NCBI GenBank assembly: GCA_030149525.1
Contig: JASBRJ010000053.1
Span: 1 to 39,787 of the forward strand
Reading direction: 5' to 3'
Length of the DNA stretch: 39,787 nt
Source: a bacterium
GTDB taxonomy: Bacteria > Vulcanimicrobiota > Xenobia > Xenobiales > JADMJV01
This document shows, one piece after another, positions 1-39,787 of this stretch. A model generated the notes under the pieces. That model was given only the letters and a program-made list of their open reading frames with translations, was not told the DNA's origin and did not search any database. Position 1 is the stretch's first letter. Every line of letters starts with the position of its first letter. The position numbers and the translations under genes were made by a program.

Positions 1-1
1 T

Positions 2-733
2 GTTGCTGCAGCCTCCTCTCAGGATGAATCTCGTGCTGTTATGACCGGAATCCATGTGACACTGGAAGAGGGTTCGCTCACGCTGGTGGCCACTGATGGA
101 CGAAGATTGGCGTGCTCTCGCAAAAGCGTGGAAGTGCCGCTCATCGGCGAAGAAAAACTTTCTGTGGTTGTTCCCGCACGTGCTCTGATCGAACTTTCTC
201 GTCTCATTTCCTCAGATGGAGATATCGCCTTGAAGGTGGGCAAGAGTCAGGCGTTTTTTCGCTTCGACAACTTCTCACTCCATTGTCGGCTTCTCGAAGG
301 GCGTTTCCCGGACTATACCAAGGTGGTTCCTACGCAGTTCGTTCGGATGTGTCGCATCGGTCGAGATGATTTCATCCAGGGTTTGAAGAGAATGCTTGTG
401 GTCGCTCAGGAAAAACGAAGTCCGAATCTTATTCGACTGAGGTTCGACGGCGACACCCTTCAGCTTTCTGCGAATACCCCGGATCTCGGCTCGGGAGATG
501 AAAGGTTGCCGGTCGTTTTCGAGGGTGATCCCTTGACTATCGGCTTCAATGGGAAATATCTGGTAGATGGTTTAACTGTTCTGGAATCGGAAGAGATCCA
601 GTTCGATCTCCAGGAAGAAACAAAGAGCGCCGTCATCCGACCTCTCGGAGACACCTCTTACGACTACGTGGTAATGCCGGTGAAACTCCGAGATATCGCC
701 GAAGATTACGACCGGGAAGCGGTTTCTGTTTAG
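2..733 (+). CDS. dnaN: DNA polymerase III beta sliding clamp, 3' part (5' end outside the window)
   Basis: The reading frame is open from base 2, so the gene begins upstream and 243 codons are visible. It encodes the ring-shaped processivity clamp that tethers the replicative polymerase to DNA. Recognisable clamp features are the stretch LVATDGRRLA near the start, LLEGRFPDY in the middle, and the near-terminal VVMPVKL, which matches the usual ending MPMRL. Most clamps stop at that motif. Here about 14 further residues (RDIAEDYDREAVSV) follow, which is unusual because partner proteins dock next to the C-terminus. The gene sits directly upstream of the rimP-nusA-infB operon rather than next to dnaA, and a separate promoter and terminator lie between them. 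Whether it is the only dnaN in the genome cannot be told from this window. Confidence 0.93.
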   Translation, partial: VAAASSQDESRAVMTGIHVTLEEGSLTLVATDGRRLACSRKSVEVPLIGEEKLSVVVPARALIELSRLISSDGDIALKVGKSQAFFRFDNFSLHCRLLEGRFPDYTKVVPTQFVRMCRIGRDDFIQGLKRMLVVAQEKRSPNLIRLRFDGDTLQLSANTPDLGSGDERLPVVFEGDPLTIGFNGKYLVDGLTVLESEEIQFDLQEETKSAVIRPLGDTSYDYVVMPVKLRDIAEDYDREAVSV

Positions 734-748
734 CCTTTTCCACTGCGC

Positions 749-777
749 TTGTCATGCTGAAAACGTCATGCTATAGT
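749..777 (+). promoter_or_regulatory. Sigma70-type promoter for the rimP-nusA-infB operon
   Basis: A -35 box TTGTCA at 749-754 and a -10 box TATAGT at 772-777 are separated by 17 bases. Both are one mismatch from consensus. Transcription would start near 784, about 16 bases after the dnaN stop region ends and well before the leader terminator at 813. This is the best promoter in the first 6 kb and is positioned to drive the operon independently of dnaN. Confidence 0.72.
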
Positions 778-812
778 GCAAAAGCTCTATCCGCGTACAC
801 GCATTTAGGAAG

Positions 813-836
813 GAGTGGGTCGCCCCACTCTTTTTT
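813..836 (+). terminator. Intrinsic terminator / leader attenuator upstream of rimP
   Basis: A perfect 7-bp stem (GAGTGGG with CCCACTC, loop TCGC) is followed directly by six T residues. It lies about 30 bases downstream of the predicted start site of the 749-777 promoter and about 85 bases before rimP. It could simply end dnaN transcripts. Because the promoter lies between dnaN and this hairpin, however, transcripts from that promoter must read through it to reach rimP and nusA. Confidence 0.75.
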
Positions 837-920
837 GATGAATGGTGATGGGTAGAATCTCCAACCGAAATTCGGCGAGACAGAGTTTTCCGAATCGAGA
901 GAGGGGAGAGGAAAGAGGTT

Positions 921-1277
921 TTGAACCTCGTGACCTTTCCTCTTTCTTATATAAAGACAATGGGTAAAAAGCAGACAAATAAAAGTTGGACGGAACTACC
1001 GGAGCAGAAGCTCTCGGCCCTTCGTAGGAGCGCAGAAGAACTCGTGAAGCCTCACGATTTGATGATTCACGATGTCTCTTTCGGCCCAACCGATTTTGGC
1101 TTAACCTTGTCGGTTGTGATCAAAGCCACCGACGACCGCCCAGTCAGTGTTTCCGACTGTGAGGTGATCTCTCGCCCGCTGTCCAAACAGCTCGACGACT
1201 TGATGGCGGATTACCCGGAGAACTATCTGTTCGAAGTGACTTCGGTTGGAATTGACGAGGAAGAAGACGAATTATGA
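921..1277 (+). CDS. rimP: RimP-like ribosome maturation factor, N-terminal domain only
   Basis: This is a 118-residue protein matching the N-terminal alpha/beta domain of RimP, which assists 30S subunit maturation. The family pattern is visible as a helix (LRRSAEELVKPHDLMI), a strand pair (FGLTLSVVIKA) and the VSVSDCEVISRPLSKQLD segment. It ends at the equivalent of the S-P-G-L-D motif, here TSVGIDEEEDEL, so the C-terminal SH3-like domain of typical 150-residue RimP is absent. The TTG start at 921 is preferred because a purine-rich GAGGGGAGAGG lies upstream. The alternative ATG at 960 has no obvious Shine-Dalgarno sequence. It is the first gene of the nusA-infB operon, as in most bacteria, which supports the identification despite the truncation. 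Confidence 0.8.
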   Translation: MNLVTFPLSYIKTMGKKQTNKSWTELPEQKLSALRRSAEELVKPHDLMIHDVSFGPTDFGLTLSVVIKATDDRPVSVSDCEVISRPLSKQLDDLMADYPENYLFEVTSVGIDEEEDEL

Positions 1278-1307
1278 TGAGTCGAGCAGCTGGAAAGGTA
1301 TCGAGAC

Positions 1308-2429
1308 ATGAATACTGAGTTCTTGAGTGCGCTAAAGCAGATTGAGAAAGAGCGGAGCATCCCCGTGGACAAGCTCTTGCCCTTCATTGAAGATGCGTTG
1401 GTTGCCGCCTACAAGAAGAATTTTGGCGACCAAAATGTGACGATTGAGATAGATCGAAACACCGGCGAACTCGGTATCTGGCAGAGAAAACTCATCGTAC
1501 CTTCCATTGTAGATGAGAATACGGAGATGTCTCTCGAAGAGGCTCTCCAGCTCTCTCCCGACGTTGAAGTGGGAATGGAGCTTGAGATGGAGGTTCCCAA
1601 TCGAACCTTCGGACGTATCGCCGCTCAGACCGCAAAGCAAGTGATCGTGCAGAAGATCCGGGAAGCGGAAAGAGAGATCATCTATGGAGAATACATTCGT
1701 CGTGAAGGCGAACTCATCTCCGGGACTGTTCAAAGATACGAAAGTAGAAGCATTCTCGTCGATCTCGGTCGCGCCGAGGGTATCGTTCCTATCAACGAGC
1801 AGGCCGCGAACGAATGGTTCCGCCACGGTGATAGAATTAAGTGTTACGTTTTAGAAGTTAAGACGGCCACTCGCGGACCTCAGGTCATCCTCTCTCGTGC
1901 CCAACCTGCTTTCTTAAACAAGCTTTTTGAGTTGGAAGTACCGGAAATTCGTCAAGGAATAATTCGAGTTAAAGCGGTGGTCCGGGAAGCCGGTTATCGC
2001 TCAAAGATTGCTGTGAAGAGTTTGGAAGCTGCGGTTGACCCCGTAGGAGCTTGTGTCGGACCGAAAGGTAGCCGAGTGCAAGCTGTAGTGGATGAATTGC
2101 GAGGAGAGAAGATCGACGTGATTCCATGGTCGGATGACCCGATTATGTTCGTTGCTAACTCTCTCCAGCCCGCTCGAGTTTCTCGTGTTACGCTCTACGA
2201 GGAAGACAGATCAGCCGTGGTTGTTGTTCCTGATAATCAGCTCTCGTTGGCCATCGGTCGCGAGGGTCAAAACGCACGACTTGCCGCTAAGCTGACCGGT
2301 TGGAAGATCGATATCAAGAGCGAATCGCAAATTCGTGCCGCCGAGAAGGCAGCCAAAGAAAAAGAAGCCGCCCAGGCAGAGCCTGAGGCGAAAGAAGCTG
2401 AAGCAGACGTTAAGGCGACTGCGGAGTAA
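1308..2429 (+). CDS. nusA: Transcription termination/antitermination factor NusA
   Basis: This 373-residue RNA-polymerase-binding factor modulates pausing, termination and antitermination. The N-terminal polymerase-binding domain covers about residues 1-125 and starts with a typical helix (LPFIEDALVAAYKKNFG). An S1 domain follows at about 130-200 (GTVQRYESRSILVDLGRAEGIVP). Two KH domains follow at about 225-345, with GPKGSRVQAV and IGREGQNARLAA as the nucleotide-binding loops. The tail (about 350-373) is rich in Ala, Glu and Lys. The C-terminal acidic repeats of the 495-residue E. coli protein are absent, so this is the short form found in Firmicutes and many other phyla. GGAAAGG upstream serves as a distant Shine-Dalgarno sequence. 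It is co-transcribed with rimP and infB. Confidence 0.97.
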   Translation: MNTEFLSALKQIEKERSIPVDKLLPFIEDALVAAYKKNFGDQNVTIEIDRNTGELGIWQRKLIVPSIVDENTEMSLEEALQLSPDVEVGMELEMEVPNRTFGRIAAQTAKQVIVQKIREAEREIIYGEYIRREGELISGTVQRYESRSILVDLGRAEGIVPINEQAANEWFRHGDRIKCYVLEVKTATRGPQVILSRAQPAFLNKLFELEVPEIRQGIIRVKAVVREAGYRSKIAVKSLEAAVDPVGACVGPKGSRVQAVVDELRGEKIDVIPWSDDPIMFVANSLQPARVSRVTLYEEDRSAVVVVPDNQLSLAIGREGQNARLAAKLTGWKIDIKSESQIRAAEKAAKEKEAAQAEPEAKEAEADVKATAE

Positions 2430-2443
2430 GCAACGGAGAAGCT

Positions 2444-2719
2444 TTGGTCTCTGAGAAGAGGATACCGGAACGAATGTGTGTAGCGTGTCGTCAGTTGAAG
2501 ACTCGCGACCAGATGTTTCGGTTCGTCAAAAGTAAAGACCAAAAGCAAATTATTGAAAATCCGGACGGTAAGAGTTCGGGAAAAGGACTGTACATATGCC
2601 GAGATAAGAAATGTTGGGACCGACTCTGGAGTCGGCGCAACCTTAAGCGCACGATTGCAACGCGCATTTCACCTGAAGGTGTTGAATGGGTAGAGCAGTC
2701 GCTCGGCGGTAAGGGGTAA
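2444..2719 (+). CDS. ylxR: YlxR-family (DUF448) putative RNA-binding protein
   Basis: This small basic protein (91 residues) sits between nusA and infB, the classic place for ylxR. The signature RMCVACRQLKTRDQ near the N-terminus, the GKGLYICRDKKC segment and the final basic helix (WSRRNLKRT) match the family. The usual GRGAY loop is GKGLY here. The start is TTG at 2444, with GGAGA about five bases upstream. Family members bind RNA, and some have been reported to influence RNase P or gene expression. The exact role in this organism is not evident from the sequence. Confidence 0.9.
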   Translation: MVSEKRIPERMCVACRQLKTRDQMFRFVKSKDQKQIIENPDGKSSGKGLYICRDKKCWDRLWSRRNLKRTIATRISPEGVEWVEQSLGGKG

Positions 2720-2731
2720 AGTAAAAAAGCT

Positions 2732-5551
2732 ATGGGCAAAGTTAGAGTCTATGAACTCGCCCGTGAACTCGGGATGGAAGATAGCAAGCCGCTCATGCGG
2801 ATCTTGCGAGATATGGGATACAAAGTGAAGACCGCTTCAAGCGGTTTGTCACCTGACGCTGTGCGAAAAATTCGTGAAGTGGTTGCTCCGCATATCGAGC
2901 AAGCCAAGCGTGAAGCAGAGCAAAAGAAAGCTGATGAAGCTTCCAAAGATAAGACAGTGACTACGAAGAAAATAAAAGTTCGTAGAGCTGTTCGCATTGT
3001 TGGACGTGCTTCGGAGGCTCAAAAGCAAGCGTTGCTGGAGCGAGATGCTCGCATCGCTGCCGGTGAAACGCCTCAGAGATCAGCACATGAGGCCATGGAG
3101 AGCGCCGAAGAAAAGCGCCGCCAGGCCGAAGAGATCGCGCGTCAGGAAGCTGCCGCGAAGGCTAAGGCTGAAGCCGAGGCGCAAGCGAAGGTGGAAGCTG
3201 AAGAACGCGCCAAAGCTGAGGCTCAAGCCGAAGCCGAACGTGTCGAAGCAGAGTCGAAAGTCGCTGCCACAGTTCCCGAAGTGCGTCAGGAACCGGTTCA
3301 ACCTACCTCGAAAGCGGAGAGTGCTGCCCCTGCTCCCGCCACCGATAAGAGTCAGGAAGAGCAAAGACGCAGGGAACTGCCTCCCGATCAGGCCATTCTC
3401 GAACAATATAGAGATCGCCCCAGGCAGCCTCAACCGGCACCTGCTCGTGGTGGCTCCGGTCCTGGGCCCAATCGCGGACCCGGCCCGAACCGTGGTCCAA
3501 GTCGCGGACCTTCCAACGGACCTCCCTCCTCCTCTGACGCAGCCAATCGCGGACCATCTAAAGACACGCGCGGACCTCGCGGTGGAGACAAGCCGGATCG
3601 TGGCGGAGAAAAGACCGAAGATCGCGATTCCAGGAAAAAAGGCCCCGGTGGTAACAGCCGTCAGGGTGGTGGAAGAACCCGAGAGATCACTCAAAAGAGT
3701 CGTCAGCCTCGCCGTCCTTCGGTAGGCTTCGGCCGCGGTGGAACTGGTAAGAAACGCCGTAAACGTAAGAGAACAGCAGAAGAGAAGGCCGAATCCATCA
3801 AGATGATCGAAATCCCGGAAATCATTTCGCTCGCCGATCTGGCAGCGCGAATGGAAGTTCCGGTCACAGACGTAATCAAATTTCTCCTCAAACAGGGTCA
3901 AATGGTCACCAAGAACCAGGGACTGGAGTATGAGGACGCCGCCAACATCGTGAAAGCCTACGGCTTTAAGGTGAAGGAGTCTGCCGGTGATGAAGACATC
4001 GACCTCGACCTGCTGGAAGAGGACGAAGATCCCGGTGATGAGGATCGTCCTCCCGTGGTCACCGTACTTGGTCACGTCGACCACGGTAAAACATCCCTGC
4101 TGGACGCGATCCGAAAAACCAACGTAACGCAAGGTGAGGCCGGCGGAATTACCCAGTCCATCGGTGCTTACAGCGTGAAGTTCGGTGAGAAGAGCATTAC
4201 CTTCATTGATACGCCCGGTCACGCAGCCTTCACGGCTATGCGTGCTCGTGGTGCTCAGGTGACCGACGTAGCCATTCTGGTGGTGGCTGCCGACGACGGT
4301 GTGATGCCTCAGACCGTTGAAGCCATTAACCACGTTAAGGCTGCCGACGTGCCCTTCATTGTGGCCATGAACAAGATCGATAAGCCCGACGCCAACCCGG
4401 ATCGACTGATGCAACAGCTCGCAGAACACAACATTGTTGTGGAAGATTGGGGCGGAGAAGTTCCCTGTGTGAAAGTCTCGGCTCTCAAAGGCGACGGTAT
4501 CGACGATCTGTTGGAAATGATCAATCTGGTAGCTGAGATGCAAGAGCTCAAAGCCGACAGTGAGAGAGATGCCAGCGGTATCATCATCGAGGCCGGACTT
4601 GATAAAGGTCTCGGTCCTGTGGCTACCGTTCTGGTGAAGAACGGTACCCTCCGTCGCGGTGACATGGTGGTGGTCGGTGATGCTTACGGTCGTGTTCGGG
4701 TCCTGCTCGACGACAACCGTCAGCCGGCCGAGGAAGCGGGTCCTTCTATTCCCGTATCCATCGTGGGTCTTTCCGATGTCCCCGAGTCCGGAGACATTCT
4801 GGAAGTGGTGGACGACGAGAAGATGGCCCGTCAGGTGTCGGAAGCTCGTACCGAGAAGTCTCGCAAAGAGCGGATCAAGGGAAGCGGGCGTACCACTCTG
4901 GAAGAGCTGTTCAGCCAGGTTAAGAAAGGCGAGCAACAAGAGCTTCGCCTTCTTATCAAGGCAGACACTCAAGGTAGTGTAGAAGCGCTAACCGGTTCCT
5001 TGGTGAAGCTGACCACGGATGAAGTGAAGGTGCAGATCGTTCACGGCGCTGTGGGTGCTATCTCTGAGTCCGACATTATGTTGGCCAGTGCCTCGGATGC
5101 TATCATTATCGGATTTAACGTCCGTCCTGCCACGGCTGTGAAGCGAATGGCCGATCAGGAAGAAGTAGAGATGCGTCTCTACAAAGTGATCTACCACGCC
5201 ATCGAAGAGGTAGAGAAGGCGATGACCGGGCTTCTGGCTCCCGATATTCGGGAAGTGGAACTCGGCAAGATCGAAATCCGGGAAGTCTTCAAGATTTCCA
5301 AGGTCGGTCAGGTTGCCGGTTGTTACGTCACCGAAGGCAAGGTGGCCAGAGACGCACAGATCCGAGTGGTCCGGGATGGAATTCTCATCCACGAGGGCAG
5401 ACTCAGCGGCCTGCGTCGTTTCAAAGACGACGTGCGCGAAGTCCAAGAGGGCTACGAATGTGGTATCTCGCTGGCTAACTTCAACGACATCCAAGAGGGT
5501 GACATCATTGAAGCGTTCCGCGAAGAGGCCGTGGCTAGAGAGAGTCTTTAG
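2732..5551 (+). CDS. infB: Translation initiation factor IF-2
   Basis: This 939-residue GTPase brings initiator tRNA to the 30S subunit and promotes subunit joining. An IF2-N domain occupies about residues 1-50. A long low-complexity linker follows at about 60-350: first Ala/Glu/Lys coiled-coil-like sequence, then a Gly/Pro/Arg section with repeated NRGP and SRGP motifs. A second IF2-N domain lies at about 355-420. The G domain has G1 GHVDHGKT (about 447-454), G3 DTPGH (about 493) and G4 NKID (about 547), followed by domains II-IV. The stop codon TAG shares its last base with the rbfA GTG start, so the two genes are probably translationally coupled. Apart from the long linker the gene is ordinary. 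Confidence 0.98.
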
Positions 5552-5961
5552 TGGCCAAACGACACCGCAAAGAGCGTGTTGAAGACCTGCTCCTGGAGGT
5601 TGTATCCGAAGTCTTTCGCAAAGTGAAAGACCCGGGTATCCCCTCCGAGGGGCTGGTTTCGTTCATTCGCACGGAAGTTGCTCCGGATCTAGCGTACGCC
5701 AACGTCCTCTACAGTTATCTGGGAGACGATTCGAAACTCGCAGATCTGCAAGAGGCTCTTAATCGAAGTCAGGGATTTTTTCGCAGAGAGATCAACAAGG
5801 TTGTTCGATTGAGGAAGATCCCTGAGTTGAGATTCCATCTCGACCGGTCCATGGAGAAGGGTTCTGAGATTTTGACTCTGTTAGAAAAAGTCAGAGTTCA
5901 GGACAGCAGCCGCGCCGCCGACAACAACGCCGGTGATGCCTCCGACGACGCTTCCAGTTAG
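5551..5961 (+). CDS. rbfA: 30S ribosome-binding factor RbfA
   Basis: This 136-residue KH-fold protein helps in late 30S maturation. The core runs from KRHRKERVEDLLLEVVSEVF through RREINKVVRLRKIPELRFHLDRS, which is the typical RbfA ending motif, with a helix after it. The last 20 or so residues (rich in Asp, Ala and Ser) have no counterpart in standard RbfA. That tail is encoded by DNA that also forms the 3' end of the opposite-strand gene at 5881-6297. The GTG start overlaps the infB stop by one base. RbfA closes the rimP-nusA-ylxR-infB-rbfA operon, which is the order seen in many bacteria. Confidence 0.93.
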   Translation: MAKRHRKERVEDLLLEVVSEVFRKVKDPGIPSEGLVSFIRTEVAPDLAYANVLYSYLGDDSKLADLQEALNRSQGFFRREINKVVRLRKIPELRFHLDRSMEKGSEILTLLEKVRVQDSSRAADNNAGDASDDASS

Positions 5962-6297
5962 GAATCCGGCGCCTCCGCCGATGGTCTTGCCGATGGCGAA
6001 ACGGTTCTCGGCGAGATAGCCTGCTCCGGCACCGAGACCTGCGCCAACGATGGATCCGATGTCGGGGTTGCCTACGGTCATCCCAAGAGTGTATCCCAGG
6101 AACGCGGCGGCTCCCACGAAGCTAACCTCGCCGATTCTCTCTCCGGCCATAGTGCCGAGAGAGGCTCCGATGATAGCATCGGTTACGACTCGCTCTTTGA
6201 ACGGAGTCTTCACATCTTTTTGTTGCTCTTCGGGTCTAGCGACGCGTGGGCGCAAGGACGAGTTCAGAAGAGCCGGGTTAGACGACCTAATTTGCAT
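5881..6297 (-). CDS. Glycine-rich, membrane-spanning-like protein with N-terminal M-x-I-R-S-S-N signature
   Basis: I do not recognise a family. The 138-residue product begins MQIRSSNPALLNSS, then has a polar stretch to about residue 40. The rest is alternating Gly/Ala/Val-rich hydrophobic segments, with small residues at regular spacing that resemble glycine-zipper proteins. No cleavable signal peptide is visible. Its 3' end overlaps rbfA antisense by 81 bases. A second gene at 34000-34545 begins with nearly the same signature (MNIRSSN, then LNSS) and also has a glycine-rich body, so the two probably belong to one lineage-specific family. Membrane insertion is inferred from composition only. 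Confidence 0.7.
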   Translation of the reverse strand: MQIRSSNPALLNSSLRPRVARPEEQQKDVKTPFKERVVTDAIIGASLGTMAGERIGEVSFVGAAAFLGYTLGMTVGNPDIGSIVGAGLGAGAGYLAENRFAIGKTIGGGAGFLTGSVVGGITGVVVGGAAAVLNSDFF

Positions 6298-6373
6298 AGT
6301 TTTAGAATAATCCCGAGAACCGTCCCGTTGGTAACAGGTTCGTTAACAGACTGCAGATCCGTGCATGTTTAAG

Positions 6374-6382
6374 TTTTCCACA
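6374..6382 (+). promoter_or_regulatory. Near-consensus DnaA box upstream of the aminopeptidase gene
   Basis: TTTTCCACA differs at one position from the general consensus TTATCCACA. It lies in the spacer between the divergent genes at 6297 and 6417. A single 9-mer like this can occur by chance. Confidence 0.35.
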
Positions 6383-6416
6383 GGGACGGGTAAAGTCTCG
6401 GTCCAGGGAGATAGGA

Positions 6417-7487
6417 ATGGATACATTGACCTACGTTTACGATCAAAGTTTAATCCCGGGAGCCGAACAGGCCATCAAGGTGTGCCTGAACGTGCAGCCC
6501 GATCAGAGAGTTTTCATTCTCACCGATAGGAAGACCTTGCCTGTGGGGGCGTCGCTTTACGACGTCGCTAAGAATGTGGCTAAAAGCTGCAAGCTGATGA
6601 TCATAGAAGATCATGTCGCCCGACCGGCTCAGAAGCTTCCCCAAGTCATCATGGATGAACTGGAACAGTGTGAAGTCTGTCTCTACTGCGTGAAGCCTCA
6701 GCCCAACGAGCTGGGCCATCGCCAGCAGTTTGTGGGAAAAGTGGAAGCTAACGGCATTCGATACGCTCATATGGTGGGCATCACCGAAGAGATCATGTGT
6801 CAGGGAATGCGTGCCGACTTTCGTAAGGTCGATGAAGTCTCGAAGGCGCTCATCGCCCGGGCCAAAAAGGCTGAGACCATCACGGTTAAGAGTCGTCGCG
6901 GTACCGACATGGTGGCTACCTTTTCTCAAGAGAGAATTTGGAGAAAGACCTCCGGAATCATCGAAGAAGTGTGGTCCAATCTGCCCGGTGGTGAAATTTT
7001 CACCGCTCCCATTTCTGTAGACGGCAAGTTTGTGGTCGACGGCAGCGTGGGCGATCATTTCAGCGCGAAGTACGGTGTGTTAGACCAAACTCCCATGACT
7101 CTTCATCTTGAAGGTGGCTACCTCAAATCGGTAGAGTGCGACAACAAAGAGCTGGAAAAAGAGTTCTGGGAATACTGCCACACCGCAGAACACTCAGACC
7201 GAGTGGGCGAGTTTGCCATCGGCACCAACCTTGCTGTCTTCGAATTCACCGGCAATCTGCTCCAGGATGAGAAGATGCCCGGCATTCACATCGCCTTTGG
7301 CGACCCTTATGGAAGTCAGACCAACACTCCGTGGTCCTGCCCTACTCACGTCGATGTGATCACGGGAAGCTGCGATGTCTGGATCGATGACTTTCAGGTG
7401 ATGGAAAACGGAATCTTCATGGCGGAAAGCCTGGGATTCGACTACGCTTACCTCGCCGGCGACCACTCGGTGGGTATCACTCACTAA
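6417..7487 (+). CDS. M29-type aminopeptidase / leucyl aminopeptidase-like metalloenzyme
   Basis: This 356-residue protein has the layout of the thermophilic-aminopeptidase (M29) and NicX-like superfamily. An N-terminal alpha/beta domain covers about residues 1-155. A C-terminal domain holds candidate metal ligands in LEGGYLKSVE (the Glu), CHTAEHSDRVGEFAIGTN, GIHIAFGDPYG and CPTHVDVI. The family cleaves N-terminal residues from peptides, while NicX relatives open aromatic rings. The sequence alone does not settle the substrate. The ATG at 6417 follows GGGAGATAGG. The gene is monocistronic, with a strong terminator at 7522-7556. No signal peptide is present, so the enzyme is probably cytoplasmic. 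Confidence 0.82.
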   Translation: MDTLTYVYDQSLIPGAEQAIKVCLNVQPDQRVFILTDRKTLPVGASLYDVAKNVAKSCKLMIIEDHVARPAQKLPQVIMDELEQCEVCLYCVKPQPNELGHRQQFVGKVEANGIRYAHMVGITEEIMCQGMRADFRKVDEVSKALIARAKKAETITVKSRRGTDMVATFSQERIWRKTSGIIEEVWSNLPGGEIFTAPISVDGKFVVDGSVGDHFSAKYGVLDQTPMTLHLEGGYLKSVECDNKELEKEFWEYCHTAEHSDRVGEFAIGTNLAVFEFTGNLLQDEKMPGIHIAFGDPYGSQTNTPWSCPTHVDVITGSCDVWIDDFQVMENGIFMAESLGFDYAYLAGDHSVGITH

Positions 7488-7521
7488 GGATCTGATCCGA
7501 AAGCCAATAAGGCTCGAAATT

Positions 7522-7556
7522 AAAAAACCCAAGCACCGCAAGTGCTTGGGTTTTTT
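7522..7556. terminator. Bidirectional intrinsic terminator
   Basis: A perfect 9-bp stem (CCCAAGCAC with GTGCTTGGG, loop CGCAA) is flanked by six A residues on the left and six T residues on the right. It can therefore end transcription from both the aminopeptidase gene on the plus strand and the HExxH gene on the minus strand. Confidence 0.9.
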
Positions 7557-7564
7557 ATTTTCCG

Positions 7565-7586
7565 GATCTCACGGGGCCGTGAGATC
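7565..7586. repeat. Perfect inverted repeat overlapping a stop codon
   Basis: Two 10-base arms (GATCTCACGG and CCGTGAGATC) are separated by two bases. The structure covers the stop codon of the minus-strand gene at 7585-8085 and has no T tract of its own. It may reinforce the nearby terminator or protect the mRNA 3' end. Confidence 0.6.
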
Positions 7587-8085
7587 AAGCTAGAAAATTC
7601 AGGATATGTCCCGGATTCATCTTGAGATCGAGTCCCTCGGCTAAGACCTTCACCTGCTGAGTGTTGAGTTTGGACCCCATACCACCGACAGCAACTTTCA
7701 GCTTTTTGAGTTTACCGAGCTTTTGTTCGCTCTCTTCTATCATTTTGCGACCTTTGGCCGCGACATTCTTGTCGGCCTGGGACATTTCGCTGTCCACACT
7801 GAGGGGAGCCTCAGCGGAACGAACGATGGTTTTTCCGCGTTCCAGGTCTTTTTGGGGATCGCCGGTTTTCGAGGTGTCGATCATCACATGACCACCGGTA
7901 GCATATTGTTTGCCGTCGGGGCCGGTCACGAAATCACTCAGTACCGGTTTGGAGCGGGCCAGGTGTCCCGCCTCACGATAGTGAGCTTCCTCGTGGCGCA
8001 CCACTTCATCATGGCGTGCCTTCAGCTTTTGAAGATACTTTGCTCTCTCGGCAATCGAGTTGCCTGCACCTTGTCCTATTCTCAC
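7585..8085 (-). CDS. SprA-related family protein with HExxH motif (putative metalloprotease-like)
   Basis: This 166-residue protein matches the SprA-related family pattern. It has VRHEEAHYREAGHLA, an HExxH zinc-binding-type motif at about residues 31-35. Next comes TGPDGKQYATGGHVMIDTS at about 54-72, then a GDPQ...R region and QADKNVAAKG at about 103-112. The family is annotated as a putative metalloprotease catalytic domain, but activity is not generally established. No signal peptide is visible. The start is a GTG at 8085. The C-terminal third is lysine-rich and ends with a small helical domain I do not recognise. The terminator at 7522-7556 lies just downstream. Confidence 0.8.
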   Translation of the reverse strand: MRIGQGAGNSIAERAKYLQKLKARHDEVVRHEEAHYREAGHLARSKPVLSDFVTGPDGKQYATGGHVMIDTSKTGDPQKDLERGKTIVRSAEAPLSVDSEMSQADKNVAAKGRKMIEESEQKLGKLKKLKVAVGGMGSKLNTQQVKVLAEGLDLKMNPGHILNFLA

Positions 8086-8154
8086 CCAAACAATTTAGCG
8101 GGATCAGTGGTCAAGTTTGTGTCCAAAGTTTTAACCTTGGTCCATGCAGGTCGA

Positions 8155-8625
8155 TTATCCGTTAGTGCCGTCCTTCTTTTTGCTGATTCCGGAGGCGCGG
8201 CGTCTCCAGGCGCGATAGATGGTGGTGATACCAACGCGCATACCGAACTTGTCGTGAATCTCTTGCTGGACTTCATAAACCGAAGCCAGTCCTTGGCGAG
8301 AGCAACAGTATTCGGCTACCTCGCCGGTAAAGCGACGGCCGGGACCGAGCTGCCCAGGAGCACGCTCACGCTTAGGCTTTGTTTTTGTTTTGCCTTTAGC
8401 TTGACGCTTGCGCTCAAGGTAGTCGTTGTAGCAGTCGCGAGAGCAGAACTGGCGACCAACCGCTTTGGGCATAAAGCGGTCTTGGCATCCGACGCAGGTC
8501 TGCTCTTCGAGCGGTCGAGATTCCTCGGCGGAGACTCTCTGGATGGACCAGGAGTCGGCAACACCGGGATCGTTCAGTAGGAGGTCAACAATTTTTTGGG
8601 CTAGTTCAGGCGAAGTCTTACTCAT
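8155..8625 (-). CDS. Cysteine-cluster / helix-turn-helix-like protein of unknown function
   Basis: The preferred ATG at 8625 gives 156 residues beginning MSKTSPELAQ. An in-frame upstream ATG at 8721 would add an unconserved-looking, AT-rich-coded extension. A zinc-ribbon-like cluster CVGC then CSRDC lies at about residues 43-65. A strongly basic linker (KRQAKGKTKTKPKRER) follows. The last 50 residues (VYEVQQEIHDKFGMRVGITTIYRAWRRR) look like a winged-helix or homeodomain-like helix-turn-helix unit. DNA binding is inferred from the basic linker plus the HTH-like region. No family is recognised. The upstream spacer is AT-rich and contains a consensus DnaA box. Confidence 0.65.
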   Translation of the reverse strand: MSKTSPELAQKIVDLLLNDPGVADSWSIQRVSAEESRPLEEQTCVGCQDRFMPKAVGRQFCSRDCYNDYLERKRQAKGKTKTKPKRERAPGQLGPGRRFTGEVAEYCCSRQGLASVYEVQQEIHDKFGMRVGITTIYRAWRRRASGISKKKDGTNG

Positions 8626-8713
8626 TGTAATTGAATAATATTCTAAATAGATCGATCTTCCTTCAAAATGTAGAAATTTTTTCAATAAATAAGATATACA
8701 CATTTCCACATGT

Positions 8714-8722
8714 TTATCCACA
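8714..8722 (+). promoter_or_regulatory. Consensus DnaA box in an AT-rich spacer
   Basis: TTATCCACA is an exact match to the DnaA-box consensus. It overlaps a 13-base palindrome ATCCAC-A-GTGGAT at 8716-8728. The 100 bases to its left are AT-rich. A weaker relative (ATTTCCACA) lies 10 bases upstream. It could be a DnaA regulatory site or an operator for the HTH-like gene. Confidence 0.5.
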
Positions 8723-8763
8723 GTGGATGGTCAAAATCGCACATTTTTTGTGCTAATCATAAG

Positions 8764-8788
8764 AAAAAAAGAGACAGCCGGCCTGTCT
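8764..8788 (-). terminator. Intrinsic terminator after the arrestin-like gene
   Basis: Read on the minus strand, a 6-bp stem AGACAG/CTGTCT with a five-base loop is followed by a run of seven T residues. It lies nine bases beyond the stop of the gene at 8797-9315. Confidence 0.75.
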
Positions 8789-8796
8789 GTCGGTTT

Positions 8797-9315
8797 TTAC
8801 GATTGTCCGTGATCTCGTTTGAGGGGGCCCCAGTCGATGCGAATGAGACTTTGTTCGTGGACAGGGTCGGGGCGGCGATTGATGACGGCAGCCACGCTAT
8901 AAGTGAAGAGTTCCTGACTGTCGTCGGCGAAGAGCAATGAAGCCACCTTTCCTAATCCACCCAGCAGGCCGTTTTTCATCTTCAGATCATCCATGAGATC
9001 CCAAGAGACCTGGAACGGAATGGAAAATTCACAAGAGATTTCCTGGCCCTCCGCAAGAGGCATTGTCTGATTGAGTAGCAGATCGGTACCGAGCACCTCT
9101 CGAAACTTCTCGTGAACCCCGCTCTCCTCGTCCGTCTCAGACCAAGCTTGAACCACTTCCATCTTCACTTCTTCGAGTTCGCAGTCGCGCAAGCCCACTA
9201 TGGTAATTCGACCGTCGATGGTTTTTTGATCGACGGAAAAGCGGGTAGGGCAGTCTATCACAGTGCGGACCGGTGATAATCCTAAGAAATTCTTGACCCT
9301 ATCAGATAAGCTCAC
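8797..9315 (-). CDS. Hypothetical protein, possibly arrestin/Spo0M-like beta-sandwich
   Basis: This 172-residue soluble protein has no signal peptide. The opening VRTVIDCPTRFSVDQKTIDGRITIVG and the later QEISCEFSIPFQVSW resemble the strand pattern of Spo0M/arrestin-fold proteins. In those, an early strand carries V-D-T-V-L and a later one a F-x-I-P turn. The match is by pattern only and is weak. The start is GTG at 9315. It is preceded by a secreted calcium-binding-type gene on the same strand, but there is no evidence of a joint pathway. Confidence 0.5.
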   Translation of the reverse strand: MSLSDRVKNFLGLSPVRTVIDCPTRFSVDQKTIDGRITIVGLRDCELEEVKMEVVQAWSETDEESGVHEKFREVLGTDLLLNQTMPLAEGQEISCEFSIPFQVSWDLMDDLKMKNGLLGGLGKVASLLFADDSQELFTYSVAAVINRRPDPVHEQSLIRIDWGPLKRDHGQS

Positions 9316-9332
9316 TGATAGAGTATAACAGT

Positions 9333-10496
9333 TTAAGTATTCTTCGGCATCACCCTAACGCGGTCCAAAGAGTAACTCTGTGGCCACCAGTCATACATGC
9401 GCTTGCTCTTGCCCTCTTGAACGAAGCTTGCCACAAAGTTGTTGTGCTTGAGGGTGAGTTCGGAGATGTTGAGTGATGTGACCGTTTTGACCTCGCCTTT
9501 TTGAGGGCGGGCGTCGGAGTTGAGGTCGGTCCAGACGCTGAGTCCCTGGAGTTCCTCTCCTGAGATTTTGCCGTCGCCGTTGCTGTCTCGAGTTTTGAGG
9601 TGTTCGAAACCGCTACTGAAGCCGGTGGAGGTTCCGAAGAGGTTGGTTCCATCGATGGAGCCGTCGGAATTAGGGCTGCAGAGGATGCCGTCTTCAGGGC
9701 CGGGCCATTCCATGAGCACGGGGAACTTGTCGCCGTGGAAGTCGAAGAAGGCCAATCGGCTCCTGTCCACTTCCGTGTGAGGGAGCCACTTGCCACCGGA
9801 GGCTTGAATCTGACCGTTGCCATCAAGATCCAACAGCAGCGGGCTGACGGACTGCACGCCGGTGATCGACCATACGGCATAAGACTGGTACTCGGTTGTG
9901 GTGATAGCGTCGATAAATTGGGTGGTGGTGGTGATCTGATTCACGTCCACATTCACATCGGTGGGGCCGATGGCGATCCAAGTTTGATAATTGTTGGGAT
10001 CGCCGATGTAGTCGACTCCGAAGGTGGCCCCGCCGGCATCCACGGTTTGGCTCGTTTCGGTGGACGTTCCGCTCAGAACTTCCTCATAGGATTGGCTCAC
10101 CACGGTTTGTTGAGACTCGGTCTGTTCGTCCTGAACCACGTTATAGGCGTTTCGACGGCCGGGAATGACAGCGAGATCGTAAAGCTGGCTCTTCACCTCC
10201 GAGATGGCGGCGGAAAGCTCGGGGTCGGAGACCGTGAGTTCGATATTCCAATGCTTTGGCGGCGGAATCTTCCCCTTTTTGTTCTCTCTCCAGGCTTCGC
10301 CCACAACTTTCCAGAGTGACTCAAGGATGACGTCGTTGTTGATCTCGTTGATCTGAGTGACGGTATTGGTGGTGGAGGTCACATTGACATTGACATTGGA
10401 ACCGCCGGGAACACCGGCCAGAGCAGGATGAGTGGTCACGGCCAGTGCGCAGACGGCGAGACCTAGTTTGAAATTTTTGAGTGTCTTCTTGGGCAT
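9333..10496 (-). CDS. Exported protein with EF-hand-type calcium-binding repeats
   Basis: This 387-residue protein starts with a Sec signal peptide (MPKKTLKNFKLGLAVCALAV, cleaved near ALA at about residue 27). A Thr/Asn/Val-rich region follows (about 30-50), then an unrecognised middle domain. The C-terminal module (about 215-350) has PLLLDLDGNGQI, DSNGDGKISGEEL and WTDLNSDARPQKGE. This is the order seen in the large RTX-associated and EF-hand surface proteins, where the sequence 'LDLDGDG ... LFG ... DSNGDG ... VWRDANGDG' recurs. Calcium binding and surface or periplasmic location follow from that family. GAGGA upstream of the ATG at 10496 is a good Shine-Dalgarno sequence. Confidence 0.8.
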   Translation of the reverse strand: MPKKTLKNFKLGLAVCALAVTTHPALAGVPGGSNVNVNVTSTTNTVTQINEINNDVILESLWKVVGEAWRENKKGKIPPPKHWNIELTVSDPELSAAISEVKSQLYDLAVIPGRRNAYNVVQDEQTESQQTVVSQSYEEVLSGTSTETSQTVDAGGATFGVDYIGDPNNYQTWIAIGPTDVNVDVNQITTTTQFIDAITTTEYQSYAVWSITGVQSVSPLLLDLDGNGQIQASGGKWLPHTEVDRSRLAFFDFHGDKFPVLMEWPGPEDGILCSPNSDGSIDGTNLFGTSTGFSSGFEHLKTRDSNGDGKISGEELQGLSVWTDLNSDARPQKGEVKTVTSLNISELTLKHNNFVASFVQEGKSKRMYDWWPQSYSLDRVRVMPKNT

Positions 10497-10632
10497 GTCG
10501 GTTCCTCGGTCGCTTTTCCCTCATGATATCGACATACCGTTAAGGGCTAAAGCTCCGCGGGGATACCTATGTTTCACGCCGCTAGTTCATGTGTTTCACG
10601 AGGCAAGCTCGCTGAGTAGCCCGCGGGGTAAC
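10497..10632 (-). other. 136-bp leader with direct repeats and small hairpins
   Basis: The spacer before the EF-hand gene carries, on the minus strand, two copies of CGTGAAACA about 15 bases apart. It also has a CGAG/CTCG hairpin and GC-rich segments with CCCCGCGG at both ends. It could be a structured 5' UTR or an operator pair. I do not match it to a known riboswitch. Confidence 0.3.
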
Positions 10633-11280
10633 TTAAATGGAGAGAGTGGTAATTTCTAGGGGGCTGCGAGCTCCCATGATGGTGCCTCGAAAACGAAAGT
10701 AGGCGCTGGCGAAATACGGGTGATTCCGCACTTCCTGCCAGAATTCGTTGTATTCCCTCAAGCAGGTGAACTGAATGAGAAGATAATCCGTGTATTCGTC
10801 GGTCCAGGCGTCGGCGTCGAGCCAACGGACATCGATCTTCTGACCCCAGTTGTCCACAACATTGATCAGTTCACCCATCAGGGACTGTTTCTCCTGAATG
10901 GCCAGAGAGAACCACTTATCGGTGAGGGATAGCTTCACCAAAGAACAGTAGTCGTGCCCGCCCGGTTTAAGTTCGTTGTCGACTTTGCGATCCACTCCCA
11001 GAGCAATATCGATGACCTTGGCGTAAGTTTCCAAAAGAGGCTGCTTATTCAGTCGGTTCCAGAATTTCTGATAATCATCTAGAGAATCGAAATTGCAGAC
11101 CAAGAAATAGGCGATTCCCGGATGCCAGGGTTGGGAGTTGTAGGCACATACATCGACGCGTTTGTAACCCGCCAGAAAGCTGAAAAACTCCTTGAGAAGG
11201 CTTTCGGAACCCTGTGGAGTCAGTTCTTCCCAGGCCGGCGAGAGTGTGAGTTGGATAACCGTGGTGAGGGTATTTGACAC
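10633..11280 (-). CDS. Tandem darcynin-like protein (duplicated ferredoxin-like fold)
   Basis: The 215-residue product appears to contain two copies of a roughly 105-residue unit. Each has an opening LTLSPAWEEL or LSLTDKWFSL, a central strand (KRVDVCAYNSQPW or QKIDVRWLDADAW), then LDDYQKFWNRLNKQPLLETY or LREYNEFWQEVRNHPYFASAY. The second copy follows the darcynin pattern well, with 'V.LRWLDAEAW', an acidic/Tyr helix, and 'NHPYF' followed by a strand. Darcynins are small proteins of unknown function with a dimeric alpha/beta-barrel fold. A duplicated form would be a pseudo-dimer in one chain. The start is GTG at 11280, without a clear Shine-Dalgarno sequence. Confidence 0.6.
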   Translation of the reverse strand: MSNTLTTVIQLTLSPAWEELTPQGSESLLKEFFSFLAGYKRVDVCAYNSQPWHPGIAYFLVCNFDSLDDYQKFWNRLNKQPLLETYAKVIDIALGVDRKVDNELKPGGHDYCSLVKLSLTDKWFSLAIQEKQSLMGELINVVDNWGQKIDVRWLDADAWTDEYTDYLLIQFTCLREYNEFWQEVRNHPYFASAYFRFRGTIMGARSPLEITTLSI

Positions 11281-11313
11281 AGGAGAGTCTTTGTCGCCCT
11301 CCGGTGGCTACCT

Positions 11314-14300
11314 TCAGAATTTTACGGCCATCAAGGAAAAGTCATCTGTGATCTTTTCACGGGTGAACTTTCGAATGCGACTGTAAAGCCGATTGACCAG
11401 GCGTTGGGCGGAATTACCCTCGTGCTGCTCAACGATCTCTTTGATTCTTTCCAGGCCGAAGAACTCCCCGGAGGGGGAGCGAGCTTCGGTGAGTCCATCG
11501 GTGTAAAGGAGAATCCAGGAATCTTTGCTCAACTTGACCGACTTCTGTTCGAACTCAGCATCTTCCCAAGCTCCGATCATGATCCCGTCAGCCTCTAGAA
11601 GGGAGGCCTCATCGTCTTTACTGTGCCAGAAAAGGGGCTGCTCATGACCTGCACAGGCGTAATCCAGGGTCAACTCTTTCAAATTCGCCTCAGCATAGAA
11701 CACGGTGACCGCTCGAGTCATCTCTGAGGAACTCAGAATGTGCTTATTGAGCATGGTGAGAATCTCCGACGGACCATAACCGGCGGTGGCATAACTTCGA
11801 ATCACATGCTTTGCTCGGATGGTCTGAATGGCCGCTTCGGGACCCTTTCCGGAGACGTCGGCGATCACGAAGGCGCACTTCTGCTGCCCGAGAGGAATGA
11901 GATCATAGTAGTCGCCGGAGAGATCCTGGGAGGGGATGAAACGATGGCCGATGGTGAGATTTTTAAAGTGCATCCGCTCATCGGGGATAAGTGAGCTGCG
12001 CAGAAGCTCGGTCACTCGCTCCTTATCGGCAAAGAGTCGCGCGTTCTCAATAGCCACAGCGGCCTGTCCGCAAAGGGTGCTCAGAAGGCTCAATTGGGCC
12101 GGGGTATGATCCACATATTCCTGATAGTAAACGTTGATCAACCCTATGATATTTCCGCGGGTTTTGATCGGTACGGAAAGACCGGTTTTGATAATGGTCT
12201 CGGGATCGGTGATGGGGATCGGCTTCTCTTCGTGATATACCAGGGTTTGCCCCGTCTTGACGGCCACTCCGGCAGGCCCCTCCCCCACCGCGATAGTTTC
12301 CTTGTGTTGCTCGGGCTCAAGACCTTTGATCGCCTTCAGCTTGAGGTGGTTTCCCTCTTTGAGCATGAGCACACAGGCTTCCGCGTTGAGAATGGTACGA
12401 ACATGATAGACGATCTCTTCCAGGACTCGGCTCAATTGGAGAGTTGAGGTGACCGCCTTACTGACCTCGAACAGCGTCCCCAGTTCATTCATCTTGAACC
12501 GGATCATCCCATGGAGGCGAGCGTTGTCGACAGCGATGGCAGCCTGGTTTGCGAAGCCTTTGATCAGTCTTATCTCTTGTTGGCGGAATCGGATCTTCGG
12601 AGGGACGAAGCAGTTGAGGACACCGACCATTCGCTTTTTGGCGATCAACGGAACGGATAAAAGACCGCCAAATCCGTGAGTGATGAGCTCTTGACGAACC
12701 GCGATATCGGTATCTTCTTGATCGATATAGTGAGCGTGCGGCTTTTTCGTTTCCACACTGGTTTTGGCCATCCGGGCTTGAAAGCTTGGTTGCTGGAAAG
12801 CTTCGTCGTTGGGTCCGCTCGTCTCAATGCGGAAACTCTCGCCGGTTTCGTCGAGCACGAGTAACGCACATGAGACCGAGTCCAATAGCTCCACCGCCTG
12901 ATCCACGATAAGACGGATCACCCGAGGCAAGCTCAGAGTTCCGGTGATAGCGGTAGAGACCTGATAGAGGGCTTTAAGAGGACCGAGATTTTCTTGCAAT
13001 TTTTGAATGAGAGAGGCTCTCTGGATAGCGTTTGCCAGTTGGAGACTGAGGGTCAGGAGTTGCCTGACATTGGCCGGGGCGAAGTGGTGCGCTCCTTTGG
13101 AAGAATCGAGAAAGATCAGGCCCAGCAATCGGTCCTGAGACTTCAGGGGAAGCACCAGACTGGCATAGCTGGGCAAAAGCTTGGTGAATTTGTAGAAACC
13201 CGATTTGGCATCGGGTGCCGTTTCAAAGTGGATCGGTGTACCCTGAAAAAGTCGCTTCTTGTTCTTAGCGGAAAGCTGAGAGATGGAGAGTTGAAAAGTG
13301 CTGAAAAACTGTTCCTGATCATAGGACAGTCCGGCCGCAGACGCCACGGCAAAGAACGACTTCCGGCTGTCTTTGAGCAGCACGATACAGCGATCAACTC
13401 CTGCCAGTCGAGTGAAGACCTCGGTGGCGGAACTGAGGATGTCGTCGAGTTCCTGAGCTTCTTCGATTGTTCTCGCCGCTTGATAGAGAGCGGTGGCTTC
13501 TCGGGCTCTTTCTTGTTCCCATTCAAAGATCTGGGCATTCTCGATGGCCATGGCGGCCTGGTCGGCGAACTGCCGCAGCGTTTTGACCACCTCATAGGGC
13601 AGTTCTTTGGCGTCTCGCTCTAGACTGAGCAGCGCTTTGAGACGACCGTGACGGGCGATAGGAAGAAAGAGATGACCGGTGTCTTTAGGCTGCGCATTGC
13701 GTTGCAGACTGAAGTGGTGGACTTCTTCCTGGCCCTCGATGAGACGGATAGAGCCCTGGTGGGCTTGAACCAGTTTGGCGGAAACCTCGAGAATCAGACG
13801 GGAAAGATCTTCCAGGTTAAGAGCGGTGGTGAGAGCCGCGCCCACCTCGACAAGACTTGCCTGCTGGGGAAACGGTTCGGAGGAGGAAACGGTCTGGTTC
13901 CCTGTACCGTTCTGACTCTGGCGAAGAGCCGCCCCGCGGAGATGGAAAAGAAGCTCGGTGAGGTGAGCTTGAGGGAAAACTTCTTCCGGCGATTGGCGAG
14001 ATTCGTCGAAAAGGGCCACCACGGAAAGCTCGACCGGAGCTTCGGGAAGGGATCTTACAGGGAAGAGGAGCCCTCGCCCCGTCTTGATACCCAGCATCCG
14101 TCGAATCTTGATGTGGACTTCTTCGGGCAACTCGCAAGCGGCGCAACAGGTGGAGCCTTGCTGCTCAAGAGTTCGAACGATGATTTCCACTTCGGGGTTG
14201 GGTTTGGAACTTGTGCCAATAACGGCGTTAGCTTGCGGTATAGGGCGGTATGCCAGCAAAACACCCAAACAGCCGTCTATACGGCTCTGAAATTCGTGTG

Positions 14301-14385
14301 CGAGACGGCAAAGAAGTTCCTCGAGGGGAAGAACTTCCTGAAAATGTGCTAGTATTTCCGCTGAGTATAGAGTGGGGCTAAGCAA
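11314..14385 (-). CDS. Multi-GAF PP2C-type (SpoIIE/RsbU) serine phosphatase
   Basis: This is a 1023-residue signalling protein. I count about five GAF or GAF-like sensory modules (about 20-160, 180-290, 300-455, 470-620 and 630-785), most starting with a helix such as LYQVSTAITGTLSLPRVI. A C-terminal SpoIIE/RsbU phosphatase domain follows at about 810-1023. Metal-binding Asp residues are visible in SGDYYD, ADVSGKG, TDGLTEA and DDFSLM. Such phosphatases usually dephosphorylate an anti-anti-sigma factor in a partner switch. No anti-sigma kinase or STAS gene is adjacent. No membrane segment is seen, so the sensor is cytoplasmic. The start is a TTG at 14385, and no ATG is available close by. Confidence 0.93.
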   Translation of the reverse strand: MLSPTLYSAEILAHFQEVLPLEELLCRLAHEFQSRIDGCLGVLLAYRPIPQANAVIGTSSKPNPEVEIIVRTLEQQGSTCCAACELPEEVHIKIRRMLGIKTGRGLLFPVRSLPEAPVELSVVALFDESRQSPEEVFPQAHLTELLFHLRGAALRQSQNGTGNQTVSSSEPFPQQASLVEVGAALTTALNLEDLSRLILEVSAKLVQAHQGSIRLIEGQEEVHHFSLQRNAQPKDTGHLFLPIARHGRLKALLSLERDAKELPYEVVKTLRQFADQAAMAIENAQIFEWEQERAREATALYQAARTIEEAQELDDILSSATEVFTRLAGVDRCIVLLKDSRKSFFAVASAAGLSYDQEQFFSTFQLSISQLSAKNKKRLFQGTPIHFETAPDAKSGFYKFTKLLPSYASLVLPLKSQDRLLGLIFLDSSKGAHHFAPANVRQLLTLSLQLANAIQRASLIQKLQENLGPLKALYQVSTAITGTLSLPRVIRLIVDQAVELLDSVSCALLVLDETGESFRIETSGPNDEAFQQPSFQARMAKTSVETKKPHAHYIDQEDTDIAVRQELITHGFGGLLSVPLIAKKRMVGVLNCFVPPKIRFRQQEIRLIKGFANQAAIAVDNARLHGMIRFKMNELGTLFEVSKAVTSTLQLSRVLEEIVYHVRTILNAEACVLMLKEGNHLKLKAIKGLEPEQHKETIAVGEGPAGVAVKTGQTLVYHEEKPIPITDPETIIKTGLSVPIKTRGNIIGLINVYYQEYVDHTPAQLSLLSTLCGQAAVAIENARLFADKERVTELLRSSLIPDERMHFKNLTIGHRFIPSQDLSGDYYDLIPLGQQKCAFVIADVSGKGPEAAIQTIRAKHVIRSYATAGYGPSEILTMLNKHILSSSEMTRAVTVFYAEANLKELTLDYACAGHEQPLFWHSKDDEASLLEADGIMIGAWEDAEFEQKSVKLSKDSWILLYTDGLTEARSPSGEFFGLERIKEIVEQHEGNSAQRLVNRLYSRIRKFTREKITDDFSLMAVKF

Positions 14386-14481
14386 GACTAGCTAATTCTT
14401 CTAAGTTGCGATGCAAAGTGGAGGTCGAGTCTTACTGTTCACTCTACTGGCTAACCAGCAGGCCCCCCGGCTTCGGCGTCG

Positions 14482-14559
14482 TTAGTTGGTCACGCCGCGA
14501 TAGTGCAGAAGAATCTCGATAAACTTCGTGTTCTCAATGAGTACAATATCTTGTTTCAT
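14482..14559 (-). CDS. Possible 25-residue small ORF
   Basis: In the spacer between the phosphatase gene and the gene at 14645, an ATG at 14559 opens a 25-codon frame beginning MKQDIVLIENTKF and ending GVTN. CCGAGG lies just upstream as a weak ribosome-binding site. There is no family match, and the length is compatible with chance. Confidence 0.22.
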   Translation of the reverse strand: MKQDIVLIENTKFIEILLHYRGVTN

Positions 14560-14644
14560 AGGGCCTCGGGTTTTCGAAATATCCTTTCAATTCTATCACA
14601 AGTCATTCTATTTGTCGATAGAAAATCTTGCCTGAATTGAGGAA

Positions 14645-14956
14645 TTAATGTGGATTAGAGAGACTGAGAGACCAGTACTGTTCGCTGTCCATCACCGAGG
14701 GGTAGTGAATCAGGGCCATATTCACCAAAACTTCGTATTCCAGGAGAATTTCGGTGAGACGTTTGTGGAGGGGATCGTCGATGGTGGGCTCCAGCTCGCG
14801 CAACATGTGGATGATCCGGTTCTCTTGTTCGAGGATCTCTTCAGCTGTGATCTGGCTGTCCTCAATATATTTCTTCCAGCCCTCGTGGTGATCCAGAAAG
14901 CCTTCTCTCAGAAGGTCTAAACCTCGACCGTCGAACCAACCATCTCTATCTGACAT
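14645..14956 (-). CDS. Small acidic helical protein of unknown function
   Basis: The 103-residue product, starting at the ATG at 14956, begins MSDRDGWFDGRGLDLL. That start has a strong GGAGAAAAG ribosome-binding site immediately upstream, so the longer frame is rejected. The body is predicted helical, with QITAEEILEQENRIIHMLRELEP at about 48-70 and a second helix LHKRLTEILLEYEVLVNMALIHY. No membrane segment, Cys cluster or known motif is seen. It stands alone, divergent from the FolT-like gene. Confidence 0.6.
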   Translation of the reverse strand: MSDRDGWFDGRGLDLLREGFLDHHEGWKKYIEDSQITAEEILEQENRIIHMLRELEPTIDDPLHKRLTEILLEYEVLVNMALIHYPSVMDSEQYWSLSLSNPH

Positions 14957-15037
14957 CTTTTCTCCTTCTCCAAGTGTTTGGAAGATCTGCACCCTTGGGT
15001 TGCGGGGTTCTTCCGTATCGACGCGAAATCTCTTGCC

Positions 15038-15613
15038 ATGAAGACCAGCACATCCGCTTTGCGAATTGCCGTGGCTGCCATGTTGGTGGCCTTGAGCTTC
15101 GTGACCTCGTTGCTGCCCAGTTTACCTGGTCCCATCACTAAGTTTAACGGGTTTCCTCTCCTCTTGGGGGGGCTACTGGTGGGGCCGAGAACGGGTTTTG
15201 CCGTGGGATGCATAGCCGATCTCTTAGGGTTCATGGTCAGGCCTACGGGGCCGTTTTTTCCAGGCTTCACCCTCACTCAAGGTCTTACCGCGCTCATCCC
15301 CGCTCTCTTTGCCCAAAATGTTGATCCCTTGACCTGGCGTCGCCCGAAGACGGAGGAGAAAGAGGTAGGGTCGGTCGGTGTCTACTTCAGACTTGTGGCC
15401 ATCTTCGGAGTGACCCAGGCTATTACTTCGGTTTTGATGGTGAGCTACTTTACCTCAAAGATGGTGCAAGGGACCCCCTTCGGAATAGAGCTTTTCAATA
15501 GGACCCTGGCCCAACTCACCCATGTTCCGGTCTACGCGTTTATGGCTCTTGCGGTTTTACGCGCTCTGGCCGAGACCGATCTCTATCCCAGGCTCCTCAA
15601 GGCCAGAAAGTAA
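15038..15613 (+). CDS. FolT-like S component of an ECF vitamin transporter
   Basis: This 191-residue integral membrane protein has about five or six hydrophobic segments. The segment order and the motifs GPITKFNGFPLLLGGLLVGP, GCIADLLGF and the characteristic PTGPFFPGFTLTQGLTALIP match the folate-family ECF S components (FolT). These bind the vitamin and partner with a shared energising module. No EcfT or ATPase genes are nearby, as expected for a group II ECF system in which that module is encoded elsewhere. The ATG at 15038 is chosen over the TTG at 14978, because it opens directly on the first membrane segment and the longer frame adds an unrelated extension. Confidence 0.75.
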   Translation: MKTSTSALRIAVAAMLVALSFVTSLLPSLPGPITKFNGFPLLLGGLLVGPRTGFAVGCIADLLGFMVRPTGPFFPGFTLTQGLTALIPALFAQNVDPLTWRRPKTEEKEVGSVGVYFRLVAIFGVTQAITSVLMVSYFTSKMVQGTPFGIELFNRTLAQLTHVPVYAFMALAVLRALAETDLYPRLLKARK

Positions 15614-15620
15614 CGACCCC

Positions 15621-16727
15621 GTGAGAATTTCTAAGCAAGTCCTATGTCTTTTCTTGCTCTGCAGCTCACTGCTTTGGGCCCAACCAAGCCCAGATCTCCA
15701 AACGTTACCTGAGAGTCTCAAAGAAGCTCTCTCCCAAGCCGACCAGGTGGAAGTCTTCTCCATCTCCCCTGAACCCGAATCTCCGGACAGCGGATTCTTC
15801 GGCTATCCCATTTTTGGACAGGTGAAGTTGAAAGGCCCGGAGGCTCGAGAAGTTTGCGGCGAGGTGCTCAAAGGTCTCGAGTCAGCAAGCCTTCGCAATC
15901 GAGCGAACTGCTTTGCTCCTCGACACGCTTTGGAGCTACCTGGAGGCTACCGCCTCTTGATCTGCTACGCCTGTCACAGTGTTCTGACCGAAGACCCTGA
16001 AGGGCAGAAGGACAGCTTTGCCATCGTGGCTGCGGGGAATGAGGAGCTTGCCAAGGTGGTTCTGGAAAATCGGTTGCCCTGGCAAGGTTGGGCTCGGGTA
16101 GGCGGTTTGATGCGGCATCAGTCGGGGTTGGTTGTGGAAGTGCCAAAGGGGTACTCCTTTCACGGTTCGCCTGGGATGGAAACTCTGTTTCTGGACGGCA
16201 TCAAACAGGCGGAGCAAAAGGACGCAATACCCGGGGAGTTGGTCCTAAGGAGTCCCGACGGTACCGAGGAGACAGTGAAGACGCAGTGGATCGATCACTC
16301 GGAGTCAGTTAAGACCGTTTGGTATCTGGTCGGCATTCCGGTAAGCTTTGAGGCGGAAGAGAATCGATTGATCTGTCGGGGTGAGTCCTATCAGCTCGAG
16401 CAATTGAAAGACTATTTTGAAAGGGCCGACCGACCCGCCTTTCTCTCGCCTCGAATTCGAATAACACCGGTGGACGACACCAGGGCCTTGCAGTTACAGG
16501 AACACCGATTTCGAAAGAATGGCTACCAACTCCAGCCCGTAAAGTTTGTGGGCCTCGATTTTCAGGGGGCGACCCTCACTCGATTGGGTATCACCACCAG
16601 GGCTAGGGTGGGAATCGTAAAAACGCCTCTTGGAGACGTTCTTGTGACCTCGGAGATTCCTTTGGGTTGGGATGACCCTGCCGAGGGTCTGGTAACAGAC
16701 TTGCTCGAATATGATAAGCTCCGCTGA
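15621..16727 (+). CDS. Exported protein of unknown function
   Basis: I do not recognise this 368-residue protein. The GTG at 15621 is chosen because it opens a typical signal peptide (QVLCLFLLCSSLLWAQ), with likely cleavage after WAQ at about residue 20. An upstream frame start at 15522 would lie inside the FolT gene. The mature part has a pair of Cys residues in LLICYACHSVL and is otherwise mixed alpha/beta. The gene begins seven bases after the FolT stop and overlaps the next gene by 17 bases, so the three genes probably form one operon. A link to vitamin uptake is only suggested by this adjacency. Confidence 0.6.
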   Translation: MRISKQVLCLFLLCSSLLWAQPSPDLQTLPESLKEALSQADQVEVFSISPEPESPDSGFFGYPIFGQVKLKGPEAREVCGEVLKGLESASLRNRANCFAPRHALELPGGYRLLICYACHSVLTEDPEGQKDSFAIVAAGNEELAKVVLENRLPWQGWARVGGLMRHQSGLVVEVPKGYSFHGSPGMETLFLDGIKQAEQKDAIPGELVLRSPDGTEETVKTQWIDHSESVKTVWYLVGIPVSFEAEENRLICRGESYQLEQLKDYFERADRPAFLSPRIRITPVDDTRALQLQEHRFRKNGYQLQPVKFVGLDFQGATLTRLGITTRARVGIVKTPLGDVLVTSEIPLGWDDPAEGLVTDLLEYDKLR

Positions 16728-17937
16728 GATTATGGACCGTTTTTTAGATGATCAGTCGATCGGCAAGGTTGTCGATACCAAGAACTCCTTCACTATGGAT
16801 CGAAGCCGCTCGCGCCGCAAATTGCTCGATTCGATACCGAAGACGTCTTTCGAGACTCTCTTTCGGTTGCTGGATTCTGCTGCCTGGCAGGCCGGCTTTC
16901 CGATCTCTCAGACTGTTTATCACACCGCAGGTTCTAAGTACAGCGCTCCGATGTTGTGCTTCACTCGGTCGGAGGCAAGTGTGGATTTCAAGAAGGCTCT
17001 CTTGGAGGAGATTCGCCGACCATTCGGTCCACCTTCGGCTGTGGCTTCCCTGGCCAGAGCGATTTTTTTGGCTACCGGGATGGGTGGCACAGTCGTTATT
17101 CGTCACGCCGAGGGGTTTGTTAGCGGTCTACAGGGTCATAATTTCTTCTGTCTATCCCAAGAGAGCTTGGAGGTTGACGACACTCTCCCCGAACCGAATC
17201 AGGGGGGCATCATGGTCTTTTTTCAAAACCTCTCCTATAGCTATGAGAGCTTCAAACGCTATAGTAAATCGGTTGACCGGGCTCTCTATTCACTGATCAA
17301 GTCTCCCCATCAGGTACTTCCTCTCGAGTCCATGACCAGGGAAGTCTCAGGATACTTCGACTACCGAACAAAGCCGTTCACAGCTATCCGCTCCTACGTC
17401 CGCTCAGAAGATGACAGTGAGAATGGCCTCCAGTTCGATTTCTGGGACGGTATGTATTCCCATATCGATGAAAAGACGCTTTTCCTAGAGAGAAAGGAGA
17501 AGGGGAAATTTCTGTTCCTGAGATGGCGTCCCAATTATGGTCGACCGACGTTCTTGCAGCACTGTCTGAACGGTCCCTGGGAGTTTGGCACTGGAAAGTT
17601 CCAGGCGACGTTTTGGATAGAAACCACGGATAGATCCGCCGAAGTTTCCTTCTTTTCCCAAAACATGGTCTCCGACCCGGTGAAAATGAAAGGACCTGCG
17701 GGTTTGAAGGGGTTGGTCCTATGGCCGGACCTGAAATACGACCTTTGGGGCACCCGACTGGTGGAGGATGAGGCTTATCAAAAGGCTTTCCAGTGGACCC
17801 AAACACAGGTAGACCAAACAGCTCGGGTTCTGAGTGAAAATTTGAATAAAGTAGTAGAGCGATTGGCGGAGTCGAATCTGATTAAGGGCTCCTACAAAGA
17901 CGAAACTATAAGGCGAATTCAGGAACTCTGGTCTTGA
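16711..17937 (+). CDS. Soluble protein of unknown function downstream of the FolT-like gene
   Basis: The ATG at 16711 gives 408 residues and overlaps the previous gene by 17 bases. A second ATG at 16732 is an equally plausible start. No signal peptide or membrane segment is present. Visible features are an N-terminal basic stretch (SRSRRKLL), a glycine-rich turn (ATGMGGTVVIRHAEG) and a C-terminal helix pair likely to form a coiled coil. No motif points to a function. The 3' end overlaps the end of the convergent histidine-kinase gene by 19 bases. Confidence 0.6.
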   Translation: MISSAEIMDRFLDDQSIGKVVDTKNSFTMDRSRSRRKLLDSIPKTSFETLFRLLDSAAWQAGFPISQTVYHTAGSKYSAPMLCFTRSEASVDFKKALLEEIRRPFGPPSAVASLARAIFLATGMGGTVVIRHAEGFVSGLQGHNFFCLSQESLEVDDTLPEPNQGGIMVFFQNLSYSYESFKRYSKSVDRALYSLIKSPHQVLPLESMTREVSGYFDYRTKPFTAIRSYVRSEDDSENGLQFDFWDGMYSHIDEKTLFLERKEKGKFLFLRWRPNYGRPTFLQHCLNGPWEFGTGKFQATFWIETTDRSAEVSFFSQNMVSDPVKMKGPAGLKGLVLWPDLKYDLWGTRLVEDEAYQKAFQWTQTQVDQTARVLSENLNKVVERLAESNLIKGSYKDETIRRIQELWS

Positions 17938-20021
17938 GTGAGGGTCTGAGTCAAAACTTTCCGAAGTTCCGCCAGATTGACCGGTTTGCTCAGATAGGCT
18001 TGAAAGCCGGCTTCCAGATAGTTTTCTCGGTCGCCGGGTAAGGCGTGAGCGGTGACGGCCACCACCGGAGTCTGCAAGTCGGAGTATCGATCTCGTAGGG
18101 CCTGAAGAGCTTGAACTCCGTCGAGTACGGGCATCTGAATATCCATCAGGACGATATCATGATACTCAGGGCGGAATATATTGAGAGCTTCTTCCCCGTT
18201 GAGAGCAAAATCTAGATTGGTGAGTTTGAGCTTGCTCAGTTGGCGCTGCAGAACTTTTCGATTGACGTCGTTGTCCTCCACCACGAGGATATTAAGATCG
18301 TTAGGGAAGGAAACTTCCTCTACTGGTGTGGTGTAGAGAGTGGTTGCGAGACTCCCATCCCAACCAGGGGTGCCCGGTTCCACTTCAAACTCCATTTGGA
18401 TTGAGAGCGTGCTTCCCTGTCCGATCTCGCTGCGGGCTTCAAGTTGCCCACCCATCAGTTCCACCAGGCGATTGACGATGGCAAGCCCCAGGCCTGCCCC
18501 TTCCTGTTTACGGGTGGTGGACGGATCGGCTTGGGAGAAAGGCAGGATGAGTTCGCCAAACTGCTCTGCTGGAAAACCTATCCCCGTATCGGAAACCTCG
18601 ATGACAGTTTTGACCCGGCTGTGCTCAGGGAAGCTCTCAAGCTTGAGTGAAATCGTTCCGGAATCGGTAAACTTGACGGCGTTGGAGAGCAGGTTGACCA
18701 CGATCTGAACCAGTTTGGCTTTATCGCCGATCACCTGAGCCGGCGTGTCGGGGTGGAACGAGTGTTCGAGAAGGAGGCCTTTTTCTCTGGCCGATTCTTT
18801 GACCAGGGAAAGGGCTTCAGAGAGAGCCCCCACCAGACTGAATGACTCAGGTTGAAGCTTGACTCTCTGGGCATCAAGTCGCGAGAAATCAAGCACATCA
18901 GTGAGATGCGAAAGGAGTATCTGACCGGCTGAGTGGACCGATTCCAGCATCTCTTTCTGGTCACAGTTCAAGACAGTGTCTTTAAGAAGTTCCACCTGCC
19001 CGATAATAGCGTTCAACGGCGTGCGGATCTCATGGCTCATATTGGCTAGAAAAAGTGACTTGGAACGTGCGTTTTCCTCGGCTAGCTGCAACGCCCGACC
19101 GATGGCTTCTTCCTGTCGTTTCTGACGGGTAATATCTCGCCCTACCCCATCGAGCACAATGACGCTTCGATCGGTGGACCGATCCACAAACCAACGGTGC
19201 TCGATCCAGTAAGCTTCGCCTTCGGCCGGTATGAAGCGGACCTGGGTGACGCCCTGTGAGGCGTTCTCTTCCACCATCATGCGCTGGAGAATCTTACCGT
19301 CTTCAGGATGAATGTGCCGAAAGGCTGTGCGAGCATCCTGGTAAAGCTCATCTCGAGTACAACCCATCCACGTTTCGATGATAGGTGAGATGTAGAGTAT
19401 TTTGAACTTGGGATTGAGTTGAATCCGGTAGATGAGGTCCAGGCTCTGTTCGGCCAGACGAAACATGCGATTCTCATCCTTGGAGTCGGCTCTCAACTCT
19501 GCGTGGCGACTCTCCAAGACCTTGAGAATAAACTGGCCTGCGAGTTCCGAGTCGGTGTCTTCTAAAAATTCGCCCTTCTGAATTTCTCGCAGCGCTTCGC
19601 TCGGTTCCACCGTTTCAGCAACAAGTTCTGCCAGTTGTCGGACGAGACCGGCCCGAAAGCTTACTTTGATTTCCAGATCTTCTCGAATACGAGTGGCGAC
19701 GGCCAAGACTGAGAACGATCTGGCACGGAGTAGCAATAACCATTCGTTGTTGGGAATTCCCAGGCTCACGGTCTCCACATGATGATGGAGGGTAATGGCT
19801 CGTAGCCTCTCTAGAGGAGAATCGTCAAAGCCGGTGATTGGGGAATCCTCGCTCTTGTCTAAACGGCATTTGGCAGCCCTGTAGGAGGTGAACATGGCGG
19901 CTTTTAGCTCATTGTGGCCGAGAAGCCATTCCAGCCCCGTGCATAGGTTAGCCAGATCACCTACCACCAGGTGAAAAGAGGGAAGATCGGCGAGAATAGC
20001 TTGGGAGAAGATCGATTCCAC
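17919..20021 (-). CDS. Hybrid sensor histidine kinase with PAS and receiver domains
   Basis: The 700-residue protein has an N-terminal region of unknown type (about 1-190). A PAS domain with a PAC-like ending (DGVGRDITRQKR) covers about 205-310. A HisKA dimerisation domain contains the H-box NMSHEIRTPLNAI (about 335). A HATPase domain with DTGIGFP and GAGLGLAIVN boxes lies at about 430-550. The C-terminal receiver domain has VVEDNDVNR and the phospho-acceptor Asp in VLMDIQMP (about 627). There is no membrane segment, so it is a cytoplasmic sensor. The receiver may pass phosphate to an Hpt protein, none of which is encoded here. The start is GTG, 37 bases after the gene at 20059-21036 ends. 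Confidence 0.94.
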   Translation of the reverse strand: MESIFSQAILADLPSFHLVVGDLANLCTGLEWLLGHNELKAAMFTSYRAAKCRLDKSEDSPITGFDDSPLERLRAITLHHHVETVSLGIPNNEWLLLLRARSFSVLAVATRIREDLEIKVSFRAGLVRQLAELVAETVEPSEALREIQKGEFLEDTDSELAGQFILKVLESRHAELRADSKDENRMFRLAEQSLDLIYRIQLNPKFKILYISPIIETWMGCTRDELYQDARTAFRHIHPEDGKILQRMMVEENASQGVTQVRFIPAEGEAYWIEHRWFVDRSTDRSVIVLDGVGRDITRQKRQEEAIGRALQLAEENARSKSLFLANMSHEIRTPLNAIIGQVELLKDTVLNCDQKEMLESVHSAGQILLSHLTDVLDFSRLDAQRVKLQPESFSLVGALSEALSLVKESAREKGLLLEHSFHPDTPAQVIGDKAKLVQIVVNLLSNAVKFTDSGTISLKLESFPEHSRVKTVIEVSDTGIGFPAEQFGELILPFSQADPSTTRKQEGAGLGLAIVNRLVELMGGQLEARSEIGQGSTLSIQMEFEVEPGTPGWDGSLATTLYTTPVEEVSFPNDLNILVVEDNDVNRKVLQRQLSKLKLTNLDFALNGEEALNIFRPEYHDIVLMDIQMPVLDGVQALQALRDRYSDLQTPVVAVTAHALPGDRENYLEAGFQAYLSKPVNLAELRKVLTQTLTQDQSS

Positions 20022-20058
20022 GTTCGGGAATTAAATATTGATGGAACGCCTCCTGGGT

Positions 20059-21036
20059 TTAGGATTCAGGAAGTCGGTCTCGTTTGGTCAGAAAGCTCGA
20101 AAGGGCGTTGAGTCGGCGAGGGCTGAAGTCGGCCTTGAGATTGTCTCCCACGGCGAACATCTTCACATGCATATTTCGGGCTTCCTCAACATGGCGACGG
20201 ATATCTTGATAGGACATGCCCTCAAGAGCGACGTCATCCAGTCCGCCGGCTACGATTCCACGATATCCTCGGGGCAGACCTTTCTCCAGGCTCGGACCTT
20301 GACTGAGGTGTGGCCAGGAGATCATCTGGTGAGGAAGATCCAGGAGGGGCTTTATGTAAAGCCTGCTGCCCCGCGCGTGGAGCCAGATGGGGATCTCGGA
20401 TTCCGAGGTAACGAAGTTCAGCAGGTCTTTCAGATGCGGTTTGACCAGAGACTCAAAAACCTCTGGTTCTCGCTTTATGTAGGTGGCCGATTCAATCTCC
20501 AAAACAAGACCGTCGATAAGTCCGGGGCTGAGGAGATGTTTCAGATAGTTTTTGAGAGACTCGGTTATAACCTCAAGCGCCTTCTCCAGAAAGCTGGGAT
20601 GGCTCTTTTCTGCCTGCTCCAACATTTCCGGCTGACACAGGTAAGAAAGAGCCGTGAGAGGGCCGGGTAGGCTTTCGAAAATGGCGACTCGATTCTCAGA
20701 AAGCCGTTGAGCCTCTTTGAAAGCCTCGGTTCGCTGCAACCAGAAGCCTTCTTGACCGGAAAGGACTTCCAGTTGGGTCAAATCATGGGGTCGGTCCAGT
20801 GAGGTCTGCTCAGGGATCGGAAGGTCTCTCACTGCGGGAATTCTTAGGAGGTCCACGCTGTAAGTGGCAGCGAAGGTGAGAGCCGCTGCGGCCAGCGACT
20901 CTCCCTTCATGTGGTCGAGACCAAAAGAGTACCAGAGGCTAAAAGGCCGGCGATCGACCTCTTTGCCGGCGAGAGTCTTCAGAACTCGCTCTTTCTTGGT
21001 CAGGGGGGTTGTTTGTTCTAGGCCTTGCCGTGACAC
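20059..21036 (-). CDS. Uroporphyrinogen decarboxylase-like (URO-D superfamily) protein
   Basis: The frame is a TIM-barrel-type protein of about 325 residues. [24 protein letters not shown] at the start is the characteristic URO-D/methyltransferase-MtaA opening ('tpkeR...al.g..pDR.P'). Further matches are [29 protein letters not shown], and the late IVAGGLDD segment. True HemE has additional conserved Asp and Arg residues that I do not find in their usual places. A cobalamin- or corrinoid-linked methyltransferase relative, or a divergent paralogue, is therefore equally possible. The start is uncertain: GTG at 21036 is used here, while a TTG at 21063 would extend the overlap with the upstream TPR gene. 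Translational coupling with that gene is likely. Confidence 0.72.
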
Positions 21037-22283
21037 TTCTTGAACTTCTTCCCGGAACCACAAGGACAGGGTTCGTTACGGCCCACCTTCTGCTCGATGT
21101 AGGGATTGACGGTCTGCAGTGCTTTCTTGATGGCCTCGTTCTGAGTGTCCAGCCCTGCTGCTCTTTTGAAGTTGGTGGTCGCTTTTTGAGCGTCGCCTTT
21201 TCGCATATAGAGCCAGCCCAGACCGTAGTAGGGGTAGGCCATGGACCGGTCAACTGCGATACCTTCTTCAGCCAGGGCAATGGCCTCGTCGATCTGGTCG
21301 GGGTTTTGACGAGCCAGAACAGCCGCTCTATTGAGGGCGATAACGCCGTCTTTGTGAGCGTCTTCCACCACCAAGAAGGGTTCGAATCCGTCGGATTTCA
21401 CTTCATTCTGGTTGGCGCACAGAATCAGCTCCACAGCGCGACCGTCGGGGTACTCGTCGAAGTATTTTCGGGCTTCATCGAGGTGAGTGAGAGCATCTTC
21501 GAAGCTTCCTTCGAGGGCCTCAACGATAGCGAGGTTGAGATACAGGAGAGCAGCGTTGTCATCCATCGCTCCGCGCTCTTTGAGGTCGGCCTCGGCTTTA
21601 CTCAGGAATTCGCGAGCGGTGGGATATTCGTGAACGACGAGCTTCAGAAAGCCTGCATTGTTGAGGAGGAGATAATGATTAATCTCATCTTCTTCGAAGC
21701 TTTTCTCGTACACTTTTACGGAAGCTTGAGGGCCGCCCTGACGGTAGTGGAGAAGGCCGACGTTGGTGATACAAGCCATTTGGCCTTCGATGTCGTCGAG
21801 CTCCTTAAAGAGGTTTTTGGCTTCGGTGAAGTTGGTTTCTGCTTCTCCGTCTTGAGCCAGGTCGCTCTGAAGGGAACCGAGGTCTCTCAAGGTGCGAGCC
21901 AGCCCTGCTTTGTCTTCAATCTTGCGATAGACGGCCAGAGCGGCACGGAAGTAAGCCATCGCGCTGCGGTGATCGTTCTTGCGATAGGCGGCGGTTCCAA
22001 GTTGCTCGAAAGCACGAGCTTGGCCTTGTTCGTGTTCGTTTTTCTCGGCCAGACGAAGGGCTTTCTTGAGATGGGGGTTGGCCTCGGTAGGCTTGTCCAA
22101 CTCATTGAAGCAGAATCCCAGAGTGTAGTGAATCCGCTCAACCTCAGTGTCGGGTGTCTCCTCAGGGAGATTTTTTCGAGCCTTGTTCAGGATCTCGATG
22201 GTTTCTTCAAAATTCTTATTCTCGAAAGCTTCCTCGGCGCTTTTCATCTGTTCTTGGAAGCTAACTTCGGTACCAGTGGACAT
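21018..22283 (-). CDS. TPR-repeat protein with C-terminal SEC-C zinc motif
   Basis: This 421-residue protein is built of about eight or nine tetratricopeptide repeats (for example [20 protein letters not shown] and [21 protein letters not shown]). It ends in the zinc-binding SEC-C motif [14 protein letters not shown], with the C-x-C-x8-C-H arrangement visible. SEC-C tails are best known from SecA but occur on many unrelated proteins. TPR arrays bind partner proteins. The gene faces the caspase-like gene across a 111-bp spacer, so the two may share regulation. It overlaps the URO-D-like gene downstream. No signal peptide is seen. Confidence 0.9.
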
Positions 22284-22378
22284 AATTTTACCTACAAACG
22301 TGATATGGGGTTGACATATACTTTTTCAACAGGGGTGTTCCTGCCCAAAACCTTGTCATACTTACGTTTGGTCAAAAA

Positions 22379-22387
22379 TGCTAGAAT
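22379..22387 (+). promoter_or_regulatory. Extended -10 promoter giving a probable leaderless transcript of the caspase-like gene
   Basis: TGC followed by TAGAAT is an extended -10 element. It ends seven bases before the ATG at 22395, so transcription should start at or next to the start codon. No good -35 box at 17-base spacing is visible, as is common with extended -10 promoters. Confidence 0.55.
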
Positions 22388-22394
22388 TTAAACC

Positions 22395-23186
22395 ATGACC
22401 GGAAAGTTATTGGGGATCAGAAAGGGCTTTTTGTGGCTGCTCGCGGTGGGTTTTTTGTTGTTGGCTTTGGATTTTGGGCAGCGATACATATATGTTCAAG
22501 GGGCGCCGCGTCCGGAAGCGGTGGTGAGGATAGGGGATGAAGGACCGCTGACTTACGCTTTATTGGTGGCAGGCGCCGGACTTGACGAGGCGGAGATGGC
22601 CACGGGGTTGCGGGATCTTCAGTATGCTCAACGAGTCATTCTTCAGGCGTTTGCTGGTCGCAAAGTCGTGAGATCTCTCTATCCGGCGCAGCCTGGATTC
22701 TCGGTGGAGCAATTTGAGGAGGCGTTGAAGGCGGGAGAGGGCGCGGATCATCTTCTGATTTATCTGACGGGGCACGGCGGTGGCTTTAATTTCGGGGCAA
22801 CCTCGGAACTGAATCTTCGCACGGACAGAATTTTTGAGTTTTTGAGCGCAGTGAAAGCCGAGCAAATCACCTTGATGGTAGATTGTTGTTGGTCGGGGCA
22901 GTTCGCTCTGGAGATGGAAAAACATCAATTCGCCTGTCCAATCTCTGTGATCACTTCCACCGATGCCAAGCATCCGGCTCCATTTCCTGTGAGTTTTGTG
23001 GGACCCAGATCTTACGGCGCGACCTGGTTCTCTTTCCTTGATCGCGGTCCCGAGGAAGCTTTTCGTGCCACCAATGAGTGGCGTGCGCGTTTGCAACCGC
23101 TTTACCCTGAGGGGATGGGGTTGTTGGGGACTTGGGGTCAGAAGCGGCCGGCTTCGGATGATCAAAACGTCCCGACGGGGAATTGA
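22395..23186 (+). CDS. Membrane-anchored caspase-like cysteine protease
   Basis: The 263-residue protein has one N-terminal signal anchor (about 11-28, FLWLLAVGFLLLAL) and then a soluble caspase-fold domain. The catalytic His lies in IYLTGHGGG (His127) and the Cys in MVDCCWSGQF (Cys165, aligned to the family pattern D-x-C-x-S-G). Both are preceded by the hydrophobic strands expected of the C13/C14 (legumain, metacaspase, orthocaspase) clan. The domain would face outside the cytoplasm. Bacterial relatives act in regulated proteolysis and some defence systems, but no CHAT-effector partner is adjacent. A candidate extended -10 promoter sits seven bases upstream of the ATG, which suggests a leaderless mRNA. 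Confidence 0.75.
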   Translation: MTGKLLGIRKGFLWLLAVGFLLLALDFGQRYIYVQGAPRPEAVVRIGDEGPLTYALLVAGAGLDEAEMATGLRDLQYAQRVILQAFAGRKVVRSLYPAQPGFSVEQFEEALKAGEGADHLLIYLTGHGGGFNFGATSELNLRTDRIFEFLSAVKAEQITLMVDCCWSGQFALEMEKHQFACPISVITSTDAKHPAPFPVSFVGPRSYGATWFSFLDRGPEEAFRATNEWRARLQPLYPEGMGLLGTWGQKRPASDDQNVPTGN

Positions 23187-23222
23187 AACTTCGTAGCGCC
23201 TGAAGGCTTGCAGGCCACGGGC
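23187..23222 (+). repeat. Dispersed fragment related to the conserved block of the 3' repeat array
   Basis: CTTCGTAGCGCCTGAAGG followed by CTTGCAGGCC aligns with the minus-strand array block (CTTCGTAACGCCTTCGGC followed by TTGTGGACC). About 21 of 26 positions match with a one-base gap. It lies just after the stop of the caspase-like gene and lacks the array's terminator. Homology is likely but not proven by eye. Confidence 0.4.
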
Positions 23223-23273
23223 GATCGATTCGATCCGACGGGTAAAATCGCTTGTTTTCAGAACTGACCCCAG

Positions 23274-23756
23274 GTGAATTTGCATCTATTTGTCTACGGT
23301 TCCCTGAAGATAGGGGAATGCAACGATCATGTTCTCAAGAAGTGGGTTCGGGAATTTCGCGTGGCGCGGACCCGAGGCGAGATGCGTTTGCGTCCCGACA
23401 ACTACCCCGCCCTGTTCTTGCAAGAAGCTGAGATTCTAGGGACAGAAGATTACGCGACCGACTTCAGGCTCTCCACAGCCCCGGAACTGACCGAGGGTCA
23501 CGAAATTGAGGGGCAGTTGCTGGTTTTGCAGGGCCCCCTTGAGATGTTGCGGGCCCTAGACGACTTCGAGGGATATTTCCCAGGGCGGCCGTCCGAGTAT
23601 CTGAGAGTGGCTCTGTCGGTGAGGACAGAACTCGGCTTGGAACCTTGTTGGACCTACACCGGAGTGGGTGCCCCGCGCACGGACTGGGAGCCCATCGGGT
23701 TCTGGCCGCCTCCCCATCTCAATATGAAGCCTGAGCCTTATCATCACGGGCTTTAG
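23274..23756 (+). CDS. Gamma-glutamylcyclotransferase-like (AIG2/GGCT-fold) protein
   Basis: This 160-residue protein opens with LHLFVYGSLKIGECN, the Y-G-S-L substrate loop of the GGCT-like fold. It also carries the expected Glu in LDDFEGYFPG (about residue 100), a position often used as the catalytic acid. Family members release 5-oxoproline from gamma-glutamyl peptides or modified amines. The actual substrate is not evident here. The GTG at 23274 has no strong ribosome-binding site. The amidohydrolase gene begins 51 bases downstream. Confidence 0.85.
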   Translation: MNLHLFVYGSLKIGECNDHVLKKWVREFRVARTRGEMRLRPDNYPALFLQEAEILGTEDYATDFRLSTAPELTEGHEIEGQLLVLQGPLEMLRALDDFEGYFPGRPSEYLRVALSVRTELGLEPCWTYTGVGAPRTDWEPIGFWPPPHLNMKPEPYHHGL

Positions 23757-23807
23757 GTGTTTTGCCTCCCAGATGGGAGAATCCATCCCGCTGTCCAACT
23801 GCCCAGC

Positions 23808-26441
23808 ATGAAATTTCGCCGATTCTGGTTTGTTCTCATAAGTTTTGTCTGTTTATCGGGAGCCGCGTTGGCTCAAGACCCCTCCTCCTGGGGTCAGGCC
23901 GGTGAGGACTTTCTCCTTCAAGGCGCCACTATTGTGGTCAGTCCAGGCAAGACACTCAAGAAAGCTGATCTTCATGTGGTGAAAGGTCGGGTTGCTGCGG
24001 TTGGTAGCGGTCTTTCTGGAAATCCTGGTTCCCGAAAGATCGATGTGTCGGGGCTGGTCATCCATCCCGGATTTATCGACCCTTATGTCCTAGGCAGTCA
24101 ATTTGGCTTGAAAAAGAACGACAAGGCCGAGCCGCAGCCCGACTCCGGAGGTCATCCCCGAGTTCATGATGATTTTCGCGTAGTGGACACTCTTTCTCCG
24201 AAGAAAAAAGATCTGGCGAAGTATCGCGAGGAGGGATTTGTGGCTCTGGCCGTGGTCCCTGAAGGTGGACTTTTGAAGGGTCAGGCGGCGGTTTACTCCA
24301 CCGGGGAATCCAAATCGCCGGCGGATCTGGTGCTTAAGCCCGATGCCTTCTCGGTGGTGGGTTTCGAAACGCGAGGTTGGAGCCAACTCAAAGGGGAGAA
24401 CTATCCCCTCTCTCTGATGGGCTGCACGGCTCTCATCCGCCAGACATTTCTGGATAGAGATTGGTATGAGAAGGCCCGAACGGTGGCGGGTTACGTGGAC
24501 AAGAAGCCGGAGTATCAGGCCAATCTGGAGTCGCTCAAAGCGGTGGTGAATGGGGAGCGCCTCTTGGTGGGTGAGTCCAAAGACTATCTTGATGTCCTCC
24601 GAATCCTCACCATGTTCAGGGAGATCGGGCTTCCGCGCACGGCGCTTGTGCTTTCCGGTGAGGAGTGGAAAGAACTGAGTTGGTTCAAGAACGGCACGTC
24701 GCCCTCCCAGTCTTTTATTCTCCCCCTCAATTTTCCCAAAGACCCCAAAGCTGAAGACGGAGTCGCTGAGGAAGACCTCACACTAGAGCTCCTAAGAAGC
24801 TGGTATTTCGCCCCGGCCAACCCTCGATGGCTCAAGGAGAAAGGGGTGAGGTTCAGTTTTACGGCGTTCGGTCAGAAGGGCGTCGACGATCTTGAGGGCA
24901 AAGTTGCCGAAGCCGTGGCTGCCGGTCTGAGCAAGACAGATGCCCTTGCCGCACTCACCACAGAACCCGCCCGTTTGCTCGGTTTGTCCGACGAACTGGG
25001 GACTCTGGAAGTGGGCAAATCCGCCAGTTTCGTGGTTCGCGAGGGTGAACCGTTCGGCGATTCCACGGCCATTCGAGAGGTCTGGGTGGAGGGACAGCGT
25101 TTCCCCGACTACGTGGCCCTGGCCAAAAGCGAGAACCCGGAAGCTGAGAAGCCCAAGGTTCGAGACTTCATCAAAAAGAGCAACTACAGTTCACCTCCGA
25201 CTCTCTTTTCACAAGTTCACTCTCCCTCGTCAGTTCTGGTCAAGGGAGCCACTCTTTGGTCTCAGGAGGGGAATCCCACAACAGGCGATCTGCTGGTTCG
25301 CGGAGGCAAGATCGTCTCCGTAGGCCCTTCCGGCTCCGCGGCGGAGGTGATCGACGGAACCGGTCTTCATGTGACACCGGGAATTGTCGATGCCCACAGC
25401 CACACGGCCATAGATGGAATGGTGAACGAGCCGGGGGCTAATGTGACGGCTATGGTGAGGATGAAGGATGTTCTCGACCCCTTCGACCACAACATCTACC
25501 TGCAATTGGCAAGTGGAGTGACCACGGTCAATATTCTGCACGGCTCTGCCAACGCCATCGGCGGACAGTCCATCACCTGCAAGTGGCGTCAAGGTGCTTC
25601 TCCCGAGGGGTTGGAAATGAAATCGGCGCCCGGGGGCATCAAGTTTGCTCTCGGGGAGAACCCTAAGCAGAGCAACTGGGGTGATGCTCATGCAAGCCGA
25701 TATCCTCAATCACGAATGGGCGTGGTGGAGTTGATCCGGGGGTCGTTTATCACAGCGCGCAACTATCTGAAGTTGAAAGAGGCGGGTAAGCATCCCCAAC
25801 CGGATCAGACGCTGGATGCTCTGGTGGACGTGCTTAAAGGCACTCGCATCGTTCATTGTCATAGCTATCGTCAGGATGAGATTCTGGCGCTGATCAGGGT
25901 GGCCGAAGAGGTCGGTATCAAGATCAACGTTTTTCAACATGTGTTGGAAGGCTACAAGATTGCCGACAAGCTTAAGGAGCACGGTGCGGCTGCCTCCACC
26001 TTCGCCGATTGGTGGGCTTACAAGGTGGAAGTGGACGATGCCGTCCCGTACAACGCCAGTCTCATGACCGAAGTAGGGGTTAATGTGAGTATCAACTCCG
26101 ACTCCAACGACCTGGCTCGTCGTCTTAATACCGAGGCTTCCAAGTCTCTTCGTTACGGTGGAATGAGCGAAGTTCAGGCCTTGAACATGATCACTCGCAA
26201 TGCGGCGGAGCAACTGGGTGTTGGAGACCAGATCGGGACTCTGAAGGCGGGAAAAGACGCGGATTTTGTGATCTGGACCGACAGCCCCCTCAAGCAGAAC
26301 GCTGTGGTGCTGGAAACCTGGATCGAGGGTAAGCGCTACTTTCAACGGTCTCAAGAAGCCGGGCGCGTGAAAGCGCTGGAGGCAGAACGAGAGCGTTATC
26401 TCAAGCTTCTGGAAAAAGATGACAAGGAGGACGACAAATGA
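23808..26441 (+). CDS. Exported tandem amidohydrolase-superfamily protein
   Basis: The ATG at 23808 gives 877 residues, with a Sec signal peptide (FRRFWFVLISFVCLSGAALA, cleaved before QDPSSW). Two amidohydrolase units follow. In the first (about 30-420) the metal-binding segment that should read D-x-H-x-H is DPYVLGS, so it has lost its ligands. The second (about 470-860) keeps DAHSH, HCHSYRQDE, QHVLEG and NSDSND, the usual His/His/His/Asp set of imidazolonepropionase-like enzymes. Relatives hydrolyse cyclic amides or peptides outside the cytoplasm. The start at 23757 is rejected because it precedes the signal peptide. The stop overlaps the next gene by four bases (ATGA). Confidence 0.88.
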   Translation: MKFRRFWFVLISFVCLSGAALAQDPSSWGQAGEDFLLQGATIVVSPGKTLKKADLHVVKGRVAAVGSGLSGNPGSRKIDVSGLVIHPGFIDPYVLGSQFGLKKNDKAEPQPDSGGHPRVHDDFRVVDTLSPKKKDLAKYREEGFVALAVVPEGGLLKGQAAVYSTGESKSPADLVLKPDAFSVVGFETRGWSQLKGENYPLSLMGCTALIRQTFLDRDWYEKARTVAGYVDKKPEYQANLESLKAVVNGERLLVGESKDYLDVLRILTMFREIGLPRTALVLSGEEWKELSWFKNGTSPSQSFILPLNFPKDPKAEDGVAEEDLTLELLRSWYFAPANPRWLKEKGVRFSFTAFGQKGVDDLEGKVAEAVAAGLSKTDALAALTTEPARLLGLSDELGTLEVGKSASFVVREGEPFGDSTAIREVWVEGQRFPDYVALAKSENPEAEKPKVRDFIKKSNYSSPPTLFSQVHSPSSVLVKGATLWSQEGNPTTGDLLVRGGKIVSVGPSGSAAEVIDGTGLHVTPGIVDAHSHTAIDGMVNEPGANVTAMVRMKDVLDPFDHNIYLQLASGVTTVNILHGSANAIGGQSITCKWRQGASPEGLEMKSAPGGIKFALGENPKQSNWGDAHASRYPQSRMGVVELIRGSFITARNYLKLKEAGKHPQPDQTLDALVDVLKGTRIVHCHSYRQDEILALIRVAEEVGIKINVFQHVLEGYKIADKLKEHGAAASTFADWWAYKVEVDDAVPYNASLMTEVGVNVSINSDSNDLARRLNTEASKSLRYGGMSEVQALNMITRNAAEQLGVGDQIGTLKAGKDADFVIWTDSPLKQNAVVLETWIEGKRYFQRSQEAGRVKALEAERERYLKLLEKDDKEDDK

Positions 26442-27667
26442 TTCTCCGAATTTTCTTTCTTGTGTTGATGAGCCTGGCTATCTGTTCGGCTCAACCGTCG
26501 CGAACGGTTCTTTACAACGGAGTCATTCATACTGCCACGGAAGAGGCTTTCACCGGCTATGTGGTGGTCAACGGTGAAAAGATTGAGAAGGTGGGACGTG
26601 GTGCGCCGCCTGAGGGCAACGGGGTCGATCTCAAAGGAGCTCATCTCTATCCAGGGCTCATCGACGCTGATTCTGCCCTGGGCCTGGTGGAGGTAGAGAG
26701 TCTTCGGGCCACTCGGGATCAGACCGAGGTGGGACCGCTCAACCCCAATCTTGAAGCCCGTTATGCCTTTCGCGCGGAGTCGGATCTGGTCAGTGTGGCG
26801 AGATCTCAGGGAGTCCTCGTCTCAGGGGTTAACCCGTTAGGTAGTGTAATCTCCGGTCAGGGGTCGGTCATGCGGCTGTGGGGTTGGACCTGGGAAGATA
26901 TGACGGTGGTTCCTGCCTGGACCTTGAGTCTCGATTGGCCCAGAGTTACAGTGAAGCCTGATGCCAAGAAGGCCGAAGAGGAACTGGAGGAGATCGGTAA
27001 GTCGCTCTTCTTTGTCAATGATGCTTTCGAGGAGGCTAGAAGTTACATCGGTTCAGAGGTTGAGGACGTGAAATGGGGGGCGTTGAAGCCTTACGCCCAG
27101 GGGCAGCGCCCCGTCTTGATTCGGGTTCAGACGCCGGCGGAGGTTCGCTCGGTTTTGGAGTGGACCGACAAGATGAAGGTGAAGCCTGTCCTGGTTGCCG
27201 GTCGTCAGATTGATGAGTTTGGGAAAGAGTTGGCTCAACGAAAGATCCCCGTCATCTATCAATTCTTGTTCAATCAAAACCCTACGCGGATTGAGCGCTA
27301 CGACGATCACTATCGGACTCCCAAGGCTTTGATGGATCACGGGGTCCTTGTTGCCCTTTCCCCCAGCGGACTGGCTTTTGACGCCCGGGAGGTGCGAGAT
27401 CTGGCCGGACGAGCCCGAGCGTTCGGTTTAACCGAGTTGCAGGCTCTGCAGACGGTCACCCTCAATCCGGCTCGCATTCTCGGGGTGGACGACCGACTCG
27501 GTTCCATTGAAGCGGGCAAGGAAGCTACCTTGGTCTTATGCGAGGGAGATCTCCTCGAGGTCGTTCCGAAGGTAACGCGTGCCTGGGGGGCCGGGGTGGA
27601 GATCGATCTGTCGGATCGTCAGAAAGAGCTTTATCAGAAGTATCGGAAGCATCTTATCAGAGATTAA
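26438..27667 (+). CDS. Exported amidohydrolase-like protein with degenerate metal site
   Basis: This 409-residue protein has a signal peptide (ILRIFFLVLMSLAICSA, cut near residue 19). A single amidohydrolase fold follows. It has the typical beta-sandwich opening (TVLYNGVIHTATEEAFTGYVVV) and the late LQALQTVTLNPARILGVDDRLGSIEAGKEATLVL, which is the conserved family C-terminal module. The metal-binding segment reads DADSALG instead of D-x-H-x-H, and no paired His ligands are seen later. It resembles the N-terminal half of its upstream neighbour and is translationally coupled to it. A structural or partner subunit without catalysis is the simplest reading. Confidence 0.83.
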   Translation: MILRIFFLVLMSLAICSAQPSRTVLYNGVIHTATEEAFTGYVVVNGEKIEKVGRGAPPEGNGVDLKGAHLYPGLIDADSALGLVEVESLRATRDQTEVGPLNPNLEARYAFRAESDLVSVARSQGVLVSGVNPLGSVISGQGSVMRLWGWTWEDMTVVPAWTLSLDWPRVTVKPDAKKAEEELEEIGKSLFFVNDAFEEARSYIGSEVEDVKWGALKPYAQGQRPVLIRVQTPAEVRSVLEWTDKMKVKPVLVAGRQIDEFGKELAQRKIPVIYQFLFNQNPTRIERYDDHYRTPKALMDHGVLVALSPSGLAFDAREVRDLAGRARAFGLTELQALQTVTLNPARILGVDDRLGSIEAGKEATLVLCEGDLLEVVPKVTRAWGAGVEIDLSDRQKELYQKYRKHLIRD

Positions 27668-27762
27668 CATCTTGTTATCATGCTCCGTAGCCGGTTTCGG
27701 TTAGGTTAGGGGCCGTTCAGTCCAACCACTCGTCTCGCCATCACAGTGTGGAGAGATAGACG

Positions 27763-28722
27763 ATGTCCTACGTTAATACCAAGTCCCGACCTTCCTGGTC
27801 ACCTGATAGCCGCAGAGTGGCGGTTGAGTTGGGGAGCCGTTCTTATGTTGTGGATAAGAACAAGACCGTTTTGAAAGAGCTGGGCAATCCTGGGAAATGG
27901 ACCTCCTCTCCCACCTTCGATCCCGATAGCAACGCTGTCGTTTACTCGTCCTACGACAAGATCGGCGACGATGTGGGCTGGGGTATCTATCGTACGGATC
28001 TCGACTCCGGTGAGACCAGGATGTTGACCACCGACGGTTACAAGCCCACCTACAATCCCAACGGCGATGAACTGGTCTTTCAGGGGCTCTACGGTCCCAA
28101 AAGGGACAGTCGACTGACCATGATCCGGGAAGACGGAAGCGGCCGCGCGCCGGTTGTTGAGACCGGTACTCTTCAAAACGAGTTTGGCTTTGACAGCACG
28201 GGTGATCGCCTGGCCTACCAGACCTACGGCGAGGTGAAGCCTGAACTCCGAATCTTACAGCGGGATTGGGGCCGCGACAATGTGGTGACCGATGGCGAGG
28301 GCGGTGCCTTCTGGGATCGTTCTCCCCAATGGTCTCCCGACGACAAGCAGATTCTATTTGAACGACACGGTCGCAATTTAGAGGGCAAGCGAATCGTTCA
28401 ACTCTGGACTGTTGACGTGGCCACCGGCAAAGAAACCCAACTGCCCATCCCGGATGCCAAGAACCTCGACCCCGCCTGGTCGCCCGACGGCAAGAAAATA
28501 GCTTTCATCAGTGACATGGACGGTGGGGGCTGGTTCGACCTCTATACCGTAGATTCCGACGGAAAGAACCTCAAACACGAGGTGGACGCTTTTGGCGATC
28601 AGCACGCTCCCGCCTGGTCCCCCGACGGGCAGACTCTGGCCTACTACACTTATGACTGGAATAAGCCCAAAGAGTATCAGCATGTGGTGAATTTTCTACC
28701 CACGCCGTCTCAACAGGGGTAG
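27763..28722 (+). CDS. TolB/PD40-type beta-propeller protein without a signal peptide
   Basis: This 319-residue protein is made of about seven blades. Each carries a variant of the PD40 motif: SWSPDSRRVAV, TFDPDSNAVVYS, TYNPNGDELVFQG, GFDSTGDRLAYQ, QWSPDDKQILFE, AWSPDGKKIAFIS and AWSPDGQTLAYYT. TolB-like propellers are usually periplasmic scaffolds, but the N-terminus (MSYVNTKSRPSWSP) starts directly with a blade and no export signal is visible. The ATG at 27763 follows GGAGAGAT. The last blade is followed closely by the small gene at 28725. Confidence 0.88.
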   Translation: MSYVNTKSRPSWSPDSRRVAVELGSRSYVVDKNKTVLKELGNPGKWTSSPTFDPDSNAVVYSSYDKIGDDVGWGIYRTDLDSGETRMLTTDGYKPTYNPNGDELVFQGLYGPKRDSRLTMIREDGSGRAPVVETGTLQNEFGFDSTGDRLAYQTYGEVKPELRILQRDWGRDNVVTDGEGGAFWDRSPQWSPDDKQILFERHGRNLEGKRIVQLWTVDVATGKETQLPIPDAKNLDPAWSPDGKKIAFISDMDGGGWFDLYTVDSDGKNLKHEVDAFGDQHAPAWSPDGQTLAYYTYDWNKPKEYQHVVNFLPTPSQQG

Positions 28723-28724
28723 GA

Positions 28725-29060
28725 ATGTGGGCGGAAGCCGATATTCGTAATGGAGAGAAGGTTCCACCCCACTTCGACATCTGTGGCAAGACCTCCAGGG
28801 GATGTGTTGTTCTGGTGGACGTGAGCTCTTGGGACGGCTTTGGAGCTGAGTTTAGAGCGTTCCCCGATCGTAAGGGTTACTTCAAGCTTCCGGTCTTTAT
28901 CGCGGGTCGTACGGTGACAACTCATGTGGACATTCGAGTCCGTTCCATCGATCCTCGGACGCAGACGGAGAAGGAACTGAAGCGGTATGCTTATCGAGCT
29001 AGAACCTCGGCGACGATTTGGGTGGCGCGGTCCATGAGGGTTGAGGACGCAGAGACTTGA
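28725..29060 (+). CDS. Small protein of unknown function downstream of the propeller gene
   Basis: The 111-residue frame starts two bases after the propeller gene's stop, with AGGGGTAGGA as a ribosome-binding site. It looks like a beta-rich soluble protein (CVVLVDVSSWDGFGAEFRAF, then GYFKLPVFIAG). No motif is recognised. Its 3' end overlaps the convergent diguanylate cyclase gene by 70 bases. Tight coupling to the propeller gene is the main support that it is real. Confidence 0.55.
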   Translation: MWAEADIRNGEKVPPHFDICGKTSRGCVVLVDVSSWDGFGAEFRAFPDRKGYFKLPVFIAGRTVTTHVDIRVRSIDPRTQTEKELKRYAYRARTSATIWVARSMRVEDAET

Positions 29061-31234
29061 TTTCGGCCTCCCCGTTTGGAGACGTATAGAGCGTCGTCGG
29101 CGGCCTTGGAGAATTCCTTTTTGGATGCGGCGTCGGTGGGAAAACAGGCCAGACCGATGGAGCATGTTACCTGAACGTCGTATCCCCCAAACCTTAATTG
29201 AAAGGCTTCCCTAATTCTTTCGCAAGTTTTCAAGGCTTCCGCTTTCGTGGTGTTACGTAGCAGCAGAGCGAACTCGTCCCCACCGTAACGACAAACGATA
29301 TCCGATGCCCTCACCTTTTCCCTTAAGAGATTGGCGATCTCCACAAGGAGAGCATCACCTGCCGGATGGCCAAGGGTGTCGTTGTAGGTCTTGAAGTTGT
29401 CGGCATCCACCATGGCGAGGACGACCTGCTGATTTGACTCGGAGGCCCGTTGGATTTCTTCGTCGAGCTTTTCCTGAAATAGGCGGTGGGTGTAGAGACC
29501 GGTCAGGCCATCGGTGAGCGCCATCTGTTGAGTTTGCTCATAAAGGTGGGCGTTCTTGAGAGCTACCGCTGTTTGGTAGGAGATCGTTTCGATCAACGAG
29601 CGTTGCTCCTCGGTGAAGGCGTCAGGCTGATCGGAGCCGACGTAGAGAAGTCCGAACGGTTGACTCGACTCTTCATTTTCCAGACTCAGCAGCGGGGCCA
29701 CGACGACTGAGGTCTCCGAGGAGAGGATATTTTCCATTCCGGCAAGTTCGGTGTTTCGATACAGGATGGTTTTTCTTTTCCTCAGGGCTTCACCGAGGAG
29801 TCCCTCATCGTCTCTCAGAGTGAGATTCTGAAGGTAAGCGGAGTAGGGCGTGTGGGTGAATTCCGCTTTGAGAGATCGGTGATGAGGACGGAAAAGGACC
29901 ACACTTTGGGCTGCCGGGATCATTTCTTTGAGCGATTTGGCAACCACAGATAGAGTATCCAGACTCTTCAGAGATCGCCCCATTCTCTGTGCCAACTGCT
30001 GGAGACCGGTGAGTTGCGCGTTCTTCGTCTCCACCGCCTCGCGACTCTCCCGTTCGGAGGTTAGGTCCTGCTCTTTCTCTGCCAAGAGTTTTGCGGCATT
30101 GAGAGATGGGGCGGCCAGGGCGGCGATGGTCTTCAAGTGCTTCAGGTCGGACTCGGAATGAGTGCCTTCCTTTGCGGAGCCGAGATAGATAACTCCGATG
30201 ATATCTTTACCTACCATCAAAGGGACGCACAGAGCCGAGCACTCGTCCTGAAAAATTCTTTCCCGGCGGCTCTCTGTCGATGACTGATTAAGAGTGGCTC
30301 GTTTAGTACGGAGGACCTCTTGGATGAGCGGTTCTTCGACCTGGAAAAGATGCGAGATGGCCAGGACGGCGGAGTGTCTACTTTCCACATGAACCGGGCT
30401 CAATCCATCTTTGTCATAGAGGAGAAAGACACAAGATTGGAAGGGTATGCGAAAACGGTGAATCGTGTTGACCACGGTCGCGACGGTCTCTTTGAGGAGG
30501 GTGGCAGCGCCAAGTTTTCGGACCATTTCGTAGAAATTGGCGAGTTCTTCTGTGAGCTGATTCTTGGAGGATGTTAGGCTTTCAATCTGCTTCTCGCAGC
30601 TTTTGAGGTGGAGTTTCAGCCGGTCTTTGTCCTTGACTTCTAAAAATAGATAGGGGTGCTTCAGAGCGTTGGAAAGCGGAATTGCAATGACTGCGAGCAG
30701 GACGAGACTAGATGGACTGGGGGCGGCGTCGAGAAGTGGGATTGATAGTGCGGTGATGAGAGGCGGGAACGCTATGAGAAGTGGTGTCTTGAGAGTGTCC
30801 TTGAAGAGAATCTTGTCCAGAATCATCCAGCACAGAAAGCCGGTGGCCCCGATGGTGAAGTAGGCGAGTTCACCAGGGATAGGAAGGTACTTGGTGGCTC
30901 TCATGATTGTGCCGATTGCGAGGACGCGAAGAACATTTGTGAGGGCTCCCAGCGCCCGTATGTTGAGAGAATAGTCTGTCCTCAGGAATCGGCCAGCTGA
31001 AGCTACCAGGGCGAGCGAGGCGGCTGTAAAAGCGTATAAATCGTCGGGGGTGAGGCAAACGGCCAAATAGAGTGGCGAGGCGAGAGAGAAGTAGCCGGCT
31101 CGGTAGAGACTGGCGGAAAAGTACTCAAGAGCAAGCGCAATCAGCGTTGTACAGATGAGGAGAAGGAACAAGCTCTCGGCCTCTCTAGATCTGAGTGAAC
31201 TTTGTGTTCGTCTCAGATGATGTTTGATGCACAA
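28991..31234 (-). CDS. Membrane-bound GAF-GAF diguanylate cyclase
   Basis: The 747-residue protein makes cyclic di-GMP. An N-terminal membrane region with several hydrophobic segments covers about 20-190. A coiled coil follows (about 195-235), then two GAF-like modules (about 240-385 and 405-565) and a GGDEF domain (about 575-740). The active-site loop RYGGDEF is intact at about 651-655. The inhibitory I-site R-A-S-D lies five residues before it, so product feedback is expected. The substrate helix segment DNFKTYNDTLGH also fits. The start is TTG at 31234. It is divergent from an XRE regulator, and the spacer holds repeated elements that could control both. Confidence 0.92.
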   Translation of the reverse strand: MCIKHHLRRTQSSLRSREAESLFLLLICTTLIALALEYFSASLYRAGYFSLASPLYLAVCLTPDDLYAFTAASLALVASAGRFLRTDYSLNIRALGALTNVLRVLAIGTIMRATKYLPIPGELAYFTIGATGFLCWMILDKILFKDTLKTPLLIAFPPLITALSIPLLDAAPSPSSLVLLAVIAIPLSNALKHPYLFLEVKDKDRLKLHLKSCEKQIESLTSSKNQLTEELANFYEMVRKLGAATLLKETVATVVNTIHRFRIPFQSCVFLLYDKDGLSPVHVESRHSAVLAISHLFQVEEPLIQEVLRTKRATLNQSSTESRRERIFQDECSALCVPLMVGKDIIGVIYLGSAKEGTHSESDLKHLKTIAALAAPSLNAAKLLAEKEQDLTSERESREAVETKNAQLTGLQQLAQRMGRSLKSLDTLSVVAKSLKEMIPAAQSVVLFRPHHRSLKAEFTHTPYSAYLQNLTLRDDEGLLGEALRKRKTILYRNTELAGMENILSSETSVVVAPLLSLENEESSQPFGLLYVGSDQPDAFTEEQRSLIETISYQTAVALKNAHLYEQTQQMALTDGLTGLYTHRLFQEKLDEEIQRASESNQQVVLAMVDADNFKTYNDTLGHPAGDALLVEIANLLREKVRASDIVCRYGGDEFALLLRNTTKAEALKTCERIREAFQLRFGGYDVQVTCSIGLACFPTDAASKKEFSKAADDALYVSKRGGRNQVSASSTLMDRATQIVAEVLAR

Positions 31235-31330
31235 AAAGTGCGTCTATTTCTGAGAATAGTGCAATTTTTGTTCGTGGTCAAGAGGTTTTCTTTCGAGTAG
31301 AATCGCAAAATGGATGAACTTTCTGTTCGT
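31201..31330. promoter_or_regulatory. Three spaced TTTnTGTTCGT-like elements, candidate operators
   Basis: TTTGTGTTCGT at 31201-31211, TTTTTGTTCGT at 31265-31275 and TTTCTGTTCGT at 31320-31330 share the core TTnTGTTCGT. The first lies in the start of the diguanylate cyclase gene, the second in the spacer, and the third in the start of the XRE gene. The first and third extend to a shared 5' TGAAC. Placement around a divergent promoter region fits autoregulation by the XRE protein. Confidence 0.5.
31275..31303 (+). promoter_or_regulatory. Promoter of the XRE-regulator gene, probably leaderless
   Basis: A -35-like TGGTCA (31275-31280) and a -10 TAGAAT (31298-31303) are spaced by 17 bases. The -10 ends six bases before the ATG at 31310, so the mRNA would start at the start codon. 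The middle TTTTTGTTCGT element touches the -35 box. Confidence 0.5.
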
Positions 31331-31906
31331 TCCCAGCTGTCTGAGAGAGTCAAGCAAGCGCTCTCTGAATTGGGTGGGACACAAGAGCAACTCGCGGATA
31401 CCCTTGGCGTGAGTAAGAGGATTATCAGCTACTGGGTGAACGGGCAACGAACGCCTGGACTGGACAAACTTGAGCTCTTGTCGGAGATGACGGAGCGTCC
31501 ACTCAGCTGGTTCTTCGAGAACGAGACGGAGATGAGTGCAGGCAGCATACTTGCCAGACTTCAGGAGTCGCATGAAGCGCTTCAGGACAAGATCGATCAG
31601 TTTGAGTTCGAGGCGATCTGGTATCGCGCTTTTGCCCTGAGTGCGCTGCGAGAGATGTCGCTGCTAAAGCTGGCGAGAGTGGTTAAGGGGCATAGCTTCA
31701 AAGAGGCTTGGATATCTGTCAAAAAGGGTCAGGCCACGGAGTATTTGGAAGAGCATGTAAGCGGTCGTTTGCTGGACGAACTTAAGGTCAGTGATTTGGA
31801 TGAAGCGACCAAGGCAAAAGCTCTGTCCCTCCTTTCGGAGGTCATCAATCCGTGGTTGTACGCCAAGGCTGAGGCTCAGGGGTTCTTGGATAGAGACCTA
31901 GACTGA
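31310..31906 (+). CDS. XRE-family helix-turn-helix regulator with helical C-terminal domain
   Basis: This 198-residue protein has an N-terminal Cro/C1-type HTH (about 14-68: GTQEQLADTLGVSKRIISYWVNGQRTPGLDKLELLSEMTE). A linker helix and a mostly helical C-terminal domain (about 95-190) follow, of no type I recognise. The fold indicates a DNA-binding transcription factor. It is divergent from the membrane cyclase, and the shared region has three similar elements, so self-control and control of the cyclase are plausible. The Uma2 gene follows on the same strand after 45 bases but has its own promoter-like sequence. Confidence 0.85.
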   Translation: MDELSVRSQLSERVKQALSELGGTQEQLADTLGVSKRIISYWVNGQRTPGLDKLELLSEMTERPLSWFFENETEMSAGSILARLQESHEALQDKIDQFEFEAIWYRAFALSALREMSLLKLARVVKGHSFKEAWISVKKGQATEYLEEHVSGRLLDELKVSDLDEATKAKALSLLSEVINPWLYAKAEAQGFLDRDLD

Positions 31907-31936
31907 CAACCATCTCTATACGCCTATTCAGCCTTT

Positions 31937-31945
31937 TGTTATCAT
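31937..31945 (+). promoter_or_regulatory. Extended -10 promoter of the Uma2 gene, probably leaderless
   Basis: TGT followed by TATCAT (31940-31945) forms an extended -10 box, six bases before the ATG at 31952. No Shine-Dalgarno sequence is present, which fits a leaderless mRNA. Confidence 0.4.
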
Positions 31946-31951
31946 CAATCC

Positions 31952-32485
31952 ATGGATCAAGCCCGTTACATTCCGCAGTATACTGTGGCTGAATATCAAC
32001 AATGGCCGGGAGAATGGGAGCTTTGGGCGGGTGTCCCTGTGGCCATGAGTCCTTCCCCAACACGGATTCATCAAAGGCTTTCACGAGAACTTTGTCTGCT
32101 GCTGCACAGCAGGCTCGAAGCGGAGGGTTGTCAGGATTGCGAAGTATTGTATGAGATCGACTGGATCGTTTCGGAGAATACGGTCTATCGCCCGGATGTG
32201 GTCGTCACTTGCGAACCAGACGAAAGCGACTACATTAGAAAGCCTCCAATATTGGTAGCCGAGATTTTGTCAGATTCCACTCGGCGTAAAGATACGATTT
32301 TTAAGCATAAAGCTTACCAGGATTTGGGAGTCAAGTATTTTCTGATGGTCGAGCCCGAGGATTCCACCGTGGCTCTTTTTTGCCTAGAGGACGGTCTTTA
32401 CCGACCGACGGAGAGTGAGATATTAGAACTTTCCGAGCAATGCGTCTTCTCCGTGAAGTTCGCTGACATCTTCTCGACCGTATAG
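31952..32485 (+). CDS. Uma2-family (DUF820) restriction-endonuclease-like protein
   Basis: This 177-residue protein has the PD-(D/E)XK-like fold of the Uma2 family. The signature order is present: YTVAEYQQWPGEWELWAG, then YRPDVVVTC (Asp), ILVAEILSDSTRRKD (Glu) and FKHKAYQDLGVKYFLMVEP (Lys). Such proteins are very common in cyanobacteria and several other phyla, often in many copies, and their biological role is poorly defined. Nuclease activity is inferred from the fold and is not shown. Nothing nearby suggests a linked methylase. Confidence 0.88.
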   Translation: MDQARYIPQYTVAEYQQWPGEWELWAGVPVAMSPSPTRIHQRLSRELCLLLHSRLEAEGCQDCEVLYEIDWIVSENTVYRPDVVVTCEPDESDYIRKPPILVAEILSDSTRRKDTIFKHKAYQDLGVKYFLMVEPEDSTVALFCLEDGLYRPTESEILELSEQCVFSVKFADIFSTV

Positions 32486-32613
32486 CCTCCGCTGGCATAC
32501 CTAGCGCTGAACCCTGGGGAGATTCAGTTTCAACGGCCTGAGATCTAATCTCAAGGTATGCACACACTTTTCGGCGGCTCTCGCGTACGGTGAGAGGATC
32601 AACATCTCAAGAT

Positions 32614-33990
32614 ATGACCACCGGGTCGGTTTTTTCGAGGCTGATGTCCCTTGCCGTGCCGGTTGTGTTTGCGAATTTATTGCAGACGGCCTATCAGTTC
32701 ATCGACACGGTGTGGGTGGGTCGAGTCGGACCTACGGCCGTGGCCGCAGTTTCTCTTAGTTTTCCTATTCTCTTCTTGATGATCTCCTTGGGCGGTGGAC
32801 TGGCCATTGCCGGTTCTATTCTGGTTTCCCAGTTCAAGGGTAGACAAGACCAGAAGCAAGTCAATGTCGTGGCCGGACAGACCATGTCGGCCATGTTGGT
32901 GATGTCGTTCTTGGTGGCGGCGCTTGGCTACGCTCTCTCAGATCCGCTTATTCATTTGATGGTTCGAAACGCCGACACCAACCTCATCGAACAGGCTGTG
33001 ATCTACCTTCAATGGACGTTCATCGCCCTACCGACCCTGTTTATCTTCGCTGTCTATCAGTCGTTGATGAGAGGTGTGGGAGACGTGGTGACTCCGCTTT
33101 ACATCGTGGGTGGCACCGTACTTTTGAACGCCATTCTCGACCCATTTTTTATCTTTACCCTCGATATGGGTGTCGCGGGGGCGGCAGTGGCGACTTTGTG
33201 TACTCAATCGCTTGCGGCTCTCGCGGGCTTCTGGTTGATGTTCTCCGGGCGAGCCGGCGTACAACTTCAACTCACCTGTATGAAACCACGTTGGGACTTG
33301 CTTGTGCGCATGTTCAGACTGGGCTTACCGGCATCGGTGGAGCAATCCAGTCGAGCCCTCGGAATCACCATGATGGCTTTCTTGGTGGCCAACTATTCCA
33401 CCGATGTGGTAGCAGCCTACGGGGTGGGTTCCAGAGTGCTTGGTTTTGTCATCATTCCCGCACTAGGTCTCTCCATGGCGACCTCGACCATTGTCGGTCA
33501 GAATTTGGGTGCTAACAAACCAGACCGAGCCGCGACCGCTGTGAGGATCGCCTCTATAATCGGCTTTCTGGTCCTCACCTTAGTAGGCATACTCGTCTTC
33601 TTTTTCAGAACTCAGATCGCGTCGTTTTTTGTCCCGGATGCGCCGGAAGTGGTGGCTGAAGCGAGTCACTTCCTTAAAATTATAGCCCTCAGTTTTGGAT
33701 TCATTGGAGTTCAACAGGTTCTCAACGGTGCTTTCCGAGGATCCGGCAATACCATGATTTCTATGGTGCTTTCCATTCTATCGCTTTGGGTGTTCCAGTT
33801 CCCCGTAGCCTACGTGCTGTCCGACCGCACGTCGCTTGCGCAGGTGGGTATCTGGTGGTCGTATCCGGTAGCCAATGTGGTGGCCATGTTGGTGGCTCTA
33901 GGATGGTTCGCTACCGGAAGTTGGAATCAAAAGAGACTCCTCGAGGAGGCGGCTCTCCGGGATGCTGCCGATACAGGACGACTTGATTAG
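32614..33990 (+). CDS. MATE-family multidrug/cation efflux transporter
   Basis: This integral membrane protein (458 residues from the ATG at 32614) has about twelve hydrophobic segments in two halves. Motifs typical of MATE exporters are MSLAVPVVFANLLQTAYQFIDT, VGRVGPTAVAAVSLSFP and, in the second half, GAFRGSGNT. These transporters expel cationic drugs or metabolites using a Na+ or H+ gradient. The ATG at 32614 gives the usual family N-terminus (MTTGSVFSRLM). A GTG at 32590 in frame is a possible alternative. No regulator is adjacent in the same operon. Confidence 0.93.
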   Translation: MTTGSVFSRLMSLAVPVVFANLLQTAYQFIDTVWVGRVGPTAVAAVSLSFPILFLMISLGGGLAIAGSILVSQFKGRQDQKQVNVVAGQTMSAMLVMSFLVAALGYALSDPLIHLMVRNADTNLIEQAVIYLQWTFIALPTLFIFAVYQSLMRGVGDVVTPLYIVGGTVLLNAILDPFFIFTLDMGVAGAAVATLCTQSLAALAGFWLMFSGRAGVQLQLTCMKPRWDLLVRMFRLGLPASVEQSSRALGITMMAFLVANYSTDVVAAYGVGSRVLGFVIIPALGLSMATSTIVGQNLGANKPDRAATAVRIASIIGFLVLTLVGILVFFFRTQIASFFVPDAPEVVAEASHFLKIIALSFGFIGVQQVLNGAFRGSGNTMISMVLSILSLWVFQFPVAYVLSDRTSLAQVGIWWSYPVANVVAMLVALGWFATGSWNQKRLLEEAALRDAADTGRLD

Positions 33991-33999
33991 TTCAGAGCG

Positions 34000-34545
34000 C
34001 TATGAGCCTCTCTTAAACGTGACAAGCCGGCCGTTGTCGTAAACGCATCCCACATCTTCATGGCGGTCTTTGCCTCTGAGCGCATCGATTCCGACGCTGA
34101 AAGACCGGTCAATAGAGACAGCGGCGACGCCGGTGGCGAAGGGGTTAGCTCCTACCATCCCGGCGACGGCACCTACAAGCGAGCCCATCATCCATCCATT
34201 GGTCGGCATGGTTGCGTATTTGTCAGGAATCGCTCCGGCAACTTCAAGGAGATTCGTGGCGGAGTCGGCTATCACGCCTCCCGCAGCACCTTTGGCGAGA
34301 TTGGTGAGAAGACTCGCTGTGGGGTCTCCTTCTGTAAGGCAACCAGCCAAGACTGCTCCAGTCAAGACACTCGCGGTAAGGATATAGTCTGATTGCTTGT
34401 CCGTCAGATGGCTCAGAGGGGTAAATTTATCCACGGGTGTCTCATGGGCGACATTGTCTCTATCCTCAGGATCAATTTTAGAAACTCGTTCTCCCGGTGA
34501 GGAATTGAGGTATCCGGCGGCCTTGTTTGATGAGCGTATATTCAC
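34000..34545 (-). CDS. Glycine-rich protein with N-terminal M-x-I-R-S-S-N signature (second copy)
   Basis: This 181-residue protein begins MNIRSSNKAAGYLNSS, the same signature as the 5881-6297 gene. A polar region runs to about residue 50. Gly/Ala-rich hydrophobic segments follow, such as ASVLTGAVLAGCL, GAAGGVIADSA and MMGSLVGAVAGMVGA, and the C-terminus is polar (EDVGCVYDNGRLVTFKRG). The GTG start has a strong AAGGAGAAC upstream. The family is not recognised. Location is unclear, though the hydrophobic segments could associate with a membrane. It ends ten bases from the convergent MATE gene. Confidence 0.65.
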   Translation of the reverse strand: MNIRSSNKAAGYLNSSPGERVSKIDPEDRDNVAHETPVDKFTPLSHLTDKQSDYILTASVLTGAVLAGCLTEGDPTASLLTNLAKGAAGGVIADSATNLLEVAGAIPDKYATMPTNGWMMGSLVGAVAGMVGANPFATGVAAVSIDRSFSVGIDALRGKDRHEDVGCVYDNGRLVTFKRGS

Positions 34546-34622
34546 GATGGGTAAGTTCTCCTTCGGTATACCTCTAAAATAGTGTCAGATATCAAAAAAC
34601 TGTTAAAGACGAGAGTTAAATG

Positions 34623-34639
34623 GAGTCGGCGCTCGACTC
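34623..34639 (-). terminator. Possible weak terminator after the RNA-repair operon
   Basis: A 6-bp stem GAGTCG/CGACTC with a five-base loop lies 16 bases beyond the stop of the HD-Pnk gene. On the minus strand it is followed by CATTTAA, which is only a poor U tract. Confidence 0.35.
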
Positions 34640-34654
34640 AACGGCTTTGGACTC

Positions 34655-35764
34655 CTACCAATGATATTTAACGGAATGTGCCTCTCGAGGTGAGGGAACT
34701 TCCCAACGATTCGTCATTTTCTCGATGGCTTCCCAGGGCACGCTGTTCTCTCTTTCTCGATTCTGTTGCTCGATGGTTTTCATAGATTTGTCAAGATAGA
34801 CGATGGTGACGTGGGCGTTGTATTCGAGAAAGAGCGAGAGCGACTTGGCTCGGATCATTTTGCTAAGATTGGTGGCGTTCCAGATGAAGTCTTGTTTGGC
34901 ACGCAGATAGGCGCGAGCTTTTTCCCTTGCCAAATCGGCGACTCTGGCCTGATTTGATTTAGGCGCGATATTCAGTTGGCGACGAATGTTGTCTAGAGAG
35001 ACGACGGGGAGATGCGAACCATGGTTGTGAATCCAGGTATCTTTTCCTACCCCGGGCAGTCCCGAAAGAAGAATCACTCGGCAGCGAAAGTCTTCATAGG
35101 GCGCTAGTTCGGGATTGTGCCATTTCCCTTGGAGATATTGGAAGCGGCCGGTATCGGAGGCGAACGGATAGGTTTCGTAGAGGCAGTGGGCCTCTCTGGC
35201 TGCCTCCCTGAAAAGCTCGACTTTATCCAGGAGATCTAGCTGGTCTTTACATTTGCGGCCCCTGGCGTCGGCGGTGGCGAGAATGCTGAGAAGATGGCAG
35301 GAGCAGTGAGCGCTTATCTCTCTCACCAACCGGCTGGGGTCGTCTTGTTCGAGAGCCCAGAAGACTCTCATATGATAATAGACCAGGTTACAGATCTGTT
35401 CTCGGATCGGGAAAGGACAGTCTCTTTCCCACAAAATCCTTCTAGCTCTTGCGGCGCCCCTGGAGGCGTGTCCCGGCGAGCTTATCCGACCGTCCGGCTG
35501 CTCGACTGTGCAGGCGGGCTTGGCCACGTCGTGGAGGAGAGCCGCCCAAGCCAGGATCTGTTGGGTCTGGAGATCGCTCTCTTGGAAGCCATTCAGACGG
35601 AGGAGTTCCTGACATACCATAAGCACGTGGGTGAGAACATCACCCTCGGCGTGATGAATGGGGTCCTGAGGACAATCTTTGAGGTCTGTCAGCCAGGTTG
35701 TGTTCTCGTCAAGGAGTTTTTGGGCGAAGGTTTCGTCGTCCAGGCCCTGGAGTTGCCAGGTCAT
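34655..35764 (-). CDS. HD-Pnk: HD-domain 2',3'-phosphoesterase fused to a 5'-OH polynucleotide kinase
   Basis: From the ATG at 35764 the product has 369 residues. The N-terminal HD domain (about 30-200) shows HHAEGD, ALLHDVAKP (His78-Asp79), PGHASRGAARAR, YYHMRV and ATADARG, the metal-ligand order of HD phosphohydrolases. The C-terminal kinase (about 228-369) has the P-loop GLPGVGKD (235-242), then SLDNIRR and FIWNATNLSKMIR, typical of T4-Pnk-like kinases. The same two-domain order defines the HD-Pnk RNA end-healing enzyme described from Runella slithyformis. There the HD domain removes 2',3'-cyclic phosphate ends and the kinase phosphorylates 5'-OH ends. The start overlaps the ligase stop by four bases (ATGA). 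The frame start at 35878 is rejected because it lies inside the ligase gene. Confidence 0.88.
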   Translation of the reverse strand: MTWQLQGLDDETFAQKLLDENTTWLTDLKDCPQDPIHHAEGDVLTHVLMVCQELLRLNGFQESDLQTQQILAWAALLHDVAKPACTVEQPDGRISSPGHASRGAARARRILWERDCPFPIREQICNLVYYHMRVFWALEQDDPSRLVREISAHCSCHLLSILATADARGRKCKDQLDLLDKVELFREAAREAHCLYETYPFASDTGRFQYLQGKWHNPELAPYEDFRCRVILLSGLPGVGKDTWIHNHGSHLPVVSLDNIRRQLNIAPKSNQARVADLAREKARAYLRAKQDFIWNATNLSKMIRAKSLSLFLEYNAHVTIVYLDKSMKTIEQQNRERENSVPWEAIEKMTNRWEVPSPREAHSVKYHW

Positions 35765-36555
35765 GAATTGTTTCCGAAGAGGTCGACGCCTTCGCCTAGA
35801 AGGTTGGGAAGAATCGGGCGATCTTGCCAATGGCTTCCTGAGTCGACGACGGTCTGGAGGAAGTCGTAGCGAACCCATTTGTAGCGGTCTTTGACCACGC
35901 CGTCTTCCTCGATCTTAATGTAAAGACCCTCGCTGAGATCGGAGGAGTCTGTCTCTCGCTGAACCTGTTCGGGGTTCTGGCCGTTTTCGGTGGCGTGAAC
36001 GGAGAGGTTTTGTCTCCAATTGGGGCTTTTATAGGCGCTCTTCTTGACAAAAGACTGGGGGTCTTTGAGACATTCTCCGTCGCCCTGATGGATAACGGGA
36101 ACACTGACTATCGGGAGGTTTTTGAGAAGTTCTTGCCTTGACGGTGTGTCCAGAAAGTTCATGGTGTGAGTGTCGAGGACGTCGAATTCGTGAAAGTAGT
36201 GAGGTAGGATATCGTAAAAAATAGTGTGCTTGCCGTAAACCCATTCGCCGTAGACGATGTATCGGTCGCCGATGGTCGACCAGAACTCGGAGGAAAAACG
36301 TGCTCCCCACGCTTTGAAAAGTTGGAATTGGCGTTCTCTAGGACCACCTTCTAGAAAATGTCCGCGGCTCTGCAGTTGAAGAAGCCCTTCGGAATCGAAG
36401 CTGAAGGCGCAGTTGGCGCCGTCTAGCTTCTCCTCGATAACGACATGGCGGCCTTTCAATTGATTGAGTGGAATCTGCTCAAGATCTTCGTCTCCGGGTC
36501 CAAGACGTGAACCTGCCAGGTGGTTGGTGCGTGGATATTTGAAGATCTTTTGCAT
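35761..36555 (-). CDS. ATP-dependent RNA ligase (Rnl-like nucleotidyltransferase)
   Basis: This 264-residue protein has the covalent nucleotidyltransferase motifs in order. Motif I is EEKLDGAN (the Lys at about 43 forms the AMP adduct), motif III is VYGEWVYGKH, the IIIa-like segment is FHEFDVLD, motif IV is SEGLYIKIEE and motif V is YKWVRYDF. The length and the lack of an OB-fold extension suit an Rnl2-type RNA ligase rather than a DNA ligase. The gene lies between a methyltransferase and an end-healing HD-Pnk in one coupled operon. Both flanking stop/start pairs overlap (TAATG and ATGA). It would seal RNA ends prepared by the downstream enzyme. Confidence 0.88.
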   Translation of the reverse strand: MQKIFKYPRTNHLAGSRLGPGDEDLEQIPLNQLKGRHVVIEEKLDGANCAFSFDSEGLLQLQSRGHFLEGGPRERQFQLFKAWGARFSSEFWSTIGDRYIVYGEWVYGKHTIFYDILPHYFHEFDVLDTHTMNFLDTPSRQELLKNLPIVSVPVIHQGDGECLKDPQSFVKKSAYKSPNWRQNLSVHATENGQNPEQVQRETDSSDLSEGLYIKIEEDGVVKDRYKWVRYDFLQTVVDSGSHWQDRPILPNLLGEGVDLFGNNS

Positions 36556-37181
36556 TACAGTTTGCCGAGAGCGATACGATGGTTGAGCACATGATGGAGT
36601 TGAACGGACTTGGCTCCACCCTGAAGGAGCAGGTCCTCCAGATCTTCGGCGGAGAACAGTTGGATATGCTCTGGATTGTTATCAGGTTTTGAGGGAACCG
36701 AGACCAGGATGTACCGGCCTGCAACTCTGATTAACTCTTTGACGGCGGTGAGAGGGCTTTCCATATGCTCCAGCACTTCGAGGGCTGTGACAACATCGAA
36801 ATGACCGTCTTTGTAGGAGAGGTTTGAGGCTTCGGTGAGTTCGGCTTCAACTCTCGGGAAGCCACCTCTTTTCACGGTGTTGATGAGTTCGACTCGGTGG
36901 TCGATGATGTCGATACAGTTTGCGGTGACATAGGGTATGTCGGTGAGCATGGTCCAGAGGAAGACGCCGCGACCGGTTCCCACATCAAGGAGAGTTTGGG
37001 GAACAAGGCCTTTGAGGAGACCAATGCACTTTGTGACTCGGGGTAGTTCACTCCGCTTGAAACGATACATTTTCAGGCCCTCGTCGAAGCCTCTTTGCAT
37101 CATTTCTTCGTCCGAACCGTCTATGCCCAGGTGTCCGCGTACGTAGGCCGCTGCGATCTCTGTGAGATAGTCCTCATTCAT
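36555..37181 (-). CDS. Class I SAM-dependent methyltransferase, first gene of the RNA-repair operon
   Basis: This 208-residue protein has a Rossmann-type methyltransferase fold. It shows motif I LLDVGTGRG (about 64-72) and the acidic motif II region (NCIDIIDH). It also has FDVVTALEVLEHM (about 112-124), and a final segment with PSKPDNNPEHIQLFSAEDL. It is not a clear Hen1: the E-x2-E-H-x-H metal site is not seen, although LEVLEH recalls part of it. Because it is coupled to an RNA ligase, a role in modifying RNA ends, as Hen1 does in Pnkp/Hen1 cassettes, is an attractive but unproven inference. A general small-molecule methylase remains possible. Confidence 0.82.
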   Translation of the reverse strand: MNEDYLTEIAAAYVRGHLGIDGSDEEMMQRGFDEGLKMYRFKRSELPRVTKCIGLLKGLVPQTLLDVGTGRGVFLWTMLTDIPYVTANCIDIIDHRVELINTVKRGGFPRVEAELTEASNLSYKDGHFDVVTALEVLEHMESPLTAVKELIRVAGRYILVSVPSKPDNNPEHIQLFSAEDLEDLLLQGGAKSVQLHHVLNHRIALGKL

Positions 37182-37255
37182 AGTCGTAGGATATCGTAAG
37201 GGGCCGATTGAGACCTGCTCATAGGTTCAAGCTGTTTTTTGAAGAACGTGTATAT

Positions 37256-37612
37256 ATGAGAAACTTGATATTTTATTTACTGGCTTTCTGCTGTGTTTTG
37301 GGATGTTCCTCACCCATTGTGGCTAACGAAGACGAGGTGGGTGAGCTTCTGAAGAAGGGTGCGGTTTTGGTGGACGTGCGGACTCAAGACGAGTTTGACT
37401 CCGGACACTTGGAAAAGGCTATACATCTGCCCTACCAGAAGATTGATGAATTGCCGAAGTTGGTGGAGGTGGAAAAGGACACGCCGATAGTTGTCTACTG
37501 CCGGAGTGGAAATCGTTCTAGTAAGGCCAAGGCTACCTTGGATGGGTTGGGGTACACCGAGGTGGTTAACGGTGGAGCGTATTCGGATTTAAAGGCTGCC
37601 GGCCTGAAGTAG
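37256..37612 (+). CDS. Lipoprotein rhodanese (sulfurtransferase-like)
   Basis: The 118-residue product starts at the ATG at 37256 with a lipoprotein signal (RNLIFYLLAFCCVLGC, lipobox ending at Cys17). A single rhodanese domain follows. VLVDVRTQDEFDSGHL and the active-site loop VVYCRSGNRSS are clear; the loop Cys would carry a persulfide. It should sit on the outer face of the cytoplasmic membrane or on the outer membrane. The longer frame from 37208 is rejected, since it would bury the signal sequence. It is divergent from the RNA-repair operon and followed by the UPF0158 gene after 15 bases. Confidence 0.9.
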   Translation: MRNLIFYLLAFCCVLGCSSPIVANEDEVGELLKKGAVLVDVRTQDEFDSGHLEKAIHLPYQKIDELPKLVEVEKDTPIVVYCRSGNRSSKAKATLDGLGYTEVVNGGAYSDLKAAGLK

Positions 37613-37627
37613 CTCGGGTGTAGGTTT

Positions 37628-38149
37628 GTGGGAGCGATGGAAAAAAATAGTTCTATGAGAAAGATTCCGATTGATCTAGAAGAGCTAGTGGACCAGGCGA
37701 ATTGGACTGACGAGATGGAGCTCGGCCCCTTGAGAGTCTTCGATCTTGAGACCGGCAAAATCGTATGGGTTGAACGAGAGCTTGCGAATGCGCTTGATTC
37801 AGAGGAAGACTTGTCGGTGTACGGAGACCCCGAAGAGATTGAACTCGCCCGAAGAGTTATGACGGAGGACCGGTTTGTCTCTCTTCCGGAACGTCTCCCC
37901 GATGAAAACTTCCAGATCATGAAGAACTTTGTCCGGCATCACACCAGCGGAGACATCAGCAAGACGCTTGAAGATGCGCTCAAGAAGCGCCGACCGTTTC
38001 GAAGTTTCAAGGACGCCCTGTATGACTTCCCAGAAGTCCAGAATCACTATTTCAAATTCGAAGCCGAGTGCCATCGCCAGTGGATCGTTGATTGGTTGCA
38101 TTCTCTGCAAATCGAGCCGATCGATACTGGTCATGAAAGTCCCGGTTAG
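37628..38149 (+). CDS. UPF0158-family protein
   Basis: This 173-residue protein matches the UPF0158 family, whose function is unknown. The family trait is a central FVSLPERLPDENFQIMKNFV segment followed by KTLEDALKKRRPFRSFKDALYD, then a helix (FEAECHRQWIVDWL) at the C-terminus. The GTG at 37628 is used here, but ATG at 37637 or 37655 in frame cannot be excluded, since none has a clearly better ribosome-binding site. It is on the same strand as the rhodanese gene. Confidence 0.8.
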   Translation: MGAMEKNSSMRKIPIDLEELVDQANWTDEMELGPLRVFDLETGKIVWVERELANALDSEEDLSVYGDPEEIELARRVMTEDRFVSLPERLPDENFQIMKNFVRHHTSGDISKTLEDALKKRRPFRSFKDALYDFPEVQNHYFKFEAECHRQWIVDWLHSLQIEPIDTGHESPG

Positions 38150-38230
38150 GCCAGGTTCTGAATTTCTCGGGATTGCTTTTGGCAGATTCCGGGTAATATT
38201 TCTTTATGGGGTTATAGAACGGAGCCAACC

Positions 38231-38725
38231 ATGGGAACCGTGAAATTCTGCATACTCGGCAGAGCGGGCGCAGGAAAGACAATGTTCATTAGGCGTCTAT
38301 TACCGCACCTTTGTAAAACCGGAGTGAAAGTGGCAACGCTGAAACTCAGCGGTAGCCCGATGGCCCTCAATTATCCAGCCACCGACGCCGCCTCTCTCGC
38401 GAACGCGGGCGCCGAAAGGTCGGTGGTGGTTTCTTCAGATGGTATGATGATCTTTCCCGCCCTGCAGGTACCTTCTATCGATCAGGCTGTTGAAATTGCG
38501 GCTCGGGGATGCGACATCTTGTTAATTGAAGGACGTCGTCTGGAAGGGGTCCCGGTAATAGAAGTTGTTCGAGCCGGACTTCCAGTGCTCGATGACTCTG
38601 AGGTCTGGCTATCCTACTCTCTCAAACCAACTCACCGCGAGCACGAGGTTGCGGATGAGGAATCGGCTGCAGAAGAGATCTTAAAAAGAGTGGCCCTCGA
38701 GCGCAGTCAGACACTGGCCACATAG
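38231..38725 (+). CDS. MobB-like P-loop GTPase, orphan
   Basis: This 164-residue protein has the P-loop GRAGAGKT (10-17), then VKVATLK, DAASLANAGAERSVVVSS and CDILLIEGRRLEGVPVIEV. This follows the order of MobB (molybdopterin-guanine dinucleotide biosynthesis adapter): GKT...K(H)...D(S)xR..AGA...L.VEG.K..P.IEV. The second half departs from MobB, and the K-H-T-H-H segment after the second strand is replaced by TLKLSGSPM. With no molybdenum-cofactor genes nearby, it may be a MobB relative of other function. GGAG six bases upstream of the ATG is a good ribosome-binding site. The repeat array begins just after it. Confidence 0.7.
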   Translation: MGTVKFCILGRAGAGKTMFIRRLLPHLCKTGVKVATLKLSGSPMALNYPATDAASLANAGAERSVVVSSDGMMIFPALQVPSIDQAVEIAARGCDILLIEGRRLEGVPVIEVVRAGLPVLDDSEVWLSYSLKPTHREHEVADEESAAEEILKRVALERSQTLAT

Positions 38726-39159
38726 GCAAATAGACTCAGGATCACATCCGAACCCTGATCCAATGGGCTTGGACGGGGTAAATAATGCCCCCAGTAAGTG
38801 GGCGGCGCTTCACAAGCCCCGCGAAGCGAGGTGTTCAAGTTTCGTTTCCATACTTAGGAAACGTTACCAAAGCCCAAACGGCGACGTCGGAGGGCGAAGC
38901 GCGGAGTCCGGAGTCTATGCTCGGTGATATGGTCATTCCCGTAGGGAAGAATTCCGCGAGGATCCGCTCGGCGTGAGATAGGGGACTTCTGCGTGAAGGT
39001 GCGATTCCGAAAGAATGGCGTGGCTGAGGTATCTTAGCAGGCAGAATGCATCCGGATGCTCGCAAGCCGAAGGTGCTACGAAGTATCTAGGGCAATATCT
39101 GTTGCGGTTCCAGCTTCTCGATGGCGTTCCGCCGAGGCCTCAAAACTGAGGCGGAGCGC

Positions 39160-39188
39160 GTCTTAACTTTGAGACCGTCTGATCGCAA
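39160..39188 (-). promoter_or_regulatory. Promoter-like element in the degenerate array unit
   Basis: On the minus strand, TTGCGA at 39183-39188 and TAAGAC at 39160-39165 are spaced by 17 bases. They sit at the same place as the promoters of the two better units. Confidence 0.4.
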
Positions 39189-39201
39189 GCGAAATTTGGG
39201 C

Positions 39202-39297
39202 AAAAAAAACGCCGCCCGGTTAGGGGCGGCGGTCCACAAGCCGAAGGCGTTACGGAGGGCGAAGCCCGGAGTCTATGCTCATCCGGAGCTTGCTTCG
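39202..39297 (-). ncRNA. Putative small RNA gene, shortened array unit
   Basis: A minus-strand -35 TTGCCC at 39326-39331 and an extended -10 TGC-TAAACA at 39303-39308 (17-base spacer) predict a start near 39297. The RNA would be about 95 bases: a short 5' part, the conserved block, then a perfect 8-bp terminator stem (CGCCGCCC with GGGCGGCG) and a T tract at 39202-39209. The internal region of the longer unit is missing. Confidence 0.5.
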
Positions 39298-39329
39298 GCA
39301 CTTGTTTAGCAACCAACTTGGACGTGGGC

Positions 39330-39595
39330 AAAAAAAACGCCCCCCAGATACTGGGTGGCGGTCCACAAGCCGAAGGCGTTACGAAGGGCGGAGCCCGGAG
39401 TCTATGCTCGATGGTATGTTCACTTGTCGGGGCGGGGAAGACCTCAGTAGAGGGACGCTCGACGTGAGATGTGAGCTCGGTACGAACGAGGAATCGTTAA
39501 TGCCGCAGCTCGATTGGGCTCGAGGGGGCTATGCCTACTTCTGTTCCAGCTTCCTCTTGGTGTCGCGCCGACGGGTCCTACTCTGAGGCGCAACG
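39330..39595 (-). ncRNA. Putative small RNA gene, full-length array unit
   Basis: On the minus strand, a promoter-like TTGAAT at 39626-39631 and an extended -10 TGC-TAAAAT at 39602-39607 (18-base spacer) predict a start near 39595. The transcript would run about 265 bases, through the conserved GCATAGACTCCGGGC block with two small hairpins (GGGC-TCC-GCCC and GCC-TTC-GGC). It would end at an intrinsic terminator at 39330-39360, whose stem has one mismatch and an eight-T tail. I know no family match. Confidence 0.55.
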
Positions 39596-39645
39596 CACCC
39601 TATTTTAGCAGCTTTTGACCTCGTCATTCAAGAGGAAACTTGGGC

Positions 39646-39674
39646 AAAAAAACGCCACCCGTTTCGGGGTGGCG
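39646..39674 (-). terminator. Intrinsic terminator of the last (cut) array unit
   Basis: A perfect 8-bp stem CGCCACCC/GGGTGGCG with loop GTTTCG is followed, on the minus strand, by seven T residues. Compared with the stem at 39210-39231, one G-C pair has become A-T. This compensatory change supports a selected structure. Confidence 0.8.
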
Positions 39675-39787
39675 GTCCACAAGCCGAAGGCGTTACGAAG
39701 GGCGGAGCCCGGAGTCTATGCTCGATGGTATGTTCACTTGTCGGGGCGGGGAAGACCTCAGTAGAGGGACGCTCGACGTGAGATGTG

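Follow-up and report, generated by a model that had tools for sequence, protein, structure and literature searches.

A candidate RNA repair-and-protect operon combining a Hen1-like methyltransferase with an RNA ligase and HD-Pnk

Introduction

What is a methyltransferase gene doing in front of genes for an RNA ligase and an HD-Pnk, and could its product protect the RNA that the other two mend? The question is raised by a locus in a 39,787-nucleotide contig of a bacterium of the phylum Vulcanimicrobiota (the whole stretch is hereafter called the window). The initial annotation proposed that the three genes form an RNA repair cassette that recalls Pnkp/Hen1, with a methyltransferase that is "not a clear Hen1". 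To our knowledge, Pnkp/Hen1 and Pnkp1-Rnl-Hen1 are the characterised systems that both mend RNA and confer resistance to the same toxin. We found no mention of the methyltransferase, ligase and HD-Pnk combination in the literature searched, and an earlier mention may exist.

Results

Gene content and active sites of the operon

Three minus-strand genes, for the methyltransferase (MT), the RNA ligase and HD-Pnk in this order, are coupled via TAATG and ATGA overlaps, and every catalytic motif is intact. Coordinates and strand are as originally described:

36555..37181, minus strand: MT, a 208-aa class I SAM methyltransferase (Methyltransf_23), predicted to 2'-O-methylate RNA 3' ends in a metal-dependent reaction; its Hen1-like site consists of R48, E135, E138, H139 and H172
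36553..36557, minus strand: TAATG, one-base overlap of the MT stop and the ligase start
35761..36555, minus strand: 264-aa ATP-dependent RNA ligase (PF09414) with intact motifs I, III, IV and V
35761..35764, minus strand: ATGA, four-base overlap of the ligase stop and the HD-Pnk start
34655..35764, minus strand: HD-Pnk, 369 aa; an HD domain, predicted to be a phosphoesterase, at the N terminus and a predicted 5'-OH polynucleotide kinase of P-loop type at the C terminus

The start of HD-Pnk lies at 35878 in the open reading frame list and at about 35764 according to the starts of homologues; the latter was used. MT and the ligase are likely to be translationally coupled at TAATG.

Gene identities were established with Pfam. 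MT matched Methyltransf_23 (1.9e-13), in agreement with a SAM methyltransferase in first position; the ligase matched RNA_ligase PF09414 (2.3e-33, 116.2 bits against a gathering score of 27); and HD-Pnk matched HD (5.4e-6) and the AAA_33 kinase family (2.5e-22), all above the curated cut-offs. Neither the rhodanese gene (37208), which is divergently oriented, nor the 181-aa gene downstream showed a repair function in Pfam.

Alignment with the relatives first found, which are 41-58% identical to the proteins of the window, showed that the ligase motifs (I, K43-LDG; III, G103-E104-W; IV, S208-E209-G; V, Y225-K226) are invariant. So are the HD ligands H46, H78-D79, H99, H131 and D166 of HD-Pnk, the conserved positions of its P-loop motif GLPGVGK-D (235-242), among them G235 and G240-K241, and residue D258. 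The motifs reported in the initial annotation for both enzymes are therefore real and intact, and domains and motifs together support its reading of the locus as a predicted RNA end-healing and sealing cassette.

Fold search with the structure model of the ligase gave significant matches to solved RNA ligases only, with DNA ligases below significance. As to a possible place among the named subfamilies Rnl1 to Rnl5, the nearest folds were Naegleria Rnl, archaeal Rnl and T4 Rnl2, at TM-scores of about 0.4 and with a mean pLDDT of the model of 69. By sequence, neither the single ligase nor its profile matched an entry in the PDB.

Ligase and HD-Pnk form a widespread two-gene core

Employing profile search in named genomes, we found HD-Pnk next to the ligase in 78 of 80 ligase loci. 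The majority of these loci come from actinobacteria or cyanobacteria and lack a methyltransferase; all actinobacterial and cyanobacterial ligase/HD-Pnk loci examined lacked MT. Ligase and HD-Pnk are a widespread two-gene core.

Divergent ligase/HD-Pnk pairs without MT were also seen in three Myxococcota loci (L152, L154 and L157; ligase 117-134 bits, HD-Pnk 168-188 bits), which represent a second branch of the core, at a greater distance. There are also plasmid-borne relatives of the ligase, in which the adjoining gene is annotated as an AAA family ATPase and is probably HD-Pnk. One such cassette, on a P. aeruginosa plasmid (L215, NZ_OX638702.1), is flanked by two IS21 copies, and this position suggests mobility. 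Among viruses, the ligase sequence by itself gave no match, whereas its profile gave one close relative (L098), accompanied by HD-Pnk and without MT. PADLOC returned no defence-system match save a weak one to a larger protein.

MT is a dedicated but optional partner of the core pair

MT belongs to one distinct orthologous family, whose members score at least about 180 bits versus 79 or less for other methyltransferases. In 22 examined loci, MT adjoins ligase/HD-Pnk; the count includes loci in which HD-Pnk is absent or cut off and MT has only the ligase as neighbour. These loci are from Acidobacteriota, Chloroflexota, Myxococcota, Planctomycetota, Bacillota, the phylum of the window and one unclassified bacterium. 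Most have the order MT-ligase-HD-Pnk, four members of the window's family have the order ligase-HD-Pnk-MT, and the genes often overlap by 4 bases; because two gene orders exist, linkage has been kept through rearrangement. Across distant lineages, only HD-Pnk, ligase and MT recur in 51 neighbourhoods, the other clusters being antisense shadows, frame-shifted copies or local synteny. Since the same three families co-occur in unrelated genomes, their grouping is far beyond chance.

Searches for MT throughout the phylum of the window, Chloroflexota, Myxococcota and Acidobacteriota yielded 21 members, 17 of which adjoin the ligase (12 of 16 without the five from the centre or previously known genomes). 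One of the remaining four is unlinked in a ligase-bearing genome, two (G232, G416) belong to genomes in which no ligase of this protein family was detected, and one (G806) is unlinked, with no ligase on its short contig stretch. This last copy (L229:5845-6504, Acidobacteriota) has an intact MT site, and the ligase is absent from the 2.8 kb that remain on the contig. In the window's phylum, ligase and MT occur in the same 7 of 149 genomes. One of these, G137, carries MT on a separate contig, unlinked to the ligase, which ruled out this genome as a case of MT loss; there (L228:116-1403), the only unlinked MT in the window's family precedes a reading frame on the same strand that has no Pfam match.

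Seven genomes from Chloroflexota and Myxococcota carry a close ligase that MT does not adjoin; none of them has MT elsewhere, and the same was true of 13 MT-less genomes examined. The ligase tree, scored with G137 as MT-minus, shows a minimum of 3 changes of the MT label when only supported branches count, and 10 on the best tree; MT has thus been gained or lost repeatedly. Distances of MT and ligase are correlated (Mantel r 0.65, p 1e-4).

The initial annotation had proposed a three-part system, to be checked by gene neighbourhood, and had regarded genomes with ligase and HD-Pnk alone as evidence to the contrary. Such loci are the majority, so repair does not need MT and the system is not obligately tripartite; nevertheless, MT is a true partner, conserved beside ligase/HD-Pnk in at least six phyla. 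These results established MT as a dedicated but optional third member of the cassette.

MT carries the metal site of Hen1

To the profile of bacterial Hen1 (TIGR04074), MT showed a partial match of 16.4 bits, far below the cut-off of 340 and confined to the C-terminal methyltransferase part; the N-terminal ligase-activating domain of Hen1 is absent from the 208-aa MT. The reservation that MT is "not a clear Hen1" thus holds for family membership, but it understated the similarity, because the metal site is conserved residue for residue. When the MT profile was aligned with that of 24 Hen1 domains from bacteria (98% probability), R48, E135, E138, H139 and H172 of MT paired with the invariant Arg and the four metal ligands (E-x-x-E-H ... 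H) of Hen1, and all five residues are invariant in 26 of 26 intact members of the MT family. The counterparts of E135, E138, H139 and H172 in plant HEN1, Glu796, Glu799, His800 and His860, bind the metal plus the terminal 2'- and 3'-OH (PMC10781085). None of the 23 other Methyltransf_23 loci in the window's genome has the full five-residue set; one of them (L209) has E..EH and a later His, not all five residues.

Two Chloroflexota copies of MT (L160:7582-8370 and L161:7007-7726) have no ligase or HD-Pnk nearby and an altered metal site. In these ligase-free genomes, one copy shows E135D and the other E138D and H139R, and N169 is lost in both; judged from their sequences, they are possibly decaying or have turned to another role. 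Because both are altered, the active site of MT seems to be maintained where the repair genes are, a view based on two related exceptions.

Other comparisons of MT point to small-molecule enzymes. Among curated families, the sugar-oligomer methyltransferase MftM scores best (58 bits, with the cut-off at 200), which counts against the Hen1 reading. MftM (NF041255) and UbiG are the nearest curated methyltransferase families by score, yet far below their cut-offs, and their gene context is unlike that of MT. The structure model (mean pLDDT 94.6) gave 1125 PDB matches at E <= 0.001, a non-discriminating result; the top 50 are mostly small-molecule O-methyltransferases and do not include Hen1. MT has the ExxEH motif in common with UbiG-type enzymes. 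However, Hen1 itself is closest by sequence to UbiG and other small-molecule enzymes (PMC1397878), so such fold matches are a weak objection. MT is not a member of the Hen1 family and, to judge from its residues, is probably Hen1-like in action.

A complete Pnkp/Hen1 operon in the same genome

The window's genome also contains a canonical, complete Pnkp/Hen1 operon (contig C302, L213:5400-9190; Hen1 575 bits, Pnkp 1155 bits) and thus encodes two systems for RNA repair, with a separate methyltransferase in each. Therefore, the new cassette does not simply replace Pnkp/Hen1. Hen1 is rarer in genomes with MT (8 of 23) than in ligase genomes without it (45 of 56; Fisher p 1.7e-4). The idea that MT takes the place of Hen1 was considered and rejected: only 3 independent pairs lie on supported branches, the median p of the sign test is 0.5, and the association is lost on correction for ancestry.

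Discussion

A proposed pathway of repair and protection

Based on the characterised families to which its enzymes belong, the cassette very probably mends cut RNA. Given the Hen1 residues of MT, the mended spot would probably also resist renewed cutting. As we picture it, the substrate would be RNA cut by a transesterifying nuclease, with 2',3'-cyclic phosphate and 5'-OH ends. The HD domain would hydrolyse the cyclic phosphate to a 2',3'-diol, and MT, with a metal held by E135, E138, H139 and H172, would methylate the 2'-OH of this end. The Pnk domain would phosphorylate the 5'-OH, and the ligase would adenylate and seal, leaving at the junction a 2'-O-methyl group that blocks re-cleavage. Placing methylation before sealing would follow the order 3'-dephosphorylation, methylation, sealing proposed for Pnkp1-Rnl-Hen1 (PMC4411300). 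We put the probability that the operon is such a three-gene repair-and-protect system, with a 2'-O-methyl junction that blocks re-cleavage, at roughly 0.6.

Alternative explanations

MT might serve RNA repair and yet modify another site, such as a base near the break or the 5' phosphate, instead of the 3'-terminal 2'-OH. Its profile matches, which are generic, would suit such a role: weak scores were obtained for CmoB, which acts at the tRNA wobble position, and for a "tRNA methyltransferase" family of phages. However, the Arg and E/E/H/H set that matches Hen1 is invariant in all 26 intact members, in HEN1 this set holds the terminal 2',3'-diol (PMC10781085), and the motifs typical of base or K-D-K ribose methyltransferases are not apparent in the MT alignment; we consider another target site unlikely. 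It is much less probable still that MT methylates 3' ends as a protection or cap while ligase and HD-Pnk serve other molecules. Eukaryotic Hen1 does act in such a manner, and MT, at 208 aa, has no N-terminal ligase-activating domain of the bacterial type, but the tight operon linkage to healing and sealing genes and the precedents of Pnkp-Hen1 and Pnkp1-Rnl-Hen1 (PMC4411300) argue for joint action.

A small-molecule enzyme that adjoins the repair genes by chance would explain the fold and best curated matches of MT and the many core pairs without it. Against a chance neighbour stand the adjacency kept in both gene orders and across six or more phyla, the ligase beside 17 of the 21 members in the phylum-wide searches, and the loss of active-site residues in both ligase-free genomes; besides, UbiG is the nearest by sequence to Hen1 itself (PMC1397878). 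We regard such an accident as very improbable. Slightly slimmer still is the chance that the cassette mends DNA breaks. The related Deinococcus operon DRB0098-0100 has been read as a DNA repair operon, and DRB0098 phosphorylates 5'-OH DNA, but DRB0100 showed no DNA sealing (PMC1997131). The ligase of the window falls in PF09414, its model significantly matches RNA ligases only, and the Hen1-like site of MT would imply a 2'-OH substrate.

Relation to known systems

The HD-Pnk of Runella slithyformis is reportedly the subject of work by Munir and Shuman (2017). With HD-Pnk and ATP-dependent ligase pairs, as in this species and Deinococcus radiodurans (DRB0098/DRB0100, PMC1997131), the operon shares the HD and kinase architecture and an adjacent ligase-family gene, without any implication that its ligase and DRB0100 are of one family; its HD-Pnk has sequence features of this group, namely an HD domain with intact ligands, a P-loop kinase and a neighbouring ATP-dependent ligase. 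Unlike in the window, no methyltransferase has been described for these pairs, and in Deinococcus DRB0098-0100 a macro-domain-like gene, DRB0099, takes the place of MT.

Like the operon of the window, bacterial Pnkp/Hen1 unites a kinase, 3'-end healing, a ligase and an E/E/H/H methyltransferase in one operon and is predicted to provide repair with immunity. In Pnkp, however, kinase, phosphatase and ligase are fused, whereas the window has a separate ligase and an HD domain for 3'-end healing; Hen1 has its N-terminal ligase-activating domain, whereas MT is a bare methyltransferase domain. The Pnkp1-Rnl-Hen1 hybrid complex of Capnocytophaga gingivalis (PMC4411300) likewise has a separate Rnl, kinase/phosphatase protein and methyltransferase. 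There, Pnkp1 is homologous to T4 Pnkp, and hen1 lies far from the rnl and pnkp1 operon (PMC4411300), whereas the window has an HD domain and a methyltransferase inside the operon, which sets it apart from this class.

The best reading is that the operon parallels Pnkp/Hen1 as a repair-with-immunity system. We would give even odds to the broader proposal of a second such pathway, assembled independently of Pnkp/Hen1, in which a minimal stand-alone methyltransferase with the Hen1 metal site was added, possibly several times, to Rnl/HD-Pnk and 2'-O-methylates the junction. Loci with and without MT offer a natural comparison. If the proposal is true, MT would be a minimal Hen1-type enzyme free of regulatory domains, and a separate set of enzymes, present in at least six phyla, would reach the same predicted outcome, making protective methylation a recurrent solution.
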